NCBI GenBank assembly: GCA_013297775.1
Contig: JAAFIL010000039.1
Span: 1 to 34,281, forward strand
DNA: 34,281 nt
From: Bacteroidota bacterium
Lineage (GTDB): Bacteria > Bacteroidota > Bacteroidia > B-17B0 > Aurantibacillaceae
Direction: 5' to 3'
The notes below the pieces were generated by a model. That model did not search any database. It was not told the origin of the DNA and was given only the letters and a program-made list of their open reading frames with translations. Numbering within the stretch: the stretch's first letter is position 1; every line of letters starts with the position of its first letter. The position numbers and the translations under genes are program-made. Below are positions 1 to 34,281 of this stretch, one piece after another.

Positions 1-8
1 CCAGCACT

Positions 9-223
9 ATCACTTTATCTGCGTTACAAACGCAGTTCTAAAACGTCCTCGTTACGCTTCGCTAAACAAGGACGAGATAAAAACATTTCTAATCACTGCG
101 GCAGGTTTTGTTTTGTGATAGATTTCAACGGTCTATCTCCATCTAACTCATTTTCAAATTTTGATTTTAAACACTTTACAGAGTTAGCTATTTTATTCTA
201 AAGAACTTCTCTCTTAAAATCTC
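9..223 (+). repeat. Dispersed repeat, copy 1 (left end of window)
   Basis: Bases 9-80 match the reverse complement of 34181-34252 at 70 of 72 positions. This core holds a small hairpin (CTGCGTTACAAACGCAG) and a longer one with arms CGTCCT/AGGACG. A second conserved block, 178-223, matches the reverse complement of 34119-34164 at about 41 of 46 positions. Between the blocks this copy has roughly 97 bases where the other has about 16, so the family tolerates length change there. Block 178-223 also recurs around 21954 and, interrupted, at 22308-22512. No coding frame crosses it. Inference: a multi-copy intergenic repeat of this genome. Confidence 0.85.
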
Positions 224-293
224 GGATAATGTAAATTTGTGTTTACTAAGACATAAAAAAACATCATGGATAAAAATACAGAAATAAAATTAG

Positions 294-504
294 GGGTCAG
301 GGTTAAAAGTTGGGGATTAGAAAAATGAAACCAAAAATTTAAAATAAATACGATTTATTTGATGTCGTATTGAAATGGGTAATAAGTCAACGTAGAATAA
401 TGCGTTGGCGACTTATTCTCATTTCAATACGAAAGCGAGTTTGGCTAGTTTATTTTGTCGTTAAAATTAATTCCAACTTTATCCCCAACTTTTAACTCTG
501 ACCC
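294..504. repeat. 211-bp imperfect palindrome, MITE-like
   Basis: The ends are GGGTCAG (294-300) and CTGACCC (498-504), and the complementarity runs inwards through GTTAAAAGTTGGGGAT against ATCCCCAACTTTTAAC. A second strong pairing lies near the centre: CGTATTGAAAT (366-376) with ATTTCAATACG (421-431), followed by AATAAGTC with GACTTATT. No open frame is present and no clear target duplication is seen. It resembles a non-autonomous transposon or large hairpin element. Its ends differ from the TACCAA elements at 14826 and 22332. Confidence 0.75.
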
Positions 505-582
505 AAAAAAGTTTGAAACATTGATTTGATATAAAATGATATTTATTCTTAATGACAAATAAACAATGTACTATATCTCATA

Positions 583-609
583 AAAAATCCCTGCTAAACA
601 GGGATTTTT
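583..609 (-). terminator. Rho-independent terminator after gldN
   Basis: AAAAATCCCTG, loop CTAAA, CAGGGATTTTT: an 11-bp perfect stem with A and T tracts on both sides, so it can work on either strand. It lies 17 bases past the gldN stop codon and closes the gldKLMN transcript. Confidence 0.9.
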
Positions 610-626
610 TTCATCAAACTTTTGGA

Positions 627-1463
627 TTAGAAATGCCACAAGTCGTGTTCCCATCTAAAAATATCATTTTTGATGCGATCCGATTCTAACAAGGCATCAA
701 TACCTTTAGAGTACTCTTGTATGTTTCGGTCGAACACATTGGTTTCTTTCACAATTTTACTACTGAATTGTCGCTTCCAAAAAACATCTTCAAATGTTCG
801 GCGTTCGCTATCATTTTTGGGATTAAAAACTTCGTGTTTAGCAAAAAAGGGTCGGCAAGAAGGGAAATAAACCCAAAACTGCTCTTTTAGTGCTTCTTTG
901 TCTTCGTCGTAAGTAAATACTCCCATACCTATTATACGAACTTCCAAAACTGATTTTTGACGATCAAAGAACCAATCTTCTTTTAATTGATACGTTCGGA
1001 TTTGACCATAAATTGCCGTTGAGTCGCAACCAAACACTTTCGTTATTACTTCATTTCCAGCTTCATCGTAACTGGATTGAGATGAAGAGTCGCATTTTTT
1101 TAGCTTATCTTTTATAGCTGTGATTTCAATGGGTACTAAAAACTCTTGGTCGCTAAAGGCGTACAATTGACCATTTAAAATATATTTTGCTAAAACCTGA
1201 AACAAAGACACTCTACCGTTCACAATCTCGATTGGGTAATAGAGCGGCTGATTAATTTTTTCACGCATGTCAATCTCTCTCCACACGCGCTTTTCCCACG
1301 TAACGTCGGCTTCACGCAAGTGCGTATAGGGAATAAAACGACGGTTTACTGCATTTTCCTTATCGTAAATACCATCTCGATAATCGCCTGGTTGAAATAC
1401 CCCTTGCTGAGCGGAAAGCCCTAAAGCAAGAAATACAAATACGCTTAAAATGAATTGTTTCAT
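627..1463 (-). CDS. gldN: GldN, type IX secretion/gliding ring protein
   Basis: The 278-residue protein has a cleavable signal peptide (residues 1 to about 19, ending LSAQ) and the family signature around residues 53-77 (WEKRVWREIDMREK, then PLYYP). GldN (PorN in Porphyromonas) is periplasmic and forms, with the lipoprotein GldK, a ring under the outer membrane that contacts the GldLM motor. It is the last gene of gldK-gldL-gldM-gldN, 7 bases after gldM, and is followed by a terminator. Length and gene order fit the family. A GldO-like paralogue is the only near alternative, but the position in the cluster favours GldN. Confidence 0.95.
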   Translation of the reverse strand: MKQFILSVFVFLALGLSAQQGVFQPGDYRDGIYDKENAVNRRFIPYTHLREADVTWEKRVWREIDMREKINQPLYYPIEIVNGRVSLFQVLAKYILNGQLYAFSDQEFLVPIEITAIKDKLKKCDSSSQSSYDEAGNEVITKVFGCDSTAIYGQIRTYQLKEDWFFDRQKSVLEVRIIGMGVFTYDEDKEALKEQFWVYFPSCRPFFAKHEVFNPKNDSERRTFEDVFWKRQFSSKIVKETNVFDRNIQEYSKGIDALLESDRIKNDIFRWEHDLWHF

Positions 1464-1470
1464 ACCTTTA

Positions 1471-3141
1471 TTATTTAACTTTCAATGTAACTCCTGGAAT
1501 GTTACGCACACTTCCATCAGGACCTTTTGCTTTTACGTTCTCGAAAAAGATTTTGCTCCCCACGCCAGCAGTACTTAAAATGGCTCTTGCTTCAGCATTT
1601 AAACTATTACCTGGGCATACTACCGATTTTAAAGCTCCTTTTACTACTGCACTTAATTCAAAAGAGGTTACTACAAAACGTGCATCAAAGTCGAAGCCTG
1701 CTAGTTCGGCACCTACACCGCCAATTTGAATTAACTCAATCTTTTTAACGTCAACATTTCCTGTTTTACCACCCACTTTAGCTACTGGATCTGGAATGCG
1801 TTTTACACGAAATTTTTTAGGAGGTCCTTGTGCTTTTGTACCTTCTTTTGTTTTTGCACTTACGGTAATAATAGCATCGCCCGCTGTAGAAGCCATTACT
1901 TCATATTTACCGTTTCCTTTAGATATTAACTTGCAACCACCGCCACTAATAGTAGCTACAACATCGGTAGGTGCTACACCCGCAGCCGAAATCATTACCG
2001 GATTTGGAACACCTATGTAAAATACATTCATTTTTTCGGGTTCAACGGCCGTAGCTGCTTGGGCTACCATATACTCACCTTTAAATGGGTAATAGTCGAA
2101 TGAACCATCTGGCTTCTTAAACTTAATAACCCCTTGGTAATTTTGAAGACCTGCGCCCCCCGTACCAACTTGATACCTTCCCATACCATTTTGAATATCA
2201 ATCGGACTTCCTTTTGCGCCTTTAATAGCGGCAGCCGAGTCAACACCAACAAGAATTTCCATGTCGCCCGAGCCTAATTTAGAAGAAGACGCGGCTAAGA
2301 AAATGTCAGCATTGTAGGGTTGCCCTGCTTGAATGTAAGAAGAAGGTGCTATAACCTTTGCTTCGAGGTGATCGAATTTTATGGCTAACTTACCGCTTGC
2401 GCCACTAAATACTTGAAGAATTTCTGCTTCTGTATTTTTAAGATCGTTTTGAATTTTGTTCATGTTCGTATAAACCGCAGCTAGTGGCAAGTGATAAAAA
2501 TTATCCATCTCCCAATTAAATTTAATACCATCTTCTTCGCGCCCACTATCGGTTGGTTTAATAGACCCAATTTTACGTTTGATACCTTGATAATCATCTT
2601 CTAATAATTTAGTAGGGGCATTTTTTTGCATACCGTCCACCAAACTAATTAACTTATCATGTAATTCCGTTAATTTTCCTCTTAATTCAAAAGCCGTTCC
2701 TTCGCCTTTTTTAGGTTCTTTGGGTTCACTAATTCCTAAAATGTTAGTTGGAATATCGTAATCATCAATTTTATCCATTCGACGCAAATTCATAGTATCC
2801 GCAATTTTCACATCTTTATTAGTTAGAGGCTCCGTTGCAGCTACTACTTTAGCTCTTAATTGGCTAATGTAAACGTAGGCTTGATCAATTAATGCTTTTG
2901 CTTCAATTGCTTTGTCGTAATAAGGTTTTGCACCTGCGTTACCATTAAGCGTCGCTTGAAAAGCTTTTGTTACACGATCGTTATTTTCAGTAATATTGCT
3001 CTTAGATTTTTCTAAACTTTCGTTTACCGATAGATATCCTTGCAAAATTTGCTTGGAAACATTCATTGCTAAAAGTGCAGTTAATACAAGGTACATCATA
3101 CCAATCATCTTCTGCCTCGGGGTTTCTTTACCACCTGCCAT
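1471..3141 (-). CDS. gldM: GldM, periplasmic shaft of the T9SS/gliding motor
   Basis: The 556-residue protein starts MAGGKETPRQKMIGMMYLVL, the typical GldM start: a short cytoplasmic tail and one membrane helix (about residues 12-32), with the rest in the periplasm as four successive domains. In characterised systems a GldM dimer threads its helix through a GldL pentamer and turns, driven by the proton gradient, passing movement to the GldKN ring. It lies 87 bases downstream of gldL and 7 bases upstream of gldN. Full length, no disruption. Confidence 0.96.
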   Translation of the reverse strand: MAGGKETPRQKMIGMMYLVLTALLAMNVSKQILQGYLSVNESLEKSKSNITENNDRVTKAFQATLNGNAGAKPYYDKAIEAKALIDQAYVYISQLRAKVVAATEPLTNKDVKIADTMNLRRMDKIDDYDIPTNILGISEPKEPKKGEGTAFELRGKLTELHDKLISLVDGMQKNAPTKLLEDDYQGIKRKIGSIKPTDSGREEDGIKFNWEMDNFYHLPLAAVYTNMNKIQNDLKNTEAEILQVFSGASGKLAIKFDHLEAKVIAPSSYIQAGQPYNADIFLAASSSKLGSGDMEILVGVDSAAAIKGAKGSPIDIQNGMGRYQVGTGGAGLQNYQGVIKFKKPDGSFDYYPFKGEYMVAQAATAVEPEKMNVFYIGVPNPVMISAAGVAPTDVVATISGGGCKLISKGNGKYEVMASTAGDAIITVSAKTKEGTKAQGPPKKFRVKRIPDPVAKVGGKTGNVDVKKIELIQIGGVGAELAGFDFDARFVVTSFELSAVVKGALKSVVCPGNSLNAEARAILSTAGVGSKIFFENVKAKGPDGSVRNIPGVTLKVK

Positions 3142-3228
3142 TTTAAAATTTGCGTTTTAAAAAATTATTAATCGTTTTAATTATATAATACAAAATCTTG
3201 AGTGCGTTACAACATTTGCACCAATGAA

Positions 3229-4029
3229 CTATTTATTAAAATTCATTGCACTTAGCATGTTACCATAAATGGTGTTTAACGCCGTTAAATTGGTAGATAA
3301 GGTACTCATCTCTTGACGGTATTTTTTAGTATCGTCCACCGAATCGTGTAAGTTTTTCATTAAGTCGGATAAGCCGTCGTAAAACTTATTAGTGGCATCT
3401 AAATGTTGACGGCTGCCTTGCAATTGCAATTCGTAAGTAGCATTTAAAGCTGATAAATTTTTAGATACACTGTTTAACGATTCTCCAATTGAGTAACTGG
3501 CATCGTTTGCTGTGGCTAAACTTGAAATAGAGTCGGCTGCTTTTTGATAAGTATCAGCCAAAGTAGAAACGTTTTTAGAAGCACTTTTAACGCTATCCAC
3601 GTAATCGTTAGTCGCTAAATGGGCGTTGCTAATATCTCCCATTTTATTGGCAGAGTCACTTAAAGAGCGCATACCGTTTCCTAAACTTTCAATTAAATCG
3701 GGACCAATTTTTGCTTCTTCTAATAATTTATCTAATTGATTAGAAACAGGTAAGTTGCTTGCCGCTTCTAAGGCTTCGCTTTCTCCATCGTGCCCCATAC
3801 CCGCTAACTCAGGATAAGCCAATGTCCAATCTACTTCCTCGTGTGGAATATCAGCAGCAAATAAACAAAACAAAAAAGCTTCCGTTCCTAAACCCACAAT
3901 CAACATTTGTGATGCACCTGGCCAGTGCATTATTTTAAATAAAGCACCAAGAATTACAACGGCTGCTCCGATACATGATGCAAGGTGTAAAAACCTTTTG
4001 AAACCTTTAACTTTTCCTAATTTACTCAT
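3229..4029 (-). CDS. gldL: GldL, inner-membrane proton-driven motor subunit
   Basis: The 266-residue protein has two N-terminal membrane helices (about residues 16-33 and 40-58) and a long, probably coiled-coil cytoplasmic tail. The loop motif FKIMHWPG (31-38) and an acidic residue inside helix 2 (Glu50) are visible; the equivalent glutamate in Flavobacterium GldL is reported to be needed for proton-powered rotation. It sits between gldK (78 bases upstream) and gldM. The tail is rich in Ser, Asn and Leu heptads. Assignment rests on the N-terminal motif and the cluster. Confidence 0.94.
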   Translation of the reverse strand: MSKLGKVKGFKRFLHLASCIGAAVVILGALFKIMHWPGASQMLIVGLGTEAFLFCLFAADIPHEEVDWTLAYPELAGMGHDGESEALEAASNLPVSNQLDKLLEEAKIGPDLIESLGNGMRSLSDSANKMGDISNAHLATNDYVDSVKSASKNVSTLADTYQKAADSISSLATANDASYSIGESLNSVSKNLSALNATYELQLQGSRQHLDATNKFYDGLSDLMKNLHDSVDDTKKYRQEMSTLSTNLTALNTIYGNMLSAMNFNK

Positions 4030-4107
4030 AGCTGTACTGTGTTTTTTTTGTTTTAGTGTTAGATTTTACTTGATTTATTTTGTGTTTACGTGTTTGAGTT
4101 TGAAGGG

Positions 4108-5652
4108 TTAAATCTCATCGCCTTTAGCACGACCTAAATAGGTCATTACATTTCGGAAACCGATATAACATTTTGCAGTATCTTGATACTCGTAAGTGCG
4201 AGTACCGTTTTGGAGGTAATAACCAACATCTTTCCAACTGCCACCGCGAATAACTTTACGTTTTAAAACGTTAGCATCTTTTTCTTGTGCTTCGTAAACG
4301 TAATCAGGGTTTAAGTCATGGTCGAAGTCGTACGCCGATTCGTCAAAAGCATTGCTTGTCCATTCGGCGGCATTACCAGCCATGCAATATAAACCATAAT
4401 CGTTAGGGTTATACGAGTAAATATAAAGGGTATGAAAGCCCCCGTCATCAATGTAAGAACCGCGTAAAGGTTTAAAGTTGGCCAAGAAACAGCCCGAAGT
4501 ATTGCGAATGTAAGGACCACCCCAAGGGTAAGGTGATTTTTCTAGACCGCCACGAGCAGCGTATTCCCACTCTGATTCAGTTGGCAAACGAAAATCGTTT
4601 ACAATACTTTGACCTGTTCCAATTAAAAAGTTGTTTAATAATAGTGAACGCCAAACCGAAAATGCGCGGGCTTGTTTCCAAGTTACACCCACCACAGGAT
4701 AGTCGTCGTAGGCGGGATGCCAAAAGTACATATTGGTTAATGGTTCGTTAAAAGAGTAAGTAAAATCATGCACCCACGCCAAGGTATCGGGATATACGTT
4801 AATAATGTCCTTAACAATAAACGCAGCGCGGTCTAAACCTCTACGCTCTTGTGGTACATAATTACCCTGCCCAACAGATACTTGTGTTCTAACGTTGTAA
4901 GTGCCTAATGTTTTAGGGTCTTTGGAAGGATCGCCTACTAAACTTGAGGGCGAACCAGGTGCTCCATTTTGACCGTCGTTTAAGGTTACACCATTTACAT
5001 AGTCAGCCTTCTTATACTCGTGAGCAGCATCTTGAACATCGGATGATTTATTAGGAATAAAGCGATTGCTCTTAGATGCAGCTAATCGAATGTCTATGCG
5101 GTAGTATTCGTAATTTAACTTACGAGTATCAATTTCTTTACGGTTATAAAAACGCTCGCCTTCTGGTAAATAAAGCGGTTGAAGGTCTGCACGGTAATCT
5201 TCATCGGCACTTTCCCAATCAATGCGTTTTTCCCAGTTAATATAAGGGTCTTGTAGATTATTATCGCCTTTGTAAATAGGCCATAAATCCAAAAAATCTT
5301 CTTGTGAAATTTGATAATCTTCTGCATTTCCATTTCCGCCAAATGCCAATAATTTGCGGGCTATTGAATCTCTCACCCAATACACGAATTGTCGGTACTC
5401 ATTATTCGAGATTTCAGAATCATCAATGTAAAATGCCTGAACCGACACCATTTTAGATTTGGTGCTATGTGCCATTGGGGCTTCTTCGTCATCTGGACCC
5501 ATGTGGTAGCTACCCATGGCGATGTAAAGTGTTCCGAACGGATCGGGTTGAAACCACTTCTCGCGACCTTGCACACCAATTAACTCCCCTGTCTTTTTGT
5601 TACATGCGGTAAACAAGGCGGCAAATGAAGCTAATACCAAAAGTTTTTTCAT
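4108..5652 (-). CDS. gldK: GldK, T9SS/gliding lipoprotein
   Basis: The 514-residue protein has a lipoprotein signal (MKKLLVLASFAALFTAC, lipid-bearing Cys17) and a formylglycine-generating-enzyme-like (sulfatase-modifying factor) fold over most of its length. Typical pieces are the Y-I-A-M-G block near residue 48, FRLPTESEWEYAARGG, and the C-terminal VIRGGSW and YIGFRNV. GldK/PorK uses this fold as a structural part of the outer-membrane ring with GldN, not as an enzyme. It is the first gene of gldKLMN and lies 133 bases downstream of the porP-like gene, where a candidate promoter is seen. Confidence 0.95.
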   Translation of the reverse strand: MKKLLVLASFAALFTACNKKTGELIGVQGREKWFQPDPFGTLYIAMGSYHMGPDDEEAPMAHSTKSKMVSVQAFYIDDSEISNNEYRQFVYWVRDSIARKLLAFGGNGNAEDYQISQEDFLDLWPIYKGDNNLQDPYINWEKRIDWESADEDYRADLQPLYLPEGERFYNRKEIDTRKLNYEYYRIDIRLAASKSNRFIPNKSSDVQDAAHEYKKADYVNGVTLNDGQNGAPGSPSSLVGDPSKDPKTLGTYNVRTQVSVGQGNYVPQERRGLDRAAFIVKDIINVYPDTLAWVHDFTYSFNEPLTNMYFWHPAYDDYPVVGVTWKQARAFSVWRSLLLNNFLIGTGQSIVNDFRLPTESEWEYAARGGLEKSPYPWGGPYIRNTSGCFLANFKPLRGSYIDDGGFHTLYIYSYNPNDYGLYCMAGNAAEWTSNAFDESAYDFDHDLNPDYVYEAQEKDANVLKRKVIRGGSWKDVGYYLQNGTRTYEYQDTAKCYIGFRNVMTYLGRAKGDEI

Positions 5653-5773
5653 ATTCTTTCTTTTAATTTATAATCAACTAACTCTTTTTTGTTACACTTT
5701 TTTTTGAAGCGAAAGTTATTAACAATAAGTGTTAGTTGTAAAGGGTTTAAACGTTTTTTTAGACGAAAGGTTT

Positions 5774-5781
5774 CAAATTTA
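5774..5781 (-). promoter_or_regulatory. Candidate -7 element for gldKLMN
   Basis: On the minus strand it reads TAAATTTG, a full match to the Bacteroidota -7 consensus TAnnTTTG. It lies 122 bases before the gldK start, just after the porP-like stop codon. No convincing -33 box was found, and in AT-rich DNA the match could be chance. Confidence 0.3.
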
Positions 5782-5785
5782 ACGA

Positions 5786-6766
5786 TTAATCTAAGAAACG
5801 GTCATTCCCACTTCCTGAGAATTTCTTCTCTTTAGGTGCTTTACAGAAACCTAACATAATTTCGTGTGTAGCACCCGCATAAGTTCTAAGGTCTGTTATA
5901 GTATGGTCATAAGAGTACCCTAAGCGCAGCGTTAACCCGCGGGCTGTCGTGTATTTTCCTCCAATAATAGCTCCAGCGGCAGCTTGCAAACGGTAAGCTG
6001 GACCTGCCCAAACTTCCCAATTTTCGAGACCATAAGAAAATAATAAGTTAGCGTCTAAAGCCCCAGCGGCTAAATCTGATTTGTACATCACGTTAGGCAT
6101 AATCCCAAAACGTCTGGTTGCTTGAAATTTATATCCACCCATTGCATAAAAATGGCGTGCTAAAGTATATTTAATATTACCCTCACCTTTTAATATTTGT
6201 GATGGTAAGTGGGTAGATGAAATACCTATATAGGCTTTATCAGGTAAATTATACATTACTCCTAAGCCTAAATCGTAACTTAATTTGTTCAAATCGGGGT
6301 TGTTAAGCGTGCTGCTATAAGAACCAGGAATAGAATTATCTACTTTCCCTGGCTCTGGAACAATCCAATCGGAAGAAATACGTTTTTGAACAATACCCGC
6401 ATCAATACCTGCCCCAAGGGTTGCGCCGTTATCAAAACGAAAATTGAGCGCAATTGGAATGCGTAAAAATAAAGTCTGGTCTGGACCTATTTGATCACTA
6501 ATCACATTTAAACCTACCCCTAAAATAGGTAAGCCCGGTACTGGCATATCAAAAGCGGCAGCTATCGAAGTTGGCGCCCCTGTGAAACTCGACCATTGTT
6601 GGCGGTATTGAACCACTCCACAAAGCGCACGGCTTGTTCCCGCATACCCTGGATTATAAATCAATCTATTAAACATAAACTGGGTAAATTGCGGGTCTTG
6701 TTGAGCAAACGCAACTCCAGTAAGACTTACAAAAGCTAATGAAAGTTTAGTAATTAATTTTTTCAT
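5786..6766 (-). CDS. PorP/SprF family type IX secretion outer-membrane protein
   Basis: The 326-residue protein has a signal peptide ending VAFAQ and then the family opening QDPQFTQFMFN...NPGYAGT, the hallmark of PorP/SprF proteins. The rest is predicted beta-barrel with alternating hydrophobic strands. Family members sit in the outer membrane and link T9SS substrates or the GldKN ring to the surface. In Porphyromonas, porP precedes porKLMN, the same order as here. Bacteroidota genomes carry several paralogues, so position rather than sequence suggests that this is the core PorP. Confidence 0.92.
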   Translation of the reverse strand: MKKLITKLSLAFVSLTGVAFAQQDPQFTQFMFNRLIYNPGYAGTSRALCGVVQYRQQWSSFTGAPTSIAAAFDMPVPGLPILGVGLNVISDQIGPDQTLFLRIPIALNFRFDNGATLGAGIDAGIVQKRISSDWIVPEPGKVDNSIPGSYSSTLNNPDLNKLSYDLGLGVMYNLPDKAYIGISSTHLPSQILKGEGNIKYTLARHFYAMGGYKFQATRRFGIMPNVMYKSDLAAGALDANLLFSYGLENWEVWAGPAYRLQAAAGAIIGGKYTTARGLTLRLGYSYDHTITDLRTYAGATHEIMLGFCKAPKEKKFSGSGNDRFLD

Positions 6767-6784
6767 ATATTCTATATAAGATTA

Positions 6785-6808
6785 AAGTGTATCCTTTATG
6801 ATACACTT
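6785..6808. promoter_or_regulatory. Perfect inverted repeat upstream of the porP-like gene
   Basis: AAGTGTATC, loop CTTTAT, GATACACTT: a perfect 9-bp stem with a 6-base loop, 19 bases upstream of the porP-like start. It could be an operator, a 5' leader hairpin, or a weak terminator for the MFS gene upstream. A T tract is lacking on the minus strand, which argues against a strong terminator. Confidence 0.45.
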
Positions 6809-6898
6809 AGGGTGCTAAATTAGTTAAACATTTTTAAAAAACAAATTTTATCACCTATTATTTGTTAATTAGACCTTGTTAAAGTTTTGTTCATCCTT

Positions 6899-8152
6899 TT
6901 ATTCCACATAATCTAAGTCTTTTCCAAATGTTTCTTCTAAACGGTAATTCCCCCAAAATGCCAATAAAAAAACAACACTTCCAATTAAAATACTGGAATT
7001 AACCAGCCCAAAACTAGGTTTTAACCACAAATTAGCTAAAGTCATTAACGTTACAGAACCCCTTACAAAATTAGGAGCTGTGGTAGCCACTGTTGCCCGG
7101 ATATTAGTACCAAACAATTCGGAGGCACTGCTCATAAACACCGCCCAATACCCCGTAAAAAAGCCTATAAAAAAGATGAGGGTATAAAATATAACAATAG
7201 ACTTGGCGGCCAATAAATAATACAAAATAGTAAGCACTAATGTGCCTAAAATAAACCATTTTAATGCCTTTTTGCGCGAACGTAAATATTGGCTTAATAA
7301 GCCGCTGGCCACATCGCCAATCGTAATGCCTATATAGGCTACCATAATGGGTATTTTTGCCTCTTTGGGGGCGTTAACTAAACCCAAAGCCTTAGCCATT
7401 TCGGGAGAAAATTGCACCAAAAAATACATCACAAACCAAACCGGAACGGCAATTAAAATGATAGTCAGGTACTTTTTTAATAAATCTATGCGCGAAAATA
7501 AATAAAAAAAATTGCCGTGTTGGATGTGTTGTTGCTGACGCGATGCGCTAAACATACCACTTTCAAATACGCCAATACGCAAGAGCAATAATAATAAACC
7601 CATGCCACCACCAATAAAGTAACTTACCCGCCAATTATCGAGTAAAATAGTGGTAAGCCCCGCCACCACCGCACCAAATAATCCTACCGAAGCAACAATG
7701 GTAGTGCCTAATCCGCGTTTTTCTTTATCTAACGTTTCGCTAACTAAAGTGATGCCTGCGCCTAACTCGCCCGCTAAACCAAAACCCGATACAAAACGTA
7801 AAATGGCATACCAAACTACATCGTTTACCAATCCATTGGCAATGTTGGCAAGAGAATAAAGTATAATACTTCCAAACAATACCGATAAACGGCCTTTGCG
7901 GTCGCCTAAAATACCCCAAAAAATACCTCCCGCTATCATCCCTAACATTTGCCAGTTCAATAAAGAGGAACCTATGCGGCTAATGTGTTGACTTCGTTCC
8001 ACTTCATCGGGATAGACGGATAACAAAATCGTATTAAGACTAGCAACACGCTCCATGCCAAATAGTACCAAATCGTAAATGTCAACAAAATAACCTAAAG
8101 CGGCTACTAAAATGAGTTTATTAAAAAGAACGTTTGGGTTCGATTTCGGCAT
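6899..8152 (-). CDS. Major facilitator superfamily transporter
   Basis: The 417-residue membrane protein has about 12 hydrophobic segments. The MFS motif between helices 2 and 3 is clear (GILGDRKGR, residues 80-88), and a charged-aromatic first helix (GYFVDIYDLVLFG, 20-32) resembles the sugar/metabolite:H+ symporter branch. A second half-motif (LRSRKK) lies between the two bundles. Substrate cannot be read from sequence; small organic acids or sugars are typical for this branch. It begins 8 bases after the S8 protease gene, so they are probably co-transcribed. Confidence 0.85.
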   Translation of the reverse strand: MPKSNPNVLFNKLILVAALGYFVDIYDLVLFGMERVASLNTILLSVYPDEVERSQHISRIGSSLLNWQMLGMIAGGIFWGILGDRKGRLSVLFGSIILYSLANIANGLVNDVVWYAILRFVSGFGLAGELGAGITLVSETLDKEKRGLGTTIVASVGLFGAVVAGLTTILLDNWRVSYFIGGGMGLLLLLLRIGVFESGMFSASRQQQHIQHGNFFYLFSRIDLLKKYLTIILIAVPVWFVMYFLVQFSPEMAKALGLVNAPKEAKIPIMVAYIGITIGDVASGLLSQYLRSRKKALKWFILGTLVLTILYYLLAAKSIVIFYTLIFFIGFFTGYWAVFMSSASELFGTNIRATVATTAPNFVRGSVTLMTLANLWLKPSFGLVNSSILIGSVVFLLAFWGNYRLEETFGKDLDYVE

Positions 8153-8160
8153 AAGTAGAT

Positions 8161-9792
8161 TTAATTTTTAATCAGTTTTAAAGTATAATGCAGTTGTGGA
8201 TTAGAGGCATTAACAAAATACAAACCGTTGCGTTCAAACTCTAAATCTAATGGAACAGAAATTTGCCCTGCTTTAATAACTGCCGTTTGAATTAAACTTC
8301 CTAAGGGATTAAATACTTGCACTTGTGTTTCGGTATCAAAGGCTTGGATTAATTCTATTTGCACTTTACCGTTTGTTGGATTAGGTAATAATCGGAAATT
8401 GACCTTTTTAATTTTATCATATTCTGGCAATCCAACAGCAGAACACATGTTTGGCACACCCCAGCCCAACAAGTTATCGGGATTATTGGTTTGAGAGGCA
8501 TTTGCTTTTAAAGCGTTAACTACCATAAAGCTATTTAAACTTTGATTTTTTTGCCAAAAACAGGCAATGGCTCCCGCTAATATCGGACATGAAAAGGACG
8601 TTCCGTTGGCACTAGCAAAGCCGCCATTGTTAAGGCACACAATAGCCCCTTGCCCCATAGCTGCCAAATCGGGTTTTATACGCCCGTCGGCAGTTGGTCC
8701 CACCGAACTAAACCCTGCTCTGTTGCCATTACTATCAATGGCACCTACTGCAATAATACTATCCGCATCGGCGGGCACACCAATGGTTGTCATACCGCCA
8801 CCCGAATTTCCGGCGGCGTTAACCACTACCATTCCTTTGCGAGCCGCCATATTAGAAGCAATACTCATAGGAGCAATGCGTCCAGTTAAATCGGCAGTAA
8901 CGTGATTGTTTAAACCGCCATCAAACGTAAAATAACCCAAAGAAGTGGTTAAAATGTCTGCCCCCACGCTATCCGCAAATTCGGCACCTCGCACCCAATT
9001 GTACTCTTCGCTAATGGTTTCGGCATTATCGTCTTCGGTAGTAAACAACCAATATTTGGCATAAGGTGCGGTGCCTATTAAATTACCAGGCGAATTACCC
9101 GCCAAAGTCGAAAACACCATGGCACCATGCGCCCCGTCGTTATAAACATTACTTTCCATGTTTACAAAATCGTAAGTCCCTAATATGCCCGCTTGAAGTC
9201 GTAAACTATCAAACACAGGATTCAAATTCGCATTACTAAATCCATTATCTAACACAGCAATGGTCATACCTTGACCTTTAAAACCTGCCGCGTGTAAACA
9301 TGGTAAATTTAATTGCTGCGCTTGGGTTAAAGAAGACCCATAATTAAAACCTACCGCACTTGTTCGGTTTACTGGATTTTCGGGTAAAGGTGTTAACCGA
9401 AGATCCTTTTCTTGTTTTTTAATTCGATTGACTTTGTTAGATGAACTCACAAAACCAAATGAATTAATGGTATTTAAAGCCGCAGTGTTAGTAATCGAAG
9501 CAACGACACCATTTAACCATTTAGAGGCATAAAGCACCGTAACATTGGGTACGTTTTCAATTTGTGCCACGTAGGTTGGGTTTACTGGCAAATCGCTGCT
9601 GTTAACACTAATACCCGCATTCGTGCGTCGGGTAATGGCTTTATTACTTAGAAATGTACTCGGATTAGCAATGCTGTGCGGTGTTCCGGTTTTATTAGCA
9701 AATTTAATCCAATATCTATTTTGCGCCTTGCTTATTCCTAGCAGTCCAGCTACCAATAGCCCCATTAAAAGAACCTGTTTATTCTTGCCCAT
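8161..9792 (-). CDS. Secreted S8 (subtilisin-like) peptidase with T9SS sorting domain
   Basis: The 543-residue protein has a signal peptide (1 to about 23), a prodomain-like region and an S8 catalytic domain. The catalytic residues are Asp182 (AVLDNG), His222 (GAHGAMV) and Ser399 (NGTSFSCP), with the oxyanion Asn329 (AAGNSGG). The last roughly 75 residues (from FRLLPNPTNG near 467) form a type A T9SS C-terminal sorting domain. It is therefore predicted to cross the outer membrane through the system encoded next door. Its start overlaps the upstream lipoprotein gene by 14 bases, suggesting translational coupling. Confidence 0.93.
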   Translation of the reverse strand: MGKNKQVLLMGLLVAGLLGISKAQNRYWIKFANKTGTPHSIANPSTFLSNKAITRRTNAGISVNSSDLPVNPTYVAQIENVPNVTVLYASKWLNGVVASITNTAALNTINSFGFVSSSNKVNRIKKQEKDLRLTPLPENPVNRTSAVGFNYGSSLTQAQQLNLPCLHAAGFKGQGMTIAVLDNGFSNANLNPVFDSLRLQAGILGTYDFVNMESNVYNDGAHGAMVFSTLAGNSPGNLIGTAPYAKYWLFTTEDDNAETISEEYNWVRGAEFADSVGADILTTSLGYFTFDGGLNNHVTADLTGRIAPMSIASNMAARKGMVVVNAAGNSGGGMTTIGVPADADSIIAVGAIDSNGNRAGFSSVGPTADGRIKPDLAAMGQGAIVCLNNGGFASANGTSFSCPILAGAIACFWQKNQSLNSFMVVNALKANASQTNNPDNLLGWGVPNMCSAVGLPEYDKIKKVNFRLLPNPTNGKVQIELIQAFDTETQVQVFNPLGSLIQTAVIKAGQISVPLDLEFERNGLYFVNASNPQLHYTLKLIKN

Positions 9793-10525
9793 AACTTACT
9801 AATTTTTGAATGTAAATAATTCCCTTTTCAATTCTATTTTCGATGGGTACACCTGCCACCACCGTGTTAGAGTAAATGTCTTTAATTTCGCGATACACCA
9901 ATCCCACGCCCTTGGCATATTTTTCTTGTTCGTATTGATAAGAAATGAGTGTAGGAAAATCAATTTGTTTAACCGACAGCACTTGGTTTAAAGCAACACC
10001 GTTTATATTTTCACTTCTATCGCTGTATTCAATTTTGTAAGTACGTTCACTCAAGGTATTACGCACATTTCCTTTCCAGGTTTGTCCTTCTTTTATTGGA
10101 AAAACAAGTTTTACATACCGAATATTTTCCTCTACCACTTCTACACTTTTATCGCTCACATTGGCTTGCCAAACATCTTTAATAGTGTATGGAATGCTAT
10201 CGTAAGGTTTAGCCGGATTAAATAGTTTTATATACCGTTCAATACGAATGGCTGGTTTGTTTTCGTTGTCGGTAAATACTTGTGTAAATTTTTCTTTAAT
10301 GCGGTATTTAACCGTTGTAGGTTGAAAAGTTAATTCGTTGTACCAAGTACTATCCACATCGTAAACCACAAATTTACCAAGCGTTTCGGGGTAATACGCT
10401 TTTCCTAAATCAATGGCGGCTACGCTCTCTTCCTCTTTTTTTCGGCAAGATGAAACACTAAACAACAGCACTAACATGAAAACAACGTGCATTCGTGAAT
10501 AATACCGAGCCGTGTTGTTACTCAT
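9779..10525 (-). CDS. Predicted lipoprotein of unknown function
   Basis: The frame can start at 10645 (288 residues), but the lipoprotein signal (MHVVFMLVLLFSVSSC) ends at residue 67 of that version, too far from the start for a signal peptide. I place the start at the internal Met at 10525 (MSNNTARYYSRMHVV...), which leaves a short basic N region and a lipid Cys at about residue 27; Met at 10492 is also possible. The mature part is acidic, beta-rich and recurrently charged, like Bacteroidota periplasmic lipoproteins, and I recognise no domain. It overlaps the S8 protease gene and is probably co-expressed with it. Confidence 0.7.
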   Translation of the reverse strand: MSNNTARYYSRMHVVFMLVLLFSVSSCRKKEEESVAAIDLGKAYYPETLGKFVVYDVDSTWYNELTFQPTTVKYRIKEKFTQVFTDNENKPAIRIERYIKLFNPAKPYDSIPYTIKDVWQANVSDKSVEVVEENIRYVKLVFPIKEGQTWKGNVRNTLSERTYKIEYSDRSENINGVALNQVLSVKQIDFPTLISYQYEQEKYAKGVGLVYREIKDIYSNTVVAGVPIENRIEKGIIYIQKLVSYGQE

Positions 10526-10680
10526 CAAAGTAGAAGGTTGTAAATTAAACGGAATAGGGTCTAACGTATAGAAACTGCGTAAACTCACCCGAGCAACGGA
10601 TTCAATCCATCTCTTAACCACATGCCAACGTTTAATTTTTTTCATTAAACTTACTAATTAGATACCATTTAACTTAATGC

Positions 10681-10688
10681 TAAAGATA
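10681..10688 (-). promoter_or_regulatory. Candidate promoter of the lipoprotein-protease-MFS genes
   Basis: On the minus strand it reads TATCTTTA, one base off TAnnTTTG, in the divergent gap between the lipoprotein and the cystathionine enzyme gene. It is the best -7-like site there for the minus strand. Confidence 0.35.
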
Positions 10689-10735
10689 GTTTAAAATTGC
10701 TGAAATAAAAATGTGTTTCGGTACGAAAAGGGGCG

Positions 10736-10743
10736 TAAATTTG
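10736..10743 (+). promoter_or_regulatory. Promoter of the cystathionine gamma-synthase/lyase gene
   Basis: TAAATTTG is a full match to the Bacteroidota -7 box, 24 bases before the ATG. A TTTCGG stretch about 20 bases upstream could stand for the -33 box. Confidence 0.6.
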
Positions 10744-10767
10744 CTTTTTTTATAAATTCATTTTAGC

Positions 10768-11925
10768 ATGAGCAATTTTAAATACCATGGTTTTGGAACC
10801 AAAGCCATACACGCTGGCGCAGAGCCCGATCCTTCTACGGGTGCCATTATGACTCCCATTTTTCAAACGAGTACTTATGTGCAAGAGTCGCCCGGGCAGC
10901 ACAAAGGCTATGCTTATGCTCGCGGAAAAAACCCAACGCGCGAAGCCTTACAAAAAAATATTGCAGCCCTCGAAAACGCTACCTATTGTTTGTGTTTTAG
11001 CAGCGGCATGGGCGCAATGGATGCTGTTCTCAAATTATTACGCCCCGGCGATGAAGTCATTACTGGCGATGATTTATATGGCGGCAGTTACCGCATGTTT
11101 ACCAAAGTATTTGCCAATTATGGTATTAAATTTCATTTTGTTAATATGACCCACGCGGCCACTATTGAACAGTATGTTAATGCCAACACCAAATTAATTT
11201 GGGCCGAAACGCCTACCAATCCAACCATGCAAATCATAGACATTGAAGCCTGTGGTGCTATTGCTCAAAAACATGGTCTTATTTTGGCTGTAGATAATAC
11301 CTTTGCCTCTCCGTATTTACAAAATCCCTTGGCCTTAGGCGCGCACATTGTAATGCACAGCGTAACCAAATATTTAGGCGGACACAGCGATGTAGTAATG
11401 GGTGCTTTAGTAATGAACGATGCCAAGTTATTTGAACAACTCGCTTTCATTCACAACAGTTGTGGTGCCACACCCGGACCTATGGATAGTTTTTTAGTAA
11501 TGCGTGGTATTAAAACCTTGCATTTACGCATGGAACGACATTGTTTTAATGGACGTAAAATAGCCGAGTTTTTAAAAACCCATCCCAAAATCGAAAAAGT
11601 ATATTGGCCAGGTTTTACCGATCATCCGAACCATGCAATTGCTAAAAAACAAATGCGCGATTTTGGAGGAATGATTTCAATTGTTTTAAAAGATGCCGAT
11701 TTGCCCGAAACCTTTCGCATTGCCTCTTCGTTCAACGTATTTTCATTAGCCGAAAGTTTGGGTGGCGTAGAAAGTTTAATTAACCACCCCGCCACCATGA
11801 CGCACGCATCCATCCCTAAAGAGGAGCGCGAAAAAGCGGGCGTAGTAGATAATTTACTGCGTTTGAGTGTTGGGGTCGAAGATGTAGAAGATTTAATAGC
11901 CGACTTAAAAGCAGCCTTGGCTTAG
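10768..11925 (+). CDS. Cystathionine gamma-synthase/gamma-lyase family PLP enzyme
   Basis: The 385-residue protein is a full-length Cys/Met-metabolism PLP enzyme. Seen: the entry motif GAxxDxxTGAxxxPI, phosphate-binding FSSGMGAM (77-84), the DDLYGGSYR block (101-109), Asp176 (AVDNTFASP) contacting the pyridine ring, and the Schiff-base lysine Lys201 (HSVTKYLGGHSD). The C-terminal SLGGVESL and ATMTHASIP are typical of gamma-synthase/gamma-lyase. The two activities cannot be safely separated by eye, so no symbol is given. It has its own promoter and terminator and acts in the cytoplasm in methionine/cysteine interconversion. Confidence 0.92.
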   Translation: MSNFKYHGFGTKAIHAGAEPDPSTGAIMTPIFQTSTYVQESPGQHKGYAYARGKNPTREALQKNIAALENATYCLCFSSGMGAMDAVLKLLRPGDEVITGDDLYGGSYRMFTKVFANYGIKFHFVNMTHAATIEQYVNANTKLIWAETPTNPTMQIIDIEACGAIAQKHGLILAVDNTFASPYLQNPLALGAHIVMHSVTKYLGGHSDVVMGALVMNDAKLFEQLAFIHNSCGATPGPMDSFLVMRGIKTLHLRMERHCFNGRKIAEFLKTHPKIEKVYWPGFTDHPNHAIAKKQMRDFGGMISIVLKDADLPETFRIASSFNVFSLAESLGGVESLINHPATMTHASIPKEEREKAGVVDNLLRLSVGVEDVEDLIADLKAALA

Positions 11926-11943
11926 CGTTTGCTTATACTACAT

Positions 11944-11977
11944 AAAAAAATCCCGAAAAAATTTTGGGATTTTTTTT
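11944..11977 (+). terminator. Rho-independent terminator
   Basis: Stem AAAAAAATCCC/GGGATTTTTTT with an 11- to 12-base AT-rich loop and a T tract, 19 bases past the stop codon of the cystathionine enzyme. It separates that gene from purB and shows that an upstream purB start inside this hairpin is unlikely. Confidence 0.88.
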
Positions 11978-12036
11978 GCGATAACTACAAACTTTACCTA
12001 GTCTGTAAACTCTTTTTTTATCCCTTCTTTTTATCG

Positions 12037-12044
12037 TATCTTTG
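12037..12044 (+). promoter_or_regulatory. Promoter of purB
   Basis: TATCTTTG is a full match to TAnnTTTG, 14 bases before the purB ATG. The predicted leader is only a few bases long. Confidence 0.65.
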
Positions 12045-12057
12045 CCCTTTGATTTTT

Positions 12058-13413
12058 ATGGAATTATCGCAATTATCGGCCATATCTCCTGTAGATGGTC
12101 GCTACCGCAAAACAACGGTAGCTTTAGCCCCTTATTTTTCGGAGTTTGGTTTAATTAAATACCGGGTTCAAATAGAAATAGAGTACTTTATTGCCCTTTG
12201 TAACTTAGGCTTGCCCCAATTACCCAAGCTAAACGCATCGCAACTAGACGCTTTAAAAAACGTGTATAAAAACTTTTCGGAAAACGACGCCCAATCTATT
12301 AAAGAGGTAGAAAAAGTAACCAATCACGATGTAAAAGCCGTTGAGTATTTTGTAAAAGAACAATTGAAACGTTTACAATTAGATGCCGCTTTAGAATTTG
12401 TACATTTTGGATTAACCTCGCAAGATATCAATAACACCGCCATTCCACTTTCGCTTAAAGATGCTACTCAAACAATACTTTTGCCGCAATTAAAACAAGT
12501 ACTCGATAATTTGATAGAGCAAAGCAAATCGTGGAAACACATTGCGCTACTGGCACGCACCCACGGGCAACCCGCCTCGCCTACCCGCTTGGGTAAAGAG
12601 TGGTTTGTGTTTGTAGAACGCCTGTTGCATCAATTAGAGCAATTTATGGCCGTACCTTACTCGGCTAAGTTTGGAGGTGCCACCGGAAATTTTAATGCCC
12701 ATCACATCAGTTTTCCGTTGGTAAATTGGATTGAGTTTGGAAACGAATTTGTAAACACCAATTTGGGTTTAAAACGCTCGCAATTTACAACGCAAATTGA
12801 GCATTACGATAACCTAGGTGCTTGGTGCGATGCGCTAAAACGCATCAATACGATTTTAATTGATTTATGCCGCGATGTTTGGACTTACATTAGCATGGAT
12901 TATTTTAAGCAAAAATTAAAAGAAGGAGAAGTAGGCTCATCGGCTATGCCACACAAAGTAAATCCGATTGATTTTGAAAATGCAGAAGGCAATTTAGGTA
13001 TTGCCAATAGCTTGTTAGAGTATTTAAGTGCCAAATTACCCATTTCTCGCTTGCAGCGCGATTTAACCGATAGCACCGTGTTGCGCAACTTAGGCGTACC
13101 CGTTGCACATACCCTCATTGCCTATCAAAGCCTTCACAAGGGTTTACAAAAATTAATTTTAAACGAAACCGCCATTGCTAAAGACCTAGAAGCCAATTGG
13201 GCAGTGGTAGCAGAGGCCATCCAAACTATTTTAAGACGCGAATCGTATCCACAACCCTACGAAGCCCTAAAAGCCCTAACCCGCACCAATGCTGCCATTA
13301 CTAAAGTTACACTGCATCAATTTATCGAAACCTTAAACGTTACCGATAGCGTTAAAGCCGAATTGAAAGCCATTTCGCCCGAAACCTATGTGGGCATACA
13401 CCCTAATTTTTAA
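12058..13413 (+). CDS. purB: Adenylosuccinate lyase
   Basis: The 451-residue protein catalyses two beta-eliminations in purine synthesis (SAICAR to AICAR, adenylosuccinate to AMP). The start at 12058 (MELSQLSAISPVDGRYRK) is chosen because it gives the standard N terminus; an upstream in-frame ATG at 11929 would place a terminator hairpin and the promoter inside the gene. Seen: the ISPVDGRY opening, the catalytic histidine in ARTHGQPASPT (His169), and the fumarase/lyase signature GSSAMPHKVNP (293-302) with the catalytic serine. Length is typical of the E. coli-type enzyme. The next gene follows after 4 bases. Confidence 0.96.
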   Translation: MELSQLSAISPVDGRYRKTTVALAPYFSEFGLIKYRVQIEIEYFIALCNLGLPQLPKLNASQLDALKNVYKNFSENDAQSIKEVEKVTNHDVKAVEYFVKEQLKRLQLDAALEFVHFGLTSQDINNTAIPLSLKDATQTILLPQLKQVLDNLIEQSKSWKHIALLARTHGQPASPTRLGKEWFVFVERLLHQLEQFMAVPYSAKFGGATGNFNAHHISFPLVNWIEFGNEFVNTNLGLKRSQFTTQIEHYDNLGAWCDALKRINTILIDLCRDVWTYISMDYFKQKLKEGEVGSSAMPHKVNPIDFENAEGNLGIANSLLEYLSAKLPISRLQRDLTDSTVLRNLGVPVAHTLIAYQSLHKGLQKLILNETAIAKDLEANWAVVAEAIQTILRRESYPQPYEALKALTRTNAAITKVTLHQFIETLNVTDSVKAELKAISPETYVGIHPNF

Positions 13414-13417
13414 ACCT

Positions 13418-13867
13418 ATGAATCGCGTTTGGATATTTACAATCAATAAAGCCTTAGAAGCCAGTGTGCTTCATCAAATCGAAAATTTAGGCCAGCATTT
13501 TGTACAACATTGGACCGCCCACGACCAAGCCCTTGCCGCGCAGTTTTACATCGAAAAACAACGCCTACTTGTTGTTAAAGTTAACGAAGCTGTTTATGCA
13601 GCCAGCGGTTGCAGCATTGATAAGTTGACCCGCTTTGTAAAACAATTAGAAACCGATTTTCAGATTCAGTTATTAAATCGCTTATTGGTGGCTTATCCGC
13701 ACGGCAATGGCATTGAGGTTGTGCCGAGTTCGTCTATTAAAACCCTGTTAGCTAACCAAACCCTAACGCCGCATTCGCCCATTTATGTAACCGATATTGC
13801 CACCGAAGCCGAGCAAAACAATTGGTTACAACCTTTAAAAGATACGTGGTTAAAAAAGTATTTATAA
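13418..13867 (+). CDS. Conserved Bacteroidota protein of unknown function
   Basis: The 149-residue protein starts at 13418 (MNRVWIFTINKALE); a Met at 13388 lies inside purB and is less likely. It matches a family common in Bacteroidota, with an N-terminal RVWI strand, a W-x-A-H-D block near residue 32 and the motif ASGCSIDKLTRFVKQLE near 62-79. Public records often call it 'ABC transporter ATPase', but no Walker A or signature motif is present, so that label is unsupported. It begins 4 bases after purB and probably shares its transcript. Confidence 0.8.
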   Translation: MNRVWIFTINKALEASVLHQIENLGQHFVQHWTAHDQALAAQFYIEKQRLLVVKVNEAVYAASGCSIDKLTRFVKQLETDFQIQLLNRLLVAYPHGNGIEVVPSSSIKTLLANQTLTPHSPIYVTDIATEAEQNNWLQPLKDTWLKKYL

Positions 13868-13902
13868 AACACGAGCTTTACTATTTTACCCTTCACCCTT
13901 AA

Positions 13903-14058
13903 CCGCAATTAGACAGTAGCAGCCAAATTTTTTGGCAAACTATCTGTCTTAGTGCGGATAATCCCGATTTAGTAACTGTTAGGATTTCTTACAAATGATT
14001 TACCTTGAAATCCTTACAGATACTTAATCGCAGACAGTTTCCTCCTTTGAACTGTCTG
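13903..14058. repeat. Cluster of three hairpins in a gene-free stretch
   Basis: H1 (13903-13957): CCGCA/TGCGG at the base, AGACAG/CTGTCT in the middle, GCCAAA/TTTGGC at the top. H2 (13976-14019): CTGTTAGGATTTC with GAAATCCTTACAG, 12 of 13 paired. H3 (14031-14058): CAGACAGTT with AACTGTCTG, perfect. H1 and H3 share the AGACAG/CTGTCT arm. None has a T tract like a terminator. The rest of 13868-14246 is AT-rich with no other visible signal apart from a promoter-like site just before the next frame. Confidence 0.7.
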
Positions 14059-14246
14059 TTTAGGGCCTAACTGAATTTTGCGTTTGGGTTGATTCGTTTT
14101 TGTAAACTACTGACTGTCAAGCCCTCTAACCTACTGATTTTCAACACCCCTAAATATTTGATAACCAAGCCCTAAATCTTACTGTTTTCGATACTTTACT
14201 ACGAAATATAGCATTGTATTGCTTTTAAATGTAGTAACTTTACGGT

Positions 14247-14678
14247 ATGAAAATAGCCATCTCCCATTCCATCCTTAAGCCTGTATATGCGGGGTATGCA
14301 AATGGCACTTTAAGCAATAGGTTAGTCTTTAAACCAAATTTTTTATCTAGCTATTTTCTTAACGGTCTTGGCTTTAAAAGGTCAATTGCTGTTACAACAT
14401 TAGTGGCTTCTATAAGTTCCCGCACTTGTGAAGCAACAAAAGTGGTATTACCAAGGGCAGCGGTTGAATCTGGTTCTGCCCTGGTGTACCTGCTTTCGAT
14501 ACTCGCTTATTTTCATGTTTTAGTTACTTATGTTTTAAATCTATTATACTTACGAGCCTTGCGCCTGCCGCCTTTTGAGAATGAAGACACGTGTCTATCT
14601 TCGGGCAGGCAGCAAGCACTAATTGAGGCGTGGATGACGCTCATCAATGGATTTTTAACCGCGCTTGGCATTTGTTAA
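14247..14678 (+). CDS. Doubtful open reading frame, unknown
   Basis: A 143-codon frame with one hydrophobic stretch (about residues 78-98) and no recognised domain. For coding: TAACTTTA, one base off the -7 consensus, lies a few bases before the ATG. Against: codon use with AGG, CTC and TCC unlike the neighbours, and two strong inverted repeats inside it: 14451-14484 (CCAAGGGCAG with CTGCCCTGG) and 14558-14616 (arms CTTGC-CCTGCC with GGCAGG-GCAAG, with a CACGTG centre). It may be a short acquired gene, or part of the structured region around it. Confidence 0.3.
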   Translation: MKIAISHSILKPVYAGYANGTLSNRLVFKPNFLSSYFLNGLGFKRSIAVTTLVASISSRTCEATKVVLPRAAVESGSALVYLLSILAYFHVLVTYVLNLLYLRALRLPPFENEDTCLSSGRQQALIEAWMTLINGFLTALGIC

Positions 14679-14825
14679 GGTTTCTTATTCACCTACGCTG
14701 GGAAGCCATACAAACAAGTCGTAACTTATTTTATGCGTTGTAGCTACGGAGTTCCTCTTTTTTAAAATTAGTTACACGCATGCAAACGTTCTTTGATTTT
14801 TTGGATAAAACACATTGCTAATTTA

Positions 14826-15043
14826 TATCAAATGGACTTATATTTTAGTCCAAAGATGCGAAGTTATTTGCTTCGACTACGCTCAGTATAAATTTTATTA
14901 GTACAATGAAAAAATTTGTTGCATAGCCCCAGCACACAAACTGGCTCAAACATATACTATATGTTTGCCCTGGAACAAATTTAGAAAGAAGTAATGATGA
15001 AAAAGAACGAGTAGATTGGACTAAAATATAAGTTCATTTGGTA
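14826..15043. mobile_element. MITE-like element, 218 bp, with TTA target duplication
   Basis: The left end TATCAAATGGACTTATATTT and the right end, read on the other strand, TACCAAATGAACTTATATTT pair over about 28 bases. The centre holds a perfect palindrome, CAAACATATACTATATGTTTG less one base (14947-14967). TTA occurs directly on both sides (14823-14825 and 15044-15046), a 3-bp target duplication. No transposase frame. The ends resemble the element at 22332-22491 (TACCAA...TTGGTA, TAA duplication), so one transposase may move both. Confidence 0.75.
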
Positions 15044-15083
15044 TTAGGTCTCGCTAAATACTTTTTTAGTTCATTCGTAAACA

Positions 15084-15354
15084 GATAAATAATTGAATAC
15101 TATTTGACGGAATGTTTTTTGAGACTTCTCTAAAGCAGATAAATTCGAGAACGGTATTTGACTAAATGTTTTTTTGAATCAATTCCAAAGTGGATAAATG
15201 AACGAACAATATTTAGCTGAACGTTTTTTTGAATCTATTCCAAAGTGGAGAAATGTAGAAACTATATTTAACTTAATATTTTTTTAATTTTTTCTAAGGT
15301 GGATAAATGAACGAAAATATTTAACTGAATGTCTTTTGAATTCGTTTTAATGCA
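15084..15354 (+). repeat. Tandem repeat, five degenerate 53-55 bp units
   Basis: Units start at 15084, 15138, 15193, 15248 and 15302, each opening with GATAAAT or GAGAAAT. They continue through an ATATTTaactgAATGTTTTTT-like core and end in CCAAAGTG or a variant; lengths are 54, 55, 55, 54 and 53. A partial unit precedes (about 15050-15083) and the pattern fades after 15355. The period is not a multiple of three and stops are frequent, so it does not encode a repeat protein. There is no constant-repeat/variable-spacer layout, so it is not CRISPR. Confidence 0.8.
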
Positions 15355-15711
15355 AATAAACTAAGAATGGTTGATTGAATATGGATATGCGCATAAGCCG
15401 TTGATTGGACAAAAGTAAGTAATGAACAACTAATCGAATTAACCCACAAATAGGCGAGCCAACTTTCACTAAAAGTCAAAATTTGTAGTACTGCTTGGAA
15501 ATGTTTGCATTTCTACTTTTCAAAATACATAAATGATGCCTTCAGCCGTTTATGTTAAGTTCCGTAAATCACTCACAACGTTTGATTTTCGCAACGCCAG
15601 CAAGAGTTTATTTACATTAAAAAAAGTGATACACAACCAGAAACAAACCAAAAAAACAACAACCCCAAACACAACCTAGCAGATGCGTCAACACATCTGT
15701 TGTAGTACTCA

Positions 15712-15760
15712 AGTCGCTTAACGTAAAACCAATTTCGTTCATTGGCTAACGTTAAGCACT
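15712..15760. repeat. Long hairpin with core GCTTAAC/GTTAAGC
   Basis: AGT-GCTTAACGT pairs with ACGTTAAGC-ACT, followed by CCAAT/ATTGG around the loop TTCGTTC. One base (C15715) bulges. The outer pair GCTTAAC (15716-15722) and GTTAAGC (15751-15757) fits the integron attC core consensus RYYYAAC/GTTRRRY, but the structure is shorter than known attC sites and no integron integrase is in the window. Confidence 0.6.
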
Positions 15761-15829
15761 AGTGTTACAAATTTTATTAGCAAACCAAAAACTGATCAAC
15801 ACGTTCGGAGAAGGTCCATTGACCGCATT

Positions 15830-15881
15830 AACCAAATTTAAAGCCCCATTAACTAACAACTAATCCACTTTAAATTTGGTT
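15830..15881. repeat. Perfect 14-bp inverted repeat
   Basis: AACCAAATTTAAAG (15830-15843) and CTTTAAATTTGGTT (15868-15881) are exact reverse complements around a 24-base spacer, with TTTTATT following on the plus strand. It could act as a weak terminator or be the remains of a small palindromic element. Confidence 0.6.
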
Positions 15882-16290
15882 TTTATTGCCATTAATTTCC
15901 TCGTTTCCATCGAATACAAATAGGTAATAACATTAATAGGAGTTAAGTTGCGCGATAACTTCTAATAATAAATGCAGATTTACTCTAGTTCAAAGGTTTT
16001 GCCAATAAAAATACGGAGGGATTATTCGGTAATTACTCACTTAACAAGTCTTAGCTAAGGCTGGCTCAAATATCCACCGAGTGTTTACCCATGCAAAAAT
16101 TAGCAACGAAAATAGCACCAATTTTTACCGAAAAAATTAACGTAAAATATTTTTGCGTTTAATGTTAAAGGTGTTGGTTACTGATAAAACCAAATTTATA
16201 ATTCTTTCAATCCATAAATAATGAGGGATTTCAGTGTTTATTTCAATGGCACAGTTGTTGTTAAACATATTATGAAAACTATATGTTGTT

Positions 16291-17082
16291 ATGAAGCATC
16301 TCTTTAATTTCCTTATCATTTATTTTTTTTCGGCACCCTGCTTGGCTCAACTAAATTGTTCAACCAATAAAGAAAAAGATTTATCTGTAACAAAAACGTG
16401 TAAGCATAAAAACGGAAAAGTTTCCACACTCGAAAAATGGGATGCTAACTTGTATTGGGGTTCGTTTGAGGCATTTACAGACTCTGGCCAATCCATTATA
16501 CGTTACCAATTAAGAAAAGTAGCGGGACACGCTTCGGTGCAAGTAAAATATCATGCCAATGGACAAATCTCTAAATTGGAGTATAGTTCAGCTCCCGATG
16601 GAGGCATACAATTTTACAATTACATTCATCACTATAACGAAAAAGGAATCCAAACGGAATATTATAATCTAAGTCAACCCGATGGTCATCCTGTTTTATT
16701 TGTCCCTGAAGAACTCACTAAAAATAAACCCATTCAACCAACAACTGGCACTAATCCAAAAACTTGTGCCGCTATTGCGCTCACAAAATATACCGTTCAA
16801 AATCATACCCGTAAACAAGTGCGTTTAATTCTATCGCCCAATTATCAACTAAATTATCCCAAGCGAAATGCTCGTGTTTTATTAGTTGATGCCATGACTG
16901 AATTAAAAGTAGATAGTATTTTATTATCAGATACGTTTTTGGATAAAGAAACCCTGTTTACCCTCAGTTTAGATAGCACTCAAAAAAATGTCAGCAAGCG
17001 CATCCTGATTACAAACTCAGAAAAAACACCAAATAATTTAACCCATACTTGGCATTTGGTAGATAAAATTAAACTCAAATAA
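16291..17082 (+). CDS. Secreted protein of unknown function
   Basis: The 263-residue protein has a signal peptide (1-19, ending CLAQ). Its N-terminal half contains short repeats of the form K-x-G-K / HANGQISKLEYSS / YNEKGIQTEYYN, the MORN-like 'toxin-antitoxin repeat' pattern (YwqK type) often seen in Bacteroidota secreted proteins. The C-terminal half (about 150-263) is beta-rich and unrecognised. No partner genes: it lies alone between a 2.4 kb gap and the minus-strand arginine decarboxylase unit. No TAnnTTTG promoter is visible before it. Confidence 0.75.
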   Translation: MKHLFNFLIIYFFSAPCLAQLNCSTNKEKDLSVTKTCKHKNGKVSTLEKWDANLYWGSFEAFTDSGQSIIRYQLRKVAGHASVQVKYHANGQISKLEYSSAPDGGIQFYNYIHHYNEKGIQTEYYNLSQPDGHPVLFVPEELTKNKPIQPTTGTNPKTCAAIALTKYTVQNHTRKQVRLILSPNYQLNYPKRNARVLLVDAMTELKVDSILLSDTFLDKETLFTLSLDSTQKNVSKRILITNSEKTPNNLTHTWHLVDKIKLK

Positions 17083-17186
17083 AATTCTTTAGAACTTCAC
17101 TTATCTGCATATCCGCTAACACCAACTTATTCTCACTCGCTTCTTTTAATTTAGTAACAAAACTCAGTAACTTTCCCCCTCTGCGA

Positions 17187-17374
17187 CCTTTGCGTGCCTC
17201 ACTTATTTTTACAAAGAAAGTTTCTAATTATTTATAGCTCTTATACCAAAGCTTCTCTTTCTTAAAAAACAAACCACCATTTCATTCATCTATTCCTTTG
17301 CGTACTTTGCGCCTTTGCGTGCCTCAAAAAATTGAGTAACAACAAGCTAATCCCTTCCCACCTTTGCGTGCCTT
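17187..17374. repeat. Short phrase CCTTTGCGTGCCT repeated three times
   Basis: The phrase occurs at 17187-17200, 17312-17325 and 17361-17374, with an additional TTTGCGTACTTTGCG run just before the second. The rest of the 314-base gap (17083-17396) is AT-rich with no gene or terminator seen. Similar CTTTGCG strings are familiar as scattered intergenic repeats in Bacteroidota genomes. Confidence 0.7.
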
Positions 17375-17396
17375 CTTAAACCAGTATTAACCTCAT

Positions 17397-17990
17397 TTAC
17401 TTTTTAGCATAAGAATAATGCCCAATGATTTTAAAACTAAACAAACAATCTTCAAGCACTTGCCCTGCCCCAATATTATGAATGATTAAATACCGTTCAC
17501 CATTGTCCGATTTTTTTGCACTCACCAATCCAATGTGAGTGATACCTCCACCCAAATTCCAACACACCACATCACCAGGTTCATAATCACTAGCCACCGT
17601 ACTCAGCTTTTTAATACTTCCAAAACGTGTAAAAAATAACATCAAGTTAGGTACCCGTCGGTGATCTATATTTTTATCGGTTGTTCTTAATCCCCACTTT
17701 TGGGGGTACTTTTTAAAATTCTTTGCCATGTCTTCGTGTACCTCCTTTTGTAAATCAACTCCACACTTTCGGTAAGCACGTATAACAACATCGGTACACA
17801 CACCTTTGTTAGCGGGCAAATCGCCATTAGGATAAGGTATCGTAAAATAAGCAGGATCATAAACTACCCTTTGCTTTGTGAGCGTATATGCCGAGTCTGC
17901 CAAGCGTTTATAAAAATTAGCTTGCGCATAAAAGTAATTACTTGTGCTTAAAACTAAAGTAACCACAAACAGCTTCGTGCAGTTAACCAT
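17397..17990 (-). CDS. DUF1287 family protein, putative secreted amidase/peptidase
   Basis: The 197-residue protein has a signal peptide (about 1-22) and the DUF1287 motifs: GVCTDVVIRAYR (63-74, candidate catalytic Cys65), VHEDM, a KNIDHRRVPNLM block (106-117), and GDVVCWNLGGGITHIGLVS (139-157, candidate His152). The fold is thought to be NlpC/P60- or CHAP-like, so a cell-wall or small-molecule amidase is plausible but unproven. Its ATG overlaps the stop of the arginine decarboxylase gene by one base, so translation is probably coupled. Confidence 0.85.
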   Translation of the reverse strand: MVNCTKLFVVTLVLSTSNYFYAQANFYKRLADSAYTLTKQRVVYDPAYFTIPYPNGDLPANKGVCTDVVIRAYRKCGVDLQKEVHEDMAKNFKKYPQKWGLRTTDKNIDHRRVPNLMLFFTRFGSIKKLSTVASDYEPGDVVCWNLGGGITHIGLVSAKKSDNGERYLIIHNIGAGQVLEDCLFSFKIIGHYSYAKK

Positions 17991-19387
17991 TAATACCCTA
18001 AAATCTTTAGCATACTTTTATAACTCTGTTCTTTCGCAAATAAACGCGTTGTAATTTCACCATCTTCATCTCGGTCTATTAATACATGCTTAGGTGCCGG
18101 AATTAAACAATGCTGCGTGCCACCATAGCCACTCAAGGCTTCTTGATACGCTCCCGTATGAAAAAATCCAATGTATAAAGGTGCTTTATCTTGTTTCTCT
18201 ACTACCGGTAAAAATACTTGATTCGTGTGAGCTTCGTTGTTATAGTAATCCATACTATCGCAGGTTAATCCACCCAAATTAACAGGTTGATAAGGCTTAT
18301 GCCAATTATTTACCGCCAACAAAATAAAACGTTGGTTAATGCCCCAAGTATCAGGTAACGTAGTAATAAAACTGCTATCAATCATATACCAAGTTTCCCT
18401 GTCGTTTTGTTGCTTCTGATCTATAATCGAATAAAGCGTGGCACCGCTCTCGCCCACAGTATAAGAACCAAACTCTGTAAAAATATTAGGTTCAGCAATA
18501 TCGTGTTGCATGCAAAAACTTTTGATTTGTTCCACAATCTCTTCAATCATGTATTCATAATCGTAATCGAAACTTAACGAGGTACGAATAGGCATTCCAC
18601 CGCCAATATTCAACGAGTCCAAATCCGGACAAACCTGTTTCAATTCCTTGTAAATATTGAGGCATTTATTTAACTCAGTCCAATAATAAATGGTGTCTTT
18701 AATCCCTGTATTAATAAAAAAATGCAATAGCTTTAATTTATACTTAGGGTTCGTACTAATTTTATCTTGATACAACGACATAATTTCGCTGCTGCGAATA
18801 CCCAAACGCGAACTGTAAAAGGTAAACGAAGGTTCTTCTTCGGTGCTAATCCGAATCCCTAAATTCAACTGTTCAGCCTTCACATGTTTTTTATAATAAT
18901 CTATCTCCTCCAAATGATCGAGCACCGGAATAACATTAAACCCATCGTTAATAAGTTCGGTAATGGCTTGTTTGTAAGCCGTACGCTTATACCCATTACA
19001 AATAATATATGTATCTTTGCTCAATGCCTGTTTTTGGTACTGTTCTTTGATAATTTGGATATCGAACGTGGACGAGGTCTCAATATGAACTTCGTTTTTT
19101 AACACTTCATCGAGTACAAAACTAAAATGTGAACTTTTAGTGCAATAACAATAGGTGTATTTCCCTTTATAATCCACCTTCGCCATAGCCACATTAAATA
19201 AGCGTTTCGCTTTTTGAATTTGCGATCCTATTTTAGGTAAATAACTAATCCTAAGCGGCGTACCGTATTGTTTAATAATGTCCATTAATGGAATTCCATT
19301 AAAGTGTAATTGCTCGTCTAAAACTTCAAAACCCTCTTGTGGGAAGTCAAAAGTTTGATTAATGAGGTTCGAATACGTGTTATCCAT
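17990..19387 (-). CDS. speA: Arginine decarboxylase (PLP, fold-III type)
   Basis: The 465-residue protein makes agmatine from arginine. Seen: the PLP lysine in CYCTKSSHFS (Lys84), the phosphate-binding IGGGMP (261-266), TEFGSYTVGESGA near 304-316 with Glu305, and the active-site Cys in TCDSMD (Cys376-Asp377) supplied to the neighbouring subunit. This is the shorter arginine decarboxylase form usual in Bacteroidota, not the ~630-residue E. coli type; diaminopimelate decarboxylase is less likely given the C-terminal sequence. It is divergent from an arginase-family gene and coupled to the DUF1287 gene. Confidence 0.88.
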   Translation of the reverse strand: MDNTYSNLINQTFDFPQEGFEVLDEQLHFNGIPLMDIIKQYGTPLRISYLPKIGSQIQKAKRLFNVAMAKVDYKGKYTYCYCTKSSHFSFVLDEVLKNEVHIETSSTFDIQIIKEQYQKQALSKDTYIICNGYKRTAYKQAITELINDGFNVIPVLDHLEEIDYYKKHVKAEQLNLGIRISTEEEPSFTFYSSRLGIRSSEIMSLYQDKISTNPKYKLKLLHFFINTGIKDTIYYWTELNKCLNIYKELKQVCPDLDSLNIGGGMPIRTSLSFDYDYEYMIEEIVEQIKSFCMQHDIAEPNIFTEFGSYTVGESGATLYSIIDQKQQNDRETWYMIDSSFITTLPDTWGINQRFILLAVNNWHKPYQPVNLGGLTCDSMDYYNNEAHTNQVFLPVVEKQDKAPLYIGFFHTGAYQEALSGYGGTQHCLIPAPKHVLIDRDEDGEITTRLFAKEQSYKSMLKILGY

Positions 19388-19394
19388 AGAATGT

Positions 19395-19442
19395 AAGTGT
19401 TTTACTTTGTTATTAATTATTCAAAGTAAGTGATTTACTTTA
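19395..19442. promoter_or_regulatory. Repeated, partly palindromic motif between divergent arginine genes
   Basis: AAGTGTTTTACTTTG (19395-19409) and AAGTGATTTACTTTA (19427-19441) are near-identical direct repeats. TTACTTTG (19402-19409) and CAAAGTAA (19422-19429) form an inverted pair, and AAAGTAA-N5-TTACTTT lies at 19423-19441. On each strand these overlap -7-like boxes, so they could be two promoters facing apart, an operator shared by both genes, or both. Confidence 0.45.
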
Positions 19443-19482
19443 CGCAAAAATAAGGTTAAATATTAATTCTAAGTTAAGATTT

Positions 19483-20436
19483 ATGATAAAACCGATTAAA
19501 ATTATTGAGGTTAAAAGTGAAATTGGTGCTGGAACACGTGGCTCAAGTATGGGGGTTGATGCCATCAAAATTGCAGCTTTAGATTTTGGAAGCCCCTTTT
19601 TTAAACGCTACAAAAGTGTTGAAGTACCTAACGAAAACAACTTATTGCTTGAACCCGTTGTTAATGACTACGCCAAACGTATTAAAGGTATTTACAGCTT
19701 AAACGAACGTTTAGCCAAAGAAATTCAAAAAACAATCACCAAAAGCGAAGTGCCTATTGTGCTAGCAGGCGATCACAGTTCGGCTTTGGGTACCATTAGT
19801 GGCATTCGTATGGCACACCCCGAAAAACGCTTGGGCGTTATTTGGATAGATGCACACGCCGATTTACACAGCCCATACACGACCCCCAGCGGCAACATGC
19901 ACGGCATGCCTCTGGCCTGCGTATTAGCCGAAGATAATAAAGACCGTTTACAAAATAAACCCGACGACGAAACCGTTGAATATTGGGATAAACTCAAAAA
20001 TCTTGGAGGAATTTGTCCAAAAATCAATTACAACGACTTAGTATTTATTGCCCTTCGCGACTACGAAGCCCCAGAAGAACACCTCATTAAGAAAAATAAA
20101 GTACGTGTATTTAACTTACCCGAAATTAGAAAGAAGGCCGTTGAACGAGTTGCTATCGAAAGTTTAAACTACCTCGACCAGTGCGACCTTATATACGTTA
20201 GCTTTGATGTAGATAGCATGGATTCGCGCATTTCGAGCGGAACAGGCACACCAGTACCAAACGGAATTACCGAAAAAGAAGCTGGAAACTTAATTTATTA
20301 CATCATGCGAAGCAAAAAAATATGCTGCTTTGAAATGGTAGAAATTAACCCTACTTTGGATAAAGAAAACCTAATGGCCGAAAACGCATTTGAAATTTTG
20401 CAAAAAACAACAAATCAATTAAGCCACGATTTTTAG
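19483..20436 (+). CDS. Arginase/agmatinase family ureohydrolase, probably arginase
   Basis: The 317-residue protein has all the binuclear manganese ligands: His98 (AGDHSS), Asp123, His125 and Asp127 (WIDAHADLH), Asp242 and Asp244 (SFDVDSMD). The loop SGNMHGMP (136-143) is the arginase form of the substrate loop and argues for arginase (arginine to ornithine and urea) over agmatinase. The gene is divergent from arginine decarboxylase, which makes agmatine, so agmatinase remains possible. The next gene starts 19 bases downstream. Confidence 0.85.
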   Translation: MIKPIKIIEVKSEIGAGTRGSSMGVDAIKIAALDFGSPFFKRYKSVEVPNENNLLLEPVVNDYAKRIKGIYSLNERLAKEIQKTITKSEVPIVLAGDHSSALGTISGIRMAHPEKRLGVIWIDAHADLHSPYTTPSGNMHGMPLACVLAEDNKDRLQNKPDDETVEYWDKLKNLGGICPKINYNDLVFIALRDYEAPEEHLIKKNKVRVFNLPEIRKKAVERVAIESLNYLDQCDLIYVSFDVDSMDSRISSGTGTPVPNGITEKEAGNLIYYIMRSKKICCFEMVEINPTLDKENLMAENAFEILQKTTNQLSHDF

Positions 20437-20455
20437 AAAAGAATAATTTTAATTT

Positions 20456-20911
20456 ATGAAAAGTTTGTTTGATCCCCAACAAAGTGAAGCCTTTATTGAA
20501 CGCATTAAACATTTGGCACCCATGTCTGAAGCCAAATGGGGCGGCATGAGCGTATCACAAATGATGGCACATTTACAAGTGCCTTTAAATTTAGCCTTAG
20601 ATAACCTCGAAATAAAACCTAATAAATGGATTACTTTTTTATTGGGTAAACGAGCCAAACGCAACTTTTTAGCCGACGAACGCCCCTTCGAAAAAAATAT
20701 TCCAACGTTTAAACAAGCACGCATCAAAGAGGCAAGGCAGTTTGAACCCGAACGTGAAAAATTAATAGCGTTGATTAAAGCCTATCAAGCTGGAGGCCCC
20801 AATAACATTACCAAAAAACCACATCCATTTTTTGGCGAAATGACTCCTCAAGATTGGGATATTTTGCAAACCAAACACATAGATCACCATTTACGACAAT
20901 TTGGTGTTTAA
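20456..20911 (+). CDS. DUF1569 family protein (DinB-like fold)
   Basis: The 151-residue protein carries the DUF1569 signature: MMAHL near residue 36 (His39), HPFFGEMTPQDW (123-134) and KHIDHHLRQFGV (140-151). The histidines (39, 141, 144, 145) could form a DinB-like metal site. No activity is established for the family. It lies between the arginase-family and enoyl-CoA hydratase genes with gaps of about 20 bases, suggesting one transcript. Confidence 0.88.
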   Translation: MKSLFDPQQSEAFIERIKHLAPMSEAKWGGMSVSQMMAHLQVPLNLALDNLEIKPNKWITFLLGKRAKRNFLADERPFEKNIPTFKQARIKEARQFEPEREKLIALIKAYQAGGPNNITKKPHPFFGEMTPQDWDILQTKHIDHHLRQFGV

Positions 20912-20931
20912 ACTTTAACCTAAAAAATACA

Positions 20932-21708
20932 ATGAACTCGATTTTAGTTGAACAAAAAGGCCAAATAGCTTGGCTTACCTTAAACCGACCCGATAAGTTT
21001 AATAGCTTTAATCGGCAAATGGCATTAGACTTACATACGGCTTTAGATAAAGCAGAGGCTGATACCAATGTGCGTTGCGTAGTATTGTGTGGCAGTGGCA
21101 AAGCCTTTTGCGCTGGGCAAGATTTAAGCGAAGCCATAGACCCCAACGGTCCAGGTATCGAACGAATTGTAACCGAACATTACAATCCCATTATTGAACG
21201 CTTAGTTAGTATCGAAAAACCAATTATTGCGGCTGTAAACGGTGTGGCGGCTGGGGCTGGGGCTAATATAGCTTTGGCGTGCGATATAGTATTAGCTGCC
21301 GAATCGGCCACATTTATACAAGCCTTTAGTAAAATAGGACTAATACCCGATAGCGGTGGCACCTTCTTTTTACCGCGTTTAATTGGTCGCCAACAAGCCT
21401 TAGCCTTAATGATTACGGGCGATAAGCTAAGTGCATCAAGAGCCAAAGAACTAGGAATGGTGTATGCAACGCTTAACGATGCCACCTTTGTAGAAGAAGT
21501 ACTTCAATTGGCTACACGCATTGCCGACATGCCCACAAAAGGAATTGGCTTAACCAAACGTTTAATTAATCAAAGCTTCGGTAACACTTGGCAACAACAA
21601 TTAAATACCGAGGCCGTAACGCAAGTAGAAGCCGCCAATACTTACGACTACCAAGAAGGCGTAAATGCGTTTTTACAAAAACGTAAACCCATTTTTAAAG
21701 GCGAATAA
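20932..21708 (+). CDS. Enoyl-CoA hydratase/isomerase, PaaG-like
   Basis: The 258-residue crotonase-fold protein starts at 20932 (MNSILVEQKG); an upstream Met at 20854 lies inside DUF1569 and gives a non-family extension. Oxyanion-hole regions are at CAGQDL (60-65) and GVAAGAGAN (104-112), and Asp140 lies in IGLIPDSGG, the pattern of PaaG (1,2-epoxyphenylacetyl-CoA isomerase). No other phenylacetate genes are present here, so the substrate is inferred. It is the last gene before tRNA-Ser; no terminator was found between them. Confidence 0.85.
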   Translation: MNSILVEQKGQIAWLTLNRPDKFNSFNRQMALDLHTALDKAEADTNVRCVVLCGSGKAFCAGQDLSEAIDPNGPGIERIVTEHYNPIIERLVSIEKPIIAAVNGVAAGAGANIALACDIVLAAESATFIQAFSKIGLIPDSGGTFFLPRLIGRQQALALMITGDKLSASRAKELGMVYATLNDATFVEEVLQLATRIADMPTKGIGLTKRLINQSFGNTWQQQLNTEAVTQVEAANTYDYQEGVNAFLQKRKPIFKGE

Positions 21709-21721
21709 TTAAAAAAACAAT

Positions 21722-21729
21722 TACCTTTA
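21722..21729 (+). promoter_or_regulatory. Candidate tRNA promoter
   Basis: TACCTTTA, one base off TAnnTTTG, 14 bases before the tRNA. Confidence 0.4.
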
Positions 21730-21743
21730 TTGGTACCAAAATT

Positions 21744-21831
21744 GGAGACTTGTCCGAGTGGTTGAAGGAGCACGCCTGGAAAGTGTGTATGCGCCAAAAG
21801 TGCATCGAGAGTTCGAATCTCTCAGTCTCCG
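21744..21831 (+). tRNA. tRNA-Ser(GGA)
   Basis: 88 nt. The acceptor stem is GGAGACT (21744-21750) with AGTCTCC (21824-21830) and discriminator G. The anticodon stem CACGC/GTGTG encloses loop CTGGAAA with anticodon GGA at 21778-21780. A long variable arm and a T arm with GTTCGAATC are present, as expected for serine. CCA is not encoded. Confidence 0.96.
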
Positions 21832-22016
21832 CAAAAAAAATAATCCGTAAATAGACAGTTGAAATCGTAATGAAAGACAAAAGTTATAGGGGAACTTAAA
21901 GTTAAACGATCAATTTTATTAAGCTAAAAAGTTTACGAACGTATCATTTTGAAGAGTTAGACGTTTTATTCTAAACCATCCGATTTCTTGAAAATTACGG
22001 TTTATTAGAAATTTTT

Positions 22017-22256
22017 GGGCGTGCCCCCTATCAAGTTTTACTTAGCTTAGTGTCATAATTACACTCTCAGTTTTCGGGTAACGCAAGTTCTACATGGGGG
22101 TCGGGTCATCCGCTTTAGCCCCTTGGGCGTTTTGCTATTTTGCTACGGCCCGCGCCGAGCCTGCCCAAGTCGCTGCGGGGTCTTCGTGCCTCAGCCGCCT
22201 CGCTCGTGCAAAATTAGCAAACGCCCTTCGGGGGCTGCCGCTACTGCCCCTCACGC
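22017..22256 (+). repeat. GC-rich structured dispersed element, copy 1
   Basis: Conserved blocks: GTGCCCC at the start, GTCGGG near 22100, CGCTTTAGCCC, then CCTCGCTCG, GGGGCTGCCGCT and CCCTCAC at the end. Between them lie stems: CCCCC (22024-22028) with GGGGG (22096-22100), and GGGCGTTTTGCTATTTTGC (22125-22143) with GCAAAATTAGCAAACGCCC (22208-22226). AGCCCC/GGGGCT forms the base of the second stem. Copy 2 (29892-30102) keeps the blocks but has different, still paired, arms. It is GC-rich against AT-rich surroundings. The rest of 21832-22699 holds repeat fragments and no gene. Confidence 0.8.
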
Positions 22257-22307
22257 AGACGGGTTCTCCATAAATTTCTGTTGCATAAGGTGGGCTTAAG
22301 TAGTTTT

Positions 22308-22512
22308 ACAGCATTAGCTATTTTATTCTAATACCAATATCGGTTCTAAAAGATACAAGTTGAACCAGAATTATTTTTCTTTTAGGCGACGAAAAAATTA
22401 TAGGCGTAGCAAGGCCTACGGGTATAATTTTTGAGGAAGTATAAGAGAAAAAGAAACTGGGTCAACGTATCTTTTAGAAATGATGTTGGTATAAAGCCCC
22501 TCTCTCTTAAAA
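22308..22512 (+). repeat. Dispersed repeat copy, split by a MITE
   Basis: ACAGCATTAGCTATTTTATT CTAA (22308-22331), then after the inserted element AAAG-N4-TCTCTCTTAAAAT (to 22512), reproduce the uninterrupted block at 178-223. A further decayed partial copy (GAGTTAGACGTTTTATTCTA and following) lies at about 21954-21995. Confidence 0.75.
22332..22491. mobile_element. MITE-like element, 160 bp, with TAA target duplication
   Basis: Near-full-length palindrome with ends TACCAA/TTGGTA. TTCTAAAAGATAC on the left pairs with GTATCTTTTAGAA on the right, and the centre has AAAAATTATA (22393-22402) with TATAATTTTT (22423-22432) around CGTAG/CTACG. TAA flanks it at 22329-22331 and 22492-22494. The uninterrupted repeat at 178-223 has a single TAA at that point, which directly supports insertion. 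There is no transposase, so it must be moved in trans if active. Confidence 0.85.
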
Positions 22513-22538
22513 TTTGGTATTAGTTCGATTATCGGTAG

Positions 22539-22662
22539 AAAAACTTACAATGCTAAGAGGCGTACCCAGTTACTTGTGATGCGTTGAACCAAAAAATGCA
22601 AAAAACATAGGTATAGCAAAAACTACCATGAGTATTTTAACAAAATAGAATTGTAAGTTTTT
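22539..22662. repeat. Inverted repeat, 13-bp perfect arms
   Basis: AAAAACTTACAAT (22539-22551) and ATTGTAAGTTTTT (22650-22662) are exact reverse complements, with CGG/CCG just outside. The 98-base interior pairs poorly. It may be another small palindromic element; no target duplication is seen. Confidence 0.55.
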
Positions 22663-22699
22663 ATCCGAGATTGGACTAAATTATAAATCAAAGCCACTT

Positions 22700-23215
22700 T
22701 TATTTTTTCTCACTTTCTACTTTTAATAAATCAAGCCATCTTTGCATTCCTTTGTCTAAATTTCTATTGAATGAACTTTTAAAAAGTTTTGCAAAAAAGC
22801 CTTCCATACTTTCATCAACTGAAACAACGGTTTGTCCATTAGTTTCGTTCAATAGCCAATTATGTATAGCAAACATCCCCAACGTTTTCCCTGTCCACCC
22901 AAACCGCTCGTTGGGTTCAACGGTATGCAACGTTGAATGAATTTTTGCTCCGCCAGTTTTCCAGTCAAAAGTAGTTTCTGGTTTTAACTCGCCATTCAAT
23001 TTGGGCTTGCTAATGTCCGTTTGCCAACTTGCCCAATTATTAATGTTGGTCATAACTGCCCATACTTTTTCACTACTCGAATGGATAGTGATGGTCTTAC
23101 TACACTTTACAGGTGCGTTGTTGTTGATACTTTTCATATTTGAATTGTTTTGTGCAAATGAACTTAACGAAACTGTTAAGCTAACTGCGATGAATAAAAT
23201 TGATTTTTTGAACAT
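22700..23215 (-). CDS. SRPBCC (START/Bet v1-like) family protein with signal peptide
   Basis: The 171-residue protein begins with a signal-like segment (1 to about 21, LSSFAQ). The SRPBCC fold follows: SSEKVWAVMTNINNWASWQTDI near 46-68 and TTFDWKTGGAKIHSTLHTVEPNERFGWTG-like strands near 81-110 are typical, and a C-terminal helix closes the pocket. Members bind hydrophobic ligands; the ligand is unknown. A Met at residue 27 could give a cytoplasmic form. A Crp/Fnr gene lies just upstream and an FNR-type box sits in front of this gene. Confidence 0.85.
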   Translation of the reverse strand: MFKKSILFIAVSLTVSLSSFAQNNSNMKSINNNAPVKCSKTITIHSSSEKVWAVMTNINNWASWQTDISKPKLNGELKPETTFDWKTGGAKIHSTLHTVEPNERFGWTGKTLGMFAIHNWLLNETNGQTVVSVDESMEGFFAKLFKSSFNRNLDKGMQRWLDLLKVESEKK

Positions 23216-23241
23216 GGTCTTACTGTTTTAAATTAACAGCA

Positions 23242-23249
23242 CAAAGGTC
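23242..23249 (-). promoter_or_regulatory. Candidate -7 box of the SRPBCC gene
   Basis: On the minus strand it reads GACCTTTG, one specified base off TAnnTTTG, 26 bases before the start codon. It places the start point near 23238. Confidence 0.4.
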
Positions 23250-23270
23250 AAAACAAAATCAAAACTTGCT

Positions 23271-23286
23271 CTTGATAAAAATCAAG
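23271..23286. promoter_or_regulatory. Perfect FNR-type box
   Basis: CTTGATAAAAATCAAG is a perfect palindrome containing TTGAT-N4-ATCAA, the classic FNR consensus. Its centre is about 40 bases upstream of the predicted SRPBCC start point, the usual place for a class II Crp/Fnr activator. It lies between that gene and the Crp/Fnr gene at 23291. Confidence 0.65.
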
Positions 23287-23290
23287 AAGT

Positions 23291-23860
23291 TTATCCAAGC
23301 GTTTTTTTTCTTAATCTACTTAATGTTTCAGGAGTCATACCAAGCATAGAAGCCAAGTATTGCAAAGGTACTTGATTAAACAATTCTTTGTTAAAACTAA
23401 AAAGTTGATTATACCGTTCCTCTGCCGTCATGGAAAGATGCGTCAAAACTCTGTCTTCTAAAATAGTAAAGCACTTAGCAATAAATAATTTCTCTAACTC
23501 TGTCCAACGAGTTACCACCTTACCAATTTGTTGATAATCTTTTTGGTCAATAATGTAAAGTTCGCAGTCCGTTAATGCCTGTATATTCCATCTTGCCGTT
23601 TGTTGAAATACAAAACTTGATAAGTCCACCACAAAATAACCACTTGTTGAAATCCATTTGGTAATTTCTTTATTACCCACAAAAACATACTCTCTAATTA
23701 TACCACTTTGCACAAAGCCGAGTTTATCGCAATGCCTACCCGATTTCAAAAAATAATTGTTCTTCTTTAAAGTTGTTGGTTTAAAGTAAGCACTAATAGT
23801 TGAGAGTTCGTCGTTACTAACCCCAAAGTACGTTTTTATATATTTTTCAAGTTCTGTCAT
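23291..23860 (-). CDS. Crp/Fnr family transcription regulator
   Basis: The 189-residue protein has a cyclic-nucleotide-binding-like beta-roll (about 15-115; LKSGRHCDKLGFVQSGIIREYV) without the cAMP-contacting RE pair of true CRP. A helical linker and a C-terminal winged helix follow (QVPLQYLASMLGMTPETLSR, 165-184). No N-terminal cysteine cluster for an Fe-S centre is visible, so an oxygen-sensing FNR mechanism is not supported. Its target is probably the SRPBCC gene 75 bases downstream. Confidence 0.88.
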   Translation of the reverse strand: MTELEKYIKTYFGVSNDELSTISAYFKPTTLKKNNYFLKSGRHCDKLGFVQSGIIREYVFVGNKEITKWISTSGYFVVDLSSFVFQQTARWNIQALTDCELYIIDQKDYQQIGKVVTRWTELEKLFIAKCFTILEDRVLTHLSMTAEERYNQLFSFNKELFNQVPLQYLASMLGMTPETLSRLRKKTLG

Positions 23861-24001
23861 TCGATCTGTAAAATAATTTTAGTTATATTTTTATTATTTA
23901 AATAAAATAACGTACAAACAATTAGAAAGAAACCATAGCTGGGATAGACTAATTTAGTAATGAACCCGCTATTTTACAAAACTGCCTTATGTTTTCACTC
24001 T

Positions 24002-25681
24002 TTATTCTGTTAGCCAATTTAGTGCCGCTTGTACTATTCCCTTATACCAATCTTTTTCATTATTCGTTGAGTATGCTAGTTCGTTTGAAAGCTCAAAAAA
24101 TCGTTGAACGTGTCTTGGCTCAGGAACATAACTTGCTTTGTACGAATCCTCAACCATCTTTAGAAATACAGTTAAAGGCAAAGGAACTATTGTAGAAGTT
24201 CCGCCATAGTAGCTGATATTCATTTTGTGTAAAGCGTAAAAATGAGCAATACAAGCTTCGTTTATATTTGGTGCAATAAATAAACAATAAGCAGGTTTGT
24301 TAGTTTCTCGTTTTACTTTTGCAAGATGCCTTGTTACTGGTTCGCCTTCTGTTTCATATTGTCGTTGTCCACCTTGCATTGTTACTTCCACGGTTAATCC
24401 AAAGTCTTCATAATCGCAAACAATATCAGCCATATTTCCTTGTGCTGTTGACATTGGATTTCCAAAGTCTTCAAATTTTAAATTTGCTTTAATCGCTCCT
24501 CCATCAAGCATCGTCATTGCTCGCCAAGTATTCCACTCCAACATTAAAGGATTATCGTAGAGTGAATTGTTAAGTATTTGGTCAAATGTTGAATTGATGT
24601 CGTCAAATAAGCGGTAATCTTTAATTGCAGCAACTTGCTCAGTAATAATTTGTTCTTTCCGTTTCTCTAATTCATTAGCAAAAATATCTTTAAGCTGTTG
24701 TAATGTTTCTATTTTTTCAATTTTTACTTTCGGAAATTCTATCTTTATTTTTTGTTCAAGCAATTCTCTAGTATCGGTCAGAAGTACTGGTATTTCTGCG
24801 TTTCCGAGATAAGTTATATATAGTTTTTCGTTATCAATAAATTGCGGCTCTCTGCTAGTGTGTTCCAAAAAATAATCTACTTCTTGAATTTTCTCGGAAA
24901 CGATTGAAATAGATTTTCCAATGTGTGAAATACTTACCAAACCTGTTGCTCTCAAATAACGAACGCAAGCATCTGCATAATCTCGCATATTATTTGCTTT
25001 GGTTTTTAAGAATGTTGATATTGAATTGTCTCTGGTTTGCCTTGTTTTGGTTCTTCCAGAAACAATATCTACGCTGTAAATTTGTTGTAGTTCAGCTTCT
25101 AAATATTCCACACGAAAACGTTTGTAATTTCCTTCGTTTTGCGCTTTTGCTATTCTGAACTGATTAATTTTTTCAACAATTGTATCAAATTCCCGGTAGT
25201 CAACTAACTGCAATCCAAAAATCATCACTTCGTCAAACTTTAAAGAACCGAAATGACGAACTAACCTAAAAAATTCGAGATATGGCTTTACCCAAAAATC
25301 AGCAGAATTAGTAGAGGGTTTGTGATAAGGTGACGGAACTTGAAATTTTAGAAGTTGTCGTAAAAAAACTTCATCTTTTCGTTTTGAATTTATTAATTCT
25401 AAACCTGCTGGTGTCAAACTGATAACTGGGGAGAGAACAACAAAACCGAGTGATTTTGGTGCTCGGTTTATTCTATCTCTTGCACTAAAAGTAGGGTCGT
25501 TTGCACCTTCGCCATTAAAGAAGTTTTCTTCTTTCAATAACTTCATAAATGCAAGTTGCGTTTCTGTATTCCATTTTTGACCTGCAAAACGAGTATTTAA
25601 TAACTCAATTTCAGGAATCATTTTAGCTGGTGTTCGTGGTGATGTGGTAACGAAAATTACTTTACTGTCTATTCTTGCCAT
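24002..25681 (-). CDS. AlwI-family type II restriction endonuclease
   Basis: The 559-residue protein matches the AlwI/PleI/BstNBI-type family: an N-terminal TSPRTPAKMIPEIELL and KWNTETQ block (13-41), then FSARDRINRAPKSLGFV (66-82). A PD-(D/E)xK-like centre follows near residues 384-434 (Glu384, Asp419, and Glu432 in VEVT). Known relatives recognise GGATC or GAGTC and cut at a fixed distance outside, as type IIS enzymes or nickases. It starts 6 bases after the methylase gene, last in the operon, and is full length. Specificity is not readable from sequence. Confidence 0.85.
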   Translation of the reverse strand: MARIDSKVIFVTTSPRTPAKMIPEIELLNTRFAGQKWNTETQLAFMKLLKEENFFNGEGANDPTFSARDRINRAPKSLGFVVLSPVISLTPAGLELINSKRKDEVFLRQLLKFQVPSPYHKPSTNSADFWVKPYLEFFRLVRHFGSLKFDEVMIFGLQLVDYREFDTIVEKINQFRIAKAQNEGNYKRFRVEYLEAELQQIYSVDIVSGRTKTRQTRDNSISTFLKTKANNMRDYADACVRYLRATGLVSISHIGKSISIVSEKIQEVDYFLEHTSREPQFIDNEKLYITYLGNAEIPVLLTDTRELLEQKIKIEFPKVKIEKIETLQQLKDIFANELEKRKEQIITEQVAAIKDYRLFDDINSTFDQILNNSLYDNPLMLEWNTWRAMTMLDGGAIKANLKFEDFGNPMSTAQGNMADIVCDYEDFGLTVEVTMQGGQRQYETEGEPVTRHLAKVKRETNKPAYCLFIAPNINEACIAHFYALHKMNISYYGGTSTIVPLPLTVFLKMVEDSYKASYVPEPRHVQRFFELSNELAYSTNNEKDWYKGIVQAALNWLTE

Positions 25682-25687
25682 AGCTTG

Positions 25688-26596
25688 TTAAAGTGCTAGT
25701 TCTTTTTCAAATTCTAATTGTGGAAAATGTTTTTTGGCAACATTACCGTAATTTGAAATCAAAATATGGCTTGCTTCTGATTTGAATCTATTTCTAATAT
25801 TCACTGCATAAGATTTTCCGTATTCGTCAACAATCATATCTCCATACAACTTTTCAGTTAAAGGTGTTCTACCAATAACCATAAGTGCTTTACATTTAAG
25901 CTGTTTATATTGATTGGCTAACTCAATGTGATTTCTTTCATTGAAGCCATCTTTGTATTCAATATTACCATAATCAGAAAAAACACAGTCATAAGGTGGA
26001 TCTAAAAACATAAAATCATCTTTAGCTGCCATTCTGAATATTTCTGAATAATCAAGATTGTAAATTTCTGTTTTGTTAAGTAAGTTACTATGTGCTTTAG
26101 TAACCAAAGATGTATTTAAGTGAGTATATCTTCCGTATGGTACATTAAACTCTCCTTTTGAGTTATATCTAATCATACCCGAATAGGCCGTTTTGTTAAT
26201 GAAAAAATAAAGCAACGCTTCTGAATACTTTTTTTCTGTCAAATCGTTGAACATATCTCTGATTTGGTAATAGAGCGATTCGTTTCCGTCTTCTACACGT
26301 TCATTTGGTGTTTTGTTTTTCAGTTCTTCAAACTTTTTACGGTTTATCACATAAAGTTTTTCGATTTTCGATAATTCAGTTTTAAGAAGTTCAAAATTGT
26401 CTTTAACGCCCGAATAAAATGAAATTAGTTTTGAGTTAATATCGCTAATGATTGCTTTTTTCGGTTCTAAATGAAAGTATAACGCACCACCACCAAAAAA
26501 TGGTTCAATATATCTTCCACTAAACGCTGGAATATGTTTAATCAAATGTGGAATTTCTTTAGATTTTCCTCCTCTGTATTTGACAAGTGGTTTCAT
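25688..26596 (-). CDS. Dam-like DNA adenine N6-methyltransferase
   Basis: The 302-residue D12-class enzyme shows motif X (KYRGGKS, 6-12), motif I (EPFFGGGAL, 31-39), motif II (SDIN, 51-54) and catalytic motif IV DPPY (199-202). The block NKTAYSGMIRYNSKGEFNVP and YGRY (134-157) closely follows E. coli Dam, suggesting GATC or a GATC-containing target. It protects host DNA from the endonuclease that follows. Its start overlaps the regulator stop by 4 bases. Confidence 0.92.
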   Translation of the reverse strand: MKPLVKYRGGKSKEIPHLIKHIPAFSGRYIEPFFGGGALYFHLEPKKAIISDINSKLISFYSGVKDNFELLKTELSKIEKLYVINRKKFEELKNKTPNERVEDGNESLYYQIRDMFNDLTEKKYSEALLYFFINKTAYSGMIRYNSKGEFNVPYGRYTHLNTSLVTKAHSNLLNKTEIYNLDYSEIFRMAAKDDFMFLDPPYDCVFSDYGNIEYKDGFNERNHIELANQYKQLKCKALMVIGRTPLTEKLYGDMIVDEYGKSYAVNIRNRFKSEASHILISNYGNVAKKHFPQLEFEKELAL

Positions 26597-26904
26597 ACTT
26601 TGGCAGTTTTTCGTTTATATTCAACAATACTTTCTGCAACTACATTTAAAATTTGTGTTGCTTCCTCTTCTTCAGCAATAAGGTCATAAACTTTGTCTGC
26701 CGACCATAAACGAATTAACTCTTTTGAATCAGCTTCGAGCAATTCTGCTAAAACGTTTACTTGTTCTCGTTTTGCCCGTCTATCTCCCTTTTCAATCTTA
26801 CAGTAGGTTGCTGTATCTATTTCTAAAACAGATGCTAATTGCCGTTGAGCGATTTGTTTTTCTTCTCGCAGTGTTTTTATTTTATTTCCAAAAATTGTTG
26901 ACAT
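26593..26904 (-). CDS. XRE-type regulator, putative controller (C) protein of the R-M operon
   Basis: The 103-residue protein has an N-terminal HTH_3 domain (about 6-60: IKTLREEKQIAQRQLASVLE, then TATYCKIEKGDRRAKREQV) and a helical C-terminal tail, somewhat longer than the typical ~80-residue C protein. It is first in the operon, and its stop overlaps the methylase start. As in other R-M systems it probably binds its own promoter and sets the timing of methylase and nuclease. Confidence 0.85.
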   Translation of the reverse strand: MSTIFGNKIKTLREEKQIAQRQLASVLEIDTATYCKIEKGDRRAKREQVNVLAELLEADSKELIRLWSADKVYDLIAEEEEATQILNVVAESIVEYKRKTAKV

Positions 26905-26909
26905 AATTA

Positions 26910-26956
26910 AGTCTTGACGTTATTTGGCAAATATAATTATTGTTTTGTTCAGTCTT
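26910..26956 (-). promoter_or_regulatory. Promoter and possible C-protein boxes of the R-M operon
   Basis: On the minus strand TATATTTG (26928-26935) fully matches TAnnTTTG, 24 bases before the regulator start. Two copies of AAGACT (minus; AGTCTT at 26910-26915 and 26951-26956) flank it, the nearer within the palindrome GTCTTGAC/GTCAAGAC. Flanking sites of this kind would suit C-protein control, but they differ from published C boxes. Confidence 0.4.
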
Positions 26957-27043
26957 CATTTTATTTTTCAGCACGGCAATCTTTTAGAGTGAAACGTCCC
27001 CACTCCCCTCCCTCAAAAAAACCAATCTCTCTCAAACTTCAAA

Positions 27044-28840
27044 TTAAATCAACATACCCACCAAAGTTGCCGTAAACAAACTGGCAATGGTGCCACCAAT
27101 TAAAGCCTTAATGCCTAACTCGCTTAACATGCCTCGCTTACTGGGAGCCAAAGCGCCTATCCCCCCTATCTGAATACCAATACTCGCAAAGTTAGCAAAG
27201 CCACTTAAAATATAAGTACTCATAATAACCGACTTTTGTTCGTGAAATACATTTTGCGACTTCATGCCGCCCATACTAATGTAAGCGTTAAACTCATTGA
27301 TAACCGTTTTCTCGCCCAGTAATTGCCCCACATACAACATATCCTCTTTGCACACCCCCATCGCATACGCAATTAAACTACACGGATACGCAAAAATGGC
27401 TTGCAAACTTAACTCCTTATATTGACCACCCGATATGCCCGCCAGCCACGTATTTATGTTAGTCCACGAACCCACAGTGTATAAAATACGATTAACCATA
27501 AACGTTAACGCAATAAACACAATCAACATAGCCGCCACATTAACCGCCAACTTCAACCCATCTTGAGTACCATTACTGATGGCCTCTAACAAATTCGTTC
27601 CCAATTTTTCTTCACTCAACTCCAATTTCTCATTAATTGGCTCCGTTTGCGGAATCAACATTTTACTAATCACTATGGTAGCTGGCGCACTCATAATGCT
27701 GGCTGCCAACAAATGCTTGGCAAAAAATAATTGCTGCGAGGGATCATCGCCTCCCAAAAATCCTACATAAGCCGCCAAAACGCCACCAGCCGTGTTGGCC
27801 ATGCCGCCCACCATAATACATAACATCTCGCTCCTATTCATCGTCGGTAAAAAATGTTTAATCATTAAAGGCGCCTCCGTTTGTCCTAAAAAAATATTAG
27901 CACTCGTCGAAAGATTTTCGGCACCACTCATCTTCATCACCTTACCCATTAACCAACTTAACCCGTAAACAATTTTTTGTAAAATACCCAAATAATAAAA
28001 AATAGACGTAAGTGCCGAGAAAAATAAAATCGTTGGTAAAATTTGAAACGCAAAAATAAAGCCCATAGAGCCTGTATCCAACAACTTATCGCCAAACACA
28101 AACAACGCGCCACGTTTAGTAAAATCGAGTACCTCCACAAAAAAATTACTGATGTAATCAAAAATAGAAGCCACCAAAGGCACTTTTAAAACCAAAACAG
28201 CAAACAACAATTGAAACAAAATGCCACCAACCACCAAGCGCCAGTTAATAGCTTTCCGATTCGAACTCAATAAAAACAAAATACCTGTTAACACCACAAT
28301 CCCAATAAGTCCTCGCAACAGCGAAGTTAAACTCATGTTGCCTTCTTTAATTTCCACTTTATACCCAAACGAATACGACACTTTCCCATCACTAAACACC
28401 AAACTTTCGGTTGTACTTTTTTTCACTTTAAATGTTTTCACAATGCGCTCGCTATGCAAACCACTTTCATCCACTCGGGTTATCTCTCTATTATTTCTAA
28501 AATAAATAACCTCGGGCTTGTTGTTTTGAACACTATACGCCACCGAATCTATTTGCGTTAGCAAAGGCTTTAAATCATAAGTAAACACTAAGGTACTATC
28601 TAACTTATTGATTGTATAATTTCCATTCATGCGCACCCCTTTGCTAATTAACTCAAAGCGGGTTTTAGTAAGCAACAACGTATCATTTTCTTGAATGCTT
28701 AAACTCCCCGTAACACCTTGCCAAGCCGTCCACTTCTTGGGCAATTCACTACTCACATCTTCGCGCTTTTGACACGAACTAAAAAAAACCAAAGCTATTA
28801 TACTCATTATTAATAGCCCACTCAAACGCATCGCTCTCAT
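27044..28840 (-). CDS. CNT-family nucleoside transporter with N-terminal lipoprotein-like domain
   Basis: The 598-residue protein has a C-terminal concentrative nucleoside transporter core (about 173-598, many helices): GQTEAPLMIKHFL (319-331, nucleoside-contacting QTE), MVGGMANTAGGVLAAYVG, and INEFNAYISM. It imports nucleosides with Na+ or H+. Unlike NupC (~400 residues) it has about 170 extra residues in front: a lipoprotein-type signal (lipobox FFSSC, Cys23) and a beta-rich extracytoplasmic domain. The arrangement is continuous in frame, so it is a natural fusion. No neighbour shares its function. Confidence 0.88.
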   Translation of the reverse strand: MRAMRLSGLLIMSIIALVFFSSCQKREDVSSELPKKWTAWQGVTGSLSIQENDTLLLTKTRFELISKGVRMNGNYTINKLDSTLVFTYDLKPLLTQIDSVAYSVQNNKPEVIYFRNNREITRVDESGLHSERIVKTFKVKKSTTESLVFSDGKVSYSFGYKVEIKEGNMSLTSLLRGLIGIVVLTGILFLLSSNRKAINWRLVVGGILFQLLFAVLVLKVPLVASIFDYISNFFVEVLDFTKRGALFVFGDKLLDTGSMGFIFAFQILPTILFFSALTSIFYYLGILQKIVYGLSWLMGKVMKMSGAENLSTSANIFLGQTEAPLMIKHFLPTMNRSEMLCIMVGGMANTAGGVLAAYVGFLGGDDPSQQLFFAKHLLAASIMSAPATIVISKMLIPQTEPINEKLELSEEKLGTNLLEAISNGTQDGLKLAVNVAAMLIVFIALTFMVNRILYTVGSWTNINTWLAGISGGQYKELSLQAIFAYPCSLIAYAMGVCKEDMLYVGQLLGEKTVINEFNAYISMGGMKSQNVFHEQKSVIMSTYILSGFANFASIGIQIGGIGALAPSKRGMLSELGIKALIGGTIASLFTATLVGMLI

Positions 28841-28961
28841 ATTTAAAATACCAATGATTGAATTTGAAAGATAGCCATTTGTTTTAAAAACCTAATGAAC
28901 AATTCCGTTTTTTTGTAACCTTTTTTATTGAAGCCAATTATGAATATTAAAATTAGACACC

Positions 28962-29831
28962 ATGAAAACCCATCCCAAAATCATCTGCACCGTTGCATTA
29001 CTCATTTGCCCGCTGTTTCAATGGGCCACACTTAAAAAAGTAAATTTTAATACGGCACTTCACAATGGCTTAATTAGTTCACAAGCCACTAGCCACGGTT
29101 CGCACCAAGGCTTTTGCATGGAGGTTACCGTTAAAAATCTAAGCCCCGATTCGTTAGAAGTAAGTTTAGAACCAGGTTTAAAACTTAACTCCGAAAAAGA
29201 AACCGATCAAGATATTATTGTGGTACGCCCCGCCATTTTTGTATTAAGCAAAGGCAAAACACTTCAACAAAGCGTGTACGGCTTTTGTTGCCAAGCTCAC
29301 AACACAAGTCCCTCCAAAGGTGCTAAGTACAACTTCAAATCTAAACCCGACGAAAAATTAAGAATGTTAGCCAACTATCTTTCAACCACCAACCACGATG
29401 ACGAAACCATGCAACGGAGCATTTGGGCCATTAGCGATAGCAACCAAACCGCAAGCATTGGCGCACATAAAAACTTAGACAGTACTATTACTAAACTGCG
29501 CCAACTAGTAAGCCACATCAAAGGCGAACCCATACCCGATTATCTATTAGAACAAAAAACTTATGTGTTACCCAATGGCCGCCTATACACAATCAACGTG
29601 GCGTTGAAAGGCCACATGAGTTACAATAATCCCACCTATCAATACTGCTACTTAAAAATGTATAACGCCCAAAACCAACAAGTCAATGTCGAAATTGGGC
29701 AATGGATAGATGGTACCAATCAAGGTAACTACAACTTCGATGTGCCCGCCAAAACCCTATCCAAAGGCACATACACCCTTAAGCTAGAAGCCAACAACAA
29801 AATACTCGGCGAAAAAAAAGTAATGATTTAA
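28962..29831 (+). CDS. Secreted protein of unknown function
   Basis: The 289-residue protein has a signal-like N terminus (about 1-22). Residues 48-125 form a pattern I recognise from Bacteroidota hypothetical proteins: GFCMEVTVKNLSPDSLEVSL, then a hydrophobic 'V-V' strand, then YGFCCQAHNTSPSKGAKY with conserved cysteines, and an ...AISD... end. The C-terminal part (about 200-289) reads like an Ig-like or T9SS-associated beta domain (GTYTLKLEANNKILGEKKV) but lacks a full sorting signature. It lies alone between two oppositely oriented genes. Confidence 0.75.
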   Translation: MKTHPKIICTVALLICPLFQWATLKKVNFNTALHNGLISSQATSHGSHQGFCMEVTVKNLSPDSLEVSLEPGLKLNSEKETDQDIIVVRPAIFVLSKGKTLQQSVYGFCCQAHNTSPSKGAKYNFKSKPDEKLRMLANYLSTTNHDDETMQRSIWAISDSNQTASIGAHKNLDSTITKLRQLVSHIKGEPIPDYLLEQKTYVLPNGRLYTINVALKGHMSYNNPTYQYCYLKMYNAQNQQVNVEIGQWIDGTNQGNYNFDVPAKTLSKGTYTLKLEANNKILGEKKVMI

Positions 29832-29891
29832 CGATAAAGAACATCTCAAAAAATTAAAAAATAAACATAATAGGTAAAGGTGTTCCATGCT

Positions 29892-30102
29892 GTGCCCCTG
29901 CCAACAAAAATAAGTAACTGAACTCATTGAGATCTCGTGCATAAAATGGATAGTAACGCTAGTGGCAGAGTCGGGCTTTGCGCTTTAGCCCTTCCATTTT
30001 TTGTGGCATTGCTGCGGCTCTGGTGGCTTCCGGTGGTCGCCCCCTCGCTCGCGCAATCGCCAACAAAAAACGTTCAGGGGCTGCCGCTTCAATCCCTCAC
30101 AG
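29892..30102 (+). repeat. GC-rich structured dispersed element, copy 2
   Basis: It has the blocks of copy 1: GTGCCCC, GTCGGG, CGCTTTAGCCC, CCTCGCTCG, GGGGCTGCCGCT and CCCTCAC. Stems: CTGCCA (29898-29903) with TGGCAG (29963-29968); TTTTTTGTGGCATTGC (29997-30012) with GCAATCGCCAACAAAAAA (30053-30070); AGCCC with GGGCT at the base. The arms differ from copy 1 yet remain complementary. Short open frames here are by-products of the GC-rich sequence. The rest of 29832-30248 shows nothing else. Confidence 0.8.
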
Positions 30103-30248
30103 AAAAAAACTCAAGCACCAAAGTACTTATCACCTTAAAAAAATAAATACACCTACCGTTTAATCCAACGTTCTGATTTACGATTAACAAGTCATTTTGG
30201 TATTTCACTTTAGCTCTTCCCAAAAACTTATACCTTTTGATTAATAAT

Positions 30249-30908
30249 TTAATTCGCCTCCAAAAGTAATTTCACCTCCTCCAAATGCAGCAACTGCCAA
30301 TCGGCAATTTTAAACCCCACTTTATCTCTAAATTCTATTTCAGGAATAGCCGCCACCCGCATCGAAGCTGCTTTAGCCGCAATCACACCATTTACACTAT
30401 CCTCAATAACCAAACACGCATTGGGCAACACCTCTAACCCTGCCGCACAATTTAAAAACACTTCAGGATGCGGCTTGGCATACTTTAAACGCTCGGCCGA
30501 AACCACCACATCAAAATAAGTCCTTAATTTTAAATGGCTTAGCACTGTATTCATAAACCGCTCATCCGATGAAGTAGCCAACCCAATTTTATACCCCGCC
30601 TGCTTTAGCCACTTCAATAAATCACTAGCACCCAACATTTCCTGGCCTTGCGTTTCTACCAATTGAGTTAACTTATCTAAAATAAGCGTGTTAATGGCAT
30701 CCACCGCCAAATCGTGCCGCTCCCATTGCGTTAACCAAAATGCAATCACTTCGCGCAGGCGCATTCCCGTGGTAGCGCGGCAATCGGCCTCCGTAAACTC
30801 AAACCCACACGAAGTAAAACCCTCTATCATGGCCTTACGCCAAAGGGGTTCGCTATCAATTAACACCCCATCCATATCAAAAATAACTGCTTTAATTACA
30901 CCTTGCAT
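30249..30908 (-). CDS. HAD-superfamily phosphatase (HxpB/YniC or beta-phosphoglucomutase type)
   Basis: The 219-residue protein shows the HAD motifs in order: FDMDGVLIDSEP (10-21; nucleophile Asp11, acid Asp13), GLATSS near 113-118, KYAKPHPEVF near 147-156 with the motif III Lys, and VIEDSVNG near 168-175. The helical cap after motif I is the alpha type of subfamily I. It probably dephosphorylates a small sugar phosphate; the exact one is unknown. It is transcribed away from the glycosyltransferase from a TACCTTTG promoter. Confidence 0.9.
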   Translation of the reverse strand: MQGVIKAVIFDMDGVLIDSEPLWRKAMIEGFTSCGFEFTEADCRATTGMRLREVIAFWLTQWERHDLAVDAINTLILDKLTQLVETQGQEMLGASDLLKWLKQAGYKIGLATSSDERFMNTVLSHLKLRTYFDVVVSAERLKYAKPHPEVFLNCAAGLEVLPNACLVIEDSVNGVIAAKAASMRVAAIPEIEFRDKVGFKIADWQLLHLEEVKLLLEAN

Positions 30909-30933
30909 TGTTAATTATTTTGTTTAATAGTTG

Positions 30934-30941
30934 CAAAGGTA
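30934..30941 (-). promoter_or_regulatory. Promoter of the HAD phosphatase gene
   Basis: On the minus strand it reads TACCTTTG, a full -7 match, 25 bases before the start codon. Confidence 0.6.
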
Positions 30942-30967
30942 ATATTAATTAAAAAGCCTGTAAAACC

Positions 30968-30975
30968 TACCTTTG
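30968..30975 (+). promoter_or_regulatory. Promoter of the glycosyltransferase-sigma-rsmG operon
   Basis: TACCTTTG again, full match, only 6 bases before the ATG at 30982, so the message may be nearly leaderless or start at the second ATG (30985). It faces away from the identical box at 30934. Confidence 0.6.
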
Positions 30976-30981
30976 TGAGGT

Positions 30982-32124
30982 ATGATGTTACCACAATTTC
31001 AATCGTTTCAATTACCCGAATTACTTACTATTTTGGCACTTATAGCGTTGCTTTGGGTGTGTTTAAATTACCTCTTGTATTACTTACCTGTTGCCAACCT
31101 TAAACGCACACACCTAGCTTCAACGCCGCAATTAGAGCCTATTTCGGTGGTTATTTGTGCCCGTAACGAAGACGATAACTTGACAGAGTTTTTGCCAAAA
31201 ATTTTATCGCAAGATTACCCCGAATTTGAAGTGCTGGTAGTTAACGATTGCAGCGAAGACAATACCGAACACGTATTAGACGAGTACATAAAAATTTTTC
31301 CTAATCTGCGCAAAGCAACCATTATAGAAGATGGGTATTACAAACACTCTAAAAAAATGGCCTTATTAGTGGGCATTAAAGGAGCTAAACACGAACACCT
31401 TGTGTTAACCGATGCCGATTGTTACCCCTCCTCTAACCAATGGTTAAAAGAAATGGCCATGGGCTTTGCGCCCGAAAAAGAAATTGTGTTAGGCTATGGC
31501 GCTTACGAAAAACAAACAGGCTTGCTTAATAAATTAATTCGGTTCGATACGTTTACTATTGGGCTATTGTACTTATCGGCAGCCGTGAAAAACAAAGCCT
31601 ACATGGGCGTTGGACGAAACCTAGCTTACAAAAAAAGTTTATTCTTTAAACACAAAGGCTTTTCTACGCATTACCACATCAAAAGTGGCGACGATGATTT
31701 ATTTATCAATCAAGCCGCCACCGCCACCAACGTTAACGTAGCCGTTCACGAAAATTGTATTACTTACTCTAAACCCAAAACCACTTTTGGCAATTGGCGG
31801 CGGCAAAAACAAAGGCATTTAACTACAGCACCGCATTACCGATCTGCCGCTAAAACTCGTATTACCAATTATTTTTTAGCGCACTATGTATTTTGGTTGG
31901 CTGCTTCGGTTCTTCTTATTTTGCCACAAACCCGTCTTTTATTTCCGGTTGTGCTATTAATAAAAGCCATTTTTCAAGTATTAGTCATGCGCAAAGCCGC
32001 ACTTCGGCTAAATGAACCCGATTTATGGGGCTTTAGCTTGGTGTACGAGTTGTTTCTTCTATTTGTTTATCCTATCTTTCATATTGGTAAATTGGTTTAC
32101 AAACCCAATAGATGGGCAAATTAG
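30982..32124 (+). CDS. Family 2 glycosyltransferase, membrane-anchored
   Basis: The 380-residue protein has an N-terminal membrane helix (about 14-36), a GT-A domain (ISVVICARNEDDNL, 54-67; VVNDCSED, 86-93; the DxD-like TDADC, 143-147; SGDDDLF, 235-241), an RRQKQRH block (273-279) standing for the QxxRW motif, and two or three C-terminal helices. It is a processive-type or envelope polysaccharide/glycolipid enzyme; donor and acceptor are unknown. Its 3' end overlaps the sigma-factor gene by 13 bases. Confidence 0.9.
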   Translation: MMLPQFQSFQLPELLTILALIALLWVCLNYLLYYLPVANLKRTHLASTPQLEPISVVICARNEDDNLTEFLPKILSQDYPEFEVLVVNDCSEDNTEHVLDEYIKIFPNLRKATIIEDGYYKHSKKMALLVGIKGAKHEHLVLTDADCYPSSNQWLKEMAMGFAPEKEIVLGYGAYEKQTGLLNKLIRFDTFTIGLLYLSAAVKNKAYMGVGRNLAYKKSLFFKHKGFSTHYHIKSGDDDLFINQAATATNVNVAVHENCITYSKPKTTFGNWRRQKQRHLTTAPHYRSAAKTRITNYFLAHYVFWLAASVLLILPQTRLLFPVVLLIKAIFQVLVMRKAALRLNEPDLWGFSLVYELFLLFVYPIFHIGKLVYKPNRWAN

Positions 32125-32738
32125 ACAATACATATCACGAAGAAAATTTAACCACCAAGGCGGTTTACGATTATAAATTGGTGCAATCGGCTCTGCAAGG
32201 CGACCAGAAAGCCTATGCAGAATTGATGCAACGTTACAAAGAAGGTATTTACTTTACCATGCACAAAATGGTTAACAATAAAGATGATGCCGAAGATTTA
32301 ACCATCGAAGCCTTTGGTCGCGCCTTTAAACGCCTCGAACAATACTCGCCAGCTTATGCCTTTAGCACTTGGTTATTTCGCATTGCCACCAATAACGCTA
32401 TTGATTTTATTCGCAAACGTAAACAAATGCAATCCGTTAGCTTAGATGTTAAACAAGATAATGGTTCGAACGATTTAACCGATAGCGCACAACTCATTAA
32501 ATCGGGAACACCCGACCCCGAAGAACACCTTTTAAAAAAACAAAAAATTGAAACCCTGCGCGAAGTTGTCAATTCCCTTAAACCCAAATACAAAGAGTTG
32601 GTCGAATTGTTTTATTACCAAGAAATGAGTTACGAAGAAATTGGGCAACAACTTAATTTACCCATTGGCACTATTAAAGCCCAGTTGTTTCGCGCGCGCG
32701 AAGTCCTCTACCAAGTTATGAAAACCAAACACATTTAA
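32112..32738 (+). CDS. ECF-type RNA polymerase sigma factor
   Basis: The 208-residue protein has sigma region 2 (ALQGDQKAYAELMQRYKEGI, then DAEDLTIEAFGRAFKRLEQY and FSTWLFRIATNNAIDFIRKRK) and region 4 (LKPKYKELVELFYYQEMSYE, then EIGQQLNLPIGTIKAQLFRA), and no region 3, as in ECF sigmas. No anti-sigma gene follows, so control must be by other means. The ATG at 32112 lies inside the glycosyltransferase gene, implying coupled translation. It is 9 bases upstream of rsmG. Confidence 0.92.
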   Translation: MGKLDNTYHEENLTTKAVYDYKLVQSALQGDQKAYAELMQRYKEGIYFTMHKMVNNKDDAEDLTIEAFGRAFKRLEQYSPAYAFSTWLFRIATNNAIDFIRKRKQMQSVSLDVKQDNGSNDLTDSAQLIKSGTPDPEEHLLKKQKIETLREVVNSLKPKYKELVELFYYQEMSYEEIGQQLNLPIGTIKAQLFRAREVLYQVMKTKHI

Positions 32739-32747
32739 TTACAAGCC

Positions 32748-33374
32748 GTGACGAGTCAAATCATTTCAACGTATTTTCCCCATCTTTCAACACTTCAACT
32801 TAAACAGTTTGCGCAGTTGCAAGCCTTGTACGAATTTTGGAATGCGCAAATTAATGTCATTTCAAGAAAAGATATTGACTTACTATACGAACGCCACGTT
32901 TTGCACTCATTAGGCATTGCTAAAGTCATTCAATTTAAACCCAACACACAAATTTTAGATGTGGGCTGTGGTGGCGGATTTCCTGGTATTCCGCTCGCTA
33001 TTTTATTTCCCGAAACACAATTCCATTTAATAGATAGCATTGGAAAAAAAATAAAAGTAGTGCAAGAAGTAAGTGCTGCTCTTGGTTTAAAAAATGTAAG
33101 TACTCAACACGAGCGTGCCGAAAAAATTAATGCTAAATTTCATTTTATAATTAGTAGAGCCGTTACCGAATTTCCTGAATTTGTAAAATGGGTGCAACAA
33201 AAAAAACACCCGCAACAGTTTAACGATTTACCCAATGGCATCTTATATTTAAAAGGTGGCAACTTACAAAACGAATTTGGACACTATTACGAAAAAGCTA
33301 CTTTCTATGAATTAGCAAGCTATTTTAAAGAACCTTTTTTTGAAACCAAAAAGGTTGTACATTACGCTTTGTAA
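32748..33374 (+). CDS. rsmG: 16S rRNA (guanine527-N7)-methyltransferase
   Basis: The 208-residue SAM-dependent enzyme (GidB family) methylates G527 of 16S rRNA. Seen: the helical N-terminal part with FWNAQINVISRKD (30-42) and RHVLHSL (49-55), the SAM loop LDVGCGGGFPGIPLA (70-84), and the later SRAV motif. The start is a GTG at 32748, 9 bases past the sigma stop; no in-frame ATG keeps the family N terminus. The next gene follows after 5 bases. Confidence 0.93.
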   Translation: MTSQIISTYFPHLSTLQLKQFAQLQALYEFWNAQINVISRKDIDLLYERHVLHSLGIAKVIQFKPNTQILDVGCGGGFPGIPLAILFPETQFHLIDSIGKKIKVVQEVSAALGLKNVSTQHERAEKINAKFHFIISRAVTEFPEFVKWVQQKKHPQQFNDLPNGILYLKGGNLQNEFGHYYEKATFYELASYFKEPFFETKKVVHYAL

Positions 33375-33379
33375 AAGCT

Positions 33380-33964
33380 ATGAATCCCGATTCGATTTTA
33401 AAAAATATTGCCAGGCACATTACATTAGATGAGCAAGAAAAATATTTTTTTCTATCGCTGCTACAACCCAAACACGCAAAACGAAAAGAAATTATTTTAC
33501 AAGCTGGCTTTGTTAACAGCGATAGCATTTATGTAAACAATGGTGTGCTGCGTAGTTTCACGGTTGATGAAAACGGTGTAGAACACATTGTTAGCTTTGC
33601 CCCTCAAGACTGGTGGATGGCCGATTTATACAGCTATTTTTCGGGGCAGCCCGCCGTGCAAACCATAGAAGTAGTCGAAGATGCCGAATTGTTTTTACTC
33701 TCGCGTACTCATCAAGATTTATTATATGAGCGCATTCCAAAATTTGAACGCTTCTTTAGAATACTCATCGAAAAATCACTGGTAAGTAATCAGCAACGTA
33801 TTATAGACAACCTTAGTTTACCTGCTAAAGAACAGTATCTAAAATTTTGCAAACGCTACCCCACACTCATTAATGTATTGCCTCGCAAATACATTGCCTC
33901 TTACATAGGCGTTACGCCCGAGTTTTTTAGTAAAATGGTATCAAGCTTGGTAAAAGGTAAGTAA
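33380..33964 (+). CDS. Crp/Fnr family regulator
   Basis: The 194-residue protein has a cNMP-binding-like beta-roll (about 30-115; ILQAGFVNSDSIYVNNGVLR, EHIVSFAPQDWWMADL) and a C-terminal helix-turn-helix (LPRKYIASYIGVTPEFFSKM, 166-185). The cAMP-binding RE pair is absent. It starts 5 bases after rsmG and closes the operon. It differs clearly in sequence from the regulator at 23291, and no palindromic target was found nearby. Confidence 0.88.
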   Translation: MNPDSILKNIARHITLDEQEKYFFLSLLQPKHAKRKEIILQAGFVNSDSIYVNNGVLRSFTVDENGVEHIVSFAPQDWWMADLYSYFSGQPAVQTIEVVEDAELFLLSRTHQDLLYERIPKFERFFRILIEKSLVSNQQRIIDNLSLPAKEQYLKFCKRYPTLINVLPRKYIASYIGVTPEFFSKMVSSLVKGK

Positions 33965-34118
33965 TGTCTATATAAATCTTTTTTAGTCGAAAAAGCCCTC
34001 TTACTTTTTATTAAAGTTGTTTAAAGTTGAAATAAATAAATGATTTATAGTGAATTTTTGATTTTTAGGAGGCAAATTTTGCAGAGATAATGGGCTATTT
34101 ATCTCGAAAAATTTAACT

Positions 34119-34252
34119 GAGATTTCAAGAAAGAAGTTCTATAGAATAAAATATCTAACTCTATAAAAATACTTGAACCCTTATCTCGTCCTTGTTTAGC
34201 GAAGCGTAACGAGGACGTTTGAGAGCTGCGTTTGTAACGCAGATAAAGTGAT
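34119..34252 (-). repeat. Dispersed repeat, copy 2 (right end of window)
   Basis: Inverted partner of 9-223: 34181-34252 matches 9-80 at 70 of 72 bases and 34119-34164 matches 178-223. Beyond it, GGGCGTTACAAACGCCC near the window end forms a further hairpin of the same GTTACAAAC type. The rest of 33965-34118 is AT-rich without gene or clear terminator. Confidence 0.85.
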
Positions 34253-34281
34253 GGTGTGGGCGTTACAAACGCCCGTTTAGC

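Follow-up and report, generated by a model that had tools for sequence, protein, structure and literature searches.

The window analysed here, a stretch of 34,281 nucleotides from a Bacteroidota genome (contig JAAFIL010000039.1), contains two copies of a folded, dispersed element, the main hairpin of which is the Rfam family Flavo-1 (RF01705), a known motif that is here extended and reinterpreted. The evidence leans to DNA rather than RNA, and the explanation that we favour, with slightly better than an even chance, is mobile folded DNA, i.e. a dispersed non-coding hairpin element of Bacteroidota that depends on a putative enzyme in trans and whose stems are swapped by recombination. Such an element would move in its folded form, as cruciform or single strand, its conserved loops and ends would be recognized by the enzyme supplied in trans, and recombination between copies would exchange their stems.

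The element is built of a terminal stem (P1), a side hairpin (P2) that is optional, and a main hairpin (P3), which is long and contains two conserved internal loops. Copy 1, which was aligned with homologous copies, extends on the plus strand from GGGCGTG to CACGC (22017..22256). Its P1 pairs GCGTG (22019..22023) with CACGC (22252..22256), its P2 (22024..22099) is closed by CCCC and GGGG around a long A+T-rich loop, and its P3 (22100..22251) corresponds to the hairpin of Flavo-1, for which Rfam takes the opposite strand; the P3 tip contains an optional 24-nt insertion (22149..22172, alignment columns 51-74) that other copies such as L001 do not have. Copy 2, likewise on the plus strand, extends from CTGTG to CACAG (29890..30102), with these two pentamers forming P1 (29890..29894 and 30098..30102) and a side domain P2 (29895..29969; CCCCTGCCA / TGGCAG) that is closed by CTGCCA/TGGCAG. 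A larger repeat block surrounds copy 1 (21955..22331, plus strand), including the direct repeat D1; in this GTCGGGTCATCC subfamily, related A+T-rich sequence is found on both flanks. Further nested repeats make the exact limits of the element indistinct in this genome.

The two copies, together with all six short blocks that they share, were found where an earlier note on this DNA had placed them, and the arms that it named pair in both copies. What it described as arms of a variable centre is in each copy a single long hairpin, P3, and the terminal stem had escaped it. The block pair GGGCTGCCGCT-N5-CCCTCAC (at the 3' side, up to 3 mismatches) occurs twice in the window, both times exactly, and in none of 100 shuffles. 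In single-sequence folding neither copy stands out (z -0.84 for copy 1 and -1.37 for copy 2), and two copies on their own are therefore no proof of structure.

The relation to Flavo-1 emerged from the comparison with Rfam that had been suggested in the earlier note, and it corrects the view of an undescribed element. On the minus strand, Flavo-1 matches across P3 of copy 2 (29965..30108; model positions 1-76, E 0.0017) with 31.9 bits, short of the gathering threshold of 42 bits, which no match in the window reaches; copy 1 gave no match in the same search. Among 17 other loci of this genome, L013 (32.4) and L049 (30.9) matched and the rest remained unmatched at E 0.1. The whole model, positions 1-76, was matched in L016, L013 and L049, with the internal-loop pattern in order. 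At 20 loci of other genera there were 5 matches at E 0.05, all under the cut-off, and 10 of 20 short-form loci in other genera, found by R1, a covariance model built only from copies of the window's own genome, reach the cut-off; long forms mostly score under it. P3 hence shares the internal-loop pattern of Flavo-1, read on the minus strand, but Flavo-1 as filed in Rfam is a 76-position hairpin, whereas the unit described here adds P1, the optional P2 and a P3 of ~130 nt with optional insertions, amounts to ~85 to 430 bp, has more than 100 core matches in one genome and bears signs of being DNA.

For the analysis of covariation, the collected loci of the window's genome provided 90 core places, one of which (L063) is a look-alike in coding sequence; both ends were present in 74, 6 of these were set aside for unusual length, and from the remaining 68 copies 45 were hand-picked for alignment A2. 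With a structure written by hand from the very sequences tested, 93.8% of the P3 cells in these 45 copies are paired (81.9% when shuffled), and 104 cells are changed on both sides, compared to 28 in shuffles (0 of 500 reached 104) and 4-51 in slid controls. In 92 distinct sequences of other genomes, in an alignment fitted to the model, 92.9% of cells are paired (65.2% shuffled) and 471 cells are changed on both sides versus 133 in shuffles (again 0 of 500), all these shuffles leaving the relatedness among copies in place. The proposal of changed but still complementary arms is thus borne out, and covariation did not vanish when many copies were compared. The terminal stem covaries as well: 93 matches were available, 92 of which entered the wobble count, and P1 and P2 were assessed in the 91 that have 100 nt or more upstream. 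An exact partner of the 3' pentamer lies within the upstream 110 nt in 76 of these 91 elements (shuffled pentamers: mean 20, maximum 30), with 15 different pentamer pairs across elements. This covariation of P1 is clear only in the cross-genus comparison, as free arm alignment of 67 copies from the window's genome gave 15.5 for P1 (re-dealt mean 14.4, maximum 15.7 of 60) and 12.8 for P2 (re-dealt mean 12.4, maximum 13.2 of 60). A P2 closing stem of at least 4 was found in 31 of 76 elements (control mean 13.6, maximum 22), and since 45 of the 76 have none, P2 is optional.

How the stems come to differ can be seen at shared sites. One site carries the element in 6 of 8 genomes (by eye), with a neighbouring gene that is ~81-89% identical, and another in 3 of 3 genomes. 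At such orthologous sites whole stems differ between genomes, and the arms can differ completely (by eye); between G188 and G243 there is a single two-sided change from T.A to C.G (by eye). Side domains and main hairpins are mixed among copies, as 4 of 5 multi-member side-domain clusters combine with several hairpin clusters. The claim of selection on structure thus holds as far as compensatory pairing is concerned, but whole stems are replaced as blocks at orthologous sites (by eye), and much of the covariation between copies therefore need not be due to stepwise compensatory mutation. Complete replacement of arms at a shared site, and the fact that most changes are Watson-Crick replacements on both sides, one-sided steps being few, would also be expected if covariation arose from DNA copying, with polymerase template switching rewriting arms inside the palindrome and the element spreading by ordinary duplication. 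We consider this improbable: arm correction should erase the two internal loops, but these remain mostly unpaired, with one strand nearly constant, in other genera too (by eye), and the short stem P1 covaries as well. The persistence of copies at shared sites next to genes of ~81-89% identity, which indicates long residence as well as movement, counts against the favoured reading of mobile folded DNA to some extent.

The element is high in copy number and patchy. Its core motif has 132 matches in the window's own genome and 3 for a reversed-pattern control; in one genome of the same genus (G027) there are 68 (control 6), in the other searched genomes of the genus at most 9 each, and in most of these the counts are close to the control. 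Next to the HAD gene that adjoins copy 2, the element was found at 1 of 30 same-genus loci, the window's own. Across the class, R1 matches at least 43 of 247 genomes and at least 22 of 135 genera, which are floors because at most 13 candidates were scored per genome; under this limit 204 of the 247 were without a match, and a genome with one exact core match (G014) was missed. A GC-rich repeat dispersed in Bacteroidota, as had been proposed, is supported. In line with the occurrence of Flavo-1 in Bacteroidetes, the first 14 records listed for a protein of the window are all from Bacteroidota. Copy 2 had no match in plasmid and phage collections, which counts against mobile folded DNA. A host-serving DNA element, e.g. 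one with a putative role in binding nucleoid or recombination proteins, that is held by selection and occasionally duplicated, would agree with the shared sites in 6 of 8 (by eye) and 3 of 3 genomes, but its very patchy distribution, with 204 class genomes lacking a match and same-genus counts mostly near control, and the absence of a preferred gene context make this very unlikely.

One indication of movement comes from an 8.8-kb restriction-modification island that lies between two inverted copies in G157 (L369, 5372-14217). Its sister G188 has the same pair of genes without this segment between them, and the flanking sequences can be aligned over the junction. The breaks of the present or absent segment lie at element ends, with some 20 alignable bases at the left break, and a target duplication would comprise at most TGT, 3 bp, at this one empty site. 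That this is the one case of insertion or loss counts against the favoured reading, and the case could be imitated by an element landing beside an island or by recombination between copies. Among 100 places listed in the window's own genome, neighbouring copies within 10 kb have their 5' ends outward in 4 cases, inward in 3 and point the same way in 7, and are thus without a bias in orientation.

Is the element then DNA or RNA? The earlier note left open a structured RNA or a DNA hairpin, and the balance leans towards DNA with respect to gene strands, the upper stem and the island, the lower stem speaking against it. As filed in Rfam, where it is typed “Gene; sRNA”, Flavo-1 would be a structured RNA, either an sRNA or cis-acting, and the covariation would result from RNA folding; the motif table of PMC2864571 rates it “RNA? 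y”. The strong compensatory pairing of P3 fits such an RNA, as does an excess of G.T over A.C mismatches in the whole P3 of 137 elements (375 vs 150; 124 vs 49 when flanked by one pair, 35 vs 19 by two). This excess is unevenly distributed. In the upper stem, evaluated in 135 of the 137 elements, G.T and A.C amount to 151 vs 68 unflanked, 53 vs 36 when flanked by Watson-Crick pairs (p 0.09, beside 3624 Watson-Crick pairs), and with two flanking pairs they are balanced (18 vs 15). In the lower stem, requiring a single flanking pair gives 61 vs 7 and requiring two gives 16 vs 0, all of the latter being T.G at positions 20-21, which weakens the DNA reading somewhat and strengthens the RNA alternative. 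Nevertheless, this is not taken as proof of RNA, because one inherited change can be counted repeatedly in a few shared columns. The two corresponding columns of the 92-sequence alignment contain 47 G.U cells, of which 29 could form Watson-Crick pairs across a bulged base and 18 could not. Without the pairs of columns 21-22, 458 cells were changed on both sides versus 6 on one side to G.U, which speaks against RNA. The arms of the 45 own copies contain 23 G.T, 14 A.C and 1093 Watson-Crick pairs; a small control of 7 tRNAs gave 9 G.T and 0 A.C. The lower-stem T.G, which counts against DNA, would be accounted for by G.U wobble in a plus-strand transcript, though this would place the RNA on the strand opposite to that of Rfam.

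Neither does gene orientation favour an RNA: among 61 copies with gene context, 20 are convergent, 16 and 11 co-directional and 14 divergent, so that orientation is unbiased and a preference for a gene strand is absent. According to PMC9723704, Flavo-1 matches show no distinction between the sense and the antisense strand of transcribed regions, and many lie outside these. With its upper stem free of wobble excess, we regard an RNA as unlikely.

The genes beside the copies count against mobile folded DNA. The 140 neighbouring proteins (at most two per locus, from 78 of the 90 collected loci, predicted by a heuristic ORF caller) were compared to 102 proteins from 20 other stretches. There was no transposase among the 25 Pfam families listed of 164 matched by the neighbours, nor among the 25 listed of 136 matched in the comparison stretches. 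Defence genes next to copies in this genome were not in excess over the comparison stretches: with PADLOC at 1e-15, at most 3 neighbouring proteins were detected (SduA, REase_II, mad3), and the best 25 of 33 comparison matches listed include mad3 in 3 members, PDC-S05 and PDC-S23.

A further-reaching version of the mobile DNA explanation, which we put forward only tentatively and regard as rather unlikely, is that Flavo-1, instead of being an RNA, forms the recognition end of mobile DNA found throughout Bacteroidota. An undescribed recombinase would act on the folded hairpin in trans and move single copies or, where inverted pairs have outward 5' ends, whole islands, and the stems would be exchanged like cassettes by recombination between copies. 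If true, one “candidate structured RNA” of comparative genomics would be a DNA element, which would be a warning that covariation alone cannot separate folded RNA from folded DNA, and it would point to an undescribed recombinase in Bacteroidota as well as to a means by which islands, restriction-modification systems among them, are carried. The wobble-symmetry test (G.T vs A.C) might be extended to further orphan RNA families.

What known systems resemble such an element? Like REPs and BIMEs, it is a high-copy intergenic imperfect palindrome with a patchy distribution between relatives, and it is GC-rich with internal mismatches as REPs are. It could be a REP-like element and owe its movement to a Y1 (HUH) transposase of the REP-associated kind, with folded single-stranded DNA as the substrate. 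Of the 24 genomes with the element that were searched, 18 had Y1 matches, and at 3 of 32 Y1 loci the element lies ~300-480 bases from the Y1 match, but the other 6 genomes had no Y1 match, 29 of the 32 loci examined (out of more Y1 matches) have no element, and the two Y1 matches of the window's own genome, one of them broken by a stop, both lack it too. The 3 positive loci bear short GACCCC..GGGGTC palindromes of their own (by eye), and a Y1/RAYT link was therefore rejected. The tag of REP/RAYT systems is missing as well, the conserved ends being GGGCGTG and CACGC instead of GTAG or CGTC; these REP tags, and a REP length of 20-40 bp that contrasts with ~85 to 430 bp here, are given in PMC3733652. 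Movement by a Y1 transposase is hence distinctly unlikely. A search for a reverse transcriptase, as a retron or group II intron RNA would need, gave no RVT_1 match in this genome at E 0.001, although a controlling enzyme might be encoded elsewhere.

With MITEs, the element has in common that it is non-coding and dispersed, and its ends resemble short terminal inverted repeats. It differs in that its ends are a short covarying stem (with the exact pentamer partners in 76 of 91) and not a constant terminal repeat, in that a target duplication is not established, and in that no autonomous partner was found. Integron attC sites are folded, with conserved ends and structure and a variable centre, and in this the element is alike; attC sites are arranged in cassette arrays, whereas the element is dispersed and occurs in either orientation.

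Both copies of the repeat lie on the plus strand of the window (copy 1 at 22017-22256, copy 2 at 29890-30102); the positions that the earlier note had assigned to them proved exact, and all six common blocks were found in both. The 3' block pair occurs twice in the window and in none of 100 shuffles. Read 5' to 3' on the plus strand, the element consists of GGGCGTG, C-rich closing bases, a side domain, G-rich closing bases and GTCGGG, followed by 6 variable bases, GCTTTAGCC, a long variable arm, a tip, the partner arm, GGGCTGCCGCY and ATCCCTCACGC. Three helical parts follow from this block order: P1, the terminal stem; P2, a hairpin at the side; and P3, the main hairpin, which contains two conserved internal loops. 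The side domain, from GTG to GTCGGG, measures 77-91 nt in 73 of 74 own-genome copies. In other genomes, P2 may be a short perfect hairpin (e.g. CCCCCGATAAAAATCGGGG in locus L139) or absent, with domain lengths of 0-2 among the listed elements of family f29. Two optional insertions, located at the tip and close to the 3' end, recur across several subfamilies.

The window forms contig 62 of a draft genome of 4.35 Mb (G000). When up to 3 mismatches are allowed, the core pattern of conserved blocks matches this genome 132 times (73 and 59 on the two strands) and the reversed pattern 3 times. Contig ends hold several of the copies listed, as is expected because repeats break assemblies. Between the two same-strand copies, Pfam matches reveal an AlwI-type restriction enzyme, a D12-class adenine methylase and a helix-turn-helix protein (24002-26904), and the region 21840-21900, between tRNA-Ser (21744-21832) and copy 1, resembles repeats at loci L013 and L087 (GTAAATAGACAGTTGAAATCGTAGTGAAAGAC).

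It had been noted from the two copies alone that the arms differ but still pair, and this holds far beyond them. Across 45 own copies, 93.8% of P3 cells are paired, and two-sided changes amount to 104 cells versus 28 in shuffles (0 of 500 reach this value), falling to 4-51 when the partner is slid. Across 92 distinct sequences of other genomes, 92.9% are paired, with 471 two-sided cells versus 133 shuffled, seen in all 22 pairs. P1 varies similarly (GCGTG/CACGC, GCGTT/AACGC, GCGGC/GCCGC, GCGGT/ACCGC, CCGTG/CACGG, GTGTG/CACAC and others; GCGTG/CACGC in copy 1 and CTGTG/CACAG in copy 2), and an exact pentamer partner lies within 110 nt upstream in 76 of 91 elements, versus a mean of 20 and a maximum of 30 for shuffled pentamers.

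The repeat had been put forward as a candidate for an undescribed element, which does not hold: it is of the same kind as Flavo-1 (RF01705), an Rfam family typed as sRNA whose 76-position hairpin is the counterpart of P3, but it is bigger than the Rfam model. At gathering scores no Rfam family matches anywhere in the window. At a relaxed threshold, the suggested comparison with Flavo-1 gave a minus-strand, whole-model match of copy 2 (31.9 bits, E 0.0017; cut-off 42) and none of copy 1; 2 of 17 other own-genome loci (32.4 and 30.9 bits) and 5 of 20 loci of other genera match as well, the latter all under the cut-off. The link is provided by R1, a covariance model made from own-genome copies only, which detects short elements in other genera; as 10 of 20 such loci score above the Flavo-1 cut-off in Rfam, the family is Flavo-1, and the own-genome copies, including those of the window, are long, divergent members. 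Flavo-1 was put forward in 2010, in a table entry, as a probable RNA (PMC2864571). According to a passage in a Flavobacterium transcriptome study, its matches are indistinctly in sense or antisense orientation to transcribed regions, and many lie outside them (PMC9723704); the passage of a review that names it gives no function (PMC9029176). Where the open-licence literature, which excludes most subscription journals, names Flavo-1, these passages do not describe it as mobile DNA.

How do the stems come to differ? In genus g9, 6 of 8 genomes carry the element upstream of one conserved gene, with differing arms, and 2 are without it (by eye, as are the following site comparisons). A second site has the element at the same place in three species (G157, G188, G243); the arms of G188 and G243 are largely alike, with differences that include a T.A to C.G change, and the arms and P2 of G157 differ from both. 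At a third, G157 and G243 agree to 95% across 148 nt, and the stem of G188 is a different one. Within the own genome, 4 of 5 multi-member side-domain clusters are each combined with 2 or 3 main-hairpin clusters. Most simply, copies would recombine with one another, anchored on the conserved boxes, and both arms would be replaced together. Such swapping would produce covariation between copies without stepwise compensation, leaving aside the origin of new stems.

A folded transcript should tolerate G.U on the strand that is transcribed, so that G.T would be in excess on that strand and A.C on its complement. Among 135 elements, mismatches of the upper variable stem that stand between Watson-Crick pairs comprise 53 G.T versus 36 A.C (p 0.09), and with two such pairs on each side 18 versus 15, next to 3624 Watson-Crick pairs; when no flanking pairs are required, G.T is ahead (151 versus 68), as it is over the entire P3 (375 versus 150). 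A recount placed the flanked excess of P3 in the lower stem (16 G.T versus 0 A.C with two flanking pairs), all of it T.G at positions 20-21. A plus-strand RNA would fit this excess, but on Rfam's strand it reads as A.C and lends no support to the catalogued RNA. In a small control of 7 tRNAs we counted 9 G.T, 0 A.C and 144 Watson-Crick pairs, although the tRNA finder itself favours G.T. Without columns 21-22, the 92-sequence alignment has 458 two-sided versus 6 one-sided changes (summed by hand); these two columns hold 47 G.U cells, 29 of which can pair across a bulge. Only 1 of 63 own-genome copies is inside an ORF, and the 61 with callable neighbours are distributed over convergent (20), co-directional (16 and 11) and divergent (14) gene pairs. 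On balance, these counts and the gene context lean towards DNA, and the element is more likely to be DNA than RNA.

Abundance is patchy, as is usual for mobile repeats: G027, of the same genus, has 68 core matches (control 6), and the remaining same-genus genomes searched have 0-9 each, close to controls. The exact copy-1 core GTCGGGTCATCCGCTTTAGCC occurs in two of those with few matches (G014:C35:5605 and G010:C158:1832). Next to the HAD-family gene adjoining copy 2, the element is present at 1 of 30 same-genus loci, the window's own. R1 matches at least 43 of 247 genomes of the class and at least 22 of 135 genera, lower bounds as at most 13 candidates per genome were scored.

In G157, two inverted elements lie 8.5 kb apart with their 5' ends outward (L369, 5410-5545 plus and 14046-14179 minus). 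By Pfam, the inner segment encodes a restriction helicase with a type I R-protein N terminus, a Fic protein, an N6 methylase with a type I specificity domain, a weak helix-turn-helix match under the cut-off and two ORFs without match. The outer genes, a short-chain dehydrogenase and YceI, are adjacent in G188, with no R1 match there; another part of G188, a 12-kb stretch without R1 match, contains fragments of the inner segment that add up to about 4.5 kb of alignment. Once joined, the outer flanks are colinear with G188, and both breaks lie at the GGGCGTG ends of the element (L369, 5372 and 14217), the right one sharp, the left supported by about 20 alignable bases, with no more than TGT repeated. 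From this comparison, either one lineage would have gained the unit by insertion or the other would have lost it cleanly. We infer the mode of movement from this one case and the patchy copy numbers. At L371, G157-G188 colinearity stops 38 nt ahead of an element, and further close inverted pairs with outward 5' ends occur at L326, L348 and L125; neighbouring copies among the listed G000 places have no such bias. An enzyme acting on the element was not found among Y1 loci, RVT_1 matches or Pfam families of neighbouring ORFs: the element is at only 3 of 32 Y1 transposase loci, those 3 with other palindromes, RVT_1 has no match in the own genome, and no transposase is among the Pfam families shown for 140 ORFs next to own-genome copies. 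The g9 Y1 genes in L159, L161 and L162 are ringed by short GACCCC..GGGGTC palindromes that resemble REPs of their own.

Several nested palindromic repeat families are present in the own genome. Members of the copy-1 subfamily form a block whose two ends carry related A+T-rich sequence; a separate 162-bp inverted-repeat element (22331-22492; arms of 26 nt, 88% complementary) abuts the block of copy 1, and its sequence also interrupts or borders copies in L007, L008, L057, L065, L079 and L080. At L018, a 16-bp direct repeat (TTAAACCGTCAATAGA), possibly a target duplication, stands on both sides of a 431-bp copy-1-type block. Downstream of several copies (L061, L066, L056) comes a further palindromic repeat (CTCGTCCTTGTTTAGCGAAGCG ... 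CAAACAAGGACGAG), and L033 has a near-threshold match to DUF805 RNA (RF03081; 1133-1211 plus, 44.2 bits, cut-off 51.1).
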